A stretch of 64,000 nt of DNA from Streptacidiphilus carbonis (GTDB lineage Bacteria; Actinomycetota; Actinomycetes; Streptomycetales; Streptomycetaceae): contig NZ_BBPM01000005.1 of NCBI RefSeq assembly GCF_000787775.1, positions 1 to 64,000 on the forward strand. Reading direction: 5' to 3'. Positions 1 through 64,000 of the stretch are shown piece after piece (position 1 is the stretch's first letter; each line of letters starts with the position of its first letter). A model generated the notes under the pieces. That model ran no database searches, had not been told where the DNA came from, and saw only the letters and a program-made list of their open reading frames with translations. The position numbers were made by a program, and so were the translations under genes.

Positions 1-18
1 GGTGTGTGCTGCCGTCAC
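1..18 (-). CDS. Start of a gene running off the left edge (partial)
   Basis: Only six codons are inside the window: a GTG start followed by codons for T-A-A-H-T. An AGGAG ribosome site lies six bases upstream (about 25-29, read on the minus strand). A 7-bp inverted repeat (GTCCTCG at 33-39, CGAGGAC at 44-50) sits just beyond it in the leader. No function can be read from so short a piece. Confidence 0.35.
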
Positions 19-197
19 GTCCGTCTCCTTTCGTCCTCGTCGTCGAGGACTCTGAAGCTAGGACGGCCCGCAGATGACTTCCAGGTTTCGTGGTTAACCC
101 GCCATTAAGCTCTTAAGGTGCACCTCTGTTCATTTTGCTCACATGACCAGGCGACCCACCGCCGCCGACCGTAGCCCGCCGCGCCGACCGGGGCCCG

Positions 198-962
198 TCA
201 GGCCGACCCCGCCGCACGAACCGCCGCCGTGGCACGCGCCAGTTCGAATCGGGCGACGGTATTGACCTGCTCGTTCCACGGCTCCGCCCCGCACCAGGGT
301 CCCAGCCGCCGGAACTGATCCAGGGCCGCGTCGTAGTGCCGGGCGTTGCACAGGTAGAAGGCGAGCTTGTGCCGCAGGCGCTGCACCCTGCCGTCGTCCT
401 CGGCGACCTGGTCCAGCGACCGGGCAACCTGCAGCAGGGTCGCGCGGGCGGCCGCGGACCAGCTCGTGACGTGCGCGGCCTCGGTGCGGTTGACCCGGTT
501 GCTCCGCTCTGACAGTTGGTTGGCGTAGCCGGTGCCGCGCGCTGCCCAGGCCTGATGCACCAGCAGTGAGGCATGGACGCTCAGGGCGTCGCCGTTCTGC
601 GGTTGCGCCTGGAGCCAGGCGCCGAGCCACTGCGGGGTCCGGTCCGCGAGCTGCTGGAGCAGCTGGGTCCTGGACCAGCGCTCGTCGTAGTCCTGGCCCG
701 CGCCCTCCGCATAGGCTGCGGCGGGCTTCCAGTCGCCCTTCCGTGCGGCCTCGATGACCGCGTCACGCTCACCGGCATGGTCGTCCGGCACATCAGGGCC
801 TGCCTTGCGCGGGTCCAGCAAGGCTGAGGGGGCCAGCCCGTAGCGGACCGGATCGAAGTCCTTGGGCACGGCGCGCAGCAGGAAACGGCGGCGCCGGTAA
901 CGCAGAAGACCGAGCGGCCCGCCGATGAGGGCCGCGAGTATCAACAGGTAGACGATGGTCAC
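198..962 (-). CDS. Membrane-anchored hypothetical protein
   Basis: A 254-residue protein with a GTG start. Residues 3-20 form one hydrophobic helix followed by an arginine-rich stretch (RYRRRRFLLR), giving an N-in signal anchor with a cytoplasmic body. The rest is alanine-rich, helical and soluble and resembles TPR-like helical pairs (for example KLAFYLCNARHYDAALDQF), but no family can be named. It stands alone, and the divergent 3' neighbourhood is degenerate. No convincing ribosome site precedes the GTG, so the start is uncertain. Coding sense is supported by strong third-position GC bias and an uninterrupted frame. Confidence 0.6.
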   Translation of the reverse strand: MTIVYLLILAALIGGPLGLLRYRRRRFLLRAVPKDFDPVRYGLAPSALLDPRKAGPDVPDDHAGERDAVIEAARKGDWKPAAAYAEGAGQDYDERWSRTQLLQQLADRTPQWLGAWLQAQPQNGDALSVHASLLVHQAWAARGTGYANQLSERSNRVNRTEAAHVTSWSAAARATLLQVARSLDQVAEDDGRVQRLRHKLAFYLCNARHYDAALDQFRRLGPWCGAEPWNEQVNTVARFELARATAAVRAAGSA

Positions 963-1169
963 ACCGGTGATCTTGCTGTAGCGGCGGGTGGGGCGGCAAG
1001 AGGTTTCAAGGACCCGTGAGGGAAGGGTCAGGAGGACAATGTCGCTCGCCCCTCAGCGCTCAGGGCGTCGGCTGCCGGCGCCAGCAGCCGGTTTGCCGGG
1101 GCAGCAACTGAGCCGGACCTGCAGACGCATGCTCAGCCGCTGCCCTGCGGCGCGCTCTGCCCAACACAG

Positions 1170-1253
1170 TCAGTCGAGGTAGGCGGCGAGGCGCTGGGCG
1201 AGCTGCTCGGGGGTGATGACCTCAATTCCCAGGGTGCGGGCCTCAACGGTCAC
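1170..1253 (-). CDS. Possible 27-residue ORF overlapping the DoxX remnant stop
   Basis: A GTG start overlaps the stop of the DoxX-like remnant upstream (shared bases 1251-1252). The peptide ends LGIEVITPEQLAQRLAAYLD, which reads like the true C-terminus of a larger protein. It could therefore be a remnant joined by frameshift rather than a real small gene. No family is recognised. Confidence 0.25.
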   Translation of the reverse strand: MTVEARTLGIEVITPEQLAQRLAAYLD

Positions 1254-1474
1254 GACGTCGCGAGGCGCAGGAGGAGTACCGCGAGCGCAACCACGGCGAA
1301 GAGCACCGCAGGGACGAGGGCCTTCGCGACGTCCTTGGCGCGCAGGTGGGACAGGACGGCGCCGACGAGCATCAGGAGCAGCGCGACGGCAGCCGTCACG
1401 CCGAGCGGCCAGAGCCACAGGCCGCTGACCAGTCCGACCGCACCGGCCAGCCAAAAGAGCCGGACATCCGGGAG
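1250..1474 (-). pseudogene. DoxX-like membrane protein, 5'-truncated remnant
   Basis: The minus frame between an in-frame stop at 1475-1477 and the stop at 1250-1252 encodes 74 residues with no usable start codon. They form three hydrophobic helices: RLFWLAGAVGLVSGLWLWPL, VTAAVALLLMLVGAVLSHL and KALVPAVLFAVVALAVLLLR. The G-LWLWPLGV-AA--L--MLVGAV--H pattern is characteristic of the C-terminal half of DoxX-like family proteins, which are normally about 110-130 residues with four helices. The first helix or helices are missing, so this is probably a dead fragment. Gap 963-1249 otherwise shows nothing recognisable. Confidence 0.6.
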
Positions 1475-1605
1475 TCAGGAGAGGCAGGCGATGGCTGCTC
1501 ACTAGCGGTTCTCGCGAGCGGAGGCGCATGCCCCCTCAGGGAGGGGCGCCCGACGCATGCGCGCGGACCTGCGTCCGAAAGCGCTGCCGCCGGGCTCTGG
1601 GATGT

Positions 1606-2292
1606 TCAGTCCTCGGCCTTCACCGGTGGCTCGGTCTCGCTGAGCATCTCCCGGATCTGCTCGTCGGTGGCGGTGGCCAGGAACTCGTAGATCTCGTCGG
1701 GGAAGGCCATGTGCGGCCTGGTGCGGTCCAGAGTCGGCTGGGGCACGGCCTCGGCGGGCCGGATGTAGTCGGCGGGCTTGCGGTAGCGGGCGAGGTCCTC
1801 AGCGTTGATGCCCGCCTTCTCGACGACCTCGGGGTCGAGCCAGGCCATCTCCGGAATCGCCTCGCCGGCGGTGAGTTCGAGGACCAGTCCTTCGGGCCCG
1901 GCGAAGTAGATCGAACGGCAGAAGCCGTGGTCGACGGGACCGATGACCATGATGCCGCGGCTGCGGATCCGGTCGCGCAGAGTCAGCAGCTCCTCGTCGT
2001 CGGCGACGTCGAGGGCGATGTGCTGCATGGCGCCGACGGCCACCGTTCCGGTCGGGGTGCCGGCGTGGGTGAGTCCGACCTCTATCTTGTCGGGGTTGTC
2101 GGGGTGCTGGACGAAGGCGATGTAGCACGTGGGGTTGAGTTCGAGAAAGCCGTGCCAGGCGCCGTCGACACCGTGCATCCAGAACAGAGCCTTGAGCCTG
2201 CAGCCCAGGACGTCGGTGAAGAACTCGATCTGGGTCTTGATGTCCCGGGTGGCGAAGGCGATGTGGTTCAGCGCACGGGGGTGGACAGACAT
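1606..2292 (-). CDS. VOC superfamily (glyoxalase/extradiol dioxygenase-like) protein
   Basis: A 228-residue protein. The N-terminal half carries the vicinal-oxygen-chelate fold: NHIAFATRDIKTQIEFFTDV opens the first beta-alpha-beta-beta-beta module and AMQHIALDVADDEELLTLRD opens the second. Histidines near residues 10 and 110 and a Glu in GLVLELT fit the metal-ligand positions of the family. The C-terminal 70 residues are an extension absent from minimal glyoxalases. An ATG with GGGAG seven bases upstream fixes the start. The neighbouring alpha/beta hydrolase lies 68 bp upstream on the same strand, a pairing seen in aromatic-ring cleavage pathways. The substrate cannot be told from sequence. 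Confidence 0.8.
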   Translation of the reverse strand: MSVHPRALNHIAFATRDIKTQIEFFTDVLGCRLKALFWMHGVDGAWHGFLELNPTCYIAFVQHPDNPDKIEVGLTHAGTPTGTVAVGAMQHIALDVADDEELLTLRDRIRSRGIMVIGPVDHGFCRSIYFAGPEGLVLELTAGEAIPEMAWLDPEVVEKAGINAEDLARYRKPADYIRPAEAVPQPTLDRTRPHMAFPDEIYEFLATATDEQIREMLSETEPPVKAED

Positions 2293-2360
2293 GTTCGATC
2301 ACTCCCTTGTGATCAGCGGCCGGAGACGGCCGGGATGCGATGGACGGACATGGTCGGTGA

Positions 2361-2972
2361 TCAGGCGGCCTCGGCTGCCGGACGGGTCAGACGCTTCCTG
2401 CACCACTCGCTGACCACAGCGGAGTAGTCGGCGGTGTGGAAGATCATCAGCTGGTGGACGCCGTCGGGGTGCACGTGCAATTGGACAGGTCCGCCGGTCG
2501 CGGCGACCACGCCGCGGGCGATGTCCGGGGTGAAGACCGGGTCCTTCTCGCCGACCGTGAAGAGGATCGGCTTGGTGTTCTCGGCCAGCGGCACGGTCGG
2601 CTCGTAGCGCATGAGGGAGCCCACCGAGGACAGTTCGTACGTCCAGGTGTTGAGCGGGTCCTCCCGCTTCTGCTGCCGGGCGCCCTTGTAGCCGTAGTCG
2701 AGATCGAGGTCGTAGAAGCGGTCGATGTCCAGGAGCAGTGCATCGCCGAACTGGGTGATCAGCTGCTCGAAGGCGTTGGTGCGGAAGGGATTGTCCGCGG
2801 GGATCATCGGTGAGGACGGGATCGCGTATCCCATCAGGACGGCGCCGGTGAAGACGTCCGAGGCCGCGTAGGCGCCGTAGGCGGCGGCCGCGCCCAGTGA
2901 GGAACCCTTGATGAACACCGGCAGGCCGGTGCACTCGTTGATGTGCTCGGCGACCTCGACGGCCGCCTCCAC
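2361..2972 (-). CDS. Alpha/beta hydrolase, N-terminally truncated
   Basis: The 203 residues hold a complete catalytic set: nucleophile elbow GSSLG (Ser about 24), acid in VGEKDPVFTPD and histidine in HPDGVHQLM. The nucleophile sits only about 24 residues from the GTG start, whereas normal alpha/beta hydrolases have 80-110 residues before it. The first strands and the oxyanion region are therefore missing. In-frame coding sense continues upstream to about 3071 (including TLEEW) but lacks a start codon and then meets a stop. Either the gene is 5'-degenerate or the true start was lost by frameshift. It lies upstream of the VOC gene in the same direction. Confidence 0.55.
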   Translation of the reverse strand: MEAAVEVAEHINECTGLPVFIKGSSLGAAAAYGAYAASDVFTGAVLMGYAIPSSPMIPADNPFRTNAFEQLITQFGDALLLDIDRFYDLDLDYGYKGARQQKREDPLNTWTYELSSVGSLMRYEPTVPLAENTKPILFTVGEKDPVFTPDIARGVVAATGGPVQLHVHPDGVHQLMIFHTADYSAVVSEWCRKRLTRPAAEAA

Positions 2973-3230
2973 CCACTCCTCCAGCGTGAACCGTCCTGCC
3001 GGTCGTACCCAACGCCCGACTCGGTCGCCCGGCTCGCGGACCGGTCTCCGCAGGTCGCAAAGGATGCCGGCTCAGCAGGGAGGCGTGTCGCAGAAACGCC
3101 ACACCGCCGCAACACGCGTCCATTGACCGTACCCGACCGCGTTGCGACGATGCCCGCATGACCTCCTCGACCTGTCCCGGCAGCCGGCAGCCGTAGCCGA
3201 TCCGTACCCCGTCGACCGAGGACTCCGCCG

Positions 3231-4460
3231 ATGCCGCTCGCGCTGATCGCCACACCCGCCCCGCCGCCCGTGCCCGACCGGCCCGACGGAGCGGCCGCCG
3301 TGCTCCGCGCCGCCCTGCGCGGCGGGCCCCTGGCCCGCACGACGATCAGCAGGGAGACCGGGCTGAGCCCGGCGGCCGTCTCCCGGCACGCCGCCGAGCT
3401 GATGGCCCTCGGCCTGCTCCACGAACCCAGGGAACAGCCTTCCCCGCCCCGCCCCGGGCGCCCCCGGATCCCGCTGGACGTCGACACCGGCCGCCACCTC
3501 GCCGCCGGGGTGCACATCGCGGTGCCGCAGCTGACCTTTTCGCTCACCGACCTGCGGGGCCGGGTGGTCGCCCAGGAACGGGTCCCACGCGTGGCGACCC
3601 CGGCGGCGGTGCTGCAGGACATCGCCGCACGGTTGCCCGGCTTCCTGCGCAGGAGCGCCGGCGGACGCTCGGTGCTGGGGCTGGGCGTGGTCACCGGCGG
3701 CTGGGTGGACCCGGAGACCGGGACCGTGGTCGAGAACACCGCGCTGGGCTGGCGCGACGTCCCGCTGCGGCAGTCCCTGCTGTCCGCGACCCGGCTGCCG
3801 ATCCATGTGGACAGCCACGCCCGCGCGCTGGCCCAGGCCGAACTCCTCTTCGGCGCAGGACAGCAGGCTCGACGGCACGCGGGCCGCCTTGGCCAGGAGG
3901 GCGACCTGGTGCACCTCTTCGTCGGCAACGTCGTCGACGCGGCCATCGTCGCCGGCGGGGTCCTGCTGAGGGGACGGCGCAACGGCGCGGGCGGTATCGC
4001 CCATCTGCCGGTACCGGGCTCCAGCACGGCCTGCCCCTGCGGCGCGAGCGGCTGCCTGCAGGCCACCGTCTCCGACCGGGCCGTCCTCGAACGAGCGGTC
4101 GCCGACGGGATCGTGCCGCGCCCCGAACTCGGCCTGCTCATGGCGGCGGCGGCAGCGGGCCACGGACGCGCCCTGGACCTGTGCCGGACCCGGCTGCGGC
4201 TGATCGCCCCGGCGGTGGCACTGCTGCTGGACATGCTCAGCCCGGACCTGCTGGTACTCACCGAGGCGGTCACACTCCACCTGCCGGAACTGCTCGGGGT
4301 GCTGCACGAGGAGGTGGCCGCCCGGACCCGGCAACCGGTGGAGCAGATCGTCCGTCCCAGTTCCTTCGGGCCGGGCGCGCTCGCTGTCGCCGCCGGCGCG
4401 CCCGTGCTGGCCGCCGTGCACCAGGACCCGCTGGCACTGCGAACCGCGAGGTCGGCATGA
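3231..4460 (+). CDS. ROK family transcriptional regulator
   Basis: A 409-residue protein in the NagC/Mlc/XylR style. Residues about 15-60 form a winged helix-turn-helix (TTISRETGLSPAAVSRHAAE), followed by a ROK sugar-kinase-like domain. The ROK zinc motif is present as CPCGASGCLQ near residue 267. The kinase catalytic region reads GNVVDAAIVAGGVLLRG and keeps no obvious catalytic Asp context, fitting a sugar-sensing repressor rather than an enzyme. It is divergent from the truncated hydrolase. No sugar genes adjoin it, so its regulon is not evident. The start is ATG at the head of a well-biased frame. Confidence 0.85.
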   Translation: MPLALIATPAPPPVPDRPDGAAAVLRAALRGGPLARTTISRETGLSPAAVSRHAAELMALGLLHEPREQPSPPRPGRPRIPLDVDTGRHLAAGVHIAVPQLTFSLTDLRGRVVAQERVPRVATPAAVLQDIAARLPGFLRRSAGGRSVLGLGVVTGGWVDPETGTVVENTALGWRDVPLRQSLLSATRLPIHVDSHARALAQAELLFGAGQQARRHAGRLGQEGDLVHLFVGNVVDAAIVAGGVLLRGRRNGAGGIAHLPVPGSSTACPCGASGCLQATVSDRAVLERAVADGIVPRPELGLLMAAAAAGHGRALDLCRTRLRLIAPAVALLLDMLSPDLLVLTEAVTLHLPELLGVLHEEVAARTRQPVEQIVRPSSFGPGALAVAAGAPVLAAVHQDPLALRTARSA

Positions 4461-4582
4461 CAGTCCAGGTTATTTCCACCGCGTCAGAAACCGTTGCCGC
4501 CGCGGCGGCCGGACGGCAGACCCGGGGTATGGACGCACAGCAGAGGGCGACGATCCGGGAGGCCGCAGGCCGGCACCGGTGA
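4457..4582 (+). CDS. Possible 41-residue ORF overlapping the ROK gene stop
   Basis: An ATGA overlap links this ORF to the end of the ROK gene. The peptide begins MTVQVISTASETVAAAAAGR and is otherwise featureless. It may be translationally coupled or may be the head of a decayed gene. The stretch 4583-4961 holds only the ABC remnant described separately. Confidence 0.2.
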   Translation: MTVQVISTASETVAAAAAGRQTRGMDAQQRATIREAAGRHR

Positions 4583-4740
4583 ACGCCTTCCGCCTGCACC
4601 ACTTCGCCGGACTGGGCGGTGGGCACAGCGTCCGTTCCTTTCCCCGTCCCCTGCCCCCCTGATCGCTCCGGGGGCTGACGGTAGGTCACCCTCGCACGCC
4701 TCCACCCGAACCGAGCGCGTGCACAGCTCCGCACGCCGCC

Positions 4741-4842
4741 CTATGTCGCCCGCTGGGCCTCCCCGCCGGAGAGCGTGATCGGCCAGTCCCGGGCCCGCTC
4801 GGTCAGGCCCCCGTAGTGCTTCCGCATGCCTTCCAACGGCAG
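4741..4842 (-). pseudogene. Remnant of an ABC transporter ATPase (SsuB-like)
   Basis: Between two in-frame stops the minus strand reads HYGGLTERARDWPITLSGGE followed by AQRAT. LSGGEAQR is the ABC signature (C-loop) motif, and the preceding GLTERARDWP matches the lead-in to the signature in nitrate/sulfonate/taurine-type ATPases such as SsuB. Only about 33 residues survive, with neither Walker A nor Walker B present. I see no partner permease or binding-protein genes nearby. Confidence 0.5.
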
Positions 4843-4961
4843 TCACACCGACTCCGGCGTCGGGGCGCCGGCCGACCTGGGCTTCATCGGCGTGGAGGAC
4901 CCCCAGGACACCCACGCCGCTTCCACGCCGCCCTGGCCTGGCCGTTCCGGCGATCCACCAC

Positions 4962-5984
4962 CTACGAGTGGTCGAAGCCCACGTGGACGTGGTCGTGGTG
5001 GGTGTCGTCGGAGAAGAACTGGTTTCCGGTTCCTCCGGACAGCTGCCGCGGCCCACCCACGTTGTAGGAGCCGGCCGCCGCGGCCGCACGCATGAAGCCG
5101 TCCACCAGGGCGTGCGAGGTGGCCGGGTCCACCACGGCGTGACCGTCGACGCGCCAGACGTCGAAGGCGCGTCCCTTCGGGTGGTCGCTCGGACGGGAGG
5201 TGCCGAAGACGTCGATCGGATGGCCGGAGCGGACGACGCTCAGCTCGATCCGGTACGCCTTCGACAGCGTCAGCATCGCCTCCAGCGCGCTGTCGTGGAC
5301 GTTGCCGCTGCGGACGTCCGCGAGGGCGGCGGGCGGCAGTGTGATCGCGTCGGAGGCCAGTACCTTCCGTGCCGCCGTACTAAGCGTGGAGGCGGCGGCT
5401 CCCGGCTGCGAGGGGTGCAGCGCGGTCACCCGCCACTGCGGCTGCGCCCCGATCAGTCGGACGTCCACGGTGGCGCCGCCGGTGGCGCCGGGCGTCCACT
5501 GGCGGCAGACCACCAGGACGCTGGCCGAGTCGCTGAGGATCCCACCGTACTGCGCCTCCAGTACCTGCAACGCGGCCTCGGGCGCTGCGCTCAACAGCGT
5601 CCCGGCCTCGGCGGCGAGGGCGGGGTCGTACCCGGCGGCGGTGGCGCGCTGCCGCGCGGCGGCCTGGCCCTGGCCCCCCTGGCCCCAGTTACCCAGAGCC
5701 TCGATCAGCCGAACCGCGCGCAGTTTGACGGCCGGTTGGATGTCATTGCTGCTCGGCTGCCAGGCCGTCGGCACGGGCAGCGAGGCGGTCGGGGAGGCAC
5801 TGACCGCTGGGTTGGTGGCGCTGGGATGGGCCGAGGCCGGGGCCTTGGCCGTGGCGGTGGGCGGGGTCGTGGGCGTGGCTGAGGCCGTGGCGGCGGGTCG
5901 CGACGGTGAGCCGCCGCACCCGGCCACGCCCAGGACGCCCGCCGCCCCGCTGACGAGCAGGCCCCGCCTGCTGAGAGAACTCAT
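4962..5984 (-). CDS. Lipoprotein with a peptidase M15 (D,D-carboxypeptidase-like) C-terminal domain
   Basis: A 340-residue exported protein. It starts MSSLSRRGLLVSGAAG with a twin-arginine-like signal and a lipobox (GVAGC, Cys about 23). A Ser/Thr/Pro/Ala-rich linker follows to about residue 65, and then a helical domain. The last 100 residues carry SDHPKGRAFDVW and HHDHVHVGF. These match the SxHxxGxAxD and HxH zinc-ligand motifs of VanY/M15 peptidases, although the spacing and flanks are unusual. It would act outside the membrane, probably on peptidoglycan. A longer in-frame upstream extension exists, but this ATG is the one followed by a signal peptide. Confidence 0.7.
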   Translation of the reverse strand: MSSLSRRGLLVSGAAGVLGVAGCGGSPSRPAATASATPTTPPTATAKAPASAHPSATNPAVSASPTASLPVPTAWQPSSNDIQPAVKLRAVRLIEALGNWGQGGQGQAAARQRATAAGYDPALAAEAGTLLSAAPEAALQVLEAQYGGILSDSASVLVVCRQWTPGATGGATVDVRLIGAQPQWRVTALHPSQPGAAASTLSTAARKVLASDAITLPPAALADVRSGNVHDSALEAMLTLSKAYRIELSVVRSGHPIDVFGTSRPSDHPKGRAFDVWRVDGHAVVDPATSHALVDGFMRAAAAAGSYNVGGPRQLSGGTGNQFFSDDTHHDHVHVGFDHS

Positions 5985-6193
5985 CCCACCAGTCTGCGCC
6001 CCTGTGCGGCGATCTTGAGGTAGGTGACAGGTAGCCAGACGTTGCGAGCCGTCGAACGAGGCGTGGGCGCGGTCGGCACCAAGTCTACCGACCCGCATCC
6101 AGTGCACGGCTGGTTCGGCGTCGCGTCGTGGGGATCTCATCCGACCTGGTAATTCGATGGCGCGATGCGCACCCAACGTCGAATCTGGTCACC

Positions 6194-6787
6194 GTGTCAG
6201 AACCCAAGCATCAGATCCGTGCCCTCCATACGGCCACCACAGTGACGGTCTACCAGGCGTACGCGCCGGAGATCGGCCTGCCCGCCGCACTCGACGGCCG
6301 CTTTTCCGCGACCTGGCAGCGGGACCGAATGACATGGATCAAGCCGTCGTTCCTCTGGATGATGTATCGCTGCGGATGGGCGGCCAAGGAAGGCCAGGAG
6401 ACCGTCCTCGCGATCGAGATCACCCGCGAGGGCTTCGAATGGGCCCTGGAAAACGCCTGTTTGGCCCACTACGACCGCGGGCTGCATCCAGACCGCGCCA
6501 CCTGGAAGCGCCGGCTGAAGCGAGCCCCGGCCCGAGTGCAGTGGGATCCCGAACGCGATCTGCACCTGCAGCCGCTTGCTCACCGCTCCCTGCAACTCGG
6601 CCTCGCCGGCGAGGCCGCCGAACGTTACGCAGAGACGTGGATCGTCTCGATCAACGACGTCACCGCGCTCGCGCATTCGATCCATGCCCACGTAAGGGAC
6701 GGGGCTCTGGAAGCCGCCCAGCAACTACTCCCTGCAGAACGCCCCTACCCGGCGAGCGACAAGCTTCTGGCCCATCTGCGCGGCTGA
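6194..6787 (+). CDS. DUF4291 domain protein
   Basis: A 197-residue protein covering a whole DUF4291 domain. Characteristic stretches are IRALHTATTVTVYQAYAPEI near the N-terminus, MTWIKPSFLWMMYRCGWA in the middle and VQWDPERDLHLQPLAHRSLQ toward the end. The biochemical role of the family is unknown. The GTG at 6194 is preferred because the domain begins immediately after it. An ATG 22 codons earlier would add residues outside the domain. It is monocistronic, divergent from the M15-like lipoprotein gene. Confidence 0.8.
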   Translation: MSEPKHQIRALHTATTVTVYQAYAPEIGLPAALDGRFSATWQRDRMTWIKPSFLWMMYRCGWAAKEGQETVLAIEITREGFEWALENACLAHYDRGLHPDRATWKRRLKRAPARVQWDPERDLHLQPLAHRSLQLGLAGEAAERYAETWIVSINDVTALAHSIHAHVRDGALEAAQQLLPAERPYPASDKLLAHLRG

Positions 6788-7093
6788 GTCGGCCCGACCA
6801 CCTGGGACTGCAGAATCCTCGTTCCAGCACCGCCGCCTGGGCAACTCTACGACGATCCAATACGCGATTCCATCAGTACGAGTCGACTGACCTCCTCGAA
6901 GCGGGTCTGGACCCACGATCCGGTGCCGCCCTGCCGCCTTGCCGTCCTCGCCCCCGTAGCCCTGTCGCAATGGGTTGGCATCGTCGATGAGGCTCGCGCG
7001 GCCAACCCGGGCCACGGTCACGCCGCTGGTGGCGGCGTTCTTGCCTCTGCTGCGCGACGTCGCCGTCAGCCTCACCCCGTAGTGGCTGTCCGG
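6788..7093 (+). other. Intergenic 306 bp, nothing recognised
   Basis: This spacer between the DUF4291 gene and the convergent SnoaL-like gene has only short, poorly supported frames on both strands. I see no RNA gene, clear hairpin or transposase signature. Confidence 0.4.
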
Positions 7094-7543
7094 CTATTGG
7101 CTTCCTACGGCGTCCAGCTGGCGCAAGACTCCGCGATTGTCGACGCGTACCCACTCCTCGACGAGGCGTCCCCGATCGTCGAAGCGGAAGATGTTGATCA
7201 GGTCGAACACGACGCGTTTGCCGTTGGGCGGCAGCGGGCCGACCGGTGATTGCGTGAACTCACGGGCGAATGTGCCTTCGATCCACGTCTGGCAGGCCAG
7301 GTGGTCGCCTTCGGCCACCATGATGCCGCGCCGTATCGACCGGTCGTCGAATGCCTCGCGCACCGACACGAAGTAGTCGTTGAGCCCGGCGAAGTCGGAC
7401 TCGAAGCCGTCCGGCCCGTGGAAGCGGAACTTCTCGGTGTCGAAGTACGACGCGGCCTCGGTCATGTCCTCGCCCGACACCTCCAGTTCGCCGGCCCGGA
7501 CCAGGCGCGCCACGAGTTCGTCACGAGTGAATTGCTGTGTCAT
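7094..7543 (-). CDS. SnoaL-like / NTF2-fold polyketide-cyclase-like protein
   Basis: A 149-residue single-domain protein. The pattern FDTEKFRFHGPDGFESDFAG, then REAFDDRSIRRGIMVAEGDH, then KRVVFDLINIFRFDDRGRLV and a trailing EEWVRVDN is that of the SnoaL/ester-cyclase branch of the NTF2 fold. This branch includes both enzymes and small-ligand binding proteins. The ATG at 7543 is chosen over an upstream one because the domain starts there. It is divergent from the LysR gene at 7630, which is probably its regulator. Confidence 0.8.
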   Translation of the reverse strand: MTQQFTRDELVARLVRAGELEVSGEDMTEAASYFDTEKFRFHGPDGFESDFAGLNDYFVSVREAFDDRSIRRGIMVAEGDHLACQTWIEGTFAREFTQSPVGPLPPNGKRVVFDLINIFRFDDRGRLVEEWVRVDNRGVLRQLDAVGSQ

Positions 7544-7607
7544 GCCACCAGCCTGTCCGCCCCAAGCCATGCGGTCAAACGCTGATTCGGCACCACTTCC
7601 ATGACAG

Positions 7608-7615
7608 ATGCGCAT
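7608..7615. promoter_or_regulatory. Palindrome ATGCGCAT in the SnoaL-like/LysR divergent promoter
   Basis: The 86-bp gap between the divergent genes contains the perfect 8-bp palindrome ATGCGCAT close to the LysR start. It is a candidate LysR half-site, though the classical T-N11-A form is not obvious. Confidence 0.25.
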
Positions 7616-7629
7616 GCTAGGTTCTGGCC

Positions 7630-8547
7630 ATGGCAGAGTTCACCCTCACGGGCTTCCGCGTGGTTCACCAGGTCGCCACCGCGGGATCGTTCACCAGGGC
7701 CGCCGAAATGCTCGGCTACACACAATCCGGGGTCTCCCGCCAGGTTGCTGCCATGGAGGCGGCAGCCGGAGCACCGATCTTCGACCGCACTCGACGCGGC
7801 GTAGCGCTCACACCGGCAGGCCAGGTGCTCGTCCGGCGTGCGACGGAGGTTCTCGCCGACGTGGCGGCGACCGAGCTGGAGCTCGCCGGCCTGCGCGACC
7901 GGCTCGCGGGCCGCCTGACGATCGGCGCGTTCCCCACCGCCGCCATGGGGTTGGTCCCGCGAGCGATGGCGCAGGTGGCCTCCGACCATCCGGGCCTCGC
8001 CGTGCTCCTGGAGGAGGCCTCGACCCCCGCCCTGCTCCGGCGGCTACGGACCGGCCGGCTGGCTGTGGCCGTCATCGGGGTCGGCCACGGCCTGCCGGAC
8101 TACGACCTGAGCGAACTCCGGCAGACCACGGTGCTCCAAGGCGATCTTCTGGTGGTCGTCCCGGACACGCACCGGTTCGCGGGGCACGCCCGCGTCACCG
8201 TGCCGGACCTGGCCCAGGAGCATTGGATCGCCGGGGACGGAGGGGCGGGTGAGCCGCAGTTCGGAGCTTGGCCGACCCTGCCGGACCCCCACATCGCCCA
8301 CACCGCGCGCAGCTGGTCGACACGTCTCGGCCTGGTCGCGGCCGGCCTGGGCGTCACCGTCATCCCCGACCTGGCCCTACCGGCCCTTCCGGCTGGCGTA
8401 CGAACCGTGGCCGTCATCGACAACCACTGGCCCGGCCGCGCGACCGTCGCCGTGACCCGGCCGCGCCCTTCCGCCCAGGCACAGGCGATGGTGACAGCCC
8501 TGCAGAACCAGGCTGCCTGCCTGCAGGAACCGCGTGAGGAGTCCTAG
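7630..8547 (+). CDS. LysR family transcriptional regulator
   Basis: A 305-residue regulator of standard LysR length. The N-terminal winged HTH is clear (FRVVHQVATAGSFTRAAEML followed by YTQSGVSRQVAAMEAA and LTPAGQVLVRRA). The remainder is the periplasmic-binding-protein-like co-inducer domain (TIGAFPTAAMGLVPRAMAQV begins subdomain I). It is divergent from the SnoaL-like gene and probably regulates it and itself. Confidence 0.9.
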   Translation: MAEFTLTGFRVVHQVATAGSFTRAAEMLGYTQSGVSRQVAAMEAAAGAPIFDRTRRGVALTPAGQVLVRRATEVLADVAATELELAGLRDRLAGRLTIGAFPTAAMGLVPRAMAQVASDHPGLAVLLEEASTPALLRRLRTGRLAVAVIGVGHGLPDYDLSELRQTTVLQGDLLVVVPDTHRFAGHARVTVPDLAQEHWIAGDGGAGEPQFGAWPTLPDPHIAHTARSWSTRLGLVAAGLGVTVIPDLALPALPAGVRTVAVIDNHWPGRATVAVTRPRPSAQAQAMVTALQNQAACLQEPREES

Positions 8548-8935
8548 CAGGAAGAGATCTTCGGGCGGCGTGCCGTGCCGCACTTCAAAGGATCGCGTCA
8601 GCTCGGTGATTGCGGCGTTCGCCTGCGACCACCAGCCGCGGACCCATTCGGCATCAAGCCGTTCACCAGCCACGACAACCCTTCGAGCCTGCGGAGGCGA
8701 GGCTCCTGCTTGACCAGCGTCCAACTACGGGCCAGGAACCGGTCATGACCCACTCTCAGCTACTTCCACCCACAGCGGCCCGGGTATCGCTCCCGCTCCG
8801 CAGCCGGCCGCCGGGCTCTACGGCATCGACGTTCAACTGGCCCCGGATGCGGAGCGGCTTGGGTCAGGCCCTGCTGGGCACCAGGCGACCCAGCGCCCGC
8901 ATCTGTCCCGGGGCGAACAGGGTTAGGCTGCTGCA
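8548..8935 (-). other. Intergenic 388 bp with an unplaced coding-like fragment
   Basis: On the minus strand, about 8525-8690 reads smoothly as EWVRGWWSQANAAITELTRS then FEVRHGTPPEDLFLLGLL, but it has no start and runs into the LysR gene. It may be a gene remnant; no family is recognised. Nothing else is seen in the gap. Confidence 0.3.
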
Positions 8936-9799
8936 ATGACTGAGAGCCAGGGGCAGGTGCGGCCTTCCGGGGTGTGGGCCACGGCGGTTGGGGTGGCCCG
9001 GGTGCGGGCCATGGAGACCACCCGGGAGAACGCGTTGTTCCGCGACCCGCTGGCGTTGGCCTTCGCCACCGCCGGCGGGATCGGGCCGGATTCGCCCCTG
9101 CCCGCGCGCGACGACGAGGCCGCCAGGCGGCGCTGGCTGGGCGTGGCGTTCTCCATCATCATCCGGACCAAGTTCCTCGACGACCTGCTGGAGCAGGCCT
9201 CCGCGGCCGCTGTGCGGCAGGTCGTGCTGCTCGGCGCGGGTATGGACAGCCGGGCGTTCCGGATGGACTGGCCCGAAGGTACCCGGCTGTTCGAGGTCGA
9301 CACCGCCGAACCGCTGGGCTTCAAGGCCTCGGTGCTGCGCCAGGAGAAGGCCGTCGCGCGCTGTGAGCGGATCACCGTCCCGGTCGATCTGCGCGAGGAC
9401 TGGCCCGCGGCGCTGGCTGCTGCCGGACACGACCCCACGCTGCCCACGGTGTGGATCGCCGAGGGTCTGCTGATCTATCTGCCCGAGGACGCGGTGGAGC
9501 TGCTGCTCGCCCGGATCGGCGCGCAGTCCGCACCTGGCAGCCGGATGGGCCTGACGCTGGGCTCGCGCGGGGTGATCGAGCGCTTCGGCGCGGACGCGGG
9601 CCCCGGATCGGCGGTGTCGATGTGGCTCTCGGAGATGCCGGAGGACCCGGTCGGCTGGCTGGCCGGGCACGGCTGGGACGCCGAGAGCCACACCTTGCGC
9701 GAGCGCGCCGCCGCGTACGGGCGTCCGATCAGCACGCCGCCCGAGCGGGCGGAAGGGCCTGGCGGACTGATCTCCGCAGTACGTCGGGCCTCGATTTAG
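8936..9799 (+). CDS. Class I SAM-dependent methyltransferase (LCMT/PPM-like, TIGR00027 type)
   Basis: A 287-residue member of the leucine-carboxyl-methyltransferase-like family common in actinomycetes. Signatures are FRDPLALAF near residue 35, the SAM-binding VVLLGAGMDSRAFR near 95-108, FEVDTAEPLGFKASVL (acidic loop binding the ribose) and WIAEGLLIYLPEDAV. Many relatives act on small molecules or polyketide/O-methyl substrates; the substrate here is unknown. It stands alone, 32 bp from the convergent truncated AraC gene. Confidence 0.88.
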   Translation: MTESQGQVRPSGVWATAVGVARVRAMETTRENALFRDPLALAFATAGGIGPDSPLPARDDEAARRRWLGVAFSIIIRTKFLDDLLEQASAAAVRQVVLLGAGMDSRAFRMDWPEGTRLFEVDTAEPLGFKASVLRQEKAVARCERITVPVDLREDWPAALAAAGHDPTLPTVWIAEGLLIYLPEDAVELLLARIGAQSAPGSRMGLTLGSRGVIERFGADAGPGSAVSMWLSEMPEDPVGWLAGHGWDAESHTLRERAAAYGRPISTPPERAEGPGGLISAVRRASI

Positions 9800-9830
9800 C
9801 CAGGCGGCTCCGAGGGTGCAGCACCGGTGG

Positions 9831-10223
9831 TCAGTCAAGGAGCGTCGCCGCCTGCCAGGCGCCGGGGCGCATGCCCGTCGCGTTCTGGAAGAAGAGCGAG
9901 AAGTTCGACGTGTCCGGAAACCCTAGTTCGCTCGCACACCGCGCCGCGGTGACGCGGTCGTGGGCGAGCAGGCGCTTGGCCTCCAGCACGATCCGTTCCA
10001 CGATGTACGCCTTCGCGGTACGCCCGGTGACCTGCTGCACCGCCCGGGTCAGGGTGCGCGGGGCGAAACCGAGCGCATCCGCGTAGTAACCGGCGTCGTG
10101 GTGGGTCCGGAAGTGCGCCTCGACGCTGGAGCGGAACAGCTGGATTCCCGACACCGGGCACCTGATCCCGCTCGAAGCCCCCGACGAACTCGTCGACGTG
10201 ATCACCGCGTTCGCACCGGCCAT
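9831..10223 (-). pseudogene. AraC-family regulator, C-terminal domain only
   Basis: Of the 130 residues, only about 25-130 look genuine. They form an AraC/XylS DNA-binding domain: YYADALGFAPRTLTRAVQQV is the first HTH and CASELGFPDTSNFSLFFQNA, with the usual TGMRPGAWQ tail, is the second. The effector-binding cupin half (about 170 residues) is absent, and the first 24 residues are low-complexity. It is probably a 5'-deleted gene, though solitary DNA-binding AraC proteins do exist. Confidence 0.6.
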
Positions 10224-10335
10224 CTGACCGGCGACGCCGTCGAGAGGAACCGGTCCCCGAGGTGCCAGGGCACGAGCAACGGGGTCGCCGTCCCGCCGCC
10301 GAGAGGGAAAAATGCCTCGGATCCATGCCGAACTC

Positions 10336-10365
10336 TTGACGGACAGGTGTCTGACTGCGTAGACA
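10336..10365 (+). promoter_or_regulatory. Sigma-70-type promoter of the lacI-type gene
   Basis: TTGACG (10336-10341) and TAGACA (10360-10365) are separated by 18 bp, a good match to the actinomycete housekeeping consensus. The start codon is about 50 bp downstream. Confidence 0.55.
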
Positions 10366-10383
10366 TGACTCCGCAGTCAGACA
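10348..10383. promoter_or_regulatory. 12-bp-arm inverted repeat bracketing the -10 box
   Basis: TGTCTGACTGCG (10348-10359) and its exact reverse complement CGCAGTCAGACA (10372-10383) flank a 12-bp centre that contains the -10 hexamer. Its position suits autorepression by the adjacent LacI-type protein. A related GACTGCG half-site occurs at 11547-11553 ahead of the binding-protein gene. Confidence 0.55.
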
Positions 10384-10422
10384 GCCGCCAGGGGCTGGAT
10401 GCTCGGCCGTGAGGAGACCGGC

Positions 10423-11469
10423 ATGACGGGAACGATGCGACAGGCCGGCGCCGGCACGCCGCGCAGCGTGGACGTGGCCCGCCTGGCGGGCGTCTCACAG
10501 AAGACCGTGTCGCGGGTCTTCAACGACGAGCCGTACGTCTCCGAGGACGTGCGCCGGCGTGTGATGCAGGCTGCCGACGAGCTCGGGTACCGGCGCAACA
10601 ACGCAGCCAGGATGCTGGCGAGCGGGCGCACCCGTTCCATCGGTGTGGTCACGCTGGGCACGGCTCTGTACGGCCCGACATCGCTGCTGATGGGCATCGA
10701 ACGGGCAGCCCGGAGCGTGGGGTACGCGGTGCGCGTGGTCACCACGCTGGAGGACGACCCCGGTGGTCTGGCCGGCGCCGTCGAGTCGCTCCTGGACCAG
10801 GGGGTGGACGGCATCGTGATCTCCGAGCCGATCGACGAGGGCGAGGCGCCGATCCGGGTCGACGTTCCGGTGCTCTCACTGGGCGCGCCTTCGGCCTTCG
10901 CCTCCTCCCAGACCCTGAGCACCGGGGTCGGCGCCAGCGAGCTCGCGCGTACGGCCACCGAGCACCTGCTGGACCTGGGCCACCGGACCGTGCACCATCT
11001 CGCCGGCCCTGAGCGCTGGTACGCCGCGCGGGACCGAGCCGCAGGTTGGCGGGCCGCGCTGGCAGCCCGCGACAAACAGGAGCCCGCGCTGCTGCAGGGC
11101 GACTGGTCGGCCGCGTCCGGCTACGCCGTGGGGCGCGAGCTGGCTGCCGACTCCTCCGTCACGGCGGTGTTCGCGGCCAACGACGACATGGCCATCGGTC
11201 TGATCCGTGCCCTGCTGGACGCCGGGAGGCGCATTCCGCAGGACGTCAGCGTCGTCGGCTTCGACGACATCCCGCTGGCCCCCTACACCACTCCCCCGCT
11301 GACCACCGTCAGACAACCGTTTGACTTCGTGGCACGGGAGGGGCTCACGCTGTTGGTCCACGCCATTGAGAACCCAGAGGCGGACCTCCCCCCGGCGAGC
11401 GACCCACCGGTCGAACTCGTCGTCCGCGCGTCAACCGCGGCCCCGCGCCCGGGCGGCTCCGAGGGCTGA
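10423..11469 (+). CDS. LacI family transcriptional regulator (locus 1)
   Basis: A 348-residue regulator. The N-terminal LacI HTH and hinge read SVDVARLAGVSQKTVSRVFN then VMQAADELGYRRNNAARMLA. The sugar-binding domain follows, with VFAANDDMAIGLIRALLDAG and VVGFDDIPLAPYTTPPLTTV typical of the family. The ATG at 10423 has GAGGAG six bases upstream. It heads carbohydrate locus 1, all on the same strand, and most likely represses the importer and glycosidase genes until an oligosaccharide or its product is present. An inverted repeat over its promoter suggests autoregulation. Confidence 0.9.
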   Translation: MTGTMRQAGAGTPRSVDVARLAGVSQKTVSRVFNDEPYVSEDVRRRVMQAADELGYRRNNAARMLASGRTRSIGVVTLGTALYGPTSLLMGIERAARSVGYAVRVVTTLEDDPGGLAGAVESLLDQGVDGIVISEPIDEGEAPIRVDVPVLSLGAPSAFASSQTLSTGVGASELARTATEHLLDLGHRTVHHLAGPERWYAARDRAAGWRAALAARDKQEPALLQGDWSAASGYAVGRELAADSSVTAVFAANDDMAIGLIRALLDAGRRIPQDVSVVGFDDIPLAPYTTPPLTTVRQPFDFVAREGLTLLVHAIENPEADLPPASDPPVELVVRASTAAPRPGGSEG

Positions 11470-11542
11470 CACCGCCCGCTGCCCGTTCACCCACCCCTAC
11501 CCAGCACCGACACCCCAACCACCGGCCGCAAGCGCAGGTCCA

Positions 11543-11553
11543 AGTCGACTGCG
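11543..11553. promoter_or_regulatory. Candidate operator half-site before the locus 1 binding-protein gene
   Basis: AGTCGACT (11543-11550) is a perfect palindrome that runs into GACTGCG (11547-11553). That is the same 7-mer found in both arms of the inverted repeat at the lacI-type promoter. The rest of 11470-11760 is GC-rich leader with nothing else recognised. Confidence 0.3.
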
Positions 11554-11760
11554 CCATGGGGCACTTCACACCTTCACCCGGTTGCCGCGGCCTCCTCGTC
11601 GCGCCGCACCGGCGGCATCTGCGTGCCTCAGCGGGCACCCCGGCGTGCGGACCTCACCCCGTCGCGGTGCCTGCCTGCCCGGTATCCCCCCATCTGCTCA
11701 TCTCCTTCCGGCACGCCACCCACCGGCGTGCCGTCACTCGCCCCTCGGCTGGAGTCCACC

Positions 11761-13143
11761 ATGTCCAGATCCTCGTTCCCCTCCCCGGTCAGCCGCCGTT
11801 CGTTCCTGGCCGCAGCAGGCGCCGTGTCGCTCGGCGCAGCCCTCGCAGCCTGCGGCAGCGGCACCTCCAGCGGTTCGTCGTCCGCCGCCAAGACGGTCAG
11901 TCAGAGCGACATCGACAAGGCGATGGCGACCCCGACCACCATCACCTTCTGGACCTGGGCACCCAACATCCAGGACGAGGTCGCGCTGTTCCAGAAGAAG
12001 TACCCCGCGATCAAGGTCAACGTCGTCAACGCCGGCCAGGGCGCCGCCCAGTACACCAAGCTGCGCACCGCACTCCAGGCCGGCACCGGGGCGCCGGACG
12101 TGTGCCAGATCGAGTACCAGTACATCCCCACCTTCACCATCACCGACAGCCTGGTGGACCTGCGGCCCTACGGCGCCTCCGCACTGCAGGGCAAGTTCGT
12201 CGACTGGGTCTGGGGCCAGGTCAGCGGGGCCAACGGAGAGGTGTGGGCGATCCCGCAGGACACCGGCCCGATGGGACTGCTCTACCGCAAGGACATCTTC
12301 GACCAGCACGGCATCCAGGTCCCCACGACCTGGGACGAGTTCGCCACCGCGGCGCGCAAACTGCACGCCGCGGACCCGAACGTCTACCTGACCAACATGG
12401 CTGCCAATGAACCAGCCGGCTGGCAGGGCCTGATGTGGCAGGCCGGCGCCTACCCCTACGTCATGGCCGGCAAGTCCAGCATCGCCGTCAACACCGACGA
12501 CGCCGCCTCGCAGAAGGTCGCCGCCTACTGGGGCGCCCTGGCCAAGGCCGGCGTGATCAGCACCGACCCCGACTTCACCGACGACTGGTACGCCGGGTTC
12601 AACAAGGGCAAGTACGCCACCTGGATCACCGCGGCCTGGGGCCCGGCCTTCCTGTCCGGCTCAGCAGCAGCCACCACCGGCAAGTGGCGGGCCGCGCCGC
12701 TACCGCAGTGGGACCCCGCCAAGCCCAGCTCGGGCAACTGGGGCGGCTCGACGTCCGCCGTCATCAAAGGAACCGGCCACGCGATCGCGGCCGCGATGTT
12801 CGCGCAGTTCCTCAACAGCGACCCCCAGTCCGCCGCCATGCTCGCGAGCAAGCAGTCCTTCTTCCCGGCGACCAAGGCCCTGCTGGCCGACCCCGCCTTC
12901 GCCGGACAGACGCCCGCCTTCTACGGCGGCCAGAAGGTCAACCAGGTCTTCGCCGACATCAGCGGCACCGTCGACCCCAAGTTCGACTGGCCCCCGTTCC
13001 TGGACCAGGTGGTCACCGACTGGACCGAGACGGTCGGCAAGTCGCTGGCCGACCGCACCGACTCCGTCGCCGCCCTCGCCCAGTGGCAGTCGCGGATCAC
13101 CACGTACGCCAAGGGCCAGGGCTTCACCGTCCAGGGCTCCTGA
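11761..13143 (+). CDS. Sugar ABC transporter substrate-binding lipoprotein (locus 1)
   Basis: A 460-residue cluster-B type solute-binding protein. It begins with a Tat-like signal (SRRSFLAAAGAVSLGAALAA) ending in the lipobox LAAC. It then follows the SBP_bac_1 pattern: PTTITFWTWAPNIQDEVALF, APDVCQIEYQYIPTFT, EVWAIPQDTGPMGLLYRKDI and PTTWDEFATAARKL. It would be anchored outside the membrane and deliver an oligosaccharide to the permeases encoded 19 bp downstream. The ATG is placed directly before the signal peptide; in-frame upstream sequence has no such signal. Confidence 0.92.
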   Translation: MSRSSFPSPVSRRSFLAAAGAVSLGAALAACGSGTSSGSSSAAKTVSQSDIDKAMATPTTITFWTWAPNIQDEVALFQKKYPAIKVNVVNAGQGAAQYTKLRTALQAGTGAPDVCQIEYQYIPTFTITDSLVDLRPYGASALQGKFVDWVWGQVSGANGEVWAIPQDTGPMGLLYRKDIFDQHGIQVPTTWDEFATAARKLHAADPNVYLTNMAANEPAGWQGLMWQAGAYPYVMAGKSSIAVNTDDAASQKVAAYWGALAKAGVISTDPDFTDDWYAGFNKGKYATWITAAWGPAFLSGSAAATTGKWRAAPLPQWDPAKPSSGNWGGSTSAVIKGTGHAIAAAMFAQFLNSDPQSAAMLASKQSFFPATKALLADPAFAGQTPAFYGGQKVNQVFADISGTVDPKFDWPPFLDQVVTDWTETVGKSLADRTDSVAALAQWQSRITTYAKGQGFTVQGS

Positions 13144-13162
13144 TCCGCGGAGACCGACGACC

Positions 13163-14080
13163 ATGACCACCCTCCCCGCACCTGCCGCGCCCGCCGGGCG
13201 CCGAAGCGCCCGCAGCCGGCAGTCCGCCGCCGGACCGCTGTTCGTAGCCCCGTTCATGCTGCTGTTCGTGCTGCTGTTCCTGGCCCCGCTGGGCTACGCC
13301 GCCTACCTGAGCCTGTTCCAGCACAAGCTCATCGGCGGCACCTCCTTCGTCGGACTGGACAACTACACCAAGGCCCTCCAGGACCCGCAGTTCCTGCACG
13401 GCGTGCTGCGGGTCGTGCTGTTCTTCCTGATCCAGGTCCCGGTGATGCTGCTGCTGGCCCTGCTGTTCGCCCTCGCGCTGGACAGCGGCCTGCTGCGGCT
13501 CGCCAAGGTGGTCCGACTGGGCATCTTCGTCCCCTACGCGGTGCCCAGCATCGTCGCCACCCTCATGTGGGGCTACCTCTACGGGCCGGACTTCGGGCCG
13601 TTCGCCCAGTTCAGCCGGCACTTCCAGCTGCCGCAACCGCACTTCCTCAGCAGCAGCTGGATGCTGGGCAGCCTGGCGAACATCGTCACCTGGGAGTTCG
13701 TCGGCTACAACATGATCATCCTCTATGCCGCGCTGCGCACCATCCCCGGCGACCTGTACGAGGCCGCCTCGGTGGACGGCGCCGGCGCCTGGCGGACCGC
13801 CTGGTCCATCAAACTGCCCGCGCTACGGCCGGCTCTGACCATGTGTCTGCTGTTCTCCATCATCGGCAGCTTCCAGCTCTTCAACGAACCCAAGCTGCTG
13901 CAGGCGATCGCGCCCTCGGTGATCGACAGCGGCTACACGGCCACCCTGTACGGCTACTCGCTGGCCTTCACCGGCCAGCAGGTCAACTACGCGGCCACCG
14001 TCTCCTTCCTCCTCGGCCTGGTCATCGTGATCGTCTCCTACACCTTCCTGCTCACCGCCAACCGCCGGAGGACCCCGTGA
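13163..14080 (+). CDS. Sugar ABC transporter permease, MalF/UgpA type (locus 1)
   Basis: A 305-residue protein with six predicted helices, the first at about residues 25-50 (PLFVAPFMLLFVLLFLAPLG). The EAA loop that docks the ATPase is EAASVDGAGAWRTAWSIKLP near residue 200. It follows the binding-protein gene by 19 bp, and its stop overlaps the start of the second permease (GTGA), so the two are translationally coupled. Substrate class is inferred from the GH42 enzyme downstream. Confidence 0.92.
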   Translation: MTTLPAPAAPAGRRSARSRQSAAGPLFVAPFMLLFVLLFLAPLGYAAYLSLFQHKLIGGTSFVGLDNYTKALQDPQFLHGVLRVVLFFLIQVPVMLLLALLFALALDSGLLRLAKVVRLGIFVPYAVPSIVATLMWGYLYGPDFGPFAQFSRHFQLPQPHFLSSSWMLGSLANIVTWEFVGYNMIILYAALRTIPGDLYEAASVDGAGAWRTAWSIKLPALRPALTMCLLFSIIGSFQLFNEPKLLQAIAPSVIDSGYTATLYGYSLAFTGQQVNYAATVSFLLGLVIVIVSYTFLLTANRRRTP

Positions 14081-15003
14081 CGACCGCGATCTCCAAGGCC
14101 CCCGCTGCCGCGGCCGCGCCCCGGGAGTCCGCCGCACCGCGCCGCCGCAGCACCAACCGCCGCAGCACACCGCTGACCATCGCCATGCTCGCCGTCCTGG
14201 CCTACTTCCTGCTACCGCTCCTCTGGCTGGTCATCGCCTCGACCAAGAGCTCACAGGACCTGTTCGACAGCTTCGGCCTGTGGTTCTCCCACTCGCCGCA
14301 ACCGTGGACGAACGTGCGCGCCACACTCACCCAGGACCACGGCGTGTTCCTGCGCTGGCTGCTGAACACCGTGCTGTACGCCGGGGTCAGCGCGGTGGGG
14401 GCGGCGCTGCTGGCCGCGGCCGGCGGCTACGGCTTCGCCAAGTACCGGTTCCGCTTCGGCGGCGCGGCCTTCAACCTGGTGCTGGGTGCCGTCATGGTGC
14501 CCACCACCGCGCTGGCCATCCCCACCTATCTGCTGTTCGCCCAGGTCGGCCTGGTCAATACACCGTGGGCGGTGATCCTGCCCTCGCTGGTCAACCCCTT
14601 CGGCCTGTACCTGATGCGGATCTTCGCCCAGGACGCGGTGCCCGACAGCCTGATCGAGGCGGGCCGCATCGACGGCGCCGGCGAGGCGCGGATCTTCTTC
14701 CGGATCGCGCTTCGGCTGCTGGCCCCGGGCCTGGTGACGGTACTGCTGTTCACCCTCGTGTCGACCTGGAACAACTACCTGCTGCCGCTGATCATGCTGA
14801 ACGACCCGCGGCTGTACCCGGTCACCGTCGGACTCGCGTCCTGGTCGGCCCAGGCGCAGAACGGCGGTTCCGGCGCCAGCAGCAACATGCTCGCGTTGGT
14901 GATGACCGGCTCGCTGCTGTCGATCATCCCGCTGGTCGTGGCCTTCGTACTGCTGCAGCGCTACTGGCAGAGCGGGCTGGCCACCGGCGCCGTCAAGCAG
15001 TGA
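14077..15003 (+). CDS. Sugar ABC transporter permease, MalG/UgpE type (locus 1)
   Basis: A 308-residue partner permease with six helices (LTIAMLAVLAYFLLPLLWLV is the first). The EAA loop is EAGRIDGAGEARIFFRIALR. The GTG start overlaps the upstream stop. About 30 N-terminal residues are basic and Ala/Arg-rich before the first helix. No ATP-binding subunit gene occurs in the locus, as in other actinomycete importers of this class that share one MsiK-type ATPase. Confidence 0.92.
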   Translation: MTTAISKAPAAAAAPRESAAPRRRSTNRRSTPLTIAMLAVLAYFLLPLLWLVIASTKSSQDLFDSFGLWFSHSPQPWTNVRATLTQDHGVFLRWLLNTVLYAGVSAVGAALLAAAGGYGFAKYRFRFGGAAFNLVLGAVMVPTTALAIPTYLLFAQVGLVNTPWAVILPSLVNPFGLYLMRIFAQDAVPDSLIEAGRIDGAGEARIFFRIALRLLAPGLVTVLLFTLVSTWNNYLLPLIMLNDPRLYPVTVGLASWSAQAQNGGSGASSNMLALVMTGSLLSIIPLVVAFVLLQRYWQSGLATGAVKQ

Positions 15004-15065
15004 CACCACCCGAGAGTGACACCACTCGACACCTGATCACGCAATCCACCCCGGAGGTCCTGTCC

Positions 15066-17210
15066 ATGGCGGTCCTGCCCGCCCGCGTCCTGTTCGGCGC
15101 CGCGTACTACCACGAGTACCAGCCCGCCTACGACCCCGACCTGCGCCCCGACCACCAGCTGAAGACCGACCTGGACCTGATGGCCGGAGCCGGCTTCAGC
15201 GTCATCCGGGTCGGCGAGTCGGTCTGGTCCACCTGGGAGCCGGAGAACGGCCGGTTCGAACTGGACTGGCTGCAACCGGTGCTGGACGGCGCCCACGAAC
15301 GCGGGATCTCCGTCGTCCTGGGCACACCCACGTACGCGGTCCCGCCCTGGCTGGCCCGCCAGTACCCGGAGATCACCGGCGAACGCGGCACCGGGCAGCG
15401 CATCGGCTGGGGCGCGCGCCAGGAGGTGGACTTCACCCATCCCGCCTTCCGCTTCCACGCCGAACGGGTGATCCGCCGGATCGCCGAGCGGTACGCCGGG
15501 CACCCCGCGGTCATCGGCTTCCAGGTCGACAACGAACCGGGCCTGGAACTGCTGCACAACCACGGCGTCTTCCAGCGCTTCGTGGACCACCTGCGCCACA
15601 CCTACGGCGACGTGGAGACGCTCAACCGGGAGTGGGGCCTGGTCTACTGGTCCCACCGCTTGTCCACCTGGGCCGACCTGTGGAAGCCGGACGGCAACAC
15701 CCAGCCGCAGTACGACGTCGCCTGGCGGCAGTTCCAGGCCCGGCAGACCACCGAGCTGATCGCCTGGCAGGCCGCAATCGTGCGCGAGTACGCCCAGCCC
15801 GACCACTTCGTCACCACCTGCATCTCCTACACGCGCCCGGCCGTCGAGGACGACGAACTGACCGACGCGCTCGACGTGGCCTCCGGCAACCCCTACTACG
15901 ACATGCAGGACGGCCTGCTGCTGCCCGACCCCACCCCCGACGGCCACGAGCAGACCTGGAAGACCACCGGGGTCTGGTCGCTGCACCAGACCGCGGACTG
16001 GATGTTCTCCTCGCGCCAGGAGCCGTTCCTGGTAACCGAGACCAACGCCTCCAGCATCGGCTTCCCCTGGGACAACCGCCCCGCCTACCAGGGCCAGTGG
16101 CGCCAGGCCGCCTGGGCGCTGGTGGGCCGCGGCGCACGCATGATCGAGTACTGGCACTGGCAGACACTGCGCTTCGGCGCCGAGACCTACTGGGGCGGGG
16201 TACTGCCGCACAGCGGCCGCCCCGGGCGCACCTACCGGGAACTCGCGGAACTGGGCGCCGAGTTCGCCACCGCCGAGGACCTGGTCGCCGGCCTGGAGCC
16301 GGACGCCGACATCACCATGGTGTACTCCACCCCCAGCAAGTGGCTGATGCAGAAGTACCCGCCGCTGGCGACCCCCGACGGCCAACCGGACCCCACCGCC
16401 TACCACCGGATCTTCGACCCCTTCTACCGCGGCGCCTTCGAGGCGGGACGCCAGGTGCGGATCGTCCACGCCAGGCAGCTCCACGACCCCAGCGGCCGAC
16501 GCCCGGGCCCGGCACCCGAGGAGGCGGCGCTGCGGCACCCCGTCCTGGTCGTGCCAGGGCTGTACGCCGTCGCCGACTCGACCGCGGACTGGCTCGCCGC
16601 GTACGCCCTCGCCGGCGGTCACCTGGTCCTGGGCCCGCGCACCGGCTACGCCGACGACCAGGCCCGGGCCCGGCACGAACCGGCGCCCGGACGCCTGGCG
16701 GAGGCGGCCGGCGTGTACTACGAGGAGTTCAGCAACCTTCCCGAGGACCTGCCGGTCCACCCGGTGCCCGGCGCGAGGTTCCAGGTCCCGGACGGCGCGG
16801 CGGCCACCCGCTGGGCCGACGGGCTGATCGTCCTGGACGCCGAGGTGCTCGCCACCTACGACCACCCGCACTTCGGCCGCTTTCCCGCGATCACCACCCG
16901 CCCGCACGGCGCCGGCCGCATCACCGTCGCCGGCACCTTGCCCAACCGCGCCCTGGCCCAGGCGCTGGCCACCTGGCTGGCACCGGAACCTGTCGGCGGT
17001 TGGACCGGTCTCCCGGCGTCCGTCACCGCATCCAGCGGAACCTCCCCGGACGGACGCCGGGTGCACATCGTCCACAACTGGAGCTGGGAGACCGCCACCG
17101 TGCGCGCCCCGATCAACCTGAGAGACGTCCTCGACGGGCGCCCCGTCCCCGCCCGGACGGCGCTCGAGCTCGGCGCCTGGGACGTGAAGATCTTCGTCGC
17201 CACCCGGTGA
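15066..17210 (+). CDS. GH42 family beta-galactosidase-like glycosidase
   Basis: A 714-residue enzyme with the three-part GH42 layout: a TIM barrel to about 400, a trimerisation-type domain (VLVVPGLYAVADSTADWLAA) and a small C-terminal beta domain. The N-terminal FGAAYYHEYQP, the acid/base site FQVDNEPGL (Glu157) and the nucleophile site FLVTETNASS (Glu325) are all present. No signal peptide is seen, so it works in the cytoplasm on imported oligosaccharides. GH42 members cleave beta-galactosides and some cleave alpha-L-arabinopyranosides. The ATG has CGGAGG seven bases upstream and lies 62 bp after the permease gene. Confidence 0.9.
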   Translation: MAVLPARVLFGAAYYHEYQPAYDPDLRPDHQLKTDLDLMAGAGFSVIRVGESVWSTWEPENGRFELDWLQPVLDGAHERGISVVLGTPTYAVPPWLARQYPEITGERGTGQRIGWGARQEVDFTHPAFRFHAERVIRRIAERYAGHPAVIGFQVDNEPGLELLHNHGVFQRFVDHLRHTYGDVETLNREWGLVYWSHRLSTWADLWKPDGNTQPQYDVAWRQFQARQTTELIAWQAAIVREYAQPDHFVTTCISYTRPAVEDDELTDALDVASGNPYYDMQDGLLLPDPTPDGHEQTWKTTGVWSLHQTADWMFSSRQEPFLVTETNASSIGFPWDNRPAYQGQWRQAAWALVGRGARMIEYWHWQTLRFGAETYWGGVLPHSGRPGRTYRELAELGAEFATAEDLVAGLEPDADITMVYSTPSKWLMQKYPPLATPDGQPDPTAYHRIFDPFYRGAFEAGRQVRIVHARQLHDPSGRRPGPAPEEAALRHPVLVVPGLYAVADSTADWLAAYALAGGHLVLGPRTGYADDQARARHEPAPGRLAEAAGVYYEEFSNLPEDLPVHPVPGARFQVPDGAAATRWADGLIVLDAEVLATYDHPHFGRFPAITTRPHGAGRITVAGTLPNRALAQALATWLAPEPVGGWTGLPASVTASSGTSPDGRRVHIVHNWSWETATVRAPINLRDVLDGRPVPARTALELGAWDVKIFVATR

Positions 17211-17215
17211 CGAAC

Positions 17216-17239
17216 GGCCGCCCCCACCCCGGGGCGGCC
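17216..17239 (+). terminator. GC-rich hairpin after the GH42 gene
   Basis: GGCCGCCCC (17216-17224) and GGGGCGGCC (17231-17239) form a perfect 9-bp stem with a 6-base loop, five bases after the GH42 stop. No T-run follows, as is usual in such genomes. Confidence 0.5.
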
Positions 17240-17353
17240 CCAGCACACGGCCGGTTTGGCCCTGCCCGAATGCGAACCACCTGCCCCACTCGCGCCCCGC
17301 AGCGGCGACGTCAACGGCACCACCCGGCCCACGGCGAACACAGGAGACAGAAC

Positions 17354-19180
17354 ATGCGAGCAGGACCAAGACTGACCCGAGCCCTCCGCAGAATCGGGGT
17401 CGCCGCGGCGGCGCTGTGCACAGCCGCCTCCTCCCTGGTGGCGGCCGCGCCCGCGCACGCCTACAGCCCCACCCCCGGCACCATCTACCAACTGCCCAGC
17501 GGCCAGGCCTGCTTGAAGGGCCTGGGCAACTGCGCGATCTACCCGAAGGCGGCCCAACTGCCCGGCGGCCAACTGGTCGCCTCGTTCGAACTTGCCACCG
17601 TACCCGCCTCCGGCACGGCTGCCCACGAGACGCTGCCGGTCTACCGCAGCAGCGACGACGGAACCACCTGGCAGCTGCTCTCCCAGGTCCAAGCCCCGGC
17701 CTACCTGTCCACCGATCCGCAGTACGCCGAGTACACCAGCGCCTGGACCAACCCGTACCTCTACGTCCTGCCCCAGAACGTGGGCTCGCTGGCGGCCGGA
17801 ACCCTGGTGATGGCCGCGGTGGTCTCGGGCGACGACCAGTACTACATCGAGCACAAGGCCGCGAACCCCAGCTGGACGCCCACCAACGACGGGGACCGTC
17901 AGAACCTGGCCATCGCCCTGTACTCCAGCACCGACCAGGGGGCGAACTGGAGCTTCGTCAACGTCATCACCACCGGGGGCTGGCAGGGCGGCAGCGCCGG
18001 CGCCATCGGCACCGACGTCTCCAACGCCAACACCTACCACCAGGTCGACCCGGTCTGGGAGCCGTACCTGATGGTCTACAAGGGCCAACTCGTCGCCTAC
18101 TACTCGGACGAGAACGACTACACCGGCTACAACACCAGCACCGGCGCCCCCACCGTCGACCCGGCCAACGCCACCGCCACCGACTCCCAGGGGCAGATCC
18201 TCGCCCACCGCACCTGGAACGGCTCCGCGAACTCGTCCTGGAGCAGCCCGGTGGTCGACGTCGCCGGGACCACGGTCGCCATGGGCGGCGGGAAGAACGA
18301 GATCGGCGGCGGACGCCCCGGCATGGCCAACATCGTGCAGACCTCCGACGGCAAATGGATGCTCACCTTCGAGTACTGGGGCGGCGGCGACAACGTCCGC
18401 TACAAGGTCGCCGGCGACCCGCTGCACTTCTACTCCGTCGGCGGCACCAGCGGCACCGGCATCAGCGGCCTGCCGGTGACCACCGGCTCCAGCGCGCTGA
18501 GCCAGGGCGGCAGCCCCGTGCTCGTCCGACTGCCCGACGGGCGACTGGTCTACAACGCCGGCGGCAGCGGCAGCGTCTGGATGAACCCGACCGGCAGCAG
18601 CACCGGCACCTGGACGCAGTACCAGACGACCGTGCCGGCCGGCTACAGCCGCAACCTGACCTACGACACCGCCACCGGCCGCGTGGTGATCCTCGCCAAC
18701 AGGGGCACCTCGACGATCATCAACGCCGACGTCGACCTCGGACATTCGGCCGGGATCTACCACCGCATCGTCAACAAGCTCACCGGCCAGGTCATCGGCA
18801 CCCACGACAACCCCACCGACGCGAACATCGGCCACGGGAACGTCCCGGACGTCGACCTGGAGACCGCCGGCTCGGCCTCGAACCCGGACACCCAGTACTG
18901 GCACGTCACCGCCAAGCCGGGCGGGGTGACGCTGCTGAACAAGTCCGGCGGCCGCGCCGCCGAGATCTGGACCGGGAACCCCGTCGCGGGACAGCAGATC
19001 GGCCAGTGGGTCGACGACACCGCCTCAGGCCTGTGGAAGCTCATCCAGCTTTCCGACGGCTACTTCCAGTTCCAGTCCACCGGCAACCCCAGCCTGTACC
19101 TGACCGGCGCCTCCGCGGGCGCGACGCTCACTCTGCAGACGGCCACCAGCGACGGCTCCCAGGAGTGGCAGCTCTCCTAG
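17354..19180 (+). CDS. Secreted sialidase-like beta-propeller protein with ricin-type lectin domain (locus 1)
   Basis: A 608-residue exported protein with a Sec signal ending AAAPAHA (about residues 1-36). Residues about 40-440 form a BNR/Asp-box propeller, seen in VYRSSDDGTTWQLLS and LYSSTDQGANWSFVN, with WEPYLMVYKGQLVAYYSDEN in between. This layout resembles GH93-type exo-arabinanases and other sialidase-fold enzymes. The last 140 residues read as a single beta-trefoil (YHRIVNKLTGQVIGTHDN, QYWHV, LWKLIQLSDGYFQFQSTGNP, QEWQLS), a ricin/CBM13 carbohydrate-binding module. It follows the GH42 gene by 143 bp beyond a hairpin and shares its strand. Activity is not proven by sequence. Confidence 0.8.
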   Translation: MRAGPRLTRALRRIGVAAAALCTAASSLVAAAPAHAYSPTPGTIYQLPSGQACLKGLGNCAIYPKAAQLPGGQLVASFELATVPASGTAAHETLPVYRSSDDGTTWQLLSQVQAPAYLSTDPQYAEYTSAWTNPYLYVLPQNVGSLAAGTLVMAAVVSGDDQYYIEHKAANPSWTPTNDGDRQNLAIALYSSTDQGANWSFVNVITTGGWQGGSAGAIGTDVSNANTYHQVDPVWEPYLMVYKGQLVAYYSDENDYTGYNTSTGAPTVDPANATATDSQGQILAHRTWNGSANSSWSSPVVDVAGTTVAMGGGKNEIGGGRPGMANIVQTSDGKWMLTFEYWGGGDNVRYKVAGDPLHFYSVGGTSGTGISGLPVTTGSSALSQGGSPVLVRLPDGRLVYNAGGSGSVWMNPTGSSTGTWTQYQTTVPAGYSRNLTYDTATGRVVILANRGTSTIINADVDLGHSAGIYHRIVNKLTGQVIGTHDNPTDANIGHGNVPDVDLETAGSASNPDTQYWHVTAKPGGVTLLNKSGGRAAEIWTGNPVAGQQIGQWVDDTASGLWKLIQLSDGYFQFQSTGNPSLYLTGASAGATLTLQTATSDGSQEWQLS

Positions 19181-19345
19181 CCGACGCAGACCATCGGTGG
19201 CGAAGGAGGCGTGAACGGACCGGCCCGGCGACACTCCACCGTGATCGGTCCGGCCTGGCGGGGTGCCGCGAGGCATCCCGCCAGAGCCATGTGAGCGGCG
19301 ACCGCCTTCGCCGCGGCGCGGTTCGAGGTGGTCGGGACCGGCCAC

Positions 19346-19368
19346 AGGACCGCAGGACCGCAGGACCG
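19346..19368 (+). repeat. Short tandem repeat AGGACCGC, about three copies
   Basis: Copies at 19346-19353, 19354-19361 and 19362-19368 (partial) lie in the 296-bp gap between the propeller gene and the convergent phosphatase gene. Nothing else in this gap is recognised. Confidence 0.5.
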
Positions 19369-19476
19369 ACTCTGCCTGCCGGGGCGACGCACCTCGATCT
19401 CGACGTGGCCGACGACGCGGGGAATCGCTCGCCGGCTACGGCGAACGGTCGCGTCAGATCGCTGTCTGACGCGGTG

Positions 19477-20715
19477 TCACAATTGCAGGACCACCAAAGC
19501 GGTGTCATCGGTGACGCCACCTCCCGGAAGCAGGTCGGCCAGCACCGCGTCCGCGAGAGCCTGGGGGTCTGCGCCGACGTGCGCGGCCAGGGAGGCGGCC
19601 AAGCGGTCCAGACCCGTGGTGATGTCCTGATGGCGGCGTTCGATGAGCCCGTCGGTGAACAGCACCAGGGCCTCACCCTCCGTGAACACCGTGACCGCTT
19701 CGGGGCGCGGCCCGGGTTCGGGCGACGCGTCCAGCGGAGGGTCCAGGGCCTGGTCCAGCCAGGTGACCGTCCCGTCGGCGTGCAGGTGCGCCGGCGGTGG
19801 GTGGCCGGCGCTGGAGTAGGTGATGGTGTGCCGGTCCCAGTCGACGAAGCACGTCACGGCGGTGGTGGACTCCGCGCCGTCGACGAAGCCGGCGTACCGG
19901 CCGAGCACGTCCAGGGCCTGGGCCGGGCCGTCGGCGACCCGGGAAGCGGCAGCCAGCGCGCTCCGCAGCTGGCCCATCACACAGGCGGCCTCCAGTCCGT
20001 GGCCGACCACGTCCCCCACGCTGACACCGGCGCGGTCGCCGCCGGTCAGGTCGGTGATGTCGTACCAGTCGCCGCACACGTTCAAGGCGCCGCCGGTCGC
20101 GGGCCGGTACCGCACCGCGGCGCGGTGGCGGAGCAGTGGCCGCGGCTGGGGCAGCATCGCCCGCTGCAGCGTGAGGGCGACCTCGCGGTCGCGGGCGTGG
20201 GCTCGGCGCAGCCGCTCGTTGAGTTCCTGCAACTCCCTCGCGCGGGTGTACAGCTCGGCCTCCAGGACGTGTCGGCGTCCGTCCTCAGGCAGGTCGCGGG
20301 CGCGGATCAGCTCGGTGATCTCCTCGACCCGGTGCACGACCAGCACCACATGCCCGGCCGCGTCCAGGACGGGGGCGTTGACCGGGCTCCAATACCGCTC
20401 CTCCCACTCATCGGGCCGCTCCAGAGACCGGACGTCGTAGCGCTGCAGCGCCATCGTGTCGCGTTCCCCGCTCTCAAGGACGCGACGCAGCGACGCTTCC
20501 AGGTTCCGCGCGCCGCCCCCGGGATTATCCGGGTTGTCCGGAAATACGTCGAACAGGAAACGGCCGATCAGCCGCTCGCGCGGACGGCCCGACAGACGCA
20601 CGAAGTCCTCGTTCGCGTCCACGAACACCAGCTGCGGATCCAGCAGCGCCACCATGCCCGGCAAGGCCTGGAACACGGCCCGGTAGTCGATAGCGCCAGC
20701 GTCGGTCACAACCAC
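19477..20715 (-). CDS. PAS-domain SpoIIE-type PP2C protein phosphatase
   Basis: A 412-residue signalling protein. An N-terminal PAS domain (about 8-130) is marked by MVALLDPQLVFVDANEDFVR, then GRFLFDVFPDNP and a PAC-like tail RYWSPVNAPVLDAAGHVVLV. A helical linker follows (LQELNERLRRAHARDREVAL). The PP2C/SpoIIE domain (about 190-412) contains VCGDWYDI, VGDVVGHGLEAACVM and TDDTALVVL, with the acidic metal ligands present. Such proteins dephosphorylate anti-anti-sigma factors. Two nearby GTG codons are possible starts; the upstream one has GAGG five bases before it. No anti-sigma partner gene adjoins it. Confidence 0.85.
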   Translation of the reverse strand: MVVTDAGAIDYRAVFQALPGMVALLDPQLVFVDANEDFVRLSGRPRERLIGRFLFDVFPDNPDNPGGGARNLEASLRRVLESGERDTMALQRYDVRSLERPDEWEERYWSPVNAPVLDAAGHVVLVVHRVEEITELIRARDLPEDGRRHVLEAELYTRARELQELNERLRRAHARDREVALTLQRAMLPQPRPLLRHRAAVRYRPATGGALNVCGDWYDITDLTGGDRAGVSVGDVVGHGLEAACVMGQLRSALAAASRVADGPAQALDVLGRYAGFVDGAESTTAVTCFVDWDRHTITYSSAGHPPPAHLHADGTVTWLDQALDPPLDASPEPGPRPEAVTVFTEGEALVLFTDGLIERRHQDITTGLDRLAASLAAHVGADPQALADAVLADLLPGGGVTDDTALVVLQL

Positions 20716-20910
20716 CCCGTCCTCGCGTTGGTCCGACGCCTGCAGGACCCGGCGGTGCCGCGCCGAGGCCGCGCCGGGCTTGGGGCGAACGCTACCCGCG
20801 GTCGCGGACGTGATCGCCCCACCACGCCGGACCTGCCGCCCAGAAGGTGCAGCGCAAGCGAACGAGGCGGGCGGGTGAGCAGGGCGTGCGGGGTTGCCCT
20901 CTTTCCCTGA

Positions 20911-21246
20911 TTGGTGACCGGCGAGACCCGCCGCAGCCTGCTGCAGTCCGGCGCCGCCTGTGCGGCGCTGACCGGCCGGCTGTACCAGGACGCCGGAGAC
21001 CTGGCCGCAGCCGCGCTCTGGCGGGCCGTCACGGACGAGGCAGCGGAGCGGTCCAGCGGCGCACAGCTGCAGGGCTACGCCCTGGTCAACCACTCCTGCG
21101 TCCGCACCGGCCTGCCATGCGGATCGTCGAGACGCGCACCGGTCAGGACTGACGATGAGCCAGCTCGTCCTTCATTACAGTGGATCCAGCACACACGCGG
21201 TAGGCCGGAACGCACCTCACCCGACTCGAATCGAGCCGGCGACTGA
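20911..21246 (+). pseudogene. Fragment resembling the C-terminal helical region of an XRE-type regulator
   Basis: Residues 8-55 (LLQSGAACAALTGRLYQDAG, then DLAAAALWRAVTDEAAERSS) resemble the TPR-like C-terminal part of actinomycete XRE regulators. No HTH precedes it and the sense is lost downstream. It is therefore most likely a remnant. Confidence 0.35.
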
Positions 21247-21257
21247 TCGGAACCCCT

Positions 21258-22025
21258 ATGCCTGACCTGGATGCCTGGATCTCGGCAGTACGCAGCTCGC
21301 AGAACCACTTCGCCGCTCTGCTGGCACCACTCGACGCCGAGCAGGTGCAGCACCCGTCCTACGCCGACGACTGGTCCATCGCCCAGGTCGCCTCGCACCT
21401 GGGCAGCCAGTCCGAGATCTTCGACCTGGCCCTGGACGCGGGCCTGAACGGATCCCCGGCCCCGGGCATGGAGCAGTTCCAGCCCCTTTGGGACACCTGG
21501 AACAGCAGGTCCCCGCAGGACCAGGCGGCCGACAGCCTGAAGGCCAACGAGGCCTTCGTCTCCCGGGTCGAGGGCCTGTCCGGCGCCGACCGGGCCCGGT
21601 TCCGGGTGTCCCTGTTCGGACGGGACATCGACCTGGCCGGCCTGCTGGCCATGCGCCTGGGCGAGCACGCCCTGCACACCTGGGACATCGCCGTGGCCCT
21701 GGACTCCTCGGCCGTAGTGTCCCCCGACGCGGTCCGCCTGCTGATCGACGTACTGCCCGCCACCGCGGCACGGGCCGGCCGGGCCGCCGCCGAACCCCGT
21801 GTCCTCGCGGTCGAAACGGCCGACCCGCAGCGCCGGTTCACCCTCACCACCGGGCCCGACGTCGAACTCGCCTCCGCCTCGGGCACCGGGCCGGTGGACC
21901 TGGTCCTGCCGGCCGAGGAACTGCTGCGGCTCGTCTACGGGCGCCTGGACCCGGACCGGACCTCGGCGGAACTGCCGGGCCACGAGGTGGTCCCCGAACT
22001 GCTGCAGGTCTTCCCGGGCGTCTGA
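21258..22025 (+). CDS. Mycothiol-dependent maleylpyruvate isomerase family (DinB-like) protein
   Basis: A 255-residue MDMPI-family protein. The N-terminal four-helix DinB-like domain (about 1-150) contains DDWSIAQVASHLGSQSEIFD and LGEHALHTWDIAVALD, which supply the family's metal-binding histidines. A smaller C-terminal SCP2-like domain follows (RFTLTTGPDVELA and GPVDLVLPAEELLRLVYGRL). Family members use mycothiol as cofactor or have unknown thiol-transfer roles. The presence of such a gene fits an actinomycete. It is monocistronic and convergent with the DUF1348 gene. Confidence 0.85.
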   Translation: MPDLDAWISAVRSSQNHFAALLAPLDAEQVQHPSYADDWSIAQVASHLGSQSEIFDLALDAGLNGSPAPGMEQFQPLWDTWNSRSPQDQAADSLKANEAFVSRVEGLSGADRARFRVSLFGRDIDLAGLLAMRLGEHALHTWDIAVALDSSAVVSPDAVRLLIDVLPATAARAGRAAAEPRVLAVETADPQRRFTLTTGPDVELASASGTGPVDLVLPAEELLRLVYGRLDPDRTSAELPGHEVVPELLQVFPGV

Positions 22026-22251
22026 CCCCGCCGCGGTCGTCTCGCCGCCCGCCCGCATCGCCCTACCGCCGAACGGTTGTGGCCGACCGCATAGGCGCCG
22101 CCCAGATCTCCCTGATCGGGCGAACGCGTCCGCCTTCTGTCGCCGTTCCGGCGATCTGGACGGCGGGCCCACTCGGATGGTCACAGCCTGGCGGGGCTGC
22201 GAGGTGGTCGACGTGGTGGATGTTTCGGTGACGGGGCGGCGACTGCGGGGC

Positions 22252-22722
22252 TCAGAGCCCGAGGTCGGACAGGCCTGGGTGGTCTTCGGGTCGGCGGCCC
22301 AGCGGCCAGTGGAACTTGCGCTCCTCCTCGGCGATGGGCAGGTCGTTGATGCTCGCGTGGCGCACGGCCATGAGACCGTTGTCGTCGAACTCCCAGTTCT
22401 CGTTGCCGTAGGCGCGGAACCACTGGCCGGAGTCGTCGTGGCACTCGTAGGCGAAGCGCACCGCGATGCGGTTGCCGTCGAATGCCCACAGTTCCTTGAT
22501 GAGGCGGTAGTCCAGTTCCCGGTCCCACTTGCGGGTCAAGAACGCCACGATCTCAGTGCGGCCGGTGACGAACTCGGCGCGGTTTCGCCAGCGGGAGTCA
22601 GGCGTGTAGGCGAGGGCGACCTTCTCGGGATCGCGGGTGTTCCAGCCGTCCTCGGCCCGACGGACCTTGCTCACGGCGGTTTCCCGGGTGAACGGCGGGA
22701 AGGGCGGGCGCTGCTCAGACAT
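22252..22722 (-). CDS. DUF1348 (NTF2-like) protein
   Basis: A 156-residue protein matching DUF1348 over its whole length: [59 protein letters not shown] and SINDLPI. The fold is NTF2-like and the function is unknown. The ATG at 22722 has AGAGGAG nine bases upstream. It is divergent from the TetR gene, with two palindromic operators in the shared 102-bp promoter region, so it is almost certainly under that regulator's control. Confidence 0.88.
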
Positions 22723-22753
22723 GGTGCGCTCCTCTGGAAGGGCCGGCGAAGGT

Positions 22754-22769
22754 GAGAACGGCCGTTCTC
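22754..22769. promoter_or_regulatory. TetR operator 1: GAGAACGGCCGTTCTC
   Basis: This is a perfect 16-bp palindrome in the DUF1348/TetR intergenic region, 31 bases from the DUF1348 start codon. Confidence 0.7.
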
Positions 22770-22788
22770 GCCCTGCCGTTGATAGTAT

Positions 22789-22804
22789 GAGAACGATGGT
22801 TCTC
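22789..22804. promoter_or_regulatory. TetR operator 2: GAGAACGATGGTTCTC
   Basis: This is the same 16-bp element with identical GAGAAC/GTTCTC arms, 35 bp centre to centre from operator 1 and close to the TetR start. Confidence 0.7.
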
Positions 22805-22824
22805 GCGCAAAGGGAGCAGAAACC

Positions 22825-23403
22825 TTGGACACCGACCTTGCACGCGAGCGCATCCTCGACGCCGCCGAAGACCTGTTCTACGCCCGAGGCATCCAGGCCG
22901 TCGGCATGGACGCGGTCCGCGACGCCGCGGGCGTGACGCTGCGCCGCATGTACCAGCTGTTCCCCTCCAAGGGCGACCTCGTCGAGGCATACCTGGCCCG
23001 CAGGGACGCCCGCTGGCTCGACAGCCTCGCCACCCACGTCGACACGGTCGGGCCGACCGCACAAGCCAGGGTGCTCGCCGTCTTCGACTGGCTGGAAGAC
23101 TGGTTCGCCCGGCCCGACTTCCACGGGTGCGCGTTCATCAACTCCTTCGGCGAACTGGCCGGCACATCGCCCCAGGTCACCGCCGCCGCCCGCCACCACA
23201 AGGACGCGTTCCACGCCTACCTGCACCAGCTCACGACCGCAGCGGGAGCAACGGCGGCCACCGGCGCCCAGATCGCCCTGCTGGCCGAGGGAGCCATGAC
23301 GACCGCCGCCATCTCCGGGACACCGGCACCGGCCCGCCACGCCAAGGCGGCCGCCCTGAACCTGCTCACGCTCGACGCACGTCCCGTCGCCTCCCCCGCC
23401 TAG
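22825..23403 (+). CDS. TetR/AcrR family regulator
   Basis: A 192-residue regulator with a TTG start and AGGGAG eight bases upstream. The HTH is [20 protein letters not shown] then [20 protein letters not shown]. The C-terminal region with [20 protein letters not shown] is typical of the TetR subfamily that controls nearby small redox or NTF2-fold genes. It is divergent from the DUF1348 gene and followed by the nitronate monooxygenase gene 124 bp downstream in the same direction. Confidence 0.9.
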
Positions 23404-23527
23404 CACCAGATGCGACCCTTGGCCCCGAACGCCCGCCCAGCGTGAGGGACGACCGGATGAAAGCCGCCAGGAAGGCAGCCCAGAACCTCGCCGGCCTGCG
23501 ACAGCATGCCAACCACCAGGAGTTGTC

Positions 23528-24556
23528 GTGAGCAGCCTGCTGTCAGACCTCGGAGCGGATCTTCCCCTCCTCGCAGCGCCGATGGCCGGCGGACCGAGCA
23601 CACCCGCCCTGGTCACCGCCGCCGCCCGCGCCGGCGGCCTCGGCTTCCTCGCCGGCGGCTACAAGACCGCCCAGGCCCTCGCCGGACAGATCCACACCCT
23701 GCGAGCCCAGGGTGTCCCGTTCGGCGTCAACCTCTTCGCGCCCAACCCGGTCGCGGTCTCCACCGAGGCCTACCGGCGCTACGCACAGGCCCTGCGGGCG
23801 GAGGCCGACCGCTACGGCCTCACCCTGCCCGAGCGGCCGATCCAGGACGACGACCACTGGACCGACAAGATCGACCTGCTGACTTCCGCGCCCGTCCCCT
23901 GGGTGTCCTTCACCTTCGGCATCCCCGACCGTGCCGTGATCCGCGCCCTGCGCACGACGGGCAGCACGGTCCTGCAGAGCGTCACCTCCCCCGAGGAGGC
24001 CCGCCAGGCGGCCGAAACCGGCGTCGACGCGCTCGTCGTGCAGGCAGCGGCCGGTGGCGGCCACTCGGCGACACTCACCCCCGCCACCCTGCCCGCGCCC
24101 ATCGCGCTCACCGACCTCATCGCCACCGTCCGCCGCGCCGTCCCCCTGCCCGTCATCGCCACCGGCGGCATCACCACCTCCACCGACGTGACCTCCGCAC
24201 TGGCCGCAGGCGCGGAAGCAGCCATGATCGGCACCGCCCTCCTGCGCGCCCACGAGAGCGGAGCCTCCGCCCCGCACAAAGCGGCCCTGGCCGACCCCGC
24301 CTTCGCCGGCACCATCGTCACCCGCGCCTTCACCGGACGACCCGCACGCGCCCTGCGCAACCACTTCACCGACCAGTACGACGCAATCGCCCCCGACGGC
24401 TATCCCGCCCTGCACCACCTCACCCGGCCCCTGCGCCAGGCCGCCACCGCGGCCGGCGACACCCGCCTGATCCACCTGTGGGCCGGAACCGGCCACCGCC
24501 AGGCGCAGGCCGAACCCGCCATAGACACCCTCACCCGACTCGCCGCCCGGCTCTGA
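23528..24556 (+). CDS. Nitronate monooxygenase
   Basis: A 342-residue FMN-dependent TIM-barrel enzyme of the NMO/2-nitropropane dioxygenase family, which oxidises nitronates to carbonyl compounds and nitrite. Seen are [20 protein letters not shown] at the N-terminus, [27 protein letters not shown] (FMN phosphate and catalytic-His region) and [20 protein letters not shown] then AAMIGTALL. The GTG start directly precedes the conserved first strand, with GGAG about 7 bases upstream. It lies downstream of the TetR gene and may belong to its regulon. Confidence 0.9.
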
Positions 24557-24800
24557 CCCCCTGTCGCCGTCACCGGAACGGGCACGCGGCAGGAGCGGGC
24601 CGCCAGCAGCCGTACCCAGCCACGGGACGTCCCGCAGCGCGCCGCGAGCGGGCGCCTCCGAGCGGCGGGCGGCCCGACCCGCAGGCACCAGTGCCGTTGA
24701 CCCCGGACCGGGGCAACGTTGTCAGGGCCTCTGCAACGAGCAACAATTGTCCTGGGTAAAGAGTTGCGGAAGTTCGCTGCGCCTTCCCGGGAGGTGATCG

Positions 24801-24977
24801 ATGACTCGCTCCCTCACCCGGCTCCATGAGGCCGGAGTGTCCGTGCGACTGGACTCCATCGGTCGCGACGGGTTGATCAGCGGCAGACTGGCCCGTCTCG
24901 TGGGCTCGCACCACGTGGGCGGGGCCCTCACCGATCCAACGGCCGGCCCGGTCGGACCGGCTCCCTTCCCTTCCTAG
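24801..24977 (+). CDS. 58-residue transaldolase-N-terminus-like ORF
   Basis: The ATG has a strong ribosome site (GGGAGGTGATCG immediately before it). The peptide TRSLTRLHEAGVSVRLDSIG then RDGLISGRLARLVGSHHVGG aligns well with the first 45 residues of transaldolase (L--L---GVS-WLDDLSRD---SGNLA-LI---HVVGVT-NP). It then stops, so the barrel and the Schiff-base lysine are absent. It ends 10 bp before the next gene. It could be a truncated relic, or a short expressed peptide coupled to the membrane-protein gene. The rest of gap 24557-24800 shows nothing. Confidence 0.5.
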   Translation: MTRSLTRLHEAGVSVRLDSIGRDGLISGRLARLVGSHHVGGALTDPTAGPVGPAPFPS

Positions 24978-24987
24978 GAGGGCGACG

Positions 24988-25572
24988 ATGCTTACGTTCG
25001 CCACCTCGGTCTATCCGCCGCTGGCCCTCGGCTTCTTCGGCCTGGGCACCGGCTACCTGATCTACGGCCCGCACGAGTTGTTCGGCTACCCGGGCAAGAG
25101 CGAGCGCAGCGACCGCGCGCTGGGAGTGTGGGGCGTGTGGATGCCCGGCTTCTGCCAGCTGCTCACCGGGCTGATCCTCTTCATCGGCCTGACCTGGTTC
25201 CAGGTCTTCGCCAAGTCCCCGCCGCTGTACATGGCCGCGCTGGCGTTCACCGCCTACGGCGTCCACTGGTTCGCCATCGGGATGAACCGGTACCGCGACA
25301 GCGACCCGCGCACCAACGCCGGGATGTCGGTGGCCTACATGGTCATCTCGGCCATAGGCGCGACGGTCTTCTTCAAGGTCGCGGACTGGCCCGTCGGCCT
25401 GCTGTTCGTCGGCCTCTTCGCGATCTACTTCAGCGACTTCTTCGCCTCCGTCGGCGTCGGTCTCGGGAAGCGGGCACTGGGCCTCTTCCACCTGGCCACC
25501 GGCGCCTGGCTGATGTACCTGACCTACGCGGTCGCCGTCAACTTCTCCCTCGGCTACCACTGGCGCGTGTAG
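24988..25572 (+). CDS. Six-helix membrane protein, GPR1/FUN34/YaaH (acetate channel)-like
   Basis: A 194-residue integral membrane protein with six hydrophobic helices. PPLALGFFGLGTGYLIYGPH, VWMPGFCQLLTGLILFIGLT and YMAALAFTAYGVHWFAIGM match the helix 1, 3 and 4 patterns of the GPR1/FUN34/YaaH succinate-acetate channels (PLGLFGFG; GG-AQI-AGI; ATAFTSYG-FW). An AGGAGGGCGACG ribosome site precedes the ATG. The oxidoreductase gene starts 10 bp downstream, so the two are probably one operon and this protein may move a small carboxylate. The family assignment is by pattern and not certain; AmiS/UreI is an alternative. Confidence 0.6.
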   Translation: MLTFATSVYPPLALGFFGLGTGYLIYGPHELFGYPGKSERSDRALGVWGVWMPGFCQLLTGLILFIGLTWFQVFAKSPPLYMAALAFTAYGVHWFAIGMNRYRDSDPRTNAGMSVAYMVISAIGATVFFKVADWPVGLLFVGLFAIYFSDFFASVGVGLGKRALGLFHLATGAWLMYLTYAVAVNFSLGYHWRV

Positions 25573-25582
25573 GAGGCATCCC

Positions 25583-27868
25583 GTGGCTGAACACGACCGA
25601 ACCGGCGAGGCGAGCGAACTGCGCACCGGTGATCCGAAGACGTCGAGCGTCGGCGTGCGCGGCATCACCGAGACCGTGAAGTACGCGCGGGAGGAGACGG
25701 GGCCGGTACGCGGACTGCGCACGCTGCTCGCCCTCAACCAGGTCGACGGGTTCGACTGCCCCAGCTGCGCCTGGGCCGACCCCCCGCCCGGGGAGCGCAA
25801 GCACGCGGAGTTCTGCGAGAACGGCGCCAAGGCCGTCGCCTGGGAGGCCACCCGCAAGCGCGTCGGCCGTGACTTCTTCGCCACCCACTCCGTCGCCCAA
25901 CTGCGCGAGCGCGACGGCCACAGTCTGGAGGCCGAGGGCCGCCTGACCGAGCCGATGCACCTCGCGCCGGGGGCCACGCACTACACCCCGATCTCCTGGG
26001 ACGACGCCCTGCGACTCACCGCCGACCGGCTGCGCGCCATGGACGATCCGAACCGGGCCGTCTTCTACACCAGCGGACGCACCAGCAACGAGGCCGCCTT
26101 CGCCTACCAACTGCTGGCCCGGCGCCTCGGCACCAACAACCTGCCCGACTGCTCGAACATGTGCCACGAGTCCAGCGGCGCGGCCCTGTCCGAGACCATC
26201 GGCGTGGGCAAGGGCGTGGTCACCCTGCAGGACATCACCGACCACGCCGAGCTGATCATGGTCGTCGGCCAGAACCCCGGCACCTGCCACCCGCGCATGC
26301 TGACCGCGTTGGAACAGGCCAAACGGCGCGGAGCGAAGATCATCGCCGTCAACCCGCTGCCCGAAGCCGGGTTCGGCCGGTTCCACAACCCGCAGAACGT
26401 GCGCGGCCTGGCCGGTCCCGGTACCCAGCTGACCGACCGCCACCTGCCGATCCGCGTCAACGGCGACCTCGCCTTCTTCGCCGGCCTCAACCGGGCCTTG
26501 CTGGCCGCGGAGGAAGCCGCCCCAGGCACCGTGTTCGACCACGACTTCATCGACCGCTACTGCGACGGGCTCGACGCGGCGGTCTCGGGGTGGCGCGGCC
26601 TGGACTGGGCGCGCATCGAGGAGCTCAGCGGCCTGACCCGGCGCGCGATCGAGCGCACCGCCGCCGACGTCATCGCTGCCGACAGCGTGATCGTCTGCTG
26701 GGCCATGGGCCTGACCCAGCACCGCAACGCCGTGCCGACCATCCGGGAGATCGTCAACTTCCTGCTGCTGCGCGGCAACATCGGCCGCCCGGGCGCCGGG
26801 CCCGCCCCGATCCGCGGCCACAGCAACGTCCAGGGCGACCGCACGGTGGGGATCTGGGAGAAGATGCCCGACGCCTTCCTGGACAAGCTCCGCGACGAGT
26901 TCGGCTTCGAGCCGCCCCGCGCCCACGGCCTCGACACCGTCGACTGCATCCGGGCCATGCGCGACGGCAGGATTGACGTCTTCTTCGCCCTCGGGGGCAA
27001 CTTCGCCGCCGCAACCCCGGACACCGCCGTCACCGAGACCGCGCTGGCCAACTGCGCGCTGACCGTCCACGTCGCCACCAAGCTCAACCGCTCCCACCTG
27101 TGCCACGGCACCGAGGCACTGCTACTGCCCTGCCTGGGCCGCACCGAGCGCGACATCCAGGACGGCGGCGAACAGTTCGTCACCGTCGAGGACTCCATGG
27201 CGATGGTCCACGCCTCACGCGGGCGCCTGCTGCCCGGTTCGCCGCAGCTGCGCAGCGAGGTCGCGATCGTCACCGGCCTCGGCCGGGAGCTCTTCGGCGA
27301 CGCGCTCGGCTGGAGCGAGATGGCTCGGGACTACTCCGTGATCCGCCGTCACATCGAGCACGTCGTCCCCGGCTTCCACGCCTACGAACAGCGCGTCGCC
27401 CAGCCCGGCGGGTTCATGCTGCCGCGCGGACCGCACGACGCGCGTACCTTCCCCACGGCCACGGGCAAGGCCCGGTTCACCGTCAACCCGGTCACCGCGG
27501 TCGAGGTCCCGGCGGGTCGGCTGCTGCTGACCACGGTCCGTTCCCACGATCAGTTCAACACCACCGTCTACGGCCTCGATGACCGCTACCGCGGCGTCAC
27601 CGGCGGCCGCCGCGTCGTCTTCCTGAACGAGGACGACCTGCGCGAGCTGGACCTCCACGACGGCGACCTGGTCGACCTGGTCAGCGACTACCCGGACGGC
27701 GAACGCCGCGCGCCCAGCTTCCGCGCCACCCGCTACCCCACTCCGCGCGGCTGCGCCGCGACCTATTTCCCGGAGGCCAATGTGCTGGTCCCGCTCGACT
27801 CGACGGCGGAGACCAGCAATACGCCGAACACCAAGTCCGTGATCGTCCGCCTCGAACCCGCCCGCTGA
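25583..27868 (+). CDS. FdhF/YdeP family molybdopterin oxidoreductase
   Basis: A 761-residue protein homologous to formate dehydrogenase H but of the YdeP type. The N-terminal CPSCAWADPP region ends in FCENGAKA, so it does not carry the standard four-cysteine Fe-S spacing. The molybdopterin domain contains RTSNEAAFAYQLLARRLGTN, NMCHESSG (Cys at the Mo site), GQNPGTCHPRMLTALEQAKR, NFLLLRGNIGRPGAG and IRGHSNVQGDRT. The C-terminal dinucleotide-binding beta-barrel includes LLLTTVRSHDQFNTTVYG. The electron donor and acceptor are unknown; formate or acid-stress roles are proposed for relatives. It is co-directional and 10 bp from the channel-like gene. Confidence 0.9.
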   Translation: MAEHDRTGEASELRTGDPKTSSVGVRGITETVKYAREETGPVRGLRTLLALNQVDGFDCPSCAWADPPPGERKHAEFCENGAKAVAWEATRKRVGRDFFATHSVAQLRERDGHSLEAEGRLTEPMHLAPGATHYTPISWDDALRLTADRLRAMDDPNRAVFYTSGRTSNEAAFAYQLLARRLGTNNLPDCSNMCHESSGAALSETIGVGKGVVTLQDITDHAELIMVVGQNPGTCHPRMLTALEQAKRRGAKIIAVNPLPEAGFGRFHNPQNVRGLAGPGTQLTDRHLPIRVNGDLAFFAGLNRALLAAEEAAPGTVFDHDFIDRYCDGLDAAVSGWRGLDWARIEELSGLTRRAIERTAADVIAADSVIVCWAMGLTQHRNAVPTIREIVNFLLLRGNIGRPGAGPAPIRGHSNVQGDRTVGIWEKMPDAFLDKLRDEFGFEPPRAHGLDTVDCIRAMRDGRIDVFFALGGNFAAATPDTAVTETALANCALTVHVATKLNRSHLCHGTEALLLPCLGRTERDIQDGGEQFVTVEDSMAMVHASRGRLLPGSPQLRSEVAIVTGLGRELFGDALGWSEMARDYSVIRRHIEHVVPGFHAYEQRVAQPGGFMLPRGPHDARTFPTATGKARFTVNPVTAVEVPAGRLLLTTVRSHDQFNTTVYGLDDRYRGVTGGRRVVFLNEDDLRELDLHDGDLVDLVSDYPDGERRAPSFRATRYPTPRGCAATYFPEANVLVPLDSTAETSNTPNTKSVIVRLEPAR

Positions 27869-28091
27869 GCTGAGGAAGGAGGCCCAGCGGGGACTACCGG
27901 CAGCCGACCGCCGTCGCCCCCGACTCGCGACCGCCTCGGAATGCCTTCCGGCCTCTCCGGACAACCGCTGCGGCCGACTGCCGTGCGCACGGCCCTGTGG
28001 CGGCACCGAGGCGCAGCCCAGGACTGGGCTCGGCGTCGCCCGCGCCGTGACGCGTGCGAACCCGCAGCGGTCGGTCGCCCGCTTCGCCGCG

Positions 28092-28616
28092 TCAGGCCGC
28101 TCGGTTGTGGTGGATGTGCAGGGGTGCCGGGGCGTTCTGCACCGCGAGCTCGTCTCGCTGCTGCTCCGGGGTGAGCTCGACGCCGATGTGGTAGGTCTGG
28201 ACGAGCATCCAGCCGAGGAACCCGGCGCCGATCGTGCACACGACGCCCGCTGCGGCGAGACCCAACCCCAACGCGGCACCGCGCGGCGGCCCGTTCCAGT
28301 GCCCGGCGTAGAACCCGAGGCTGATCGCGAACAGGGCCAGCGCGACGACGTTGAGACCCGCGTGCGCGAGCCCGACCGTCTTGGCCGCGGACGAGCGCGG
28401 GATCCCGAGCAACCAGTCGGCGAAGCCGGGAAGCGCCGCCAACAGCGCGCCCCCGACGCCGGCGATATTCATCACGATCGCGAAGTTCAGCCAGAACTGC
28501 TGACCGTTCGCGGCGTACACCGCGAAACCCACCAACGTGCCGGTGTAACCCGCCACGGGGTAGCCGATCAGCATCGGATGGACCGGATGGCCCCCAAGCG
28601 TGACCTTGCTGTACAT
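28092..28616 (-). CDS. DUF2231 membrane protein
   Basis: A 174-residue membrane protein with four helices. It opens YSKVTLGGHPVHPMLIGYPV, where the GHPVHPMLIGYP motif defines DUF2231, and GLAHAGLNVVALALFAISLG forms a later helix. The C-terminus ends in a His-containing tail (LHIHHNRAA). Relatives occur beside heme, cytochrome or stress genes, but no activity is known. The ATG at 28616 has GGAGG eight bases upstream. The flanking spacers, 27869-28091 and 28617-28886, show nothing recognisable. Confidence 0.85.
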   Translation of the reverse strand: MYSKVTLGGHPVHPMLIGYPVAGYTGTLVGFAVYAANGQQFWLNFAIVMNIAGVGGALLAALPGFADWLLGIPRSSAAKTVGLAHAGLNVVALALFAISLGFYAGHWNGPPRGAALGLGLAAAGVVCTIGAGFLGWMLVQTYHIGVELTPEQQRDELAVQNAPAPLHIHHNRAA

Positions 28617-28886
28617 GGCAACCTCCGTTCGGAGACTTCCTCAAGCGTCCAACCGCCCACAGCACCACGCAACCGGACCCCATCAGCGCCGCCGGCATCG
28701 CGTGCCGGTCACCCGGACAACGACGGGCGGCCTACAGCCCGCCGCCCCCGGTGACCAGCACCACCAGCGTCCGCCGGCCCCCTCGACGCAGCCGCAGCGC
28801 CGCCGCACGGCGAGTACTACGCGGTGGTCGCCTGGCCGGTCGGAGTCGAAGGGCAACAATGAGTTGCTGAGGCCCGCTGAGCTGAG

Positions 28887-29540
28887 TCACTCGTCGGCGG
28901 GCTCGTACTCGCCCGTGACCAGGTAGACGACGCGCCTGGCGACGGAGACGGCGTGGTCGGCGAACCGTTCGTAGAAGCGTCCGGCCAGGGTGACGTCGAC
29001 GGCGGCTTCGACGCTGTGGGGCCAGCGGTCGTCCAGCAGGCGGCGGAAGAGGGCGCGGTGCAGGTCGTCCATGGCGTCGTCGTCGCCCTCCAGTTCCAGG
29101 GCCGCGCCGATGTCGCGGGTGGCGATGACGTCGGCGGCCTTGGCCATCAGGCGCTGCGCGACGTGTCCCATCTCCAGCACCGTGGCGCGCAGTTCGCTCG
29201 GCACCGCGTCGTCGGGGTAGCGGCGCCGTGCCAGTTTGGCCACGTTCACGGCCAGGTCGCCGGAGCGCTCCAGGTCGGCGCTGATCCGCAGCGCGGTCAC
29301 CGCGGCGCGGAGTTCGGTGGCAACCGGCTGCTGGCGGGCCAGGACCGCGATGGTGCGGTCCTCGAGGTCGCGCTGCAACTGGTCGAGCTTTTCGTCAGAG
29401 GCGATGACGCGTTCGGCGAGTTGCAGGTCGGGATCCAGCAGTGCGGTCGTGGCGCGGCCGATCGCCGAGTCGGCGAGTCTCGCCATCCGTTCCAGCCCGT
29501 CGGTGATCGCTGCGAGCTCTTCGCGGTACGCGTCGCGCAT
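28887..29540 (-). CDS. phoU: PhoU, phosphate-signalling regulator
   Basis: A 217-residue, all-helical protein made of two three-helix PhoU bundles. The metal-binding repeats are LRISADLERSGDLAVNVAKL in the first bundle and VTLAGRFYERFADHAVSVAR in the second. The family's start (RDAYREELAAITDGLERMA) is intact. PhoU modulates the PhoR-PhoP system and Pst transport. In streptomycetes phoU usually sits opposite phoR-phoP, but here no phoR/phoP flanks it, so this may be an additional copy. GGAGAG precedes the ATG. Confidence 0.92.
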   Translation of the reverse strand: MRDAYREELAAITDGLERMARLADSAIGRATTALLDPDLQLAERVIASDEKLDQLQRDLEDRTIAVLARQQPVATELRAAVTALRISADLERSGDLAVNVAKLARRRYPDDAVPSELRATVLEMGHVAQRLMAKAADVIATRDIGAALELEGDDDAMDDLHRALFRRLLDDRWPHSVEAAVDVTLAGRFYERFADHAVSVARRVVYLVTGEYEPADE

Positions 29541-29906
29541 TGCTCTCCATTCCTCTGGCGGAAGCCCTCGTCTGCGGGGTCGTCCTCACAGGGATACACC
29601 ACCGGGATGAACTTAACCCGGGCCGCACTCACATGGCTGGCGGGCCACCCGGTGGGCAACGGGGTCCGGCGGCTCTGCCTGCGGTCCCGCCGCCATCGCG
29701 CGCACACTGGAGAAGCGGCGACCGGACCGCCCGAATCGGGCCCTGCGCGGCGACCGGGTGGGGAGGAGCAGATGGCCGAGGGGCACGCTGCAGCCCGGCG
29801 CAGCCACCGCATCCCCGGATCCGTACGCGTCTGAGCACCTTCGCCGCCGGCCGGACCGCGACACCGGCTCGTCTCTCCGACGGCATCGACGCAGCCCGTC
29901 GGCGGC
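29541..29906. other. Intergenic 366 bp upstream of phoU with a weak PHO-box-like element
   Basis: Read on the minus strand, GTTAAGTTCATCC at about 29605-29620 resembles one half of an actinomycete PHO box (GTTCACC repeats). Only one good unit is seen, so PhoP control is a guess. Nothing else is recognised here. Confidence 0.25.
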
Positions 29907-30725
29907 TCACTTCGCGGGGTGCCGTGCGCGCTGCATGTCCACCCGCGTGCCTCGCATCGGTGTCCCCTCGGCCCGCAGAAGCTCAGGCGCCCTCCCGCCG
30001 TGGCAGGAGGCGGGCGTGCCGTCGCCATGGACCACGCGCCACCAGGGGACGCCGTCATCGAGCTGACCCATCGCCCCTCCCACCTGCCGCGGCCCCGCTG
30101 AGATCCGCTCGCCGATGTCGCCGTAGGACGCGACGCACCCGGCGGGGATTGCCAGGACCTGCTCGCGGACCTCCTCGACCAGGCCCATGCCCGCCCCCTG
30201 GGACTGAGCCGGGTAGACGAGGTGCCCGTCCTGCACCTCGGCGTGCTCGTTCAGCACCGCAGGCGTGACCCTGGTGGGCGAGAGGATGTGCGAGACCTGG
30301 CGGCCCGCGACGAGCAGCGCATCAGCGATGAGCCTGCGGTGGCAGCGCCACGGCACCGCCTCGCTGCACATGATCACGGGGCGCCCTTCGTCGGCGAGTG
30401 CCAGGAGTTCGGCGAGGCCGGCGGCGAAGTCGGGGGTGGCCATGTAGTCGGCGTAGTCACGGAACGCCTTCACCCTCCAGGCTCCGTTCACGCTCGGCAC
30501 GTCCTTGGGGGTGTGCCGGCGGCCGCCCAGTTGCGCGATCCACCGGTAGCCGACGTCTCCGGGAAGCGCGTCGATGACGGCCTGCTGGTTCCACTGCGGA
30601 TACTTCCTCGACGAGGGGAACGAGCGGACGTCGACCAGGTGCGTGATCCCGTTGGCGCGCAGCAGGGCCAGTGCGTCGTCGAAGTCGCGTGTCGAGTGCC
30701 CCACCGTGAAGATGCGGTCGTCCAT
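29907..30725 (-). CDS. DUF488 domain fused to an alkyltransferase-like (ATL) domain
   Basis: A 272-residue two-domain protein. Residues 1-165 are DUF488: IFTVGHSTRDFDDALALLRA, VDVRSFPSSRKYPQWN, FRDYADYMATPDF and CSEAVPWRCHRRLIADALL. Residues about 180-270 match the DNA-binding domain of O6-alkylguanine alkyltransferases: REQVLAIPAGCVASYGDIGE, GPRQVGGAM and VPWWRVVHGDG. The transferase motif PCHR is replaced by PWWR, so the acceptor cysteine is missing, as in ATL proteins that bind alkyl-guanine and flag it for nucleotide excision repair. The DUF488 role is unknown. The junction is an uninterrupted reading frame. Confidence 0.85.
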   Translation of the reverse strand: MDDRIFTVGHSTRDFDDALALLRANGITHLVDVRSFPSSRKYPQWNQQAVIDALPGDVGYRWIAQLGGRRHTPKDVPSVNGAWRVKAFRDYADYMATPDFAAGLAELLALADEGRPVIMCSEAVPWRCHRRLIADALLVAGRQVSHILSPTRVTPAVLNEHAEVQDGHLVYPAQSQGAGMGLVEEVREQVLAIPAGCVASYGDIGERISAGPRQVGGAMGQLDDGVPWWRVVHGDGTPASCHGGRAPELLRAEGTPMRGTRVDMQRARHPAK

Positions 30726-30778
30726 GCCTGCCCCGCCCTACTGCGACCAGCCGGCCCGAGGTTGCCGCGCGTGAACGG

Positions 30779-30997
30779 CTAGCCGCTCCTCGGGATCTTC
30801 GTCAGCGCCCCGCCCTTGTGAAGGGCGATGTGGTCACTCTTGTCGCTCTTGATCTCGTACTGCGGGTCGTCCTCGGTGCAGTGGTGCACATGGCCCTTCC
30901 AGTCCACGTCGCGGGTGTGCTTCTTGACGATGACGCCCTGAACGGATCCGGCTTCGGAGTTCCACCGGACATGGTCGCCCACCGAGAATCGTGTCAC
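30779..30997 (-). CDS. DUF2945 (small Tudor-like) protein
   Basis: A 72-residue protein that is essentially one DUF2945 domain: FSVGDHVRWNSEAGSVQGVI, then VKKHTRDVDWKGHVHHCTED, DPQYEIKSDKSDHIALHKG and the terminal AL-KI. The GTG start has GAGGGAC upstream. It lies 53 bp upstream of the DUF488-ATL gene on the same strand and is probably co-transcribed. The function is unknown. Confidence 0.85.
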   Translation of the reverse strand: MTRFSVGDHVRWNSEAGSVQGVIVKKHTRDVDWKGHVHHCTEDDPQYEIKSDKSDHIALHKGGALTKIPRSG

Positions 30998-31249
30998 CGT
31001 CCCTCACCCCATCCGTCGCCCATGCCTACCCGGTGCCCGTCATGCCGGGCCCGGACCGTGCGAACAAGCGGACGTCGTCGGCCTTGACTTCCCAGTATGG
31101 CCCGGCAACCGACGCTTGTCCGCGCACCACGGCACCGTCCGTGGGCCGGAGGACGCCGACGTGCCACGGGCAGCGAAGGCAGCCCCCCGGCCGGGATGGG
31201 CGGGTCCGTCGGCGCGGGGTGCAGCGGATGGCCCGGGATGCGCGGGTCG

Positions 31250-31933
31250 TCAGTCGGCCGGGCCGGCGGTGTCGCTGCCGGTCGGCTTGAGGCCGAGCTT
31301 GGCCTCAGCGCTCTGCCAGTCGGTGGCGATCGCCTGCTGGGCGGCCGCCAGGGTGACCTGGTGCTTGCACACCGCGGTGTGCAGCCGGTTCTCCACCGCG
31401 TCCTTCGGGTTGTTCGGCCCGGCCCCGGCCTTGTGGTCCGGCGAGGGAGGCTCCACCCACAGATTGCGCGGATCGTTCGGGTCCCCGCCCAACTGCAGGC
31501 TGATCAGGTGGTCGTACTCCGCGTCGTGCAGCGCCCCGGTGTAGCCGTAGGACTTCGCGTTCGCCGCCTTCTCCTTGTCCGTGATCCCCACCGGCGGACG
31601 GATCGTGGAGGTGTAACCGCCCTTGCGGCATATCGTGGTAGCAAGGGTGGCCTGCGTGACGGCCGGCGACAGCGCACCGGGCGTGCACCTGGGGTCGGGC
31701 AGCGGCTGCCCGTGGTCGTCCCCGTAGCGGCACGAACCCGCCGCCGGCTGCACCTGTACCGTGTACGTCTTCTGCGGACCCGACCCCATCGGTACCGCCC
31801 CTGTTCCTGCGTCACCGGACCCCGGCCGCGAGGTCGGTGACGCCGCGTCACCCGACCCGGCGGACCCGGCGTGCGAGCAACCGGACAGGACAGCACACAC
31901 CACCGCGACAGCGGCCACACCTGTACGACGCAC
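31250..31933 (-). CDS. Lipoprotein with an HNH-like nuclease motif
   Basis: A 227-residue exported protein. The GTG with GGGGGAG five bases upstream is followed by a signal peptide and lipobox (VVCAVLSGC). A Ser/Gly/Pro linker follows to about residue 50. The mature part has four cysteines (CRYG, RCTPG, TICRK, AVCKH). The stretch EYDHLISLQLGGDPNDPRNL followed by WVEPPSP carries the His and Asn positions of an HNH/treble-clef nuclease core (DH-I-L-LGG---D--NLW). A shorter leading ATG 11 codons upstream is less plausible. It may be a surface nuclease, but activity is not established. Confidence 0.65.
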   Translation of the reverse strand: MRRTGVAAVAVVCAVLSGCSHAGSAGSGDAASPTSRPGSGDAGTGAVPMGSGPQKTYTVQVQPAAGSCRYGDDHGQPLPDPRCTPGALSPAVTQATLATTICRKGGYTSTIRPPVGITDKEKAANAKSYGYTGALHDAEYDHLISLQLGGDPNDPRNLWVEPPSPDHKAGAGPNNPKDAVENRLHTAVCKHQVTLAAAQQAIATDWQSAEAKLGLKPTGSDTAGPAD

Positions 31934-32336
31934 CAGGACTCCCCCGGGCAGGACAGCAATACCCAATACCCTGGAACAATACCGGCATCCAGGCGGGAAG
32001 TTTGACAGACCGCCACATCACCCCAGCAACCAGGAGACCCACCCCAGCCGCGCCCAGCCAGTGGCACTGAGGGCAACCGGCTCCGGCGGACCACTCCCCC
32101 GCACGGGCACCGCGCCCATGCCCCGATAGAGGTGCGTGCGGCGCGGGCAGTGGTAGTGGCAGCGCCCGCAGCGGGCGAGCGCCTGGTGGTGCCTTCGCCG
32201 GCGGGACCAGCGGAGCCGTTGCCGGCCCACCAAGGCTGAGCAGCTAGGATCGTCGGTAGGCTGACATACCGCCGCTGACCGCTCGCCTACTGACGCCGGA
32301 CCGGCATGTCGCACGTGCCGGGGAGGGAATCGCGCG
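31934..32336. other. Intergenic 403 bp between the lipoprotein and helicase genes
   Basis: This is a divergent promoter region. A minus-strand frame (about 32018-32314) includes the Cys/His-rich CGRCHYHCPRRTHLY, but it lacks other coding support. No RNA gene or clear palindrome is seen. Confidence 0.3.
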
Positions 32337-34829
32337 GTGGAGCTTCGGGACTACCAGGTCGAACCGGTGTCGGATGTCATCCGGGAGTTGACGCTGCAAC
32401 CTGGCCGAGCCATGCCGCCGGACGGACTGCGGGCCCAGCTCATCGCCTCCCCCGGGACGGGGAAGACGATGATGGCGGCGTTCGTGGGCATGCGGATCGC
32501 GCCCAGGCATCCCGTTCTGGTGGAGGTGCCGACGCTCGATCTGCTGGGCCAGACGATCGAGACCTGGCGCGCCGCGGGGCGGGGTGGGCGAATGTACGCG
32601 GTGTGCTCCATGGCGGACCACGAGCCCGCCGCCGGGGTACTGTGCACCACCAGCTCCGAGCGGCTGGCCTACTGGCTCTCCCAGGTCCCGGACGGGGAGC
32701 CGGTGACGGTCTTCGGGACCTACGCCAGCCTGCCCACCGTCCTCGGAGTCCACAGCGGCGACTTCACCCCCTACGGCATCGCCCCGGCCCGGCCCTGGGC
32801 GCTGGTGGTCGTCGACGAGGCCCACAGGACCAGCGGCGCGGCGTCGAAGCCGTGGGCGGCGGTGCACGACAACCGGGCGCTGCCCGCTGTGGCCCGGCTC
32901 TACATGACCGCCACGCCGCGGGTGTGGAACGTCCCGCAGACCCTGGACACCGGCTCGGTGAGCGAGGAGCCGGAGCCTGGCTCCGCGTTGCGGGCGCTGC
33001 CCAGGGAACTGGCGATGTCCATGGACGACGAGGCCGTGTTCGGGAAGGTGGCGAACAGGTCGCTGACCCTGGCGCGCTGCCAGGACCTCGGGATCCTGGC
33101 GCGGTTTCAGCTCGTGGCCCTGGAGATCGCGGACCCGGTCCTGCACGCCATGCTGGAGGGCGACCAGGACTCGGCAGCCGAGGCGCGGCTGGCCGCTGTG
33201 CAGGTGGCGGTCCTGAAGGCCGTCGAGAGCCAGGGCCTGCAGAAGGTCATCACGTTCCACAACCGCATCGCCGAGGCGCAGGTCTTCGCTTCCACTCTTG
33301 CGAGCCGCGTCCACACCGACGACGGTCTTCGAGAAGCGTTCCCCCACGGGGTCTGGGCGCACTGGCTGTCCGGGGAGCACACGGGCCGTCACCGCCGCCG
33401 GGTGCTGGACGAGTTCGACCACGACCGGCCCGGCGGCCTGGAGCGTCCCGCCGTGCTGGCCAACAGCAAGGTCCTCACCGAGGGACTGGACACCCGGTCG
33501 GACTGCGTGGTGTTCACCAGTTCCAAGGGCAGCCTGGTCGACCTGATCCAGGCCATCGGCCGCGCCCTGCGCCAGCAGCCCGGTGCGGGCAAGGTCGCCT
33601 CCATCCTGGTGCCCACCGTCGTGGCCAGGGCCGCGACGGACTCGATCGAGCACGCCGCCACCACCAGCGACCTGCTGGCGGACCCCGGATTCGCGCCCCT
33701 GTTCGACATCCTCCAGGGGCTGCGCGCCTACGACAGCGCCCTCATCGAAGGCCTCGCCGTACCCCAACGACGCTCACGCACCCAGCAGGCCGACCCCTGG
33801 CGCGAGGACGACCAACCGGACCAGGAGCAGCCCGACAAAGCCGGGGAGGCGGGGCCGGCGGCGCCCCGCCTGGTGCTGGAGTTCGCCGGCGGCCTCCACT
33901 CGGCCGCCGAGGTGGCAGCCGCGATCCGGCTGCGGGTACTCAGCCCCGAGGCCCAGAGCTGGCTGCGGGGCTACGCGGCGGCCCGGCACTGGCACGCCAT
34001 CCATGGCAACCTCGCGGTCCCGACCAACGCCACCGAGCCCGGATCGGACTTTCCACTGGGCCGGTGGGTCACCTCCCAGCGGGCCGCCTACGCGGCCGAC
34101 GAACTGCTGCCCTCACGGGTGGAACGGCTCAACGACCTGGACATGCTGTGGTCCGCGCACGAGGCGGCATGGGACGCCGGCCTGGCCGCCGCCCGCGGCT
34201 ACGCCGCCACCCATGCCGCGGGTCTGGCCTGCCCCACAGCCGCACTGTTCGACGGGCACAAGGTGGGCCGGTGGCTCGCCGAACAGCGGGCCGCCGCCGG
34301 CGCCGGGACCCTGACCCAGGCACGGACCGCGCAACTGGAGGGCATCGACCCCTGGTGGAACCCGCCCTGGCCCATCCCCTGGCAGCGCAGCTTCCGCATC
34401 GCCCTGGCCCACGTCGAGAACGGCGGCACCCTCGCCGACCTCCTGGACATGCCCGAAGGCACGAAAATGTCCGGCGAGGACATCGGCACCTGGGCCCGGC
34501 AGCAGACGGCCCAGTGGCACCAGCTCCAGGAGCAGCGCCAGGAAATGCTCGGCTGGATCGGCTACACCGCGCCGGAGCAGCCCGTGGCGCCGACGGCGGC
34601 CCCGCGCAGCCAGACCGACCGGTTCAACGCCGCACTGGCGGCAGCCACTGCCTGGGCAGCCGAGCACGGCGGCACCATCGCCGATGTGAAGCGCAAGGAC
34701 GTGCAGCCCATGCCCGACACCGAGAAGCCCCTCGCCCTAGGGGTGTGGATCATGAACATGAGACAACGGGCTGTCAAGCTCAGCACCGAGCAGCGCGCCG
34801 CCCTGGACGCCCTCGGCATGCGCTGGTGA
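32337..34829 (+). CDS. SF2 (DEAD/DEAH) helicase with C-terminal helicase-associated repeats
   Basis: An 830-residue helicase. Motor motifs are Q-like MELRDYQVEPV, Walker A SPGTGKT (about 38-44), DEAH in VVVDEAHRTSG (about 160), TATPR (about 192), then domain 2 with KVITFHNRI, LANSKVLTEGLD and the arginine-finger motif QAIGRALRQ. After about residue 540 it carries several helicase-associated (HA, PF03457-like) repeats, each with a W--------A-----G-L-VP pattern (for example YAAARHWHAIHGNLAVPTNA). Such helicases are common as single genes in actinomycete accessory and terminal regions; the substrate is unknown. A GTG start and a terminator hairpin after the stop define a single-gene unit. Confidence 0.9.
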   Translation: MELRDYQVEPVSDVIRELTLQPGRAMPPDGLRAQLIASPGTGKTMMAAFVGMRIAPRHPVLVEVPTLDLLGQTIETWRAAGRGGRMYAVCSMADHEPAAGVLCTTSSERLAYWLSQVPDGEPVTVFGTYASLPTVLGVHSGDFTPYGIAPARPWALVVVDEAHRTSGAASKPWAAVHDNRALPAVARLYMTATPRVWNVPQTLDTGSVSEEPEPGSALRALPRELAMSMDDEAVFGKVANRSLTLARCQDLGILARFQLVALEIADPVLHAMLEGDQDSAAEARLAAVQVAVLKAVESQGLQKVITFHNRIAEAQVFASTLASRVHTDDGLREAFPHGVWAHWLSGEHTGRHRRRVLDEFDHDRPGGLERPAVLANSKVLTEGLDTRSDCVVFTSSKGSLVDLIQAIGRALRQQPGAGKVASILVPTVVARAATDSIEHAATTSDLLADPGFAPLFDILQGLRAYDSALIEGLAVPQRRSRTQQADPWREDDQPDQEQPDKAGEAGPAAPRLVLEFAGGLHSAAEVAAAIRLRVLSPEAQSWLRGYAAARHWHAIHGNLAVPTNATEPGSDFPLGRWVTSQRAAYAADELLPSRVERLNDLDMLWSAHEAAWDAGLAAARGYAATHAAGLACPTAALFDGHKVGRWLAEQRAAAGAGTLTQARTAQLEGIDPWWNPPWPIPWQRSFRIALAHVENGGTLADLLDMPEGTKMSGEDIGTWARQQTAQWHQLQEQRQEMLGWIGYTAPEQPVAPTAAPRSQTDRFNAALAAATAWAAEHGGTIADVKRKDVQPMPDTEKPLALGVWIMNMRQRAVKLSTEQRAALDALGMRW

Positions 34830-34894
34830 ACGACGGATAGCAGCTGGGTGCGCACCAGGCGATCGTCCTGCCGGGCTCGCATCCGAATGCGCTT

Positions 34895-34926
34895 GTGGGG
34901 GCCACCCGAGATCGGGTGGCCCCCAC
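34895..34926. terminator. Strong bidirectional terminator hairpin
   Basis: GTGGGGGCCACCCGA (34895-34909) pairs perfectly with TCGGGTGGCCCCCAC (34912-34926). It sits between the helicase stop and the convergent CsbD gene. Confidence 0.8.
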
Positions 34927-34946
34927 AGTCCGCTTCCGGCAGGCGG

Positions 34947-35120
34947 TCAGTCCTTCAGCGCGTCCTTGGCCTTCTCGACAGCCTGCTTGGCGTCGCCCTT
35001 GACCTGGTCGGCCTTGCCTTCGGCCTGCAGACGCTCGTTGCCCACGGCCTTGCCCGCTGACTCCTTCGCCTTGCCCTTGAGCTTGTCCGCGGTGTTCGCT
35101 GCCTTGTCGTCGGCGCCCAT
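34947..35120 (-). CDS. CsbD family stress protein
   Basis: A 57-residue protein read from the minus strand, starting MGADDKAANTADKLKGKAKE with GGAGACGACG before the ATG. The heptad-like K-x-K-G/A pattern and AVGNERLQAEGKADQVKGDA are the CsbD signature. CsbD proteins are general-stress-induced, highly charged and of unknown mechanism. It sits beside another small stress-type gene (35183-35353). Confidence 0.9.
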   Translation of the reverse strand: MGADDKAANTADKLKGKAKESAGKAVGNERLQAEGKADQVKGDAKQAVEKAKDALKD

Positions 35121-35182
35121 CGTCGTCTCCTTCGTCGTGGTGGGACAGAGTGCCTCGCTGATGAAACGTCAATTGCTACTGA

Positions 35183-35353
35183 CTACCAGCGGTACCAGCG
35201 TCCGCGAGGTCCGCCTGTTCCAGCTCCGCGGAACACGAAGCCCAGTGCCCATACGACCAGCACGATGACGGCGATCCACCACAGAATATGAACCGCGAAG
35301 CCCGCGCCGCCCAGGATCAGGGCGAGCAGCAGAACCAAGAGAAGTGCACCCAT
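35183..35353 (-). CDS. Small Lmo0937-like membrane protein
   Basis: A 56-residue protein with two hydrophobic helices (ALLLVLLLALILGGAGFAV and ILWWIAVIVLVVWALGFVFR) and a Gly/Arg/Trp tail. Length and pattern fit the Lmo0937 family, which is stress-induced in firmicutes and common beside CsbD. GGAGG lies nine bases before the ATG at 35353. It is 62 bp upstream of the CsbD gene on the same strand. Confidence 0.75.
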   Translation of the reverse strand: MGALLLVLLLALILGGAGFAVHILWWIAVIVLVVWALGFVFRGAGTGGPRGRWYRW

Positions 35354-35569
35354 AGTTATCATCCTCCTGACCAGCGCATGCCCCCGAACCGGTGACCCAT
35401 GCCAGCGGCCGATGGCACTTCTGGGTGCCGGCGGAGTGGCGGGCCGGCGCTGCGCGTCGGCGAGGATCAAGACGTCGCTGGGGTCGGGCGGAATTGACCC
35501 GCTGGCGAAACACCTACCGCCCAGAATCCCCTCCGGGCGCACCCGCCAGGGGCGATACCTTGCCGCCAT

Positions 35570-35995
35570 GTGCATTTCGACAGGCGACGCCCTGACCAGT
35601 TCTCCGACCACAGCATTGCCGTGTGCTGCTTCGACAACGCCGACGTGCAACTGGCCAAGCCTCTGCTGCTCTGGTACCCGCCCCTCGAACCGGACCGACT
35701 GACCCTGCCGGCCCTGGACAGCCACACCGGAGGGGTGCCGGACCTCGCCACCGAGGTGCCCGTGGACCACTGGGTCCTTCTCTCCACCGACCAGGCCCCC
35801 TCCGAGTGGGGCGCCCCTGTCGACTACCCGAAGGACATGCGCCACGGCCTGCGGACCTTCCTTCCGACCAGCGTCGTGGGCAGGTACTACGGCCCAGGTC
35901 ACGCTCTGCTCAACGGAGATTTCGCCATCGGCCACCACGAACTTCTCGCCGGCGACCTCGACCGGATCACCCGTGTCCAGCCGAACGCCCGCTGA
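35570..35995 (+). CDS. Hypothetical protein, 141 residues
   Basis: A GTG-start frame with strong codon bias. It has no signal peptide or membrane segment. Notable stretches are DADVQLAKPLLLWYPPLEPD-like text near residue 25 and YYGPGHALLNGDFAIGHHEL near the C-terminus. I recognise no family. It is convergent with the locus 2 propeller gene, from which a hairpin separates it. Confidence 0.5.
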   Translation: MHFDRRRPDQFSDHSIAVCCFDNADVQLAKPLLLWYPPLEPDRLTLPALDSHTGGVPDLATEVPVDHWVLLSTDQAPSEWGAPVDYPKDMRHGLRTFLPTSVVGRYYGPGHALLNGDFAIGHHELLAGDLDRITRVQPNAR

Positions 35996-36050
35996 GAAGC
36001 AGGATGCCGGCACCCGATGCTCCAGGAACTCGCCAGGGCGGGCCGCCCGG

Positions 36051-36095
36051 CCGACTCCTGGTGTCCGGGGTGTGCTCCGGGCACCAGGAGGTCGG
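36051..36095. terminator. Bidirectional terminator hairpin
   Basis: CTCCTGGTG (36055-36063) pairs with CACCAGGAG (36082-36090), extended by CCGA/TCGG with one bulge and an inner CCGG/CCGG pairing. It lies between two convergent stops. Confidence 0.65.
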
Positions 36096-36104
36096 ACGAC
36101 GGTC

Positions 36105-38105
36105 TCAGTCGATCTTGGTGATGGTCCAGAGCTGGGAGGAGGCCGAGGCGGTGGCCTCCTGGTCCAGGAGCGCGCCGTCGCCGGTCGAGGCCGCGACCAC
36201 GTTCAGGGCCAGCCCGGAGGCCCGGTTGACCACCTGGTAGTGTCCCGCGCCGGTGTCGGTCAGGGTCCACTGCTGGGTGGTGGCGCCGGAGGCAGGCTTC
36301 TGGACGACTGCGCTCCCGCTGGTTGCAGCGCCGTTGGAGTCGAGCAGGTCGCCCGAGGAGACGTCGGTGATGGTCCAGTAGGAGCCCACCTGGGTGAAGG
36401 TCCAGTACTGGTCGGGGTGGTTGACGTCGCGGTACTGGTCGGCCTGGGTTCCGTTGCCGGCGCCTGCCACTTCCGCGTACTTGCCGCTGTTCTCGTTGGC
36501 GATCACGAACTGGCCGGTGCTGAGGTCGGGGGCGGTGGTCTGGGTCAGGTTCCAGCGCTGGTCGGGGGCGGAGGTCAGGGCGGCCTGGGTGACCTGTTCG
36601 CCGGTCGACGTCTGTCCGTTGGCGTCGGTGGCCATCGTCAGCGCCAGGTCGCTGCGGCGGTTGGTGACGGTGTAGCCGCCGGCCGGTGACGGTTCGACTG
36701 ACCAGTCCTGTTCCGCCCCGCCGGTGGTGGTCCACTGGATGGCGCCCGTACCCGGGTTCAGGGAGCCGCCGGGCACGGCCAGGTACTTGCCGCTGAAGGT
36801 GTTCAGGATGCGGTAGTAGCCGTTGCTCTGGAGCAGGAACTGCCAGTTGTGGTCCGGCGTGCCGTTGTCGGCCGCCTGCACGACCGGGGCGCCCGAACTG
36901 CTGGTTGGTATGCCCAGGACCTGGGAGCTGAGCACGTTCTGGATTTTGTAGCCCGCGCCGGTGGAGATGCCGCCGCCGTAGTCGTCGATGCCGTACGTCA
37001 CCTGGTTGGTGCCGTTGGTGGTCAGCGTGCCGCCTCGGGTGACCAGCAGGCTCTTGCCGTCGGCGAGCGGGAGCAGGCCGCGGCTGTAGCCCGCGACGGT
37101 GTTGGAGAACATCCGGACCCAGGTCGTCCCGTAGTCGGTGCTCTCGTACAGCTGCTGGTCGCTGTAGGCCTGGACCACGATCGTGCCGTCCGGTCCACCG
37201 GTCGGCAGCCAGGTCACGTAGGGGTCGCCGTCGGGCTTGTGGTTGTCGGTGGTGACCAGTTGGACGCCGGTCGCCGAACCGAAGGCCTCGGGACTGGCGG
37301 CGATCTTGTAGTAGACGGGGCAGCCACCGGTGGGGGCGTTGCAGTACTCGTAGGTGAGGATGTACTGGCCGTTGCCCAGGCGGGCGACGATGGCCATGCC
37401 GGGGCGGGCGCTGTAGGCCGGGTAGGCGACGTCGTCGACCTCGGTGGACCAGTTCACACCGTCGGTGGTGGTGAAGTGGCTCAGCTTCTGGCCGTGGGCG
37501 GGGTCGCGCTGGTCCGAGATCCAGGCGATGAGCTTGTTGTCGGCCACCAGGAAGTACGGCTCCCAGACCGGTGTCTGGCCGTTGACGTCGACTGCGGAGC
37601 CGCCGGTGGCGATGGAGCTGGCGAAGCTCCAGGTGACGCCGCCGTCGGTGCTGGCATACATGTCGATCTTCGTCTTGGAGTTGTCCGACGGGATCGAGTC
37701 GCCGGCCGCGATGATCGTGCCGGCCGGATAGGACCCGATCGCCTGCGGGAGCTCGTAGAGCACTGGTTCGAGCTGGATGTTGTTCCAGCTGTTCACCTGG
37801 TCGTGGATGGTGGAGATCTGGGTCCAGGTGCCGCCGGAGTCCGTGCTGCGGTACACCGGCATGTCGTCGCCGGAGTACTGCTCGAAGGAGGCCAGCAGGG
37901 TGCCGTTGGCGTCCGTGCTGTGCTGGAGCCTGATGGCGTGCGCGTAGAGCGAGCCGTAGGAGGGAGCGCCGCTGGGCGGTGTCCACATCACGCCGCCGGT
38001 GTAGGTGACGGCGTTCGCCGGCTGGGTCGGGGCCGCGAGCGCGAGCAGCGCTGCGGTGGCGCCCAGGGCGGCGGCTCTGACCCGGGCGTTTCGCTTGCTG
38101 TGCAT
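36105..38105 (-). CDS. Secreted sialidase-like beta-propeller protein with two ricin-type lectin domains (locus 2)
   Basis: A 666-residue exported protein with a Sec signal ending PTQPANA (about residue 32). The propeller (about 35-375) shows Asp-box repeats VYRSTDSGGTWTQIS, MYASTDGGVTWSFAS and LYESTDYGTTWVRMF, plus WEPYFLVADNKLIAWISDQ. It is clearly related to the locus 1 protein (17354-19180) across this part. Two beta-trefoils follow (about 375-525 and 530-666) with QDWSVEPSPAGGYTVTNRRS, QYWTFTQVGSYWTITD and QQWTLTDTGAGHYQVVNRAS. It is therefore a carbohydrate-binding, probably polysaccharide-degrading protein of GH93/sialidase fold. A GCGC-centred operator lies about 137 bp upstream. Confidence 0.82.
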   Translation of the reverse strand: MHSKRNARVRAAALGATAALLALAAPTQPANAVTYTGGVMWTPPSGAPSYGSLYAHAIRLQHSTDANGTLLASFEQYSGDDMPVYRSTDSGGTWTQISTIHDQVNSWNNIQLEPVLYELPQAIGSYPAGTIIAAGDSIPSDNSKTKIDMYASTDGGVTWSFASSIATGGSAVDVNGQTPVWEPYFLVADNKLIAWISDQRDPAHGQKLSHFTTTDGVNWSTEVDDVAYPAYSARPGMAIVARLGNGQYILTYEYCNAPTGGCPVYYKIAASPEAFGSATGVQLVTTDNHKPDGDPYVTWLPTGGPDGTIVVQAYSDQQLYESTDYGTTWVRMFSNTVAGYSRGLLPLADGKSLLVTRGGTLTTNGTNQVTYGIDDYGGGISTGAGYKIQNVLSSQVLGIPTSSSGAPVVQAADNGTPDHNWQFLLQSNGYYRILNTFSGKYLAVPGGSLNPGTGAIQWTTTGGAEQDWSVEPSPAGGYTVTNRRSDLALTMATDANGQTSTGEQVTQAALTSAPDQRWNLTQTTAPDLSTGQFVIANENSGKYAEVAGAGNGTQADQYRDVNHPDQYWTFTQVGSYWTITDVSSGDLLDSNGAATSGSAVVQKPASGATTQQWTLTDTGAGHYQVVNRASGLALNVVAASTGDGALLDQEATASASSQLWTITKID

Positions 38106-38241
38106 GGTTGGAACTCCCTCGCCTGTGAGAGAAGGGGAACGGGCGCGCCGGTGGCAGCCGTCGGGGATACCGGACGGCGGTGGAAGGGCGCGTGGGGGTG
38201 GTGAAATCAGCCGCTGCAGCGGGGTACGGGGTGGCACACTG

Positions 38242-38257
38242 ATTGATGCGCTTCAAT
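38242..38257. promoter_or_regulatory. LacI-type operator ATTGATGCGCTTCAAT upstream of the propeller gene
   Basis: A 16-bp near-palindrome with one mismatch, sharing the TTGA-GCGCTTCAA core with the perfect site at 39806-39821. It is placed to control the secreted protein gene at 36105-38105. Confidence 0.65.
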
Positions 38258-38481
38258 CTGTGAGGCGATGCGAGACTGGCATGGCACCGGGTCGGCGTCA
38301 AGAGACTGCGCATACGTCCGCATTCGTCGGGGCGGCTCCGGGCCCGCGGGTCGGTCCGGCGCCGTGGCACCGGCCGGCGGCGCGATGTCCCTTGTTCCGC
38401 GTACGGAGCGGCCCCAGTGCTCCTACCTGCACCGGCTGTTCGCCGGTCCGCGGTCGGCCCGAAAGTCGTCGCGCCTGATGA

Positions 38482-38495
38482 TTAGAGCGCTTTAA
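38482..38495. promoter_or_regulatory. LacI-type operator TTAGAGCGCTTTAA upstream of the regulator gene
   Basis: A 14-bp near-palindrome (one mismatch) with the same AGCGCT centre, 84 bp ahead of the regulator's start. It is probably for autoregulation. Confidence 0.55.
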
Positions 38496-38578
38496 CCGGG
38501 ATCATGTATGGTTCCGACTGCAGTTGGGCCACAGCTGTCGTATGCAGGACCGAACGATCCCGGAGGGCCAGGAGCACC

Positions 38579-39622
38579 GTGGCGACCCCACGTCCGCGAA
38601 CACAGGGGCATGCCGGTCCGAGCATGCAGGATGTCGCCGCGACCGCCGGCGTCTCGCTCGGCACCGTTTCCAACGTGCTCAACCACCCGGCCAAGGTCAG
38701 TCCGGCGACGACCCAGCGGGTCCGCGACGCCATAGCCGCACTCGGCTTCGTACGCAACGACGCGGCCCGGTCCCTGGCCTCCGGGTCGAACAGCAGCGTC
38801 GGGATGGTCCTTGCCGATGTCGAGAACTCACTGTTCATCGACATGGCCTACGGCGCCCAGGAGGCAGCCCGCGCCGAGGGCCTGAAGCTTCTGCTGGCCA
38901 ACGCCGTCTGTGACATGCAGTTCCAGGACGAGTACCTCGACCTGTTCGACGAGTCGCGGGTGACCGGGGTCCTGCTGGCTCCCATGCAGGACTCCAGCGC
39001 GGGCATCGCCCGGATGCGCGCCCACGGGCGGCAGATCGTGCTGCTCAACTACGCACCCAGGCCCGGTACGTGCTGCTCGGTGCTGGTGAACAACGAGAAC
39101 GTCGGCTATCTGGCGGCTCGGCACCTGATCGATGCGGGGTGCACCAGGCTCGCCTATGTCAGCGCCCACGGTGACTACCAGCCCGTGCAGGACCGGCGCA
39201 GGGGGGTGCGGGCAGCGGTGGAGGAGGCCGGTCCGGGCGTCTCCCTGGAGGAGATCGACAGCGGCGGACTGACCACCGCGCACGGGCACGGGACCGGTCG
39301 GAAGCTGGCGCGGCGCTCCGCCGACGCGCTGCCGGACGGGCTGGTGGCGGTCACCGACGAGTTGGCCGTGGGCATCATCCACGAGCTGCACACCGTCGCG
39401 GGCATCAGTGTTCCCGGGCAGGTGGCGGTGGTGGGGTGCGAGAACAATCGCACCGCAGGCTCGGCCGACGTGCCGCTCACCGTGGTGGACTCCCCCGGCC
39501 GACTCATGGGCCAGGCGGCGATGCGCCTGCTGCTGGAGGAGGTCTCGGCGGGCGACCGGCATCGGCACGCCACCGTCGTGCTCGAGCCCGAACTTGTGGT
39601 CCGGTCGAGCACACCTCGCTGA
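38579..39622 (+). CDS. LacI family transcriptional regulator (locus 2)
   Basis: A 347-residue regulator. The HTH and hinge are MQDVAATAGVSLGTVSNVLN then VRDAIAALGFVRNDAARSLA. The ligand domain carries GMVLADVENSLFIDMAYGAQ, VNNENVGYLAARHLIDAGCT and VVGCENN. The GTG at 38579, with GGAG four bases upstream, is preferred over an ATG 25 codons earlier that lies between the operator and the HTH. It is divergent from the propeller gene and precedes the importer genes. Three matching palindromes in its own and neighbouring promoters make it the likely local repressor. Confidence 0.9.
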   Translation: MATPRPRTQGHAGPSMQDVAATAGVSLGTVSNVLNHPAKVSPATTQRVRDAIAALGFVRNDAARSLASGSNSSVGMVLADVENSLFIDMAYGAQEAARAEGLKLLLANAVCDMQFQDEYLDLFDESRVTGVLLAPMQDSSAGIARMRAHGRQIVLLNYAPRPGTCCSVLVNNENVGYLAARHLIDAGCTRLAYVSAHGDYQPVQDRRRGVRAAVEEAGPGVSLEEIDSGGLTTAHGHGTGRKLARRSADALPDGLVAVTDELAVGIIHELHTVAGISVPGQVAVVGCENNRTAGSADVPLTVVDSPGRLMGQAAMRLLLEEVSAGDRHRHATVVLEPELVVRSSTPR

Positions 39623-39765
39623 CCGGACGCGTTCCAGCACCGGACGCGCGCCCTCGACCGGACCTCTTCTGAGCAGGCACGTTCCATGCAGCCGTGGCAC
39701 CCGGCAGGGTTCGCCACGGCTTTCGCACGCCTTGGCGACGATGCGGAAACATTCATGAATCGCCC

Positions 39766-39795
39766 TTGACATCCCAATGAAGCGGGACATAGGTT
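39766..39795 (+). promoter_or_regulatory. Promoter of the locus 2 transport operon
   Basis: TTGACA (39766-39771) and TAGGTT (39790-39795) are spaced by 18 bp, 10 bp upstream of the perfect operator. Confidence 0.6.
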
Positions 39796-39805
39796 CCGGA
39801 CATCA

Positions 39806-39821
39806 TTTGAAGCGCTTCAAA
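39806..39821. promoter_or_regulatory. LacI-type operator TTTGAAGCGCTTCAAA
   Basis: A perfect 16-bp palindrome placed at the expected transcription start, just downstream of the -10 hexamer and 20 bp before the binding-protein gene. It is a classic roadblock/repression position. Confidence 0.8.
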
Positions 39822-39841
39822 GCGCTGGCAGAGGAGTGACC

Positions 39842-41143
39842 GTGCACCTGCCCCCCAAGTCCCGCCTGTTCGCTTCCCTTGCGACCGCGACCACTGCGAC
39901 CCTGCTGCTCGCCGCCTGTGGCGGTACCGGCGCCGCAAGCAGCGGCGAGGCCAAGGACTTCAGCCTCACCATCAACGACGACAACCACATCGTCCAGCAG
40001 GAACTCACCACGCTGAGCACCGGCGCCTGCAAGAGCCAGAACCAGGCCCTGCCGCTGAAGATCCAGACGCTTCCCATCGGCGACGTGGACCAGAAGGTGC
40101 AGCTGCTGGCCGGCCAGGACGCCCTGCCGGTGCAGTTCGCCGCCGGCAGCACCCCGCAGCTGACCAAGACCCTCGACAAGGGCGGCCAGGTACAGGACCT
40201 GGAGAAGTCCCTGAAGGACCTCGGCGTCTGGGACGACATCCAGCCCGCCGCGGCCAAGACCGTGGAGAACCTCTACGGCAAGTTCAATGTGATGCCGTAT
40301 CAGTTCAACATCGAGGGCATCTGGTTCAACAAGAAGCTCTTCGCCCAGCACGGCATCACCGTTCCGCAGACCTACGACCAGCTGGTCGCGGCCGCCGCGA
40401 AGCTGAAAGGCGCCGGCGTGGTCCCGTTCTCCGCCTCCGGCAAGGCCGGCTGGCCGATCACCCGCCTGGTCAGCGGCTACCTCTACCGCGAGCTGGGGCC
40501 GGACGCGCTGCAGGCGGTCGCGGACGGCAAGGCGAAGCTGACCGACCCGGCCTACGTCAAGGCCGCCCAGGCCGTCGCGGACCTCGGCAAGGCAGGGGAC
40601 TTCGGCGCCGGGGTCGAGTCGATCGACTACGACACCTCGGTGCAGCAGTTCCTCACCGGCAAGGCCGCCATGTTCTACATGGGCAGCTGGGAACTCGGCG
40701 ACTTCAACGACGCCACCAAGGACCTGATCGGCGCCGCGAACATCGGCTTCATGCCCTTCCCGACGGTTGCCGGCGGCAAGGGCAGCGCCGACCAGATCCC
40801 CGCCAACGTCGGCCTGCCGGTCGCCGTCTCCGCCAAGTCGTACAACACCAAGGTCGGCGACTGGCTGTCCTGCGTCGCCAAGAACTACGGCGCCTCCTCC
40901 CTGAAGAACCAGGGCACCATCTCCGGCTTCAAGGCCAACGGCGACACCGGCACCCTGCCCCCGCTCACGCAGATGGTCCAGAACACCATCGACAAGACCA
41001 CCACCAGCACCCTGTGGTTCGAGGCCCTGTTCAACACCAAGGCCACCGAGACCAGCCAGACCAACGCCGCGTCCCTGGTGACCGGCACGCTCTCGGCGCA
41101 GGACTTCATGCAGAAGGTCCAGAGCGACCTCGCCAACGGCTGA
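39842..41143 (+). CDS. Sugar ABC transporter substrate-binding lipoprotein (locus 2)
   Basis: A 433-residue binding protein. The signal ends in lipobox LLAAC (Cys about 26). SBP_bac_1 features are VMPYQFNIEGIWFNKKLFAQ then HGITVPQTYDQLVAAAAKLK, GKAAMFYMGSWELGDFN and GFMPFPTVAGGKGSADQIPA. The GTG at 39842 has GAGGAG five bases upstream, whereas an in-frame GTG two codons earlier overlaps that ribosome site. It is first gene of the operon with the two permeases and the GH78 enzyme. The ligand is probably a rhamnose-containing oligosaccharide, inferred from GH78. Confidence 0.92.
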   Translation: MHLPPKSRLFASLATATTATLLLAACGGTGAASSGEAKDFSLTINDDNHIVQQELTTLSTGACKSQNQALPLKIQTLPIGDVDQKVQLLAGQDALPVQFAAGSTPQLTKTLDKGGQVQDLEKSLKDLGVWDDIQPAAAKTVENLYGKFNVMPYQFNIEGIWFNKKLFAQHGITVPQTYDQLVAAAAKLKGAGVVPFSASGKAGWPITRLVSGYLYRELGPDALQAVADGKAKLTDPAYVKAAQAVADLGKAGDFGAGVESIDYDTSVQQFLTGKAAMFYMGSWELGDFNDATKDLIGAANIGFMPFPTVAGGKGSADQIPANVGLPVAVSAKSYNTKVGDWLSCVAKNYGASSLKNQGTISGFKANGDTGTLPPLTQMVQNTIDKTTTSTLWFEALFNTKATETSQTNAASLVTGTLSAQDFMQKVQSDLANG

Positions 41144-41187
41144 CCGACCGGACCACCGGTTGCCTCCGGGCCCGCGCGTTCCCGCCC

Positions 41188-41217
41188 GATCCCATCCGAT
41201 CCCATCCGATCCCATCC
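41188..41217 (+). repeat. Three tandem copies of GATCCCATCC before the permease gene
   Basis: Identical 10-bp units at 41188-41197, 41198-41207 and 41208-41217 lie in the 86-bp gap, ending 12 bp before the permease ATG. They may affect mRNA stability or simply be slippage. Confidence 0.8.
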
Positions 41218-41229
41218 GAAAGAGCCGAC

Positions 41230-42114
41230 ATGCGTTCCGTTCTGGGAGACCGCCGAGCCATAGCCGTCCTGCTCGGACCGGCGCTGCTCCTGTACACCCT
41301 GGTGATGCTGGTCCCGATGGGCTGGTCGCTGGGCTACACCTTCTTCACCGGCAATGTGATCGAGGGCTTCAGCTTCGACGGGCTCGGCAACTTCACCAAG
41401 CTGTGGCAGGACCCGCAGGCGCGCTCCGCACTGCGGGTCACTCTGGAGTACGGAGCCGCGGTCACCGTCGCGCAGGTGCTGTGCGGGTACCTGCTCGCAC
41501 TGCTCTATGTCTTCGTGCTGCGCAAGTCCTCCGCCTTCGTGCGGACGCTGGTGTTCTTCCCGGTGATCCTGCCGACCGTGGCCGTCGCGCTGATGTTCCA
41601 GAAGCTGTTCGCCATCGCCCCGCAGAAAGGCCTGGCCGGCATCGCCTTCGAGGCGCTCGGCCTGCACCACGGCGACTGGTTCGCCAGCGGCGCCGGCGCC
41701 TTCTTCGTGATCGTACTGATGGACGTGTGGCGCTCCATGGGCTTCTACGGCGTGCTCATCTACGCGGGACTGCTGGACATCCCCGAGGAGACCCTGGAGT
41801 CCGCCCGTCTGGACGGCGCCACCGGATGGCGGCTGATCCGCCACATCGTCCTGCCGCTGTCCTGGCCGGTGGTGCTGTCCTCGCTCGTGTTCAGCATCAA
41901 CGGCACCCTCAAGGTGTTCGACTCGGTTCTCGCCCTGACCAACGGCGGCCCGGGCAGCGACACCACCCCCCTGACGCTCTACATGTTCCGCACCGCCTTC
42001 TCCTACGGCGACTACGGGTACGGCAGCACCATCGCACTGCTGCTCACCGTGGTCTGCCTCGGCGTCACCCTGCTGATCTTCCGCTTCTCGCGCCGCGACC
42101 CGACCAAGGGCTGA
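41230..42114 (+). CDS. Sugar ABC transporter permease, MalF/UgpA type (locus 2)
   Basis: A 294-residue permease with six helices, the first AIAVLLGPALLLYTLVMLVP. The EAA loop is ESARLDGATGWRLIRHIVLP. It follows the binding-protein gene by 86 bp and precedes the second permease by 5 bp. The ATG lies immediately before the first helix; longer upstream reading overlaps the binding-protein gene out of context. Confidence 0.92.
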   Translation: MRSVLGDRRAIAVLLGPALLLYTLVMLVPMGWSLGYTFFTGNVIEGFSFDGLGNFTKLWQDPQARSALRVTLEYGAAVTVAQVLCGYLLALLYVFVLRKSSAFVRTLVFFPVILPTVAVALMFQKLFAIAPQKGLAGIAFEALGLHHGDWFASGAGAFFVIVLMDVWRSMGFYGVLIYAGLLDIPEETLESARLDGATGWRLIRHIVLPLSWPVVLSSLVFSINGTLKVFDSVLALTNGGPGSDTTPLTLYMFRTAFSYGDYGYGSTIALLLTVVCLGVTLLIFRFSRRDPTKG

Positions 42115-42119
42115 ACCCC

Positions 42120-43016
42120 ATGACCGACACCCTGACGGCCCCGGCGCGCGGACAGCGCACCGAGCCGGGCCCCGCCCCCGCCCGACGCCGCCGGTATGCG
42201 CGCCATCTCACCCGGAACCTGCTGGTCACGCTGCTGGTCCTGGTCGAAGCGGCCCCGCTGGCCTGGATGCTGCTCAGCTCCTTCAAGACCCAGGCCGAGT
42301 TCGTCAACGATCCGGCCTGGTCCCTGCCCGCGCACTGGGGCTTCGGCAACTACACCGACGCCTGGACCAACGGCCACATCGGGCTCTACATCCGCAACAG
42401 CCTGCTGGCCACGGTCCCCTCGCTCGCGCTGATCATCCTGCTCGGCGTCGCCGCGGGCTTCGCACTGGAGGTGATGATCTGGCGCGGCCGCCACCAGGTC
42501 CTGCTGGTCTTCCTGATCGGCATCATGGTGCCCAGCCAGATGATCCTGCTGCCGCTGTTCCGGATCTACTTCCAGGCCGGCCTGTCGGGCACACTGCTGC
42601 CGCTGATCATCACCTACACCGCGACCGGCCTGCCCCTGACCGTCTTCATGATGGCCACCTACTTCCGGGCCATCCCCCGCGAGGTCTTCGAGGCCGCCAC
42701 CATCGACGGAGCCACCATCCTGCAGGCCTTCTGGCGCATCGGCTTCCCCCTGGTCCGCAACGCCGTCTTCACCGTCGCACTCGTGCAGTTCTTCTTCATC
42801 TGGAACGACCTGCTCATCGCCATGACCTTCACCAACGACGACAGCCTGCGCACCGTCCAGGTCGGCCTGCTCAACTTCACCGGCCAGTACGGCGAAACCT
42901 CCTACGGACCGCTCTTCGCCGCCATCAGCATCAACGTCCTCGGGGCGCTCGGACTCTACCTGGCCATCAACCAGCGCATCATCAAGGGCCTGACCGCCGG
43001 GGCGGTGAAGGGGTGA
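42120..43016 (+). CDS. Sugar ABC transporter permease, MalG/UgpE type (locus 2)
   Basis: A 298-residue permease with six helices (LLVTLLVLVEAAPLAWMLLS first) and EAA loop EAATIDGATILQAFWRIGFP. Its stop overlaps the GTG start of the GH78 gene (GTGA), coupling their translation. No ATPase subunit is encoded in the operon. Confidence 0.92.
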   Translation: MTDTLTAPARGQRTEPGPAPARRRRYARHLTRNLLVTLLVLVEAAPLAWMLLSSFKTQAEFVNDPAWSLPAHWGFGNYTDAWTNGHIGLYIRNSLLATVPSLALIILLGVAAGFALEVMIWRGRHQVLLVFLIGIMVPSQMILLPLFRIYFQAGLSGTLLPLIITYTATGLPLTVFMMATYFRAIPREVFEAATIDGATILQAFWRIGFPLVRNAVFTVALVQFFFIWNDLLIAMTFTNDDSLRTVQVGLLNFTGQYGETSYGPLFAAISINVLGALGLYLAINQRIIKGLTAGAVKG

Positions 43017-45604
43017 CCCGCACGCCCGCCCCGCTCGTCGCCCCGCCCACCACCGAACACCACCGCAGCCCGCTCGGCATCGGCGAGCCCGCACCCCGGC
43101 TCTCCTGGAAGTCCACCGCGCCCCCCGGCTGGCGCCAGCAGGCCTACCGCATCGCCGTCGAACGTGAGGGCCGACTGCTGTACAGCGACTGGATCCAGTC
43201 CGAGGACTCCGTCCTGGTCCCCTGGCCGTTCCCGCCGCTGACCTCGCGCGAGACCGCGCAGGTGCGCGTCCGGGTGCGCGGCGCCGACCGGCAAGCCGGC
43301 CCCTGGAGCCCGCCGCTGCGCCTGGAGGCCGGACTGCTGGATCCCTCCGACTGGACCGCCGCGGCCATCGCCCCGGCGTGGCCCGAGGATCGCCACGCCC
43401 TCAGGCGTCCACCCCTACTGCGCAAGGAATTTGAAGTACCGTCAGGGATACGTCGGGCCCGGCTGTACGTCACCGCCCACGGCCTGTACGAGATCGAGGT
43501 CAACGGCCGCCGTGTGGGCGACCAGACCCTGGCCCCCGGCTGGACCAGCTACCACCACCGTCTTCGCTACCAGACCCTCGACGTCACCGAGCACCTGCAG
43601 ACCGGCGCCAACGCCCTGGGTGCCTGGTTGGCCGACGGCTGGTACTGCGGTCGGCTCGGATTCCACGGCGGCCACGCCAACCTGTACGGCGACCGGCTGG
43701 CCCTGCTCGCCCAGTTGGAGATCCTGCACGACGACGGCACCCTCACCACCGTGGGCACCGACCCGACGTGGCTGGCCGGCCACGGTCCGATCCTCGCCTC
43801 CGGACTCCTGGACGGCGAGACCCACGACGCCCGCAGGGAACTGTCCGGCTGGTCCGCCCCCGGATTCGACGACACCGACTGGCAGCTGGTCGACACCGTG
43901 CCACGGGACCCCGCGACCCTGGTCGCGCCCACCGGTCCCCCCGTCCGATGCACCCAGGAACTTCGTCCGCTCCAGGTGACCGCGCTCGACGGCGACCGGC
44001 TCCTGCTGGACTTCGGACAGAACCTGGTCGGCCGGCTGCGGATCACCGTCGAGGGGCCCGAAGGGCATCGGGTCGTGATCCGCCACGCCGAGGTCCTCCA
44101 GGACGGCGAACTGTGCGTGCGCCCGCTGCGCGGCGCCCGCTCGACCGACACCTACATCCTGCGCGGCAACGGGCCCGAGACCTGGGAACCCCGTTTCACC
44201 CTCCACGGCTTCCGCTACGCCGAAATCACCGGATGGCGCGGCGGCGACCCCGCGCACCAGGTCACGGCCCGGGTCCAGCACACCGACATGGCCCGCACCG
44301 GCTGGTTCGCCTGCTCCAACGAGCAGGTCAACCAGCTGCACGAGAACATCGTCTGGAGCCTGCGGGGCAACTTCGTCGACATCCCCACCGACTGCCCGCA
44401 GCGCGACGAACGGCTCGGCTGGACCGGAGACATCCAGATCTTCGCGCCCACAGCCGCCTTTCTCTACGACTGCCACGGCCTGCTCACCTCCTGGCTGCGC
44501 GACGTGGCCGCCGAACAGCACCAGGACGGCACCGTCCCCTGGTACGTCCCCGCCATCCCCGGCGGCGAGCAGTGGACGCCGGCCCGACCCGGCGCCGGCT
44601 GGGCCGACGTCGTCACCCTCACCCCTTGGGACCTGCACCAGGACTCCGGCGACACCGGACTGCTCGCCGACCAGTACGACAGCGCCCGCCGCTGGGTCGA
44701 CCTCGTCACCACCCTCGCTGACCCTTCCGGCCGTTGGGACCGCGGCTACCAGCTCGGCGACTGGCTCGACCCCACCGCACCCCCCGAGGACCCGGGCGCC
44801 GGGCGCACCGACCGCCATCTGATCGCCACCGCCTACTACGCCCGGTCCGCGCACCGCCTCGCCCAGAACGCCCACGTGCTGGGCAAGGAGGAGGACCGGG
44901 CCCGATACCAGCAGCTCGCCGATCGGGTACGCAACGCCTTCATCGACGCCTACGTGCGGCCCGACGGCTCGATGACCAGTGACACCCAGACCGCCTACGC
45001 CATCGCCCTCCAGTTCGACCTGCTCCCCGACCAGGCGGCTCGCCGAAGGGCCGGACAGCGGCTGGCCGAACTGGTCACCGAAGCCGGCCACACCATCCGG
45101 ACCGGCTTCATCGGCACCCCGCTGCTGGCCCCCGCACTGACCGCCACCGACCACACCGACGACGCCTACGCCCTGCTGCTGCAACAGGACTGCCCCTCCT
45201 GGCTCTACGCCCTCAAGCACGACGCCACCACCGTCTGGGAACGCTGGGACAGCATGCTCCCCGACGGGCGGATCAACCCCGGGGACATGACCTCCTTCAA
45301 CCACTACGCCCTGGGAGCCATCGCCCACTGGCTCCACACCACCGTCGCCGGACTCAACCCGGCAGCCCCCGGCTACCGCGAGATCCTCTTCCGCCCCCGC
45401 CCCGGCGGCGGCCTCACCTGGGCCCAGGCCACCCACGAATCCCCCTACGGAAGCGTGTCCATCCGCTGGGAAGGAAGCGGCGACGCCCTGACGGTGCTCA
45501 CCACTGTGCCCACCGGCACCACCGCGCGTATCCAGTGGCCCGACAACACGATCACAACTCTGTCCAGTGGGACGAACAACACCGCATGGAGCAACACCAA
45601 TTGA
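43013..45604 (+). CDS. GH78 alpha-L-rhamnosidase
   Basis: An 863-residue enzyme removing terminal alpha-L-rhamnose. The layout is that of Bac_rhamnosid proteins: an N-terminal fibronectin-like part (HHRSPLGIGEPAPRLSWKST), a beta-sandwich (YVTAHGLYEIEVNGRRVGDQ then LAPGWTSYHHRLRYQTLDVT), and the (alpha/alpha)6 barrel. The barrel's catalytic segment is IPTDCPQRDERLGWTGDIQI (Glu466 and nearby Asp residues), and the late segment ATTVWERWDSMLPDG carries a further catalytic-type Glu. A C-terminal beta domain closes it. No signal peptide is seen, so it acts in the cytoplasm on oligosaccharides imported by the upstream transporter, to which it is translationally coupled. Confidence 0.93.
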   Translation: MTRTPAPLVAPPTTEHHRSPLGIGEPAPRLSWKSTAPPGWRQQAYRIAVEREGRLLYSDWIQSEDSVLVPWPFPPLTSRETAQVRVRVRGADRQAGPWSPPLRLEAGLLDPSDWTAAAIAPAWPEDRHALRRPPLLRKEFEVPSGIRRARLYVTAHGLYEIEVNGRRVGDQTLAPGWTSYHHRLRYQTLDVTEHLQTGANALGAWLADGWYCGRLGFHGGHANLYGDRLALLAQLEILHDDGTLTTVGTDPTWLAGHGPILASGLLDGETHDARRELSGWSAPGFDDTDWQLVDTVPRDPATLVAPTGPPVRCTQELRPLQVTALDGDRLLLDFGQNLVGRLRITVEGPEGHRVVIRHAEVLQDGELCVRPLRGARSTDTYILRGNGPETWEPRFTLHGFRYAEITGWRGGDPAHQVTARVQHTDMARTGWFACSNEQVNQLHENIVWSLRGNFVDIPTDCPQRDERLGWTGDIQIFAPTAAFLYDCHGLLTSWLRDVAAEQHQDGTVPWYVPAIPGGEQWTPARPGAGWADVVTLTPWDLHQDSGDTGLLADQYDSARRWVDLVTTLADPSGRWDRGYQLGDWLDPTAPPEDPGAGRTDRHLIATAYYARSAHRLAQNAHVLGKEEDRARYQQLADRVRNAFIDAYVRPDGSMTSDTQTAYAIALQFDLLPDQAARRRAGQRLAELVTEAGHTIRTGFIGTPLLAPALTATDHTDDAYALLLQQDCPSWLYALKHDATTVWERWDSMLPDGRINPGDMTSFNHYALGAIAHWLHTTVAGLNPAAPGYREILFRPRPGGGLTWAQATHESPYGSVSIRWEGSGDALTVLTTVPTGTTARIQWPDNTITTLSSGTNNTAWSNTN

Positions 45605-45639
45605 CGGCTCGCCGGGCACGCGCGCGGCGGGCTCACGCC

Positions 45640-45670
45640 AAGGCGGACGGGGCCCGCTCCCGTCCGCCTT
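45640..45670 (+). terminator. Terminator hairpin after locus 2
   Basis: AAGGCGGACGGG (45640-45651) pairs perfectly with CCCGTCCGCCTT (45659-45670) across a 7-base loop, 35 bp after the GH78 stop. It may also serve the convergent SDR gene. Confidence 0.75.
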
Positions 45671-45730
45671 CATCCCCTGCACGGCCCGTGCTCCAGCCCG
45701 CCGAGGGGGCCTCGCCGGCGGCAGCAAGAC

Positions 45731-46513
45731 CTAGACAGCCTTGAGCTGCCCGCCGTCGATGACGTAGTCCGCGCCCATGACGCTGGAGGTGACACCGGAC
45801 AGCAGCAGGGTGATGAGGGTCGCGACCTCCTTGGGCTCGACGAAGCGGCCCGAGGTGATGCCGAGGGCAGCGGGCGCCTGTTCGATGAAGGTGGGGATGT
45901 CCATGCCGAAGACGGCCGCGACCTTCCCGCCGAAGTTCTCCGGGCTGTCGTAGATGGAGCTGCGCACGAAGCCCGGGGACACCGTGTTGACCCGGACGCC
46001 CTGGGGGCCGAACTCCTCGGCCAGGGTCTTGCCGAGCGCGGTGAGAGCGGCCTTCGAGGAGGCGTAGGCGACGGGGCCGAGACCCGGCAGGTGGGCGACG
46101 ACCGAGGACACGTTGACGATCGCGCCCTTGCGCTCGACGATGCTGGGCAGGGCTGCGCGGGTGACCCGGACGGTGCTGAGCAGATTGATGTCGAAGATCG
46201 ACGTCCACTGCTCGTCGTCGGTGTCGAGGAAACCCTTGACGTCGAGGTCGTCGCCGCCGCCGACGTTGTTGACCAGCAGGTCGATGCCGCCCAGCTCCGC
46301 GATGGCCGCGTCGACGAGGGTGCGCGCGCCCTCGGCGGTGCTCAGGTCGGCGCTCACGGTGACGGCGCCGGTCTCCTTCAGCTCACTGGTGATCGTGCGG
46401 GCGGCGCCCAGGACACGGACGCCTTCGGCGGTCAGCGCCTGGACGGTGGCCAGGCCGATGCCACGGCTGGCTCCGGTGACGACAACGGTCTTGCCGGCGA
46501 GGTCGAGGTTCAT
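45731..46513 (-). CDS. SDR family oxidoreductase
   Basis: A 260-residue classical short-chain dehydrogenase. It has the cofactor motif VVVTGASRGIGLATV, the LLVNNVGGG loop, the catalytic Ser in INVSSVVAHL and YASSK (Tyr/Lys), and the C-terminal GGQLKAV. The Arg in GAARTI suggests an NADP preference. It lies downstream of, and on the same strand as, a TetR gene; the gap of 77 bp contains a palindromic element like the one at the TetR promoter. Confidence 0.9.
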   Translation of the reverse strand: MNLDLAGKTVVVTGASRGIGLATVQALTAEGVRVLGAARTITSELKETGAVTVSADLSTAEGARTLVDAAIAELGGIDLLVNNVGGGDDLDVKGFLDTDDEQWTSIFDINLLSTVRVTRAALPSIVERKGAIVNVSSVVAHLPGLGPVAYASSKAALTALGKTLAEEFGPQGVRVNTVSPGFVRSSIYDSPENFGGKVAAVFGMDIPTFIEQAPAALGITSGRFVEPKEVATLITLLLSGVTSSVMGADYVIDGGQLKAV

Positions 46514-46527
46514 GACTCATCCTTTTC

Positions 46528-46544
46528 TTGAACTCTAGGTACAA
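46528..46544. promoter_or_regulatory. Candidate TetR operator TTGAACTCTAGGTACAA
   Basis: An imperfect palindrome just upstream of the SDR start. It shares TTG-ACCT/AGGT-CAA arm character with the better palindrome at 47190-47205. Confidence 0.4.
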
Positions 46545-46590
46545 AATTGGGGTGCGGTGCTGCCCGAGTGGAAATCGCACGCAGGCAGGG

Positions 46591-47169
46591 TCAGAGAAGG
46601 TCGACGGTGGCGTCGATGATCCGCAGGAGGCGCTCGGGCCCCGACCCCGCACGGGCCATGAGCTTCACACCGTTGACGGTATTCACCAGCACCCCGGCCA
46701 GGGCCCTGGCGTCACGCCCGGAGTCGATCTCCCCGGCGCGCTGTCCCTCCTCGACCAAGGCGCGGAAGGCGACCTCGAATCGGTCGAACATGCCTTGCAC
46801 CTGCGAGGTGACGGCTTCGTCCGTGCGACCGAACTCCATTGCGGCGTTCAGTGCCAGACAGCCACGGCGGTCGGGGTCGGCGAGGTCCGCCTGGGCGACG
46901 GCGTACAGCGCCGCGCGCAGCCGCTCCTTCACCGGCCCGGAGTCGTCGAGCAATTCCGCCACAGTCGCGTCCTGCAGGTCCAGGTAGCGACGCAACGCCA
47001 GGTCGAACAACTGGCGCTTGCCGCCGAATGCGTTGTAGAGACTGCCCTTTCCGATACCGAGGGCGTCGACCAGGCACTGAGGTGTGGTGGCGCCGTAACC
47101 ATGACGCCAGAACACCTGCATCGCCTGCTCGACAGCCGCGTCCGGATCGAACTGCTTGGGCCTTCCCAT
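46591..47169 (-). CDS. TetR/AcrR family regulator
   Basis: A 192-residue regulator. It starts MGRPKQFDPDAAVEQAMQVF and has the HTH CLVDALGIGKGSLYNAFGGK. The C-terminal domain includes RRGCLALNAAMEFG and is of the common TetR_C type in repressors of reductases. The ATG at 47169 is preferred because the MGRPK start is canonical; an earlier in-frame start would overlap the operator. It is upstream of the SDR gene on the same strand. Confidence 0.9.
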   Translation of the reverse strand: MGRPKQFDPDAAVEQAMQVFWRHGYGATTPQCLVDALGIGKGSLYNAFGGKRQLFDLALRRYLDLQDATVAELLDDSGPVKERLRAALYAVAQADLADPDRRGCLALNAAMEFGRTDEAVTSQVQGMFDRFEVAFRALVEEGQRAGEIDSGRDARALAGVLVNTVNGVKLMARAGSGPERLLRIIDATVDLL

Positions 47170-47189
47170 GACACCCACACTAAGCATTC

Positions 47190-47205
47190 TTGACCTGGAG
47201 GTCAA
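47190..47205. promoter_or_regulatory. TetR operator TTGACCTGGAGGTCAA
   Basis: Perfect 7-bp arms around a GG centre, 21 bp upstream of the TetR start codon. It fits autoregulation. Confidence 0.6.
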
Positions 47206-47256
47206 ATAGACATGGGCGGTGACCCGGCAGGTCAGCGAGCACCCTGGGCACGGCGC

Positions 47257-47394
47257 CTACGGCGCCAGCTCAGGGGCCAGGAGACTGAGGGCGCCGAACC
47301 ACAGGATGCCCGGGTTGACGTGCTCGGGGCGCAGGACAAGCGTCCCCTCGAAGAAGTCCATCGGCGTGGGCGAGCCCTGGAGCAGCCGGTCCGC
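47257..47394 (-). pseudogene. Unrecognised coding remnant downstream of the reductase fusion gene
   Basis: The frame reads PMDFFEGTLVLRPEHVNPGI then LWFGALSLLAPELAP and stops. It looks like a natural C-terminus but begins only about 35 bp after the stop of the upstream gene. I cannot name a family. Confidence 0.3.
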
Positions 47395-47429
47395 GTCGGC
47401 CCCGTGGGATCGCTGTGAACCGGCGGCCG

Positions 47430-49190
47430 TCAGAACATCGTGTTGTCGTTGGCGGCGTTCTCCGGCACGTCCTGTGAGGCGTCCCAGTGCTCGACGATCT
47501 TTCCGTGCCGTACCCGGAAGAGGTCGATGACCGACTTGCCGCGCTCGCCGGGCGAGTTGACGACGTGGAGGTGGGCGGCCACCAGGTCGCCCTCGCCCAT
47601 GACCCGCTTCAGGCTGATCTTCAGCTCCGGGAACTCGTCGGTGTACGCCTGCAGCCCGGCCTTCAGGTCCGCCGCGCCGGCCGGGACACCCGGATTGTGC
47701 TCCCGGCGCTCGGGGCTCATGTGCGCGTCGATGGCACTCAGGTCCTGGTTCACCAGGAGCCGTTCGACGTAGTCGGTGACGATCCCCTTGTTGTACGCGG
47801 TGAGCCATCGCTGTGAGGGCCTACGGGTCCGCGGCTCGCTGAGGGTGGAGAACAGGTCGTGGCCGTCGGCCGTACTGGCGGGCACCTGCTGGAGGATGTC
47901 CCAGTGCTCGGCGATCTTCCCGTCCTGGAAACGGAAGAGGTCGAAGATCGCGAGCTCGGGGACGTCGGGGTTGCCGGGGACCAGGACGCCATGGGAGTGC
48001 AGGAGCACCATGTCACCGTCGGTGATGGCCCGCTTCTCCTCGTACGTGGCATCCGGGTACTGCTGCTTCCAGGCGGCACCGAAGGCCTTCATGGCCTCAG
48101 GGCCGTCCGCGGCGAGCGGGTTGTGCTGGATGTAGTCGGGCCGGATGTGCCGGTCGATGACGGTCGTGTCACCTGCTTCGAAGGCGGCCCGGAGCACCCT
48201 GGCGACGATGTCCGCCGGCCGGGACCCCTCCACCGTCAGCACGATCTTGCCGATCGTACGGCCGGTCTCGCCCAGCGCGTGTGCGTTGGCCGCCTCCGCG
48301 AGCGGGAAGACGGCCTCGATATGGGCGCGCAGGGCGCCGGCCTCGACGAGGGCGGCGATGGCCCGCATGCCCGCCTGGTCGGCCTCGACGAGAAGGGACT
48401 CGAAGCGGATGCCCAGCTCGGCGATCTTCGCCAACTCGTCGGCCCCGACCGGGACGGGAAGGATCGAGACGAGGGTGCCGCCCGGGCGCAGCACGGCCAG
48501 GGAGCGGGCGCGGGCCGCGGAGTCCAGGGAGATCGGGTCGAGGACCACGTCGATGTCCGTGAGGACCTCGGTGAAGTCGACCGCGTGGTAGTCGATGACC
48601 TCGTCGGCTCCGAGGGAGCGCAGGAAGTCGTGCTTGGCGGCGCTGGCGGTGCCGACGACGAACGCGCCACGGGACTTGGCGATCTGGACGGCGAGATGGC
48701 CGACGCCGCCGGCCGCCGCGTGGATGAGGACGCGCTGGCCGGGCTGGATGTCGGCGGTGTCGACGAGCGCCTGGTAGGCGGTGAGGGCGGCGAGCGGGAG
48801 GGCTCCGGCCTGGACGTGGTCGATGCTCTCGGGCTTGGCGGCGAAGGACCGGGCCGGGGCGGTCACGTACTCGGCGTGCGAGCCTGCCCCGTGGGGGTAG
48901 GGCAGCATGCCGAAGACCTCGTCGCCCGGCTTGAACACGGTGACGCCGACACCGACGGCCTCGACGACCCCGGAGACGTCCCAGCCGAGGACCAGCGGCA
49001 TGCGGTCGATGGTCAGGGGCCGGGCACGGTTGTACCAGTCGGTCGGGTTGACGCCGGCCGCGCGGACGGCGACCAGGATCTCGCTCGGGCCCGGCTCGGG
49101 ACGGGGAAGTCCGACTTCCTGGAGAACCTCGGGGGAACCGTGGGTCTCCTGGCGGATGGCACGCATGGTGGCGGGAGTGCTGTTCGTCAT
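47430..49190 (-). CDS. Medium-chain reductase fused to two SnoaL/NTF2-like domains
   Basis: A 586-residue three-part protein in one uninterrupted frame. Residues 1-322 are a zinc-free MDR/quinone-oxidoreductase: PTDWYNRARPL, LVLGWDVSGVVEAVG, the NADPH motif AAAGGVGHLAVQIAK (158-172) and the usual end GKIVLTVE. Residues about 325-450 are an NTF2-like domain (YIQHNPLAADGPEAMKAF, FDLFRFQDGKIAEHWDI). Residues about 455-586 are a second one (REHNPGVPAGAADLKAGL, DLFRVRHGKIVEHWDAS). These domains are usually separate small proteins. An ATG after a 17-codon upstream extension is chosen as the start. A 36-bp element lies 35 bp upstream and recurs before the divergent regulator. Confidence 0.88.
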   Translation of the reverse strand: MTNSTPATMRAIRQETHGSPEVLQEVGLPRPEPGPSEILVAVRAAGVNPTDWYNRARPLTIDRMPLVLGWDVSGVVEAVGVGVTVFKPGDEVFGMLPYPHGAGSHAEYVTAPARSFAAKPESIDHVQAGALPLAALTAYQALVDTADIQPGQRVLIHAAAGGVGHLAVQIAKSRGAFVVGTASAAKHDFLRSLGADEVIDYHAVDFTEVLTDIDVVLDPISLDSAARARSLAVLRPGGTLVSILPVPVGADELAKIAELGIRFESLLVEADQAGMRAIAALVEAGALRAHIEAVFPLAEAANAHALGETGRTIGKIVLTVEGSRPADIVARVLRAAFEAGDTTVIDRHIRPDYIQHNPLAADGPEAMKAFGAAWKQQYPDATYEEKRAITDGDMVLLHSHGVLVPGNPDVPELAIFDLFRFQDGKIAEHWDILQQVPASTADGHDLFSTLSEPRTRRPSQRWLTAYNKGIVTDYVERLLVNQDLSAIDAHMSPERREHNPGVPAGAADLKAGLQAYTDEFPELKISLKRVMGEGDLVAAHLHVVNSPGERGKSVIDLFRVRHGKIVEHWDASQDVPENAANDNTMF

Positions 49191-49225
49191 GTGTCCACCG
49201 TGGCCGTCCTCCACCCCCCGCCGCC

Positions 49226-49261
49226 ATGGCATGAATGCCAACTTTCAACGGAATCACGCCA
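49226..49261 (+). repeat. 36-bp direct repeat, copy 1 (upstream of the reductase fusion)
   Basis: It begins ATGGCATGAATGCC and ends ACGCCA. It matches copy 2 at 31 of 36 positions in the same orientation and lies in the leader of the fusion gene. The remaining 300 bp to copy 2 show nothing coding. Confidence 0.75.
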
Positions 49262-49592
49262 CGGCGTCCTGTCGCGGAGAGCGGGGCCTGGACGACGTCC
49301 ACTGCGTCCGCACCCCGCCGTGCGTGCTCCCGACGACGCACACCGAAACGGCCGACGACCGAATGCCGGCCTGCTCGAACAGGCCCCTCGTGACCTGGAC
49401 GGCGCCGAGGGCCCGGATGTGGTGGGAGCGGCGACCGTGGACGCGGCGGTGAGGGCAAGGCGGCGGACGGGTGCGGCACTCTCACGGCGACCTCGTCCCC
49501 GAACCGGGCGAACTGGCAGGGGCGTTGACGAACAGCTCGGACGGGGGACGTTCGCCACGGGGTCGGCATGACCACCGGTGCCGTTCGCTACG

Positions 49593-49628
49593 ATGGCATG
49601 AAAGCCTACTTTCGACGGGATCGCGCCA
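49593..49628 (+). repeat. 36-bp direct repeat, copy 2 (upstream of the GlxA-type gene)
   Basis: It begins ATGGCATGAAAGCC and ends GCGCCA, directly at the regulator's ATG. The two copies are placed at the proximal promoters of two divergent genes and are likely binding sites of the GlxA-type regulator. Confidence 0.75.
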
Positions 49629-50614
49629 TGGCACACGTTCACCGGGTCGTCGTTCTGGCCGTCGACGGGGTGTACCCCTTCGAACTGGGTATCCCCAGCC
49701 GGGTCTTCGAGGCGGCGGACCGCCGCTACGAGGTCCTCACCTGCAGCGTCGACGGCCGCCCGGTCCGCACCAACTCCGACTTCTCCATAACCGTCGAGCA
49801 CGGACCGGAGGCGCTGCGCACCGCCGACACCGTCGTCATTCCGCCGTTCGTCAGCACCGCCGTCACCCCGGAAATCCCCCGGGCCGTCGTGGCGGCACTC
49901 GCGTCCGTGGCTCCGGCCACCCGCCTGGTGTCGATCTGCACCGGCGCCTTCGTACTCGCCGCCGCCGGGCTCCTCGACGGTCGCCCCGCCACCACCCACT
50001 GGGTGGTGGCGGACCTCTTCCGCGCATGGTTCCCCAAGGTCGCCCTGGACCCGAATGTCCTTTTCATCGACGACGGGGACGTGCTGACCTCGGCCGGCGC
50101 CGCCTCCGGACTGGACGTCTGCCTGCATCTCATCCGCAGGGACCACGGCAGCGAGGTCGCCAACCAGGTCGCCCGCATGTGCGTCACGCCGCCGTGGCGC
50201 GACGGAGGACAGGCGCAGTACATACAGCACCCGGTGCCCGAGCCCGCGGCAAGCGGAACGGCCGCCGCCCGGCAGTGGGCTTGGGAGAACCTCCACGAGC
50301 CCATGACCCTGGCGAATCTCGCCGAGCACTCCCACATGAGCCTGCGCACCTTCGCCCGCCGTTTCACCGAGGAGGTGGGCATGAGTCCAGGGCGCTGGCT
50401 GATCCAGCAGCGCGTCGAGCGGGCACGGCACCTCCTGGAAACCACCGATCTCCCGGTGGACGAGATCGCCGGCCGGGTCGGCTTCGCCGGCGGCACCTCG
50501 CTGCGCGAACACCTGCACGCCGCCCTCGGCGTCTCCCCGATCGCCTATCGGCGCACCTTCCGCGGCGCACTGTCGCCCAGCCCGCTGACCACTGCCGCAC
50601 ATGCCACCGCGTAA
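49628..50614 (+). CDS. GlxA-type transcriptional regulator (DJ-1/PfpI + AraC)
   Basis: A 328-residue regulator. The N-terminal DJ-1/PfpI domain (about 5-175) reads HRVVVLAVDGVYPFELGIPS, with LVSICTGAFVLAAAGLLDGR holding the elbow Cys and ATTHWVVADL. The AraC HTH pair (about 215-315) reads TLANLAEHSHMSLRTFARRF, GRWLIQQRVERARHLLETTD and IAGRVGFAGGTSLREHLHA. The ATG at 49628 is chosen because in-frame upstream codons fall inside the 36-bp repeat. It is divergent from the reductase-NTF2 fusion gene, its probable target. Confidence 0.9.
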   Translation: MAHVHRVVVLAVDGVYPFELGIPSRVFEAADRRYEVLTCSVDGRPVRTNSDFSITVEHGPEALRTADTVVIPPFVSTAVTPEIPRAVVAALASVAPATRLVSICTGAFVLAAAGLLDGRPATTHWVVADLFRAWFPKVALDPNVLFIDDGDVLTSAGAASGLDVCLHLIRRDHGSEVANQVARMCVTPPWRDGGQAQYIQHPVPEPAASGTAAARQWAWENLHEPMTLANLAEHSHMSLRTFARRFTEEVGMSPGRWLIQQRVERARHLLETTDLPVDEIAGRVGFAGGTSLREHLHAALGVSPIAYRRTFRGALSPSPLTTAAHATA

Positions 50615-50912
50615 GGAGACGGGTCGAGCCGCATGCCCGACCTGCTGATGGACGCCGCGAGGCACCCGGCCGTACAAGGCGGCCCAGGGCACGAAGACAG
50701 AGCCCCGAGCGCGGCCCGGAGTGGCCAAACCGCTTAGAGCGCCAAGGCCTTGTCGCCGCCTCCGTCCTACATGTTGATCATGTGGCGGCCGGGGCGTGCA
50801 CGGCTTCCTTGACGGATCGCCGAGGTGACCCCCTTGCCAACGACCGACAGCCCCCATATTGTCGTACGAACGTAAGGCATACGGGCGTAATTCAAAGCCA
50901 AGGGAGTTCGTG
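50615..50912. other. Intergenic 298 bp with an AT-richer promoter segment
   Basis: TCGTACGA (50862-50869) is a perfect palindrome, followed by two CGTAA elements 15 bp apart (50871-50875 and 50886-50890). These may be a regulator site for the SDR gene downstream. Nothing else is recognised. Confidence 0.35.
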
Positions 50913-51737
50913 ATGGCGACAACTCGGCCGGTGGTGCTCGTGACAGGCGCCTCATCAGGGATCGGCAAGGAGACGGCCCGGGCCTTCGCCGCGGCGGGCT
51001 TCGAGGTAATCGGGACCGCTCGCAACACCGCGCGAGTCACCGCGCCCGCCGGGGTGGCGTACCTCGACCTCGACGTGACCAGTGACGAATCGGTCGCCTC
51101 CGTGGTCAAGCAGGTCATCGACCGGTTCGGCCGCATCGACGTCCTGGTCAACAATGCCGGCGTCGGCGCCAACGGCGCCGCCGAGGAGTTCTCCGTCGCC
51201 CGGACGCAGGAAGTCTTCGACGTCAACGTCTACGGCATCATGCGGATGACCAAGGCGGTTCTGCCGCACATGCGCACTCAACGGCGCGGACGCGTCATCA
51301 ACGTCTCCTCCCTCAGCGGGTTCGTCCCCAGCCCGTTCATGGCCATCTACACCTCGACCAAGCACGCGGTCGAGGGCTACTCCGGGTCGCTGGACCACGA
51401 GGTCCGCGAGCACGGCGTCCGGATCCTGCTCGTCGAGCCCGGCCCGATCAACACCCCGTTCGGGGACCACAGCGTGCAGGGCGACACCCCGATGCCGCTC
51501 TACGCGCCAGGACGGCGCACCTTCGACGAGGTGCTGGCGAAGAACACCAGCGGCGGGGACGATCCCGCCGTCGTGGCCAAGGTGATCGTCGCGGCGGCCA
51601 CCGACAAGAATCCGAAGCTGCGGCGCACCGCCGGCTCGACGGCCGCGAGCATCAGCGTGCTGCACCGCGTCCTTCCGGCCCGGACCTTCGACCGCATCGT
51701 CCGCCGATTCAACCGGATGCCGAACCGCTCCAGTTGA
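50913..51737 (+). CDS. SDR family oxidoreductase
   Basis: A 274-residue classical SDR. It has VVLVTGASSGIGKETARAFA at the N-terminus, DVLVNNAGVG, NVSSLSGFVP with the catalytic Ser, and YTSTKHAVEGYSGSLDHEVR with Tyr/Lys. The C-terminal RTFDRIVRRFNRMP tail is typical of actinobacterial retinol-dehydrogenase-like SDRs. AGGGAG precedes the ATG by 8 bases. It is co-directional with the MDR gene 166 bp downstream. Confidence 0.9.
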   Translation: MATTRPVVLVTGASSGIGKETARAFAAAGFEVIGTARNTARVTAPAGVAYLDLDVTSDESVASVVKQVIDRFGRIDVLVNNAGVGANGAAEEFSVARTQEVFDVNVYGIMRMTKAVLPHMRTQRRGRVINVSSLSGFVPSPFMAIYTSTKHAVEGYSGSLDHEVREHGVRILLVEPGPINTPFGDHSVQGDTPMPLYAPGRRTFDEVLAKNTSGGDDPAVVAKVIVAAATDKNPKLRRTAGSTAASISVLHRVLPARTFDRIVRRFNRMPNRSS

Positions 51738-51903
51738 CGCTCCTCATCGACGGCACACCGGCGGCGACACGCGTCCAGCACGCCGGCACTGTCGCCACCG
51801 CCACCACCACCACCACCGGCCAAGCGGCACACACCATGATCGACGCGGCCACCACGACGCGCCTCACATCGAATCCACTTACTGTCGAAGGGACTTGATC
51901 CAC

Positions 51904-52920
51904 ATGTCCGAGCAGACCCTCCCCACCACCGCACGCGTCTGGCACCTGGACTCCCGCCCGGAGGGGCGGCCCGTCACGTCGGACTTCTCGCTGCGCCAGG
52001 TGGAGCTCCCCGCTCCCGGGCCGGGGCAGCTCCTGGTCACCAACGAGTACCTCTCGGTCGACCCCTACATGCGCGGCCGCATGAGCGACAAGAAGTCCTA
52101 CATCGAGCCGTACGACGTGAACGCGCCGCTGGACGGCCCTGCGGTCGGCCGCGTCCTGGTCTCCAACGCTGAGGGCTTCGCGCCCGGCGACAGCGTCGTG
52201 CACGTCCTCGGCTGGCGCGACCACGCCGTCCTCGATGCCGCGGGCGCCCAGAAAGTGGACCCGGACCTGGCACCGCTGAGCGCGTACCTCGGCGTGCTCG
52301 GTGTCACCGGCCTCACCGCGTACATCGGGCTGGAGCGGTTCGCGAAGATCAAGGAGGGCGACACGGTCTTCGTGTCCGGCGCGGCGGGCGCGGTCGGCAG
52401 CGTGGCCGGCCAGATCGCCAAACTCAAGGGTGCGGGACGGGTGATCGGCAGCGCTGGCTCGGACGACAAGGTCAAGTCACTGATCGAGGAGTACAGCTAC
52501 GACGCTGCGTTCAACTACAAGAACGGGGTGGTCGCCGAACAGTTGGCCCAGGCCGCGCCGGACGGCATCGACGTCTTCTTCGACAACGTCGGCGGCGAGC
52601 ACCTTGAGGCGGCCATCGGCGCGCTCAGGTTGCACGCCCGCATCGTCCTGTGCGGGATGGTCTCCCAGTACAACGACGAGAAGGTCGTCGGACCGCGCAA
52701 CCTGTGGAACCTGTCCGTGACGCGTTCGGACATCCTGTCCTTCATGTTCAGCGAAGAGCTGGACCTCCAGCCCGGCTTCGTCCGCGAGGTCGGCGGCTGG
52801 CTCGCCGCCGGCAAGCTCCGCTACCGCGAAACCGTACGGGACGGCCTGGACAACACCCTGGACGCCTTCCTTTCGATGATGCGGGGCGAGAACATCGGAA
52901 AGATGATCGTCAAGCTCTGA
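51904..52920 (+). CDS. NADP-dependent medium-chain reductase (CurA/PTGR-like)
   Basis: A 338-residue zinc-free MDR enzyme of the alkenal/one oxidoreductase type. It has YLSVDPYMRGRMSDKKSYIE, LGVLGVTGLTAYIGLERFAK, the cofactor loop SGAAGAVGSVAGQIAKLKGA, FDNVGGEHLEAAI and the C-terminal GENIGKMIVKL. It reduces activated double bonds using NADPH. The ATG at 51904 has AAGGGA ten bases upstream; a TTG three codons earlier is unlikely. A large hairpin follows the stop. Confidence 0.92.
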   Translation: MSEQTLPTTARVWHLDSRPEGRPVTSDFSLRQVELPAPGPGQLLVTNEYLSVDPYMRGRMSDKKSYIEPYDVNAPLDGPAVGRVLVSNAEGFAPGDSVVHVLGWRDHAVLDAAGAQKVDPDLAPLSAYLGVLGVTGLTAYIGLERFAKIKEGDTVFVSGAAGAVGSVAGQIAKLKGAGRVIGSAGSDDKVKSLIEEYSYDAAFNYKNGVVAEQLAQAAPDGIDVFFDNVGGEHLEAAIGALRLHARIVLCGMVSQYNDEKVVGPRNLWNLSVTRSDILSFMFSEELDLQPGFVREVGGWLAAGKLRYRETVRDGLDNTLDAFLSMMRGENIGKMIVKL

Positions 52921-52935
52921 GCCCGGACCGGGGTG

Positions 52936-52977
52936 GCGGCCGAGGAGTGCACCGTGGGCACGGTGGCCCTCGGCCGC
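52936..52977 (+). terminator. Long two-tier terminator hairpin
   Basis: Outer stem GCGGCCGAGG/CCTCGGCCGC (52936-52945 with 52968-52977) encloses an inner stem CACCGTG/CACGGTG (52950-52956 with 52959-52965). It begins 16 bp after the reductase stop. Confidence 0.75.
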
Positions 52978-53266
52978 TTGTGCACCGCCGATCGACGCGC
53001 CATCCACGCCGCCGATTTCGGCACCGTCCGTGCCGCCGGGAACACGCGACGACTGCGGCCTTGACCGCTTCACGAGCGATCGCCGGACACGAGGGCGCCA
53101 GCGGGGTGAGTTCGCACGCCTCCGCAAAGCGAACGGGGGCGCCAGAGCCCGCCGGTCACACACGCCGATCGCCGATGGCGAGCGCACCCTCCGGAGCAGG
53201 GCCCCGGCATCACACCCACAGCGCTTTTCCCGCAGGGCGCTTGCGATCACCGAGTCCGGCTACATA

Positions 53267-53280
53267 GTATTACGATCGTC
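53267..53280. promoter_or_regulatory. AT-rich candidate operator GTATTACGATCGTC
   Basis: It contains the perfect palindrome ACGATCGT (53272-53279) and shares TATTACGATCG with the reverse strand of the site at 55757-55774. It lies 157 bp before the SDR start. The rest of 52978-53436 shows nothing coding. Confidence 0.4.
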
Positions 53281-53436
53281 AGCTAAAAGCTGGCCCTCCG
53301 CCGACGCCTCGACAGACACATCTCGCGGCACTCTCCCGGCGGACCCGAAGGGCAGACCTCACATGCGCCACCTCCGCCGGAGGGGCGACCGGTCTCCTCG
53401 CTCTCAGCACGCCTCTCACTTCATCAGGAGCTTCCC

Positions 53437-54135
53437 GTGGACCTCTCCACCAGCACCGCCCTGGTAACCGGAGCCAACCGCGGCTTCGGCCGGGCCCTCG
53501 CCACCGAACTGCTCAAGCGCGGCGCGACCGTCTATGCCGGCGCCCGCAACCCCGACCACGTCGACCTTCCCGGCGCCAAGCCGATCGCGCTCGACATCAC
53601 CGATCCGGCCTCGGTCGCCGCCGCAGCCGCGGCCACCGGCGACGTGAACCTCCTGATCAACAATGCCGGGTCGAGCACCGGCGCCGACCTGCTCACCGCA
53701 GACCTGCACGACATCCGCCTGGAGATGGACACGCACTACTTCGGCACGCTCAGCGTGGTCCGCGGCTTCGCTCCGCAGATCGCGGCCAACGGCGGAGGGG
53801 CGATCCTGAACATCCTTTCCGGCCTTTCCTGGGTCAGCTTCCCCGAGCTCGGCGCCTACTGCGCCGCCAAGTCGGCTGAGTGGTCACTCACCAACACCCT
53901 CCGCGTGCAACTTGCCGACCAGGGCATCCGAGTGTCCGGACTGCACGTCGGCTACATGGACACCGACATGGCCCGGGCAGTCGACGCAGAGAAGTCCGAC
54001 CCCGCCGACATAGCCCGGATCGCCGTCGACGGCATCGCCGCCGGCGCCTACGAGATCCTCGCCGACAACGCCGCCCGCCAGGCACAGGCCGCGCTGGCCG
54101 GAGGCGTCTCCGCGCTCTACCCCCAACTCCCCTGA
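53437..54135 (+). CDS. SDR family oxidoreductase
   Basis: A 232-residue short SDR. It has TALVTGANRGFGRALATELL, NLLINNAGSSTGADLL, NILSGLSWVSFPELG with the catalytic Ser region and YCAAKSAEWSLTNTLRVQLA. The acidic residue after strand 2 is replaced by Arg (AGARNP), indicating NADP. GTG start with AGGAG about 7 bases upstream. It precedes the MFS exporter gene by 136 bp. Confidence 0.9.
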   Translation: MDLSTSTALVTGANRGFGRALATELLKRGATVYAGARNPDHVDLPGAKPIALDITDPASVAAAAAATGDVNLLINNAGSSTGADLLTADLHDIRLEMDTHYFGTLSVVRGFAPQIAANGGGAILNILSGLSWVSFPELGAYCAAKSAEWSLTNTLRVQLADQGIRVSGLHVGYMDTDMARAVDAEKSDPADIARIAVDGIAAGAYEILADNAARQAQAALAGGVSALYPQLP

Positions 54136-54271
54136 GAACGGGCCGCTCAGGAATCCGCGCCGACCGGGGAGTCCGGCGCTCGAGAACACACCGTGGACCG
54201 TCGCAAGCCACTCGCGACACTCCAGTCCATTTGCCCCATCGCCACGCACGCACGTCTGCCGAGGGAACGTC

Positions 54272-55723
54272 ATGCAACAGCTCCGCAAGCCGCCCACCGG
54301 CTCCGCCGGCACCGTCTGGGCCCTCGTCGTCACCAGCGCGGCCGGATTCATCACCGCGCTCGACAACCTGATCGTCACCACCGCTCTCCCCTCCATCCGC
54401 AGGGACCTCGGCGGCGGCCTCGCCGACCTCGAATGGACGGTGAGCGCCTACACCCTCACCTTCGCGGTGCTGGTGATGTTCGGCGCCTCCCTCGGTGACC
54501 GCTTCGGCCGCAGACGGCTGTTCGTGATCGGGCTCACGATCTTCACCGTCGCCTCCGCCGCGGCCGCCCTCGCCCCGGGTATGAACGAACTGATCGCCGC
54601 CCGTGCGGTGCAGGGCCTGGGAGCCGCGATCATCACGCCGGTGACACTGACCCTGCTGTCGGCGGCCGTACCGCCCGAGCGGCGCGGTGCGGCCTTCGGC
54701 ATCTGGGGCGCTGTCAGCGGCATAGCCGTGGCCACCGGACCCCTCATCGGAGGCACGCTCACAGAGCACCTCTCGTGGCAGTGGATCTTCTGGGTGAACG
54801 TCCCGCTCGGCCTGGCGCTGATCCCGCTGGGCCGGCTGCGCCTGAACGAGAGCCGCGGCTCCGACGCGAGCCTCGACGTTCCCGGCACACTCCTGGTCAG
54901 CGGCGGCCTCTTCGGCATCGTCTACGCCCTGGTGCGGGGCAACACGGACGGCTGGACCAGCATGACGATCCTGGGCGGCTTCGTCGCGGGTACCGCGCTG
55001 CTGATCGGCTTCGTCGGGTACGAACTGCGCGCCAAGCACCCGATGCTGCCGATGCGTCTCTTCCGCCACCGCTCCTTCAGCATCATCAACGTGGCCAGTC
55101 TGCTGATGTTCCTGGGCATGTTCGGGGCGATCTTCCTGCTCAGCCAGTACCTTCAGACGGTCGGCGGCTACTCGCCGATGGAGGCGGGCGTGCGGATGCT
55201 GCCGTGGACGGCCATGCCCATGATCGCCGGGCCGCTCGCCGGAGCACTGTCCGACCGGGTCGGCGGCGCGCCCGTCGTCGCGGCAGGCATGGCTCTCAAC
55301 GCGCTGGGCCTCGGGCTGTGGGCACTGGCCGTCGAGCCGCGGGTGTCGTACACCCATCTGCTGCCCGCGCTGATAGTCTGCGGAATCGGCATGGGCATGT
55401 TCTTCGCCCCCAGCGCGAACCTCGTCCTGAGCTCGGTCCGTCCGGAGGAGGAGGGAATCGCCTCCGGTGCCAACAACGCGATCCGCGAGGTCGGCGGCGC
55501 CATCGGCGTCGCCTCACTGGGAGCCGTCTTCGCCGCCCAGGGCGGCTACGGTTCCGCGTCGCTGTTCGTGGACGGGCTGGTCCCGGCGCTCTGGGCCGGG
55601 GCGGGTGCGGTCGCCCTCGCAGCGGCCCTGGCGTTCCTGATGCCGCGTCAGCGCAGGACCGACGGCCCGGACACCGGCCTTGCCGCAGGGGAAACCGATA
55701 TCGGCGCCGCGGTCGCGAACTGA
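54272..55723 (+). CDS. MFS transporter, DHA2 (14-helix) drug-exporter type
   Basis: A 483-residue exporter. It has motif A-like GASLGDRFGRRRLFVIGL, helix 1 with the D1 motif VTSAAGFITALDNLIVTTAL then PSIRRDL, and motif C in GIWGAVSGIAVATGPLIGGT then LTEHLSWQWIFWVNVPLGLA. Fourteen hydrophobic segments and length match the DHA2 drug:H+ antiporters. It lies between an SDR gene and a TetR gene on the same strand; a TetR-regulated efflux unit is likely. Confidence 0.92.
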   Translation: MQQLRKPPTGSAGTVWALVVTSAAGFITALDNLIVTTALPSIRRDLGGGLADLEWTVSAYTLTFAVLVMFGASLGDRFGRRRLFVIGLTIFTVASAAAALAPGMNELIAARAVQGLGAAIITPVTLTLLSAAVPPERRGAAFGIWGAVSGIAVATGPLIGGTLTEHLSWQWIFWVNVPLGLALIPLGRLRLNESRGSDASLDVPGTLLVSGGLFGIVYALVRGNTDGWTSMTILGGFVAGTALLIGFVGYELRAKHPMLPMRLFRHRSFSIINVASLLMFLGMFGAIFLLSQYLQTVGGYSPMEAGVRMLPWTAMPMIAGPLAGALSDRVGGAPVVAAGMALNALGLGLWALAVEPRVSYTHLLPALIVCGIGMGMFFAPSANLVLSSVRPEEEGIASGANNAIREVGGAIGVASLGAVFAAQGGYGSASLFVDGLVPALWAGAGAVALAAALAFLMPRQRRTDGPDTGLAAGETDIGAAVAN

Positions 55724-55762
55724 GCCCACGTCCCAGATCAACTGCCGGATCGACCCACCGAT

Positions 55763-55774
55763 CGTAATATTACG
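55763..55774. promoter_or_regulatory. Perfect palindrome CGTAATATTACG
   Basis: A 12-bp AT-rich palindrome in the 120-bp gap between the MFS stop and the TetR start. It is the likely autoregulatory operator of the TetR protein at 55844. Confidence 0.6.
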
Positions 55775-55843
55775 TGCGACAGGCCATGGATTAGGCTGGA
55801 GTGCGCCGCAGCAATGTTACGAAGCGAGTGGAGAACGTCAGTG

Positions 55844-56413
55844 GTGCGTTACGCCCAGGAGCACAAGCAGATCACCCGGCAGCGGATCATCGAGAAGGCC
55901 GGGCAGCGGTTCAAGCAGGACGGCATAGACGGTTCCGGCGTCACCACCCTGATGTCGGACGCCGGACTGACCAACGGAGCCTTCTACGCCCACTTCGCGT
56001 CCAAGGACGACCTCGTCGCCAACGTCGTCGCTGCGGAGCTGCGCGCGCAGGTGGAGACGTACGACACCCTGCGGCCGGGACGCCAGGGGCTCGAAGACCT
56101 CATTCGCGAGTATCTCTCACCCCAGCACCGGGACCATCCCGAAATCGGATGCCCCTCAGCCGCCCTGCTCGACGAGATCGGCCGCTGCGGGGAGACGACC
56201 AAGCAGGCCTACACCGACGGCGCGAAGGCCATCGTCGAAGAGATCGCCGCCCGGCTGGCACCGGAGGATCCGAAGTCCGCCCGCGGCAAGGCCGTCGGGC
56301 TCTACACCATGATGGTCGGAACGCTGCAGCTGTCCCGCGCGCTCTCCGACCAGTCGCTCGCGGATGAGGTGCTCGAGCAGGGCATCGAGAACGGCCTCGC
56401 CTTCATGCGCTGA
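55844..56413 (+). CDS. TetR/AcrR family regulator (paralog A)
   Basis: A 189-residue regulator. The start RYAQEHKQITRQRIIEKAGQ and HTH GVTTLMSDAGLTNGAFYAHF are followed by a C-terminal domain with CPSAALLDEIGRCGETTKQA and AVGLYTMMVGTLQLSRALSD. It is homologous along its whole length to the regulator at 58217-58819. The GTG start is set by matching that paralog. It follows the MFS gene and is convergent with the hydrolase gene. Confidence 0.92.
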   Translation: MRYAQEHKQITRQRIIEKAGQRFKQDGIDGSGVTTLMSDAGLTNGAFYAHFASKDDLVANVVAAELRAQVETYDTLRPGRQGLEDLIREYLSPQHRDHPEIGCPSAALLDEIGRCGETTKQAYTDGAKAIVEEIAARLAPEDPKSARGKAVGLYTMMVGTLQLSRALSDQSLADEVLEQGIENGLAFMR

Positions 56414-56443
56414 GCGTTCCCGACCGAGCGTTCCTGTGCTGAG

Positions 56444-56466
56444 CCCTCCCGCACTGAGCGGGAGGG
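56444..56466. terminator. Bidirectional terminator hairpin
   Basis: CCCTCCCGC (56444-56452) and GCGGGAGGG (56458-56466) form a perfect 9-bp stem with loop ACTGA, between the convergent TetR and hydrolase genes. Confidence 0.75.
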
Positions 56467-56679
56467 ACGGCCGGTCCGCAGCACCGTGAGGCACGTGCCG
56501 TGAGGTCACCCGCCTCCGCCGTGGCATGCCCGGGACGTCTACTCCGGACCGCGCCCCCGCCATCGCGGAACGTCCCAGGAACCTGCATGTCAGCCACACT
56601 CGACCGGCCCTCGAGCCGATCGCCCCGACGGGCATCACGGCCCTGAGGCAGTCTTCGCGGCTTGATGGACGCCCAGCCC

Positions 56680-57549
56680 CTACGGCCGTGCGAGGAACTC
56701 GAGAGCCGTGCCCACGAACTCCTGGTGGAACTGGAAGATGCCGCCGTGACCGGCGTCGGGGTAGATCACCAACTCGGCGTTCGGCAGCCGCCGGACCATG
56801 TCGGCCGAGTTCGGCGACGGCACCATCCTGTCGTGGTCGCCGTTGGCGACGAGGACGGGCTGCTGGACAACGGAAAGATCCTGCGGCCGCTCCAGTCCCC
56901 AGCGGTGGATGGCCTTGAGCTGGGTGAGGTACGCGATCGGGGAGATCGCCTTGTCCCGGTCCTGGGTGCGCTCCTTCAGCCGGGCCAGGAATTCCTTGCC
57001 GGCCCGGCGCCCGTTGGCCGTGCGGGTGAAGAAGAGGAACTGCTTGGGGTCCTGGAGGGTGAGCAGCGCCCGGACGGTGTCGAGGTGGGACAACCGGGTC
57101 ACGTTCTTGATGCCCTCGCCACCCGCAGGGCCGGTACCCGTGAGGATCAGCTTGCGGACGAGCTGCGGCTCCTCCTGCACGATCACCTGGGCGATCATGC
57201 CGCCCATCGAGAAGCCGTGGATGTCCACCTGCTCGAGCCCGAGCGCCCGGATGAAGGTGACCGTGTCCTTCGCCATCGCCTGGATGGTGTCCGGCGTCGA
57301 ACCGCTGGAGGCGCCGACACCCCTGTTGTCGAACGTGATGACCCGGTGCTTGGCGGCGATGCCGTCGACCACCCGGGGGTCCCAGTTGTCGAGCACGGCG
57401 GCGAGGTGGGTGATGAACACCACCGGGACACCGGTGCGCGGGCCGAGATCGCGGTAGGCGAAGGTCACTCCCCCGGCGGTGACGGTACGGGTCGGCGCGT
57501 CCTTGTACGACGTCACGACATCGCCCCGCGCTGCTGCTGAGTCATTCAT
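56680..57549 (-). CDS. Alpha/beta hydrolase (paralog A)
   Basis: A 289-residue alpha/beta hydrolase. It has VFITHLAAVLDNWDPRVVDG, the FDNRGVGASSGSTPDT oxyanion-strand region, nucleophile elbow GFSMGGMIAQV, acid in VANGDHDRMVP and His in YPDAGHGGIFQFH. It is closely related over its full length to the protein at 60160-61029. The ATG at 57549 is preferred; upstream in-frame sequence is not domain-like. A 14-bp operator-like site lies about 170 bp upstream, and the same core precedes the reductase-hydrolase pair at 59096. Confidence 0.92.
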   Translation of the reverse strand: MNDSAAARGDVVTSYKDAPTRTVTAGGVTFAYRDLGPRTGVPVVFITHLAAVLDNWDPRVVDGIAAKHRVITFDNRGVGASSGSTPDTIQAMAKDTVTFIRALGLEQVDIHGFSMGGMIAQVIVQEEPQLVRKLILTGTGPAGGEGIKNVTRLSHLDTVRALLTLQDPKQFLFFTRTANGRRAGKEFLARLKERTQDRDKAISPIAYLTQLKAIHRWGLERPQDLSVVQQPVLVANGDHDRMVPSPNSADMVRRLPNAELVIYPDAGHGGIFQFHQEFVGTALEFLARP

Positions 57550-58216
57550 CTTCGTGCCCTTCTGAGGGAGTTTCCGCGAGTGCACCCCCTTCTCACGGGA
57601 GAGGGTGCAGCACGGATACCTGGGTCTCTCGGCTGCGACTGCAGTCCGGGGTCGGAGCGAAGGCTGATGGGGCCGAGCCTTGTGCGGTCGGTCCCTTCGG
57701 ACTTCCTCGACCATTGAAGTATGACCGTACTCCCATGAGGGCGCAAGCGACGAGCCGTACTCAATGACGCCGATGTCGGACCGCGCACACAGACACCGCC
57801 CGAGATGACATTGGGGTCGCCTCCCGCGCTTGCGGGGCAGCCAGCGGGAGACTCGTGCGGACTGCGACGCAGTGAGGATCAGCGGCGCGACGGATGCGGC
57901 CAGACCGCGAGAAGGTCGACCACCCGCCTTGCGGGGGCCTGGCGCTCAAGCCGCCGGGACACAGGGCGGGATGCCTCTTTGCTTCCGACTCCACACGAGG
58001 GGGCGTTGCGGCGGGTGCGGATCTGCGTCGAGTCGTACAGCAGAGCGCAAGCCACCAGCCAGAGGGCCGATCATGAGCATGGACACAGAGCCGCAGCCGC
58101 CGACTCACCGCCACCTGGGGCGATCGTCACAAGGATCATTGAATTACGTTCACAATACAATACAGTGGAGAAGCGGCGGAGGGTGAACAACCGCTCCGGC
58201 GACCGAAGGAGTATGC
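57550..58216. other. Intergenic 667 bp, divergent promoter region
   Basis: The gap between the hydrolase and the second TetR gene carries the operator-like site at 57718-57731. It also carries an AT-rich stretch before the TetR start (ATTACGTTCACAATACAA near 58143). Short frames in between lack support. Confidence 0.45.
57718..57731. promoter_or_regulatory. Operator AGTATGACCGTACT
   Basis: An imperfect palindrome upstream of the hydrolase gene. It shares the 10-bp core TATGACCGTA with the site at 58941-58954, and the flanking bases differ in a symmetric, compensating way (G...C versus T...A). Confidence 0.65.
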
Positions 58217-58819
58217 GTGCGATACGGGAAAGAGCACAAACAGGAGACCAGGCAGCGGATCATCGAGACAGCCGGCCGCCGGTTCAAGAGGGACGGGATA
58301 GACGGCTCGGGCATCGCTGCGCTGATGAAGGACGCAGGACTGACCAACGGCGCCTTCTACCTCCACTTCACGTCCAAGGACGAACTCGTGGCCACCACGG
58401 TCGCCGACCAACTGCACGCCCAGAACGCGAACATCGTCGCGCACGCGGCACCCGGTCACGCCGGACTCGAACAGATCGTCCGGTGGTACCTGTCCCCCTG
58501 GCACCGCGACAGCCCCGGCGACGGCTGCCCCTCAGCCGCCCTGCTCGACGAGATCGGCCGCTGCACGCACACGACCAAGCAGGCCTACACCGACGGCGTA
58601 CTGGTCATCGCCGACGGCATCGCCGCCCGGCTGGCGCCCGACGATCCACTCTCGGTCCGCACCGTGACACTCAGCACCTACGCCATGATGGCGGGGACAC
58701 TACAGCTCTCCCGAGCCCTCGCCGACCCGCGGCTCGCCGATGAAGTCCTTGAGCAGGGCATCCACAACGCCCTCGCGCTGCTGGGTGTCGACCATGCCCG
58801 CGCCGGGGCCGCAAGCTGA
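58217..58819 (+). CDS. TetR/AcrR family regulator (paralog B)
   Basis: A 200-residue regulator starting RYGKEHKQETRQRIIETAGR, with HTH GIAALMKDAGLTNGAFYLHF and the same C-terminal signature CPSAALLDEIGRCTHTTKQA as paralog A. The GTG start has GAAGGAG about four bases upstream. It precedes the reductase-hydrolase pair on the same strand. Confidence 0.92.
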   Translation: MRYGKEHKQETRQRIIETAGRRFKRDGIDGSGIAALMKDAGLTNGAFYLHFTSKDELVATTVADQLHAQNANIVAHAAPGHAGLEQIVRWYLSPWHRDSPGDGCPSAALLDEIGRCTHTTKQAYTDGVLVIADGIAARLAPDDPLSVRTVTLSTYAMMAGTLQLSRALADPRLADEVLEQGIHNALALLGVDHARAGAAS

Positions 58820-58940
58820 GGCACCCGACAGAAGACGCGCCGGAGGCGACCGCCCCTCGCCGATCAGCACGTCACCGGCCGCGGCCTCCATCCCTCCGAA
58901 CACGAGCCCCGCTTGCAGCCCGTCATCCGACGATGTTAAT

Positions 58941-58954
58941 ATTATGACCGTAAT
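58941..58954. promoter_or_regulatory. Operator ATTATGACCGTAAT
   Basis: A near-palindrome with the TATGACCGTA core, 141 bp upstream of the reductase start. It lies in an unusually AT-rich segment (58935-58961) that probably also contains the promoter. Confidence 0.65.
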
Positions 58955-59095
58955 TTAAATGACGACCCACTGGTCGTCGACATTCGGGCAGTCCCGACGC
59001 CCACCTCGCATGTCCCCTCGATCCGTGGGCGTGCGCGTACATCCTCACAAAGCAGGAGCAGTCCGTTCGCTGGCGGACGAGATATGGAGACGACG

Positions 59096-60100
59096 ATGAA
59101 GGCCTTCTTGGTCGAGCGCTACGGGGACAAGGACGGTCCGCGGGCCGGTGACGTGCCGGAGCCGAAGGTGGGCAGGGAGGACGTGCTGATCCGGATCCGG
59201 GCGGCGAGCATCAATCCGCTGGACCGCATGATCCGTGACGGAGAGATGAAGGCGATCCTGCCGTACCGGGTCCCGTTCGTCCTGGGCAACGACCTGGCCG
59301 GGGTGGTGGTCGAGGTCGGCGCCGCCGTCACCCGGTTCTCGGTGGGCGACGAGGTCTACGCGCGGCCCGACAAGGACCGGATCGGCACGTTCGCCGAACT
59401 CATCGCGGTGCGACAGGATGACGTGGCGCTCAAACCGGGCGCACTGACCATGGAGGAGGCCGCCTCCCTTCCCCTGGTCGCACTGACCTCGTGGCAGGCG
59501 CTGGTCGAGCGGGCAGGCGTCCAGCCGGGCCAGAAGGTACTCATCCACGCCGGCTCCGGCGGCCTCGGCACCATCGCCGTCCAACTGGCGAAGCACCTGG
59601 GTGCGCACGTGGCCGCGACCACGAGTACGGCCAACCTCGACCTGGTGAAAAGTCTGGGCGCGGATGTCGTCGTCGACTACAAGAAGCAGGCGTTCGAGAC
59701 GGTCCTGCACGACTACGACGTCGTCCTGGACGCACTCGGCGGCGAGACGCTCAAGAACTCCCTGCAAGTCCTCAAGCCCGGCGGAAAGGTCGTCAGCGTC
59801 GCCGGCCCGCCCGACGCCGCCTTCGGCAGAGAGATCGGAGCGAACCCGGTCATCCGGCTGGTGATGTCCGCGCTGAGTTTCCGGATCCGTCGACGTGCCC
59901 GGCGCCACAACGTCACCTATTCCTTCCTGTTCATGAAGGCCAGCGGCAACCAGCTGCGCGAACTCACCCACCTCATCGACACCGGCAGGATCCGCCCGGT
60001 CGTCGACACCGTCTTCCCCTTCGAGTCGACCCGGGAAGCACTGGCGTACGTCGAGGCAGGGCGGGCGAAGGCCGGCAAGGTCGTCGTGAAGATGACGTGA
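59096..60100 (+). CDS. NADP-dependent medium-chain (quinone-oxidoreductase-like) reductase
   Basis: A 334-residue zinc-free MDR. It has MKAFLVERYGDKDGPRAGDV, RAASINPLDRMIRDG, LGNDLAGVVVEVGAAV, the cofactor loop HAGSGGLGTIAVQLAKHLGA and the C-terminal GRAKAGKVVVKMT. GGAG lies six bases before the ATG at 59096; another ATG four codons earlier overlaps that ribosome site. It is 59 bp upstream of the hydrolase gene and probably co-transcribed with it. Confidence 0.92.
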   Translation: MKAFLVERYGDKDGPRAGDVPEPKVGREDVLIRIRAASINPLDRMIRDGEMKAILPYRVPFVLGNDLAGVVVEVGAAVTRFSVGDEVYARPDKDRIGTFAELIAVRQDDVALKPGALTMEEAASLPLVALTSWQALVERAGVQPGQKVLIHAGSGGLGTIAVQLAKHLGAHVAATTSTANLDLVKSLGADVVVDYKKQAFETVLHDYDVVLDALGGETLKNSLQVLKPGGKVVSVAGPPDAAFGREIGANPVIRLVMSALSFRIRRRARRHNVTYSFLFMKASGNQLRELTHLIDTGRIRPVVDTVFPFESTREALAYVEAGRAKAGKVVVKMT

Positions 60101-60159
60101 GCGGACAGTCCCGCCGGTCACCGACATCACCCCGAAGCCCGCGACAGAAGGACCCGGAC

Positions 60160-61029
60160 ATGAACGCACCGCACTACTCCCCCTACCCAGCGTCGGCGTC
60201 GTACAGGGATGCGGCCACCCGCTCCGTGTCCGTACAGGGTGTGGACTTCGCCTATCGGGAACTCGGCCCTGCGGAGGGCGTGCCGCTCATTCTCCTGATT
60301 CATCTGGCCGGGGTCCTGGACAACTGGGATCCGCGGGTCGTCGACGGACTCGCCGCAGCGCACCGGGTGATCACCTTCGACAACCGTGGCGTCGGCGGCT
60401 CGGGCGGCTCCACACCGGACACCGTCGAGGCGATGGCTCGCGACGCCGTGCTGTTCGTCCGGGCCCTCGGATTCCAGCAGGTGGATCTGCTCGGTCTGTC
60501 GATGGGCGGCTTCGTCGCGCAGGTCGTCGCGGCGAACGAACCGGGCCTCGTGCGCAAGGTCATCCTCGCGGGTACGGGCCCCGCCGGAGGCCCCGGCATC
60601 GACAGGGTGCCGGCGCTCACGATCCAGGCCACGCTGAAGGGTGCCCTGACCCGACAGGACCCGAAACTGTCCCTCTTCTTCACCCACAGCGCTGACGGCC
60701 GGCGGGCGGGACGGGCCTTCCTGGAACGGCTGAAGGAGCGCACCGACAACCGCGACAAGGACATCTCCCTGCCGTCTCTCCGCGCCCAGCTCAAGGCCGT
60801 CAAACGGTGGGGCCGCCAGACACCGTCGGACCTGTCGGGCATCCGCCAACCCGTCCTCGTGGCAAACGGCGAGAACGACCGGATGGTACCCAGCCAGAAC
60901 ACCCTCGACCTTGCCGCACGCCTCCCCCGGAGCCGACTCCTCCCGCTCTACCCGGACGCCGGGCACGGCGCAATCTTCCAGTACCACAGGGAATTCGTGA
61001 CAGAGGCGCTTGAATTCCTCGAATCCTGA
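60160..61029 (+). CDS. Alpha/beta hydrolase (paralog B)
   Basis: A 289-residue enzyme with LLIHLAGVLDNWDPRVVDGL, FDNRGVGGSGGSTPDTVEAM, nucleophile elbow GLSMGGFVAQVV, acid in VANGENDRMVPS and His in YPDAGHGAIFQYH. It is a full-length paralog of the protein at 56680-57549. One difference is the acid loop (GENDRMVP here, GDHDRMVP there). It is the second gene of a likely two-gene operon after the reductase; substrates are unknown. Confidence 0.92.
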   Translation: MNAPHYSPYPASASYRDAATRSVSVQGVDFAYRELGPAEGVPLILLIHLAGVLDNWDPRVVDGLAAAHRVITFDNRGVGGSGGSTPDTVEAMARDAVLFVRALGFQQVDLLGLSMGGFVAQVVAANEPGLVRKVILAGTGPAGGPGIDRVPALTIQATLKGALTRQDPKLSLFFTHSADGRRAGRAFLERLKERTDNRDKDISLPSLRAQLKAVKRWGRQTPSDLSGIRQPVLVANGENDRMVPSQNTLDLAARLPRSRLLPLYPDAGHGAIFQYHREFVTEALEFLES

Positions 61030-61084
61030 GCCCGGTTGACGGTTGATCACGGGTGCCGAAGCGGCGCTGGACGTGGCTCCGCCG

Positions 61085-61109
61085 CGTGATCGCGTGGTGC
61101 GCGATCACG
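61085..61109. terminator. Hairpin between convergent genes
   Basis: CGTGATCGCG (61085-61094) and CGCGATCACG (61100-61109) form a perfect 10-bp stem with loop TGGTG, between the hydrolase stop and the kinase stop. Confidence 0.7.
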
Positions 61110-61139
61110 TCTCAGGACTTCCCCGAGCCCACGGAGCCG

Positions 61140-62042
61140 TCAGGTCAGCAGCTCGGCCAGGCCATCGGTGAGCCGGATGAGCCATGCCGGGTCGCCGTGC
61201 TCACGGCCCCAATGCGCAGCCATCACGGCGCGGGCTTGGGCCCAGCGCTGGACGCGTTCGCGGTCGATCTCGGCGGCGTCGGCAAAGATGGCCAACCGGC
61301 GCAGGACCGCGGCCTCCAGGTCGTCAGCGGCAAGCAGGTCCTCGAAGCGGCTGCGGAGAAGCGTGATCGCGTCGTACGCCGGGTCCCCGACGTATCCCTT
61401 GGGGTCGATGGCCAGCCAGGGTTCTCGCTCGGCCCGCAGAACGTTCCCGAAGTGCAGGTCGCCGTGGACAAGTGTGTCCGGCTGGTCGCAGCCCAACTCC
61501 CGGAGGGTCGCGGCGGCGGCCTGCACGACGCGGCGGGGCAACGGCCGGGCGAGTCGTGCAGCGTCCTTACGAAGGTCTTCCTGCCAGCCCTCGGCTCGAT
61601 CCCGCAGACGCGGCAGACCTGCCGGGGCCCGGACGGCAAGTCTGCGAACGAGCCGGCCCGCGACAGCGACCGCCTCGTCGACGTCGTCGAGTTCGGCCAG
61701 GGTGCCTTCGCCGGCCTGCTCCAGCAGCATGGCGAAGCGCGCGTCGTCACGCTCGAGCAGCAACACCGCGCCCCGCCCGCGCCAGGCCGCGAAAGCGTCC
61801 GGTTCATGAGCGTTTCCAGGGTGGGGAAAGGAGACCTTCAGGACCGCAGACGCTCCATCAGCCGACCGCACGGGAACGATGATCCCCACCCCGCCGTGTC
61901 CGACCTGCTCAGCGATCTCGCAGTTCCAACGATCAAGAAGTTCATCCACCACAGACGGCAGAGACGCAACCCACTCCTGACCTTGCTCGCCCTGCCGCTC
62001 GATGGTGCCCTGCGCGAACCCCGCCGGGATCTCGATCACCAC
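61140..62042 (-). CDS. Aminoglycoside/hydroxyurea phosphotransferase family protein (APH(6)-like)
   Basis: A 300-residue kinase-fold protein. The catalytic loop LVHGDLHFGNVLRAE gives the H-G-D-x-x-x-x-N brace and IDPKGYVGDPAYD the metal-binding Asp. The ATP lobe includes SAVLKVSFPH and LLLERDD. GDP-YD is typical of the streptomycin 6-kinase / hydroxyurea phosphotransferase group (APH_6_hur). In producers and soil actinomycetes these can confer resistance, but many are uncharacterised. Start ATG or GTG near 62042. It stands alone. Confidence 0.88.
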   Translation of the reverse strand: MVIEIPAGFAQGTIERQGEQGQEWVASLPSVVDELLDRWNCEIAEQVGHGGVGIIVPVRSADGASAVLKVSFPHPGNAHEPDAFAAWRGRGAVLLLERDDARFAMLLEQAGEGTLAELDDVDEAVAVAGRLVRRLAVRAPAGLPRLRDRAEGWQEDLRKDAARLARPLPRRVVQAAAATLRELGCDQPDTLVHGDLHFGNVLRAEREPWLAIDPKGYVGDPAYDAITLLRSRFEDLLAADDLEAAVLRRLAIFADAAEIDRERVQRWAQARAVMAAHWGREHGDPAWLIRLTDGLAELLT

Positions 62043-62175
62043 AGCACACTACCCAGCGGCCCGCACCACGTCAGGCTCTCGGAATTACGTGCCGAAGCCG
62101 CGGGGAATCGCGGTCTCCGACAGCGCTCCGATCACAAGATCAGCGAGCGCGACGTTCGGACTCCTCTGCCCATGC

Positions 62176-63393
62176 TCACGACGCGGTGCGCTGTACCTCG
62201 ACCTGTGGGTACGGCGAGGACCGGCCGGTCAGCAGCGGTTCCGGGAGGCCGCGGGCGACATGGTCGACGAACGCGACCAGGTAGGCGTCGGTGATGGCCA
62301 GCGCGTCGTCGCCGCTGATGGACCCGAGCCCGACCACGGAGCGGATCGGCGCGGCCAGGTAGTAGGCGCCGTAGTCGCTGAAGTTGAAGTGCTCGGACCC
62401 GTCGAGCCGGTAACTCCAGACGGGCCCGGTACTGGCTGCCAGCAAGGTGCGAGCGGCGTCGCGTTCGGACTGCTCGTCGGCATTCCTCGGCTGACAGGTT
62501 CCGGTGATGCACGAGATCTGGCCGGCCAGCAGCATCATCGGTTTGGCGAGCCCGGACCGGACGACCGTGCCGAACTGGGTGCCGTCCAGATCCGCCGCGC
62601 CGACGCAGTGCGCGTCGTCGTGGCAAGCCTGCAGCGCGGACGCGCCGCCGAAGGAGTGGCCCAGGTACACGGTGGTGGCCGCGTCGAGGTGCCCGGTGAA
62701 CCGCCCGGTGGTGTCCAGCGCGGCGAGCTCGGTGGCGACGAAGCGGTCGTCGGCCGCCCATACGCCGACCAGCCGGTCGTCGGCTGGGCGCATGCTGGTC
62801 GCGTCGGAGCCCTGCGGGTTGCCGGAGGGTGTCGCGCTCACCGGTCGTCCGTTCAGCACCGTCAGGTTCGCGCTGTAGGTGGGGGTGATCCCGGCGACCA
62901 GGTATCCGTGGCTGGCCAGGTTCTCCGCGATGGTGGTGTACTGCGGCGCGGCCAGGCCCAACCCGGGTTCGAGCACCACCACGGGGAAGCGGCCGGCGGC
63001 GACGGGGGCCTCGGCGACGGCGTGCACCCGGATGTCGTCGAAGCCGGTCTCGCCCAGCCCGGGCAGGCCCCCCAGATGCAGTCCCGACCAGGCGCCCGGG
63101 GCGTAGGGCGCGGATGGCGCACCAGGGGCGGGTGCGGCCGGGTACCAGAGCCACACGGACAGCTCCCGCGGCGTGCCCGCCCGCGGGGCGAGCGGATCGG
63201 TCCGGGTGTGGTCGGTCCAGTCGGCCGTGGTCCGGCCGACTGGATAACGCCCGGTCGGGGCAGGCAGCGTGACCTGCTGCCCCGACCGGACCGCGACAAA
63301 GCCGATGTAGCCGCCGAGCGTCACCACCAGCACGATCACCAGGACGAGCAGGGTCTTCAGGGTTCGGCGCAGCCACCGGCGGTCAGTGCGCAT
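62176..63393 (-). CDS. PAF-acetylhydrolase-like alpha/beta hydrolase, membrane-anchored or secreted
   Basis: A 405-residue protein with one N-terminal hydrophobic helix (LLVLVIVLVVTLGGYIGFVA) that acts as anchor or signal. The catalytic fold is that of the PAF-AH II/platelet-activating-factor group: LSVWLWYPAAP, VLEPGLGLAAPQYTTIAENL, nucleophile elbow LGHSFGGASAL, GAADLDGTQFG (acid) and DGSEHFNFSDYG (His). Its ATG overlaps the stop of the upstream membrane-protein gene by 11 bp, so the two are translationally coupled. It probably hydrolyses short-chain or oxidised phospholipids or other esters outside the membrane. Confidence 0.88.
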   Translation of the reverse strand: MRTDRRWLRRTLKTLLVLVIVLVVTLGGYIGFVAVRSGQQVTLPAPTGRYPVGRTTADWTDHTRTDPLAPRAGTPRELSVWLWYPAAPAPGAPSAPYAPGAWSGLHLGGLPGLGETGFDDIRVHAVAEAPVAAGRFPVVVLEPGLGLAAPQYTTIAENLASHGYLVAGITPTYSANLTVLNGRPVSATPSGNPQGSDATSMRPADDRLVGVWAADDRFVATELAALDTTGRFTGHLDAATTVYLGHSFGGASALQACHDDAHCVGAADLDGTQFGTVVRSGLAKPMMLLAGQISCITGTCQPRNADEQSERDAARTLLAASTGPVWSYRLDGSEHFNFSDYGAYYLAAPIRSVVGLGSISGDDALAITDAYLVAFVDHVARGLPEPLLTGRSSPYPQVEVQRTAS

Positions 63394-64000
63394 CGACGCT
63401 GCCCCGAGTGCCTGCGACGGCGGCCCGCAGACCGCGTGCGGAGGAGGTCGCCGCGACCACCAGCGTGACCGCCATGACCGTGCCGTAGCCGGTCAGTGCC
63501 GTGAACCCCGGCCGGTCGGCGAAGGTGACCAGGCCGCAACCGACGCTGGCGGGAACGGCCACCGCCATGAGTGCCGTGGCGACCGCGCCGGCCAGGGTGG
63601 TCACGCGCAGCTCCGCACCGCTCGGCGCGACGTGCCGCAGCGCGACAGCCGGTCCGGCGGCGCAGGCGGCGCCGGTGAGCAGGCCGAGCCCGATCAGGAC
63701 CAGAAACCCGGTGCGGCCGACACCCGCCCCGTGGGTGATCAGCCGGAGCAACGCCGCAGAGCCCAGGAAGGCCGATACGGCGACCGGCGGGGCGAGCAAC
63801 AGCAGGAGGGCTCGGCGGCGTCCGGGATGGCATTGCGGGGCGCGGAGGACGGCGGCCACCGGCGGCAGCCAGCCGACCGCGATGGCCAGCGCCGACGTCC
63901 CCGAGGCCAGCGCGTAGACGTTGTACCACCCCGCGGCCGGGTCGGTGTGCCCGCTGACGTACCATGCCCCGTCCCGACTGGTCTTGGCGAACAGGACGGC
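63383..64000 (-). CDS. Multi-helix membrane protein, 5' end outside the window (partial)
   Basis: 205 residues are visible and the frame is open to the window edge. At least five hydrophobic helices occur (for example NVYALASGTSALAIAVGWLP, ALLLLLAPPVAVSAFLGSAA, GFLVLIGLGLLTGAACAAGP, TTLAGAVATALMAVAVPASV). The external loop before the first begins DGAWYVSGHTDPAAGWYN. No family is recognised. It overlaps the PAF-AH-like gene by 11 bp and is transcribed with it. Confidence 0.7.
   Translation of the reverse strand, partial: AVLFAKTSRDGAWYVSGHTDPAAGWYNVYALASGTSALAIAVGWLPPVAAVLRAPQCHPGRRRALLLLLAPPVAVSAFLGSAALLRLITHGAGVGRTGFLVLIGLGLLTGAACAAGPAVALRHVAPSGAELRVTTLAGAVATALMAVAVPASVGCGLVTFADRPGFTALTGYGTVMAVTLVVAATSSARGLRAAVAGTRGSVDAH

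Follow-up and report, generated by a model that had tools for sequence, protein, structure and literature searches.

A fusion of DUF488 to an alkyltransferase-like domain in Streptacidiphilus carbonis and the recurrent pairing of the two families

Introduction

Known alkyltransferase-like proteins (ATLs) act by recruiting UvrA/UvrC, and roles have been assigned to the base-flipping Tyr, the Arg finger and the Trp of Atl1 (PMC10779285, accessible portion). Fusions of such domains have also been described, the archaeal ATL-endonuclease V and AGT-endonuclease V proteins being the known precedent (PMC10779285, same portion). For DUF488 (PF04343), neither a structure nor an assay nor an assigned function was found in the open-licence literature or the PDB. 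The domain is common among bacteria and archaea, with members in 6 of 14 control genomes, E. coli included. An archaeal ParB-DUF488-HTH protein binds CTP, as stated in the accessible part of PMC12704722, and DUF488 also occurs in PMC9674854, PMC7143476 and PMC9487903, the available text of the last giving no relevant use. DUF2945, a third family considered below, has been renamed Hva1_TUDOR (PMC6324024, accessible part).

The protein described here is encoded on the minus strand of a 64,000-nucleotide stretch of DNA from the soil actinobacterium S. carbonis (contig NZ_BBPM01000005.1, positions 1 to 64,000; the window). It consists of 272 residues with an ATG start and has two domains (Table 1). 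Like Atl1, the Vibrio parahaemolyticus ATL and the E. coli ATL, its C-terminal half combines the same fold, as predicted, with a helix-turn-helix bearing Tyr and an Arg finger, and with a Trp for the acceptor Cys. It differs from all three in the attached DUF488, in a second Trp (Trp229) that also replaces the His, as is usual in actinobacteria, and in an invariant Cys-His in the following loop. As in the archaeal endonuclease V fusions, a base-flipping AGT/ATL domain is joined to a second domain with a possible action on the lesion, but here that domain is DUF488 and the host is bacterial. The N-terminal half matches the DUF488 family over its full length and keeps every invariant residue, the C-terminal ATL domain being what sets it apart. 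Since ATL fusions were already known, the novelty lies in DUF488 as the partner; no mention of it as a companion of ATLs or alkyltransferases was found in the open-licence literature.

Architecture and distribution of the fusion

The first-pass annotation, made from the letters of the window, had proposed that DUF488 is fused here to an ATL-like domain, and this is borne out by two Pfam domains that both score above cut-off in one ORF. The fusion is not an assembly accident, because two other genomes encode the same 272-residue protein (88% and 85% identity). It is nonetheless rare, with full-length matches in 3 of 394 Streptomycetaceae genomes, the other carriers being Streptomyces sp. NRRL B-24484 and Streptacidiphilus pinicola, and in 2 of 14 genomes of the genus Streptacidiphilus. 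Samples of the class (394 genomes) and the phylum (396), which partly overlap, contained it in S. carbonis only; the survey scored the best candidates per genome, so that distant fusions could be missed.

Table 1. Features of the fusion locus in the window, followed by loci in which DUF488 lies with a UDG-superfamily gene.
Feature	Position	Strand	Basis
DUF488-ATL fusion gene	29907..30725	-	ORF and two Pfam domains; architecture and length identical in two other genomes
DUF488 domain, residues 1-172	30210..30725	-	Pfam, 69 aligned relatives, AF2 of the domain alone
PF04343 match, residues 17-137	30315-30677	-	Pfam, E 2.7e-28, 99.5 bits, cut-off 22.2
DUF488 signature M-C-S-E-A-V-P-W-R-C-H-R, Cys120 to Arg130	30336..30368	-	69-sequence alignment
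Linker, residues 173-182	30180..30209	-	Low pLDDT at 177-179; not conserved
ATL domain, residues 183-268	29922..30179	-	Pfam, profile and structure matches
PF01035 (DNA_binding_1) match, residues 184-254			Pfam, E 1.1e-13, 51.2 bits, cut-off 27
Tyr201 (= Atl1 Tyr25) to Arg213 (arginine finger, = Atl1 Arg39)	30087..30125	-	Atl1 alignment
Trp228-Trp229 codons, place of catalytic Cys-His	30039..30044	-	Alignments
Cys241-His242 codons, loop after the Trp-Trp motif	30000..30005	-	Invariant in 16/16 linked ATLs
DUF2945 / Hva1_TUDOR gene, 72 aa, GTG start	30779..30997	-	PF11160, E 5.2e-17; 53 bp upstream, same direction
DUF488 and UDG, Paraburkholderia	L211:3483-4703		
DUF488 and UDG, Sphingobium	L209:3355-4546		
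DUF488 and UDG, Agrobacterium	NZ_CP129670.1 68528-69654		
DUF488 and UDG, Rhodococcus	L177:6650-8956		

In the DUF488 tree, the fusions from the three genomes group as a single clade (SH-aLRT 99). Purifying selection acts on each half, with a dN/dS over the three pairs of 0.18-0.25 for DUF488 and 0.18-0.22 for the ATL; the linker, at just 10 codons, has a ratio above 1 in every pair.

The S. carbonis genome also encodes four alkyltransferases with the PCHR motif and one other ATL. Direct reversal is already covered by the former, and the fusion is therefore not the replacement alkyltransferase; it probably handles lesions or situations that these enzymes and the second ATL do not. The latter, a canonical standalone protein encoded on contig 41, is ~47% identical to the fusion's ATL and shares the WWR motif, but the two fall into separate clades and have different neighbours. 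The canonical ATL gene adjoins a pair of UvrD-type helicase genes, of which one also encodes a PD-(D/E)XK nuclease domain (L062:1608-9122), an arrangement that we take to resemble AdnAB.

The alkyltransferase-like domain

Profile and predicted structure both support the earlier reading of the C-terminal half as ATL-like. Searched with a profile built from 16 relatives, the PDB gives S. pombe Atl1 as the first match (E 9.7e-15) and the V. parahaemolyticus ATL as the second (E 3.3e-11), all true alkyltransferases ranking below. The AlphaFold2 model of the fusion has a mean pLDDT of 86.9 and a pTM of 0.64, with the ATL half mostly at pLDDT 78-92, and was built from a 15-row alignment in which only three rows cover that half. 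In a Foldseek search with this model, the three highest-ranking PDB entries are all structures of these two ATLs (E 2.3e-4 to 4e-4). The ATL half of the model superposes on Atl1 with Z 12.5 (2.1 Å over 88 residues, 31% identity), so that the fold on which the first-pass annotation had staked its reading is indeed returned by the predicted model; a S. solfataricus alkyltransferase is tied with Atl1 as a structural match (Z 12.3).

Tyr201, Arg213 and Trp228 align with Tyr25, Arg39 and Trp56 of Atl1, and these positions are invariant in all 16 DUF488-linked ATLs. Atl1 Arg69, which contacts the flipped base, falls on a gap in the profile alignment and has no counterpart there. Trp228-Trp229, within the motif VPWWRVV (residues 226-232), align with the catalytic Cys-His of the alkyltransferases. 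Assignment to the O6-alkylguanine-DNA alkyltransferases (AGT/Ogt) is ruled out by PWWR in place of PCHR, the NCBIfam ogt model giving 20.5 bits against a cut-off of 46.4, and by homology the domain would lack transferase activity. The first-pass annotation had taken PWWR for a hallmark of ATLs: Trp-Trp does replace Cys-His, but the motif adds nothing specific, as it is ordinary among actinobacterial ATLs (17 of 20 canonical proteins, against two with AWWR and one with PWHR). The classical form of the motif in ATLs is PWHR; in actinobacteria, PWWR is common.

The loop that follows is another matter. Cys241-His242 is invariant in the 16 linked ATLs, whereas the canonical ones vary, with Cys in 5 of 20, and the alkyltransferases of the S. 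carbonis genome have residues such as Tyr-Ala or Tyr-Ser at this place. On the broadest proposal given below, the pair might contribute to a shared pocket. By analogy with Atl1, lesion binding of the ATL type by the C-terminal half is likely. Binding of O6-alkylguanine, and the recruitment of excision repair that the first-pass annotation attached to ATLs, are carried over from Atl1 and the E. coli ATL (PMC10779285, accessible portion), and the domain of the fusion may share them.

The DUF488 domain

Sixteen positions are invariant among 69 aligned diverse DUF488s, including Gly9-His10, Asp32, Arg34, Gly68, Arg70, Cys120, Glu122 and Trp126-x-Cys128-His129-Arg130. The signature from Cys120 to Arg130 likely forms an active site together with the first six of these residues. 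Modelled alone, the domain reaches pLDDT 90.5 and pTM 0.87 (AF2) and shows a Rossmann-like sheet, in which the signature loop is predicted to sit between strand 116-120 and helix 130-139. A sequence search of the PDB gave no match, and neither did Foldseek with the model at E ≤0.001. The best superpositions, at Z up to 9.4, were with subdomains of class III methyltransferases; dual-specificity phosphatases reached Z ~7.6. The methyltransferase match extends over DUF488 residues 1-150 only and concerns the N-terminal subdomain of the class III (tetrapyrrole-type) SAM methyltransferases (Z 9.4, 3.2 Å, 11% identity), and none of the 69 members has a class III methyltransferase Pfam match. Membership of DUF488 in the methyltransferases or phosphatases was not adopted, since middling Z-scores are common, and the superpositions are read as a Rossmann-like arrangement. 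The 'active' subclade model DUF488-N3a (PF22751) scores 19.9 bits, below its cut-off of 27. Judged by its residues, DUF488 is probably an enzyme; chemistry is favoured over docking because of the invariant positions.

Pairing of DUF488 with ATLs outside the fusion

The pairing extends beyond the fused genes. In Streptomycetaceae, 22 loci were taken from genomes with a DUF488 at least 62% identical, and an ATL gene is adjacent in six of them, two being fusions. In the four unfused pairs, the stop codon of DUF488 abuts or overlaps the start codon of the ATL gene (TGATG, GTGA, GTGA and ATGA). Two loci (L046 and L060) have DUF2945 directly before the ATL with DUF488 not adjoining, although in one a DUF488 lies ~3 kb off on the opposite strand. 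Six further loci from this family carry a more distant DUF488 clade, with an ATL or DUF2945 alongside in none of the six. Plasmids provide additional cases: DUF2945, DUF488 and ATL are consecutive genes in Rhodococcus opacus, and in Arthrobacter DUF488 shares 4 bp with the ATL gene, topoisomerase IB, Ku and an ATP-dependent ligase being encoded nearby.

Elsewhere in the class, 74 DUF488 loci include four with an ATL within 3 kb, three of these ATLs downstream on the same strand and one convergent; the binomial tail is 8e-5, given a rough, assumed background of 0.003 per locus. DUF488 is without an ATL in 16 of the 22 family loci and in 70 of the 74 others. In the three same-strand pairs, DUF488 comes from another clade (family f26), distant from that of the fusion, and the ATLs fall on the side of the canonical proteins in the ATL tree, in which the fusion's ATL belongs to a 12-row clade with 100/98 support. 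Since the clades differ for both partners, DUF488 and ATL came together on at least two occasions, the number of origins not being fixed by these short-domain trees. This recurrence strengthens the case that DUF488 is concerned with damaged bases; a functional connection of the fusion's DUF488 clade with base damage is somewhat favoured. The suggestion of the first-pass annotation that the fusion hints at a function for DUF488 holds to the extent that independent pairings occur elsewhere, but it applies to particular subclades, since the neighbourhoods of DUF488 overall do not mark it as a repair family.

The DUF2945 partner

DUF2945, which had been named as the partner gene of the fusion, is indeed a conserved partner. 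It is adjacent to DUF488 in 11 of the 22 Streptomycetaceae loci and in 10 of the 74 loci from the rest of the class, and it accompanies DUF488 on plasmids as well. In annotated regions centred on DUF488, it lies within three genes in 8 of 18, and the fusion's DUF488 belongs to the DUF2945-linked subclade of the tree. DUF2945 and DUF488 overlap by 4 bp on Burkholderia and Sulfitobacter plasmids (L075:4765-5564 and L073:4792-5546), from which it follows that this pair is older than the link to ATLs. The viral collections contained 12 DUF488 loci, two of which, on IMG/VR contigs (L184:3780-4504 and L187:1425-2149), have an adjoining DUF2945/TUDOR gene. ATL profiles found no confirmed relative in the viral collections, and phage records gave a single weak match, to an ATL alone.

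Other lesion-reading proteins near DUF488

Genes for other readers of damaged bases also lie close to DUF488. A UDG-superfamily gene immediately adjoins it in Sphingobium, Paraburkholderia and, as judged by coordinates, Agrobacterium; the three UDG-superfamily genes tested match PF03167 at E 1e-20 or better. Those of the loci in Table 1 resemble UdgX and family 4 models only weakly. On Rhodococcus plasmids, one carbonic anhydrase gene separates DUF488 from UDG, and the ATL lies on the other side of UDG; in one further Rhodococcus plasmid case, UDG is one gene from DUF488 without a nearby ATL. An Acidithiobacillus plasmid (L207:3959-6977) has consecutive genes for DUF488, a carboxymuconolactone decarboxylase family protein and an AlkA-type glycosylase, with DUF2945 close by. 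At least 17 plasmid records contain both UDG and DUF488, counted in a sample made up of the best 60 of 136, 60 of 92 and 40 of 106 records. The two genes are no more than ~3 kb apart in 11, which amount to ~four lineages as eight are Rhodococcus, and 5 kb to more than 100 kb apart in the remaining six. A binomial calculation for UDG (3/16, background 0.004) is given no weight, the background being assumed and the regions hand-chosen.

An ATL, UDG or AlkA gene lies within three genes of DUF488 in 6 of 18 annotated regions centred on it and in none of the other 12; the R. opacus and Arthrobacter regions had been chosen for matching both halves, and without them the count is 4 of 16. Among the 146 immediate neighbours at the 74 DUF488 loci, Hva1_TUDOR occurs eight times and the other families are scattered, at no more than four each. 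This tally came from a crude gene caller, with two neighbours missing at contig ends and at least one ATL mis-called (L091). No base-repair family is among the best 25 of its 133 Pfam families, UDG, HhH-GPD and PF01035 being absent there, and given this result no claim is made for DUF488 in general as a repair gene. In ORF clustering of ~10 kb around 26 loci and the window, DUF488, TUDOR and ATL alone were common to many.

Proposed mechanism and alternatives

The observed architecture, conservation, ATL fold match and recurrent pairing suggest a model in which the C-terminal ATL domain would scan DNA and use Tyr201 and Arg213 to flip an alkylated base, O6-alkylguanine or one like it, into a pocket that Trp228 closes. 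The domain could not dealkylate the flipped base, its acceptor Cys being a Trp. It may call UvrA like Atl1 and the E. coli ATL, or DUF488 may act instead or in addition. The N-terminal DUF488, Rossmann-like and, with its invariant His/Asp/Arg/Cys/Glu/Cys-His-Arg residues, probably an enzyme, would then be the protein's own effector, acting in a way that we can only guess at or beside the marked lesion. The TUDOR-like protein encoded upstream would probably be the third member, perhaps as an adaptor that binds DNA or protein, and relatives would employ the same parts as separate, co-translated proteins. Delivery of DUF488 to alkylated bases by the ATL is proposed because it is the simplest account of the fusion, the translational overlap and the repeated pairing, and we give the model as a whole about an even chance.

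The ATL could instead mark the lesion while DUF488 and TUDOR dock nucleotide excision repair or another machine, with no chemistry on the part of DUF488. Such a role would be in keeping with the recruitment of UvrA/UvrC by known ATLs (PMC10779285, accessible portion), and the middling matches of DUF488 to solved enzymes (Z up to 9.4) leave room for it, as fold does not prove an enzyme. Sixteen invariant, catalytic-flavoured positions across 69 DUF488s, however, exceed the needs of a docking surface, and Pfam's own name for a neighbouring subclade is 'Active DUF488-N3'; pure docking is thus unlikely. A reading that keeps the chemistry but takes it off the DNA has DUF488 disposing of damaged free bases, nucleosides or nucleotides, or of an alkylating metabolite, with an ATL companion that binds the same modified guanine, so that the link would be shared damage chemistry. 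The partners of DUF488 (ATL, UDG superfamily and AlkA) do read different lesions, the common products being free damaged bases or abasic sites, and DUF488 is also found far from their genes, but it is fused directly to a domain of the base-flipping type in which Tyr and the Arg finger are conserved; this favours DNA and makes the reading quite improbable.

It is similarly doubtful that DUF2945, DUF488 and ATL are merely co-expressed in a general stress cassette, the fusion being a harmless read-through without joint mechanism. The neighbours would suit a cassette of that kind (catalase, PhoU, DUF2231, topoisomerase IB, ligase and Ku), and the fusion is rare and could result from a single small change, as the paired genes overlap by few bases. 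Yet the fused gene has lasted in two genera, its halves both under purifying selection, and elsewhere another clade of DUF488 has paired with another clade of ATL. Under the favoured model of an ATL that brings DUF488 to the lesion, the fusion and the recurrent pairing with a domain of known ligand point to a concrete substrate class for DUF488; if correct, ATLs would gain a partner outside nucleotide excision repair and a large DUF a function. A broader proposal, that DUF488 (or at least its DUF2945-linked clade) is a new base-lesion effector enzyme serving ATL, UDG-superfamily and AlkA readers, and the fusion, with reader and effector on a single chain, an excision-independent route of O6-alkylguanine repair or signalling, is put forward as a long shot.

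Further genes around the locus

Genes for DUF2231 and PhoU lie near the fusion (window 28092-29540), and both families also occur near a related ATL on the Rhodococcus plasmid pRZP2 (L178:4156-10313). The clustering of ~10 kb neighbourhoods gave two more ORF clusters, in five and four loci. Downstream on the opposite strand, the window encodes an 830-residue helicase with four helicase-associated (HA) repeats (32337-34829).
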